Shown piece by piece: positions 1 to 6,581 of a stretch of 6,581 nt of DNA. Source of the DNA: Candidatus Lindowiibacteriota bacterium (lineage in GTDB: Bacteria; Lindowbacteria; 2-12-FULL-62-27). The stretch covers positions 1-6,581 of the forward strand of contig JAHFCY010000192.1 in NCBI GenBank assembly GCA_023249255.1, written 5' to 3'. The stretch's first letter is position 1. Every line of letters starts with the position of its first letter. The notes under the pieces are model-generated. The model was given only the letters and a program-made list of their open reading frames with translations. It was not told the DNA's origin and did no database searches. Both the position numbers and the translations under genes were made by a program.

Positions 1-683
1 TGCGGCGTGATGTTCGTATCAGAAATTTTCGCGATGATCGACGCGGCCGTCGCGCCCGGAAACGGCAGGCGGCCGGTTGACATCTCGTAGAGCATGACAC
101 CCAATGACCAAACATCCGCCGTGGTCGTGACGTTTTTCGAATCCCGAAACGATTCCGGCGACATGTAAGCCGGCGTGCCGAAATGCGAGCCGGTGACGGT
201 CAGCGATGCTTCGTCGAGGATTTTGGCGACGCCAAGGTCGATCAATTTCACGGCGCCCTCTTCCGTCAGAAAAATATTTTGAGGTTTTAAATCCCGATGA
301 ACGATCCCTTCGTCATGGATATACGCCATAGCCTCCACCAGCGCGAGCGCGATCCGTTCGACATCGGCAACCGGCAGGGGCGACTGCCTCGAAAGTCTCG
401 CCGCCAGCGTTTCGCCTTTCAGAAGTTCCATCACGAGGTAGGCCCGGCCCTGGTCTTCGCCGAATTCGAAAATTCGCACGATGCCCGGGTGGTTTAGCCT
501 CTGCATCGCGGCGGCTTCCCGCCGGAGCCGATCCACCAGCGCCGCATCGCCAAGAAGAAATTCGGGAATGATCTTGACCGCCACCCGCCCGGACGCGCCC
601 TCGGCTTCCCACACTTCACCCATTCCGCCGTGAGCGAGACGCGAGACTAACTTGTAAGGACCGAGCGATTCGCCGGGGTTCAT
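1..683 (-). CDS. Ser/Thr protein kinase, N-terminal 227 residues (runs off left edge)
   Basis: Cytoplasmic Hanks-type (PknB-like) kinase that would phosphorylate protein Ser/Thr from ATP. The frame is open from the ATG at 683-681 to base 1, so only the 5' part is present. Visible landmarks: G-loop AHGGMGEVW (about residues 18-25; the first Gly is Ala), ATP-binding Lys37 in VAVK, alpha-C Glu56 in REAAAM, catalytic HRDLKPQN (Asp131, Asn136), DLG metal-binding motif at 149-151 (a common variant of DFG), SPE at 175-177, and the DVWSLGVMLYE helix at 190-200. No kinase core residue is missing in the visible part; the rest of the C-lobe and any sensor domain lie outside. The start overlaps the stop of the upstream kinase as ATGA (680-683) and has only a weak Shine-Dalgarno, so translation is probably coupled. 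Kinase assignment is firm; substrate and signal are unknown. Confidence 0.95.
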   Translation of the reverse strand, partial: MNPGESLGPYKLVSRLAHGGMGEVWEAEGASGRVAVKIIPEFLLGDAALVDRLRREAAAMQRLNHPGIVRIFEFGEDQGRAYLVMELLKGETLAARLSRQSPLPVADVERIALALVEAMAYIHDEGIVHRDLKPQNIFLTEEGAVKLIDLGVAKILDEASLTVTGSHFGTPAYMSPESFRDSKNVTTTADVWSLGVMLYEMSTGRLPFPGATAASIIAKISDTNITP

Positions 684-2638
684 CTTGTGGTGAGATGTTC
701 CGGGCGCGCGAGAATCAATTCCCAGCCGAACCGTTTATCGTTTTTGACCTGGCCGGTGATCGTCACGCGTTTTTGGTTGAGATTTGGGATCTGAACCCCC
801 TTAGTCTCGAGGGCGGTCTTGATTGCGCTTGAAATATAAACACGGATGTTTCCATCAAGGGTCAGTATCGCCGTGTTGGAACTCTCCCGCAATTCCGCGC
901 TTGCAACGGAAGCCGTCAAACGAACGATCTGATTTTCGTATTTCTGCCAATCCCGGGCCTCGATGTCCTTCACGGATGATGCCGTGATTTTAAATTGGAT
1001 GTCCGTTTTTTTTACCGGCTGGATCATCAGTCCCTGCCGTGGATCTTCGCTGATGTTTCCTGTGACGGATACTTGCTGGGGCGGTAGAGTTGTGAGATCG
1101 ATGCCATCGGCGTCCAGTGCCTCAGACATCCGGCGGGGAATTTCGACATCGATTCGCGGCAAATTCTGTCCCTTGATGATCGATGCGAACTTTCCTGTAT
1201 CGGCAAATTCGAATGTCGGCTGGCTCAGGATAAACCGGTACATTCCAGTCGCCGGAAAAAACTGCGCGCCGGAGAAACGGCCGGTCACCGTCGCCCGTTC
1301 GATCCCCCCGATTCTGGTCATGCGATCCACCGTGCTTGGCGTCGTTGATCTGTTTTTAATCAAAAGGAATCCCGTCAGGGCGATCAGGATCAAACCCGCA
1401 AGACCGGCCAGTAATTGAACCTCCCGGCGGCGCCAGAACGGCGGGCGGTAACCGAATTCAATCATGCTTCGATTGGATACCGTGGTCATGCCGCCGTGCA
1501 GGACGGTTTTGATTCTGTAAAAATAGAGCCCCGCCTTTGACGCGACTGGAAATCTCGCTTCTGTGCGCGACCGATCTTCAATGGTGTCGAGACGATTTTC
1601 CGCGGAGGGAACGAAATCTTTGTCCGTCGAACCATGAACTTCGTAGCGGTCGAATTCAGCCGAATCGACCGCCGTCCATGAAAGCCGGACCGTTCCGTCC
1701 GGCAATTCAACAGGGTTGGCCAGCGCTACCGGCGCAACCATGACCGTCGGGCCGGATTCAATAAATGTCCGAAGCGTTTGAGCAAAGTCGTCCATCGAAG
1801 CAAACCGCGCGGTTGGATCTTTTTCCAGCGCGCGCATCGTCGCGTCGGAAATATCTTTCGGGACGGACGCGTTAACCTCGTGGGGCGCCCTCGGTTTTTC
1901 TTTCAGAATCCGTTCCATCATCGGCCAGAGATCCGATACGCCCGATTCGCGGACAAAGGGCGGCCGGCCCGCCAGCATTTCGTAGAGAACCGCGCCGAGG
2001 GCATACACATCCGCCCGCGCGTCCGTGGGTTCCTCGCGGATCTGTTCCGGCGCCATGTACTCGACGGTGCCGACGAGCGATCCTTTCAGCGTCAGCATCG
2101 TCTCCTCGGCTTCGCGCGCGATCGAAAAATCAGTCAGTTTCACGCGATCCCCCGGCGCCACGAGAATGTTCCCCGGTTTCACGTCCCGGTGCAAAAGACC
2201 CTGCCGGTGGATATGCGCGAGGGCGTCGGCCATTTGAAGCGCGATCGAAATCGCGCGCGTCGGCGGCAATGATCCGCCGTCTGCGATGAGGCGCGAAAGA
2301 TCGACGCCTTCGACGTATTCCATCGCAAAATAATATTGATCGAGTTCGGCTGTATAGATTTGAACGATGTTCGGATGATTGAGCCGCGCCAGCGCCCGGG
2401 CGTCGTTCGTGAACCGCCGGATCGTCACCGGATCTTCGCGGAGGTGCTCGTGAAGGACTTTCAGCGCGACTTTTTTGTCGAGGGTCGTATCCACGGCCAG
2501 ATAAACCGCAGCCGATCCGCCCACGCCGATCGTTCGCTCAATGCGATACCGCCCAAGCTGCGTGATGCGGGGCGCACGAGGAAGATCGGATGGGCGGCCG
2601 GTCGGCTGCCCTGCCGTCGTGCGATCCATTTCGTTCAT
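680..2638 (-). CDS. Membrane-anchored Ser/Thr kinase with FN3 and duplicated C-terminal beta domain
   Basis: A 652-residue Hanks-type kinase, numbered here from the ATG at 2638. An in-frame TTG at 2674 would add 12 residues; neither start has a good Shine-Dalgarno. Kinase domain about 28-300: G-loop GVGGSAAVY (38-46), Lys60 in VALKVL, alpha-C Asp79, HRDVKPGN (Asp152, Asn157), DFS at 170-172, APE at 196-198, DVYALGAVLYE at 210-220. A fibronectin-III-like segment follows at about 300-393 (RLSWTAV, FDRYEVH, YFYRIKTV strands). One hydrophobic helix (about 406-426) after an Arg-rich stretch predicts an inside-out single-pass topology. The outer part holds two related beta-rich units (496-547 and 598-649) with an OB-fold-like look. 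If the topology is right, FN3 lies on the cytoplasmic side. Oddities: third G-loop Gly is Ala, alpha-C Glu is Asp, and DFG is DFS, so activity may be altered although Lys, HRD and Asn are intact. The stop overlaps the next kinase start, suggesting one transcript and a paired role. Confidence 0.93.
   Translation of the reverse strand: MNEMDRTTAGQPTGRPSDLPRAPRITQLGRYRIERTIGVGGSAAVYLAVDTTLDKKVALKVLHEHLREDPVTIRRFTNDARALARLNHPNIVQIYTAELDQYYFAMEYVEGVDLSRLIADGGSLPPTRAISIALQMADALAHIHRQGLLHRDVKPGNILVAPGDRVKLTDFSIAREAEETMLTLKGSLVGTVEYMAPEQIREEPTDARADVYALGAVLYEMLAGRPPFVRESGVSDLWPMMERILKEKPRAPHEVNASVPKDISDATMRALEKDPTARFASMDDFAQTLRTFIESGPTVMVAPVALANPVELPDGTVRLSWTAVDSAEFDRYEVHGSTDKDFVPSAENRLDTIEDRSRTEARFPVASKAGLYFYRIKTVLHGGMTTVSNRSMIEFGYRPPFWRRREVQLLAGLAGLILIALTGFLLIKNRSTTPSTVDRMTRIGGIERATVTGRFSGAQFFPATGMYRFILSQPTFEFADTGKFASIIKGQNLPRIDVEIPRRMSEALDADGIDLTTLPPQQVSVTGNISEDPRQGLMIQPVKKTDIQFKITASSVKDIEARDWQKYENQIVRLTASVASAELRESSNTAILTLDGNIRVYISSAIKTALETKGVQIPNLNQKRVTITGQVKNDKRFGWELILARPEHLTTR
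692..847 (-). repeat. Protein-level repeat unit 2 in kinase outer domain
   Basis: Encodes residues 598-649 of the membrane kinase and ends three residues before the C-terminus. It matches unit 1 over the same 52 residues without a gap. The preceding strands (VRLTASV, AILTLDG) and the VTITGQV segment resemble OB-fold strands; the fold assignment is inference. Confidence 0.7.
998..1153 (-). repeat. Protein-level repeat unit 1 in kinase outer domain
   Basis: Encodes residues 496-547 (numbered from the ATG at 2638) of the membrane kinase. It aligns without gaps to residues 598-649, with 13 of 52 positions identical by my count. Conserved positions include IxVxI at the start, AL and Gly in the helix-like middle, and V-x-x-TG before a final strand. 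The codons have diverged, so this is an old intragenic duplication. Confidence 0.7.
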
Positions 2639-2687
2639 CGCGATCGCACCCGTTGCATGAGAATATGGAAACAACGACGCCCCGGAA

Positions 2688-2776
2688 GGTCAAGAGTGAC
2701 GGAATCATTCGGCGGGAAATCAGATGGTTCCCACCTCGCTTGACGGCCGCTTATGACGTTGATTCGATGGCGTCAT
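2688..2776 (+). repeat. Duplicated leader, copy A (upstream of 2806 gene)
   Basis: Shares five blocks with 5711-5795 in the same order: GGTCAAGAG (2688-2696), GGAATCATTCGG (2701-2712), TCGCTTGACGG (2736-2746), TTGATTCGATG (2759-2769) and GTCAT (2772-2776). From 2736 to 2776 the two copies align without gaps, 32 of 41 bases identical by my count. Block 2 to block 3 spacing differs by 13 bases. It lies in the divergent region between the kinase pair and the plus-strand genes. Confidence 0.8.
2740..2768 (+). promoter_or_regulatory. Probable promoter for 2806 gene (TTGACG-17-TTCGAT)
   Basis: TTGACG at 2740-2745 and TTCGAT at 2763-2768 are 17 bp apart. The -10 is poor against TATAAT (3 of 6), but both hexamers and their spacing are identical in the copy at 5759-5787, while the spacer between them has diverged (5 of 12 bases match in its central part). 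That pattern favours a real promoter. Predicted transcription start is about 2775, giving a leader of about 30 nt. Confidence 0.5.
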
Positions 2777-2805
2777 TCTGACCGAAGACAGAGAAAGGAA
2801 AACTG

Positions 2806-3462
2806 ATGATAGAGAAACTCCGATCGGCGATCAATAAGCTTCTCGAAAACACCCGCCCCACTCCCGTCGATCCAACAAAATTTACGGACCCTGTTGCAAC
2901 GCACACCGAATGGTCTGCCCTAAAGCCCGGCGGAACCAATTTTTGCACTCATCGACTCCGCAATCCCACACCCTATACTTATGAATTTCGAGCAACTTTA
3001 TTGGCGATTATTTTTTACTCGCTATTTCTTGCCTTCGGATCATTTATGCTTGTAATCGGGACGAATAAGATTATGGGAAGACCGGATAGCGTAAAAATCC
3101 AAAAAGAAAATGCTGAGTGGATGCTTGCGGGGGTTGGTCTGGCGATAGCCATATTTGCCGGAAGAATGCTCTATAACGGAACGGCGCCGATTGTTTTCGA
3201 CCGAAGATCAGGAATATTTTGCAAAGGACGAAACGCCAGGGCCGGCAAAGGGCGCATACTGATCGATCAGATTCACGCCATCCAACTCATTTCAGAACAC
3301 TGCTCGGGCAAAAACAGGGGCTATTATAGTTATGAACTGAATCTGGTCTTGCGTGATGGAACAAGAATACAGGTCATTGATCACGGAAGTCTCGAACTCA
3401 TGCTGACGGATTCAAAAAAACTCTCCGGATTTCTGGGGGTTCCGGTTTGGAATGCGATTTAG
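2806..3462 (+). CDS. Two-helix membrane protein with C-terminal PH-like beta domain, function unknown
   Basis: A 218-residue protein without a named function. An N-terminal cytoplasmic-looking segment carries ENTRPTPVDPTKFTDP (14-29), a stretch I believe is typical of a conserved bacterial hypothetical family. Two hydrophobic helices follow at about 63-84 and 105-124. The C-terminal part (127-218) alternates strands and turns (APIVFDRRSGIFCKG, IHAIQLISEHC, YSYELNLVLRDGTRIQVIDHG) and ends in a short helix with VPVWNAI, resembling bacterial PH-like membrane-associated domains; that fold is inference. Start chosen because AGGA (2796-2799) lies 6 nt before the ATG and the promoter-like leader ends at 2776. 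Base composition looks more AT-rich than the kinase genes. The miniprotein gene follows 49 bp later, probably on the same transcript. No catalytic motif is visible. Confidence 0.88.
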   Translation: MIEKLRSAINKLLENTRPTPVDPTKFTDPVATHTEWSALKPGGTNFCTHRLRNPTPYTYEFRATLLAIIFYSLFLAFGSFMLVIGTNKIMGRPDSVKIQKENAEWMLAGVGLAIAIFAGRMLYNGTAPIVFDRRSGIFCKGRNARAGKGRILIDQIHAIQLISEHCSGKNRGYYSYELNLVLRDGTRIQVIDHGSLELMLTDSKKLSGFLGVPVWNAI

Positions 3463-3511
3463 AGAAGACAATCGGCAATGATTCATCAAATCGACGAAAA
3501 GGTGAGCAGAA

Positions 3512-3697
3512 ATGGAAAATGAAACAAAGAAATGTTCGTTCGGCGGAGTTGCAGGTATGGGTTTGCGAGTCGTCGGCATTTTGTCCGTAATCGGCATGAT
3601 CGGAACCGTGGTAGACGGCGGAAATTATCTGGCCGCCGGTGTATGCGGCATCTCCGCCTCCCTTGCGTTTGGATTACTTTTGTTAGGACACAAATAG
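3512..3697 (+). CDS. 61-residue membrane miniprotein, function unknown
   Basis: A small hydrophobic protein: a polar N-terminus (MENETKKCSFGG) and two likely helices, about 16-34 (LRVVGILSVIGMIGTVV) and 39-58 (YLAAGVCGISASLAFGLLLL), joined by an Asp-Gly-Gly turn and ending in HK. A good Shine-Dalgarno AAGGTGAG (3499-3506) lies 5 nt before the ATG, which supports a real gene despite its size. It follows the 2806 gene by 49 bp and is probably co-transcribed. Its last codons overlap by 11 bases the open frame of the truncated DUF3592 gene downstream, which lies one base forward in frame. It has none of the DUF3592 N-terminal motifs (W-x-PTPC, YxYTFxG), so it is not the missing start of that gene. 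No known function. Confidence 0.72.
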   Translation: MENETKKCSFGGVAGMGLRVVGILSVIGMIGTVVDGGNYLAAGVCGISASLAFGLLLLGHK

Positions 3698-3779
3698 ATC
3701 AATCAGGGGGAGTTCCACGCGCTACGATTTTTTTGAGTCGATCCTCAATCGCAATACCGACATCACATCGCAGGCGCTG
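3687..3779 (+). pseudogene. Decapitated 5' remnant of DUF3592 gene (no start codon)
   Basis: After an in-frame TAG at 3684-3686 the frame of the downstream gene is open, but it contains no ATG, GTG or TTG before 3780. From about 3711 it encodes SSTRYDFFESILNRN and onward, which matches HSKRYDLFASAINRY in the paralogue at 5794-6339 starting near residue 92-93 there. So coding homology starts abruptly in mid-domain, with about 92 N-terminal residues (first helix, W-x-PTPC segment and first beta strands) absent. Confidence 0.65.
3705..3712 (+). promoter_or_regulatory. Orphan ribosome-binding sequence AGGGGGAG
   Basis: A strong purine-rich Shine-Dalgarno-like run sits 8 bases after the stop of the miniprotein gene, but no ATG, GTG or TTG follows at usable distance in the DUF3592 frame. 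Homology to the DUF3592 paralogue begins immediately after it (about 3711). The simplest reading is that this served the gene before its 5' coding part was deleted. Confidence 0.4.
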
Positions 3780-4637
3780 GTGCAGAGGTATCCCCAGGGA
3801 CTGACGACCGACTGCTACCTCAATTCGGCGAATCCCATGGAAGCGGTTCTCAGTCGAGAAATACCCGGGACGCTCAGATGGAGACTCATCCCCGTGGCGT
3901 TTTTTCTGGTCGGAGTCGGCATGCTGATTTTCGAGGTGAAGAAAAGAACATCTCCAGAAATTGCCGGCAAAAAGAGAGAGGCGACGGCGAAATCGAAGGA
4001 AACCGAGACGCCCCAAACGGAATTCATCACCTCCCTCCTGTTTTGCCTGTTCTGGAACGGTCTGTGCTCGTTTTGGTACTGGAAAGTCTGGGAGATGTGG
4101 AAAATTCCCCACACGACATTGTGGGCATGGTTCCTTCCGATTGTCGGCACCATTTTTATGATCCCGTTCGCCCTGATCGGCGGAGTTATGATTCTCGATG
4201 TTTTTAAAACATTCTTCCGCCTCTTTAATCCTGTCGCGAAATTAACTTTCAGCGCCAAATCCGCGAAACCGGGTGACACAGTTGAAGTGAAATGGGAACT
4301 CGCGGGGCGGTTCGAGCGCATCCAGTGCCTCACGCTGTCCCTCTTCTGTTGCAAAGATGTCGAGGCGGGAACGGAGAACGAAATTCGGCCGGCCGAAGAG
4401 ACTCTTCAACGAATCGAAATCGAAAAAATCCGGGGGCCGCTTCGGCAGCGGATGGGACTGACCCGCGTCAAGATTCCAGCCGATGCGATACCCACCGGCA
4501 AAAACTCCGATAACCGGATCACCTGGGAAATTCAACTTCACGGAAAAATTTCAAAGTGGCCGGATATCGTGCAGGCCCGTGAGATCCAGGTCCGATTTAC
4601 CGCCGACACCGACCCGGGCGACGAGGGCCGGGAGTAA
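3780..4637 (+). CDS. DUF3592-type membrane protein with Ig/arrestin-like C-terminus, 5'-truncated
   Basis: The first usable start codon is GTG at 3780, giving 285 residues; no Shine-Dalgarno precedes it, so expression is doubtful. Residues 1-50 are the end of a DUF3592 domain (RYPQGLTTDCY, NPMEAVLSREIPG, helix at about 34-52), with 31 of 49 residues identical to the paralogue at 5794-6339 by my count. Then come a Lys/Glu-rich linker (54-80), hydrophobic segments at about 84-101 and 114-138, and a beta-rich domain (about 152-273: KLTFSAKSAKPGDTVEV, ITWEIQLHGKISKWPDI) like the Ig/arrestin-like domain often found after DUF3592. The 3' part has no internal stop or frameshift over 950 bases, so either the loss is recent or the C-terminal part is still used. 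Family assignment is good; molecular function is unknown. Confidence 0.75.
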   Translation: MQRYPQGLTTDCYLNSANPMEAVLSREIPGTLRWRLIPVAFFLVGVGMLIFEVKKRTSPEIAGKKREATAKSKETETPQTEFITSLLFCLFWNGLCSFWYWKVWEMWKIPHTTLWAWFLPIVGTIFMIPFALIGGVMILDVFKTFFRLFNPVAKLTFSAKSAKPGDTVEVKWELAGRFERIQCLTLSLFCCKDVEAGTENEIRPAEETLQRIEIEKIRGPLRQRMGLTRVKIPADAIPTGKNSDNRITWEIQLHGKISKWPDIVQAREIQVRFTADTDPGDEGRE

Positions 4638-4647
4638 TGACGCAAAC

Positions 4648-4681
4648 GGCCGGACAAATTTTGCACGAACATCAACCGGCC
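4648..4681 (+). other. Inverted repeat GGCCGG/CCGGCC after DUF3592-type gene
   Basis: GGCCGG (4648-4653) and CCGGCC (4676-4681) form a 6-bp stem with a 22-base loop just after the stop at 4637. The loop is long and no T-run follows directly, so it may only be chance or part of a weak 3' end. Confidence 0.25.
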
Positions 4682-4687
4682 TTGAGG

Positions 4688-4707
4688 AGCCGGGAGAGGC
4701 TGTTTTT
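4688..4707 (+). terminator. Possible weak terminator before SPFH gene
   Basis: AGCC (4688-4691), a six-base loop and GGCT (4698-4701) are followed by GTTTTT (4702-4707). The stem is only 4 bp, so the call rests mainly on position: after the DUF3592-type gene and just before an independent promoter. Confidence 0.3.
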
Positions 4708-4714
4708 CCTGCCA

Positions 4715-4742
4715 TTGACTACGACCCGGTCAGGATTATACT
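4715..4742 (+). promoter_or_regulatory. Sigma70-type promoter of SPFH gene
   Basis: TTGACT (4715-4720), 16-bp spacer, TATACT (4737-4742): 5 of 6 matches to each consensus hexamer. Expected transcription start is about 4749, giving a leader of only about 16 nt that is almost entirely the ribosome-binding site. This gene is therefore likely transcribed on its own at a substantial basal level. Confidence 0.75.
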
Positions 4743-4750
4743 CTCCGCAG

Positions 4751-4757
4751 GGAGGTG
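4751..4757 (+). promoter_or_regulatory. Strong Shine-Dalgarno GGAGGTG that fixes the SPFH start
   Basis: GGAGGTG lies 7 nt before the ATG at 4765. It decides against the in-frame upstream ATG at 4483, which lies inside the previous gene and would add 94 residues unlike any SPFH N-terminus. Confidence 0.85.
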
Positions 4758-4764
4758 GTTAATC

Positions 4765-5703
4765 ATGGAATACAGTCTTGCTCCACTCATTATCGTCGGG
4801 GGTTTGGGGATTTTCCTGCTTTTTTGGATTGTCTGCACAGTCCCCCAAAGTACGGTCGCCATCGTCACGATGTTCGGGAAATACAGGCGTATCCTGCGTG
4901 AAGGGTTGAATTTCAAGTTGCCTTGGGAATCCATCTACAGCCGGTTGTCGCTCCAGAATCGGGCTCTGGAACTGGAATTCCAGGCGATTACCCAAGATCA
5001 GGCCAATGTGAAGTTCTCCACGATGATTGTATACTTGGTAGCGGATTCCAGCGACGACACCATTAAAAAGGCCACATTCAGTTTTGCTTCTCACGACGAA
5101 TTTCTTCTCGCGCTTCAGAGGACCATCGACGGGTCCATCCGACAGTTCGTGGCCACCACCAAGCAGGCGCAGATTTTGGGGATGCGCCCGGAGATCGTTG
5201 ACCACACCAAGAAGAATCTGGATGAAGTGGTCTCGTCGTGGGGATATGTGGTCCGGGACATACAAATCACGGACATGACGTTCGACAAGGAGATCATCGA
5301 TTCCATGGCGCGCGTGGTGTCATCGAAAAATCTTCTGGCGGCGGCGGAGAACGAAGGCGCGGCGTTGCTCGTCAAGCGCACCAAAGACGCCGAGGCGGAA
5401 GCGGCGTACAAGACCATCGGGGCCGAGGCTGAAAAAAAGGCGTCAGCCATGCGCGGGGAGGGACTCGCTCTATTTCGGAAAAACGTCGCCGAGGGCATGA
5501 AGCAGGCCGCCGAGAGTCTCAAGGACGCGGGAGTCGACTCCAACTTTCTTTTGTTCCTGGAATATACGGACGCGTTGAAATACGTCGCCGATCACGCCCA
5601 GGGGAAGATCGTGTTCATGGACCACGGCGCGGGCGCGGCCGACCGGGTCGTGCAGACCCTCGCAGCCATGAATGAAGGAGCGTCACTCAACCAACCGAAG
5701 TAG
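4765..5703 (+). CDS. SPFH/band-7 (stomatin/prohibitin-type) membrane protein
   Basis: A 312-residue SPFH-domain protein, expected to oligomerise on the inner membrane and scaffold membrane microdomains or protease complexes, as HflC/HflK, stomatins and prohibitins do. One N-terminal hydrophobic helix (about 6-25) is followed by the SPFH core: VPQSTVAIVTMFGKYRRIL (26-44), EGLNFKLPW (46-54), ITQDQANVKF (75-84) and DIQITDM (165-171). The C-terminal third (about 190-250) is an Ala/Glu/Lys-rich coiled coil with AEAEAAYKTIGAEAEKKA and an MRGEGLALFRKNV segment like that of HIR/stomatin-type members. Length is usual for the family. It has its own sigma70-like promoter and strong Shine-Dalgarno. No NfeD-type partner or protease gene is adjacent, so the usual stomatin operon is not present in this window; neighbours are DUF3592 membrane proteins. 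Family assignment is firm, the specific role open. Confidence 0.93.
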   Translation: MEYSLAPLIIVGGLGIFLLFWIVCTVPQSTVAIVTMFGKYRRILREGLNFKLPWESIYSRLSLQNRALELEFQAITQDQANVKFSTMIVYLVADSSDDTIKKATFSFASHDEFLLALQRTIDGSIRQFVATTKQAQILGMRPEIVDHTKKNLDEVVSSWGYVVRDIQITDMTFDKEIIDSMARVVSSKNLLAAAENEGAALLVKRTKDAEAEAAYKTIGAEAEKKASAMRGEGLALFRKNVAEGMKQAAESLKDAGVDSNFLLFLEYTDALKYVADHAQGKIVFMDHGAGAADRVVQTLAAMNEGASLNQPK

Positions 5704-5710
5704 TCAGCCG

Positions 5711-5795
5711 GGTCAAGAGCGCAAAGAGCGGGGGAATCATTCGGTTCCGTCGTGTCGCTTGACGGTCGTGTACCGCATTGATTCGATGATGTCAT
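5711..5795 (+). repeat. Duplicated leader, copy B (upstream of 5794 gene)
   Basis: Second copy of the 2688-2776 leader: GGTCAAGAG (5711-5719), GGAATCATTCGG (5733-5744), TCGCTTGACGG (5755-5765), TTGATTCGATG (5778-5788) and GTCAT (5791-5795). It starts 8 bases after the SPFH stop codon. Its last block overlaps the ATG of the following gene, whereas in copy A the same place reads ATT and the gene starts 30 bp further on. Confidence 0.8.
5759..5787 (+). promoter_or_regulatory. Probable promoter for 5794 gene (TTGACG-17-TTCGAT)
   Basis: TTGACG (5759-5764) and TTCGAT (5782-5787) with a 17-bp spacer, identical hexamers and spacing to 2740-2768. Expected transcription start is about 5793-5795, at the ATG itself, which would make the mRNA leaderless or nearly so. 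This fits the absence of a Shine-Dalgarno there. Confidence 0.45.
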
Positions 5796-6339
5796 GCAGA
5801 ATGAGCCCGGCGCCGATCCGACCGCTCCGGCAGGCGTGATCTTCGGTTTCTTTAAGACATTCCTGTGCATATTCATGTTGTTCGCCGCATTCATGGTTTA
5901 TTCTTCCGTGGTATCGCCGCTCATGAGTCATCTGAAATCGAGTGACTGGATTCCGACGCCCTGCCGGATTGAATTGAGCCAGGTCTTCATACCCAACGGC
6001 GTCAACGCCCGCCGTTGGCGGAAAGTTGATATCCAGTATGCCTATACATTCAAAGGTCAATCCTACCATTCCAAGCGTTACGATTTATTCGCGTCGGCCA
6101 TCAATCGATACGGCGGCGCGAACAATACTCCCGAGGAGATCGTCTCGCGATTTCCGATAGGCCTGACAACAACCTGCTATGTCGATCCGAAAAATCCCCA
6201 AGAGGCCGTCCTCAACCGGGAGATTCCCGGGTCGATGGTGTGGGGATTGATACCTCTGGTATTTTTCCTGGTCCCCTTGGGCATGCTGGCTTTTATACGA
6301 AGGATGCAGCGGCGATTGACGACCGGACCCTCTCGATGA
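5794..6339 (+). CDS. Short DUF3592 membrane protein
   Basis: A 181-residue protein with the full DUF3592 layout: N-terminal helix (about 15-38), the W-x-PTPC segment (52-57), strands KVDIQYAYTFKGQSYHSKRY (77-96), RFPIGLTTTCYVDPKNPQEA (119-138), then a second helix (about 149-167) and a basic tail. DUF3592 (PF12158) members are membrane proteins of unknown function whose beta domain faces outward between two helices. It lacks the extra helices and Ig/arrestin-like domain of the paralogue at 3780-4637, but retains the N-terminal half that paralogue lost. No Shine-Dalgarno precedes the ATG at 5794; an in-frame GTG lies at about 5836 but would cut into the first helix, so 5794 is preferred. It follows SPFH by 90 bp but has its own promoter-like leader. 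Confidence 0.88.
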   Translation: MQNEPGADPTAPAGVIFGFFKTFLCIFMLFAAFMVYSSVVSPLMSHLKSSDWIPTPCRIELSQVFIPNGVNARRWRKVDIQYAYTFKGQSYHSKRYDLFASAINRYGGANNTPEEIVSRFPIGLTTTCYVDPKNPQEAVLNREIPGSMVWGLIPLVFFLVPLGMLAFIRRMQRRLTTGPSR

Positions 6340-6368
6340 CGGAGAGGACTGACACCGGTCGGGTCAAT

Positions 6369-6389
6369 TGACGCCGAGCGTCACGTTTT
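6369..6389 (+). terminator. Hairpin terminator after DUF3592 gene
   Basis: TGACGC (6369-6374), loop CGA and GCGTCA (6378-6383) form a perfect 6-bp stem followed by CGTTTTC. It lies 30 bases past the stop at 6339 and between two converging genes. The T-run is short, so efficiency may be modest. A 10-bp palindrome GTCAATTGAC (6363-6372) overlaps its left arm. Confidence 0.55.
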
Positions 6390-6399
6390 CAGTTGTTGG

Positions 6400-6581
6400 T
6401 TATTCAGAAGCCTTCCCGACCAGCATTTCAATTCTTTCCAATGGTCCGTTAAACGACGTCTTGATCCAGGCGATTTTACCGTCCGAGGACGATGAGGACT
6501 CGCCGCCCCGGACTTGTTCGCCGTCAGAGTCAAATCCCGATATTCCCAGCACCTGGTCCATGTCACCCTGTAACTTCAACG
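6400..6581 (-). CDS. C-terminal part of an unrecognised protein (runs off right edge)
   Basis: The minus-strand frame ending in TAA at 6402-6400 is open to the window edge (59 residues seen). It reads naturally as protein: MDQVLGISGFDSDG, a short Ser run (SSSSS), then IAWIKTSFNGPLERIEML and a KASE end. An ATG at 6561 with AGGGTG just before it could start a complete 53-residue protein. Equally, the frame may continue a larger gene outside; I favour the latter because the frame stays open before the ATG. It is convergent with the DUF3592 gene, 60 bp apart. I do not recognise the family and no functional motif is visible. Confidence 0.5.
   Translation of the reverse strand, partial: LKLQGDMDQVLGISGFDSDGEQVRGGESSSSSDGKIAWIKTSFNGPLERIEMLVGKASE

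Follow-up and report, generated by a model that had tools for sequence, protein, structure and literature searches.

In horizontal regulatory transfer, or regulatory rewiring by non-coding DNA, strains exchange an intergenic region. The locus described here is similar in that one regulatory region stands ahead of different genes, but both of its copies lie in one genome and it is the coding part that appears to have changed. The general process of duplication and partial replacement with promoter capture is matched in the presence of two promoter-gene copies, one of them 5'-truncated, and in the position of genes of atypical composition directly behind the retained promoter, the order of events being reconstructed here from a single genome. 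Leaderless bacterial genes, recognized by a -10 box that lies ~12 bp ahead of the start codon (PMC3160421), are the third point of comparison.

The window analyzed, a stretch of 6,581 nucleotides, makes up one entire contig (C233) in a draft genome of 3.35 Mb. It probably holds the outcome of a duplication of a leaderless-type promoter together with its DUF3592 gene, followed by replacement of the front of the first gene copy by an apparently acquired gene pair, A and B. The process is an ordinary evolutionary one that is unusually legible; a span of 3.7 kb contains the donor gene copy, the scar and also the intact sister. It provides a compact case of an apparently acquired gene pair inheriting a resident promoter, and a caution that a shared leader ahead of unrelated genes need not signify a regulon. 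It also adds sequence evidence for common leaderless transcription in a poorly sampled bacterial lineage.

The two leaders

Leader 1 (2688-2781) and leader 2 (5711-5800), both on the forward strand and delimited by alignment to each other, share five blocks and end in a promoter core. The initial annotation had reported these blocks in the same order in both leaders, and all of them were re-located where it had placed them: GGTCAAGAG at 2688 and 5711; GGAATCATTCGG, containing the odd palindrome GAAT-C-ATTC, at 2701-2712 and 5733-5744; GGTTCC, between GGAATCATTCGG and the next block; TCGCTTGACGG at 2736 and 5755; and TTGATTCGATG at 2759 and 5778. Alignment also reproduced the ungapped core, 2736-2776 against 5755-5795, with 32 of 41 positions identical. 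The local alignment score of the two leaders is 40, compared with a mean of 16.8 and a maximum of 29 for 1000 dinucleotide-preserving shuffle pairs; that they are copies of one promoter region is supported by their sequences.

In the window's own genome the leader core occurs at two places only when up to three mismatches are allowed, and a sequence model built from both leaders reaches E < 0.1 at these two leaders only. The core at up to three mismatches is absent from 40 other genomes, including two relatives of the same family, and the core pattern has no exact match in a wider genome contig collection. Two promoters of the same class in one organism could resemble each other without common descent, and the core does fit a promoter geometry common in this genome, the two-leader model also finding a weak third core on contig C366 (E 0.35). 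This explanation is nevertheless very improbable, as the shared blocks GGTCAAGAG, GGAATCATTCGG and GGTTCC reach 50 nt upstream of the -35 box, the spacer and the flanking sequence agree as well as the hexamers do not only within the boxes but outside them, and TTGAC-N18-TT.GAT and similar patterns are otherwise rare ahead of genes.

Several other candidate explanations of the leaders were not supported. A dispersed repeat or mobile promoter element would be expected in many copies, and the genome has two. A short conserved open reading frame through the leaders was dismissed, since the blocks do not keep one frame and their spacing differs by 13 nt. For a structured RNA leader or riboswitch, Rfam gave no match at E up to 1, and the predicted folds of the leaders are not clearly better than those of shuffled sequences (z -0.95 and -1.74).

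The DUF3592 paralogues and the low-GC cassette

The gene directly behind leader 2 (5794-6339, forward strand) encodes a DUF3592 membrane protein of 181 aa, which matches PF12158 with E 5.5e-11 and 43.4 bits, above the curated cut-off of 25.3. A 5'-truncated paralogue lies at 3711-4637 on the same strand and is homologous to 6069-6294 (DNA alignment of 3713-3931 with 6069-6293). Its product scores 18.6 bits against PF12158, below the cut-off, and keeps only profile positions 46-83 of 84; half of the domain is missing, and the homology to the intact copy is established by sequence, the two proteins being 54-55% identical over residues 92-167 of the intact copy. The paralogue lacks the first ~92 codons, and homology sets in abruptly at ~3713; nothing else in the window corresponds to residues 1-91 of the intact copy. 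These two are the only DUF3592 homologues in the genome. Between the two copies lies a Band 7/SPFH-domain gene (4765-5703, forward strand; Pfam PF01145, E 1.7e-27).

Since 3711-4637 is a truncated DUF3592 gene, leader 1 precedes, by 931 bp, the rest of the very gene that follows leader 2. The initial annotation held that the genes preceded by the two leaders are not homologous, which is correct for the genes directly behind them but overlooks the truncated homologue of the second gene behind the first. Its further proposal, that the copying or retention of promoter and leader had been independent of the coding part, is not supported: the DUF3592 remnant is still behind leader 1, cut off from it by a low-GC insert, and on the preferred reading the promoter was not copied apart from coding sequence.

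The headless paralogue is a clean 317-codon frame with high GC3 and a C-terminal extension that is not found in the intact copy and has no assigned family. Its frame is open over 3687-4637, with GTG 3780 as the first listed start, and overlaps the end of gene B; GTG 3780 or coupling to B are candidate routes for its translation.

The insert, a putative inserted or replacing cassette on the forward strand (2782-3712, GC 0.472), is marked by a GC step, GC falling to 0.45-0.47 exactly over this interval. It holds gene A (2806-3462, 218 aa) and gene B (3512-3697, 61 aa), each encoding a protein with two predicted transmembrane segments; a Shine-Dalgarno-like GAAAGGA sits seven bases before the ATG of gene A. 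GC3 is 0.47 in A and 0.53 in B, compared with 0.65-0.73 in the other genes. GC3 as low as that of gene A was found in 1.6% of 555 sampled genes, and GC as low as that of the cassette in 2.6% of 931-bp segments of the sampled genome. Gene A has no Pfam or NCBIfam match and no relative among 40 other genomes searched; its product shares 28-29% identity with hypothetical proteins from two Marinobacter conjugative plasmids, and the plasmid relatives of gene A are confined to conjugative plasmids. A search for terminal repeats or insertion element ends at the cassette found none. The composition fits an apparently acquired, foreign cassette, low GC alone being no proof of foreign origin.

The coding parts shared by the paralogues have diverged considerably (NG86 dS 1.4, dN 0.34), and this high synonymous divergence would make the duplication old. 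Identity in the leader core (32/41) exceeds that at fourfold-degenerate sites of the paralogues (11/23, 48%; Fisher p 0.015) and, marginally, that at all aligned coding sites (139/219; p 0.049). The greater likeness of the core weakly suggests constraint, and hence a leader that stayed in use. Among the 40 other genomes no close counterpart of the DUF3592 genes was found, and one weak DUF3592 match; a DUF3592 protein scan of the wider contig collection gave nothing, and a literature search on DUF3592 promoters found no papers.

Promoter geometry and predicted leaderless starts

The predicted promoter core of leader 2 (5759-5793, forward strand) consists of a -35 box TTGACG (5759-5764), a 17-nt spacer, a -10 box TTCGAT (5782-5787) and six nucleotides leading to the ATG at 5794. 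In leader 1 (core 2740-2774, forward strand) the same boxes, at 2740-2745 and 2763-2768, are likewise separated by 17 nt and followed by six nucleotides, and the predicted start at 2775 reads ATT in place of ATG. A TG stands one base ahead of TTCGAT in both cores. The initial annotation had expected transcription starts near 2775 and 5794, and the predicted -35 and -10 boxes point to the same positions. The cores would act as promoters with these starts, and the DUF3592 mRNA would be leaderless because its ATG lies at +1 in leader 2; no Shine-Dalgarno-like sequence precedes this ATG.

Compared with the leaderless genes described earlier (PMC3160421), leader 2 is alike in having its predicted -10 box at -12 to -7 and ATG at +1, and the genome is alike in being enriched for TANNNT-N6-ATG. 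The locus differs from them in its -10 box, which is TTCGAT and not TANNNT, and in leader 1, which no longer has the ATG and stands before a gene whose start is Shine-Dalgarno-like. As regards a leaderless promoter of sigma-70 type, both leaders have a TTGAC-like -35 and a -10-like box about 17 nt apart; TTCGAT agrees with the -10 at positions 1, 5 and 6 and lacks A2; and a start codon at +1 is present in leader 2 only. A simple sigma-70 scan detected neither promoter, because TTCGAT is off consensus and the scan accepts only A as the second base of the -10 box.

The geometry was surveyed in 1.34-1.35 Mb of the 3.35 Mb, partly in contigs picked for pattern matches. Behind TTGA-N19-TA...T, ATG stands at distance 6 in 15 sites versus 1.9 per other offset (Poisson 2e-9), with a further excess at distances 7 and 8, and the preferred spacer for TTGAC...TA...T is 17 nt (54 versus 19 and 21). 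With TTGA-N19-TT..AT, ATG is again most frequent at distance 6 (8 versus ~1), in a sample partly chosen by a related pattern. When the core pattern was searched without ATG, six of the 28 inspected sites outside the window had ATG exactly at the predicted +1, where 0.4 would be expected (p 3e-6); among these six, at least two are homologous to each other. TTGAC-N17-TANNNT followed by ATG 6-8 nt on is strongly enriched in the sampled genome. Leaderless genes appear, from these patterns, to be common in this lineage.

The same promoter geometry is found in the opposite direction ahead of the kinase gene (ATG 2638, minus strand), where TTGACC (2693-2688), a 17-nt spacer, TTCCAT (2670-2665) and six nucleotides lead to an ATG at 2658. 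This ATG opens a seven-codon frame, MQRVRSR*, and the stop of that frame and the ATG of the kinase gene overlap (ATGA). As TTGACC 2693-2688 lies in the first block of leader 1, GGTCAAGAG is also the predicted -35 box of the kinase gene. Leader 2 keeps GGTCAAGAG with no divergent gene there.

Proposed history and other readings of the locus

The ancestral unit would have consisted of the promoter and a DUF3592 membrane-protein gene, and this unit would have been duplicated. At 5711-6339 promoter and gene would still be joined. In the other copy, at 2688-4637, the low-GC cassette would have taken the place of the first ~92 codons, leaving the old promoter before A and the headless remainder of the DUF3592 gene behind B. 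Gene A would then have a leader of ~31 nt and be translated with a ribosome site of its own. An undisturbed first copy was found in none of the genomes searched, which include three of this phylum, and the other two of these three have neither the leader nor gene A. The cassette, the remnant and the leader could also have been joined by separate rearrangements.

It is rather unlikely that promoter DNA instead moved alone to its place before gene A, by recombination, gene conversion or a small mobile element, with the nearby DUF3592 remnant stemming from an unrelated event before or after this movement. What speaks for such a movement comes from elsewhere in the genome. The scan for the core pattern without ATG yielded a second set of homologous leaders at C5:3467, C151:3615 and C366:8895 (minus strand), with pairwise local scores of 67, 85 and 52 against a shuffle maximum of 29; C30:1442 (minus strand) is a more distant member (40 versus a shuffle value of 26), and a matrix scan of 1.35 Mb revealed no further one. 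The leaders of this set are of leaderless type, including the first codons ATGCAAAATCAAAATTC. That of C5 precedes a SEC-C-motif-like protein (MQNQNS...), that of C151 a six-codon frame MQNQNS* and then another frame, and that of C366 a 107-codon membrane frame, its ATG lost. The three precede different frames, in which no common coding remnant is visible after the first codons, so that leaders in this genome do turn up before different genes. In the window, however, what is left of the matching gene follows the low-GC insert directly and in the same orientation, which makes a second event superfluous, and there are only two leader copies in the genome, unlike a mobile repeat. Duplication of the promoter with its gene and partial replacement of one copy is thus the preferred reading.

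The second set is weakly linked to the pair in the window, leader 2 and the C5 leader scoring 33 against a shuffle maximum of 27 and all other pairs remaining at shuffle level. It seems unlikely that leaderless promoter modules, complete with the start codon and the first codons ATGCAAAATCAAAATTC, form a small family in this genome that has spread to different genes and of which the window pair would be a diverged branch. If so, copies of one start module would repeatedly have activated new genes in this lineage.

The initial annotation had also seen in the palindrome block a candidate binding site for a shared regulator, which would place the two genes in one small regulon. In the strict form of this idea, A-B and the DUF3592 gene would be under the joint control of a dedicated regulator that recognizes GAATCATTC in each leader. 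The 12-mer GGAATCATTCGG is indeed identical in both leaders, compared with 48% identity at the fourfold-degenerate sites of the paralogues. The genome scan did not bear out a wider role: against a third-order model, GGAATCATTCGG has three exact matches with 1.2 expected, the third being inside an ORF of ~377 codons on contig C223, and 32 sites at up to one mismatch with 35.5 expected, which is no genome-wide enrichment. The proposed tie to gene starts failed too, all 17 of the inspected one-mismatch sites outside the window lying within open frames of more than 100 codons. A reversed-pattern control (one match) is an unfair yardstick, since the model expects 0.7 for the reversed pattern. Within the leaders, the distance of GGAATCATTCGG to the -35 box differs by 13 nt (23 versus 10 nt), the palindrome arms are only 4 nt long, and the optimal alignment pairs the second GGAATCATTCGG with another stretch of leader 1, GGGAAATCAGATGG; no regulator gene lies within the window. 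A dedicated regulator acting on both leaders is therefore quite improbable. The block may be functional within the two leaders, and a regulon of these two genes alone is possible, one that would have a single ancestral promoter as its basis rather than sites of independent origin.

Contigs C53 and C180 carry, close to two of the one-mismatch sites, stretches that resemble each other and look non-coding. They contain TGTCAATA...TGTCAAT motifs as well as GGCCGGGTATTGACA and are possibly an interspersed repeat of this genome.
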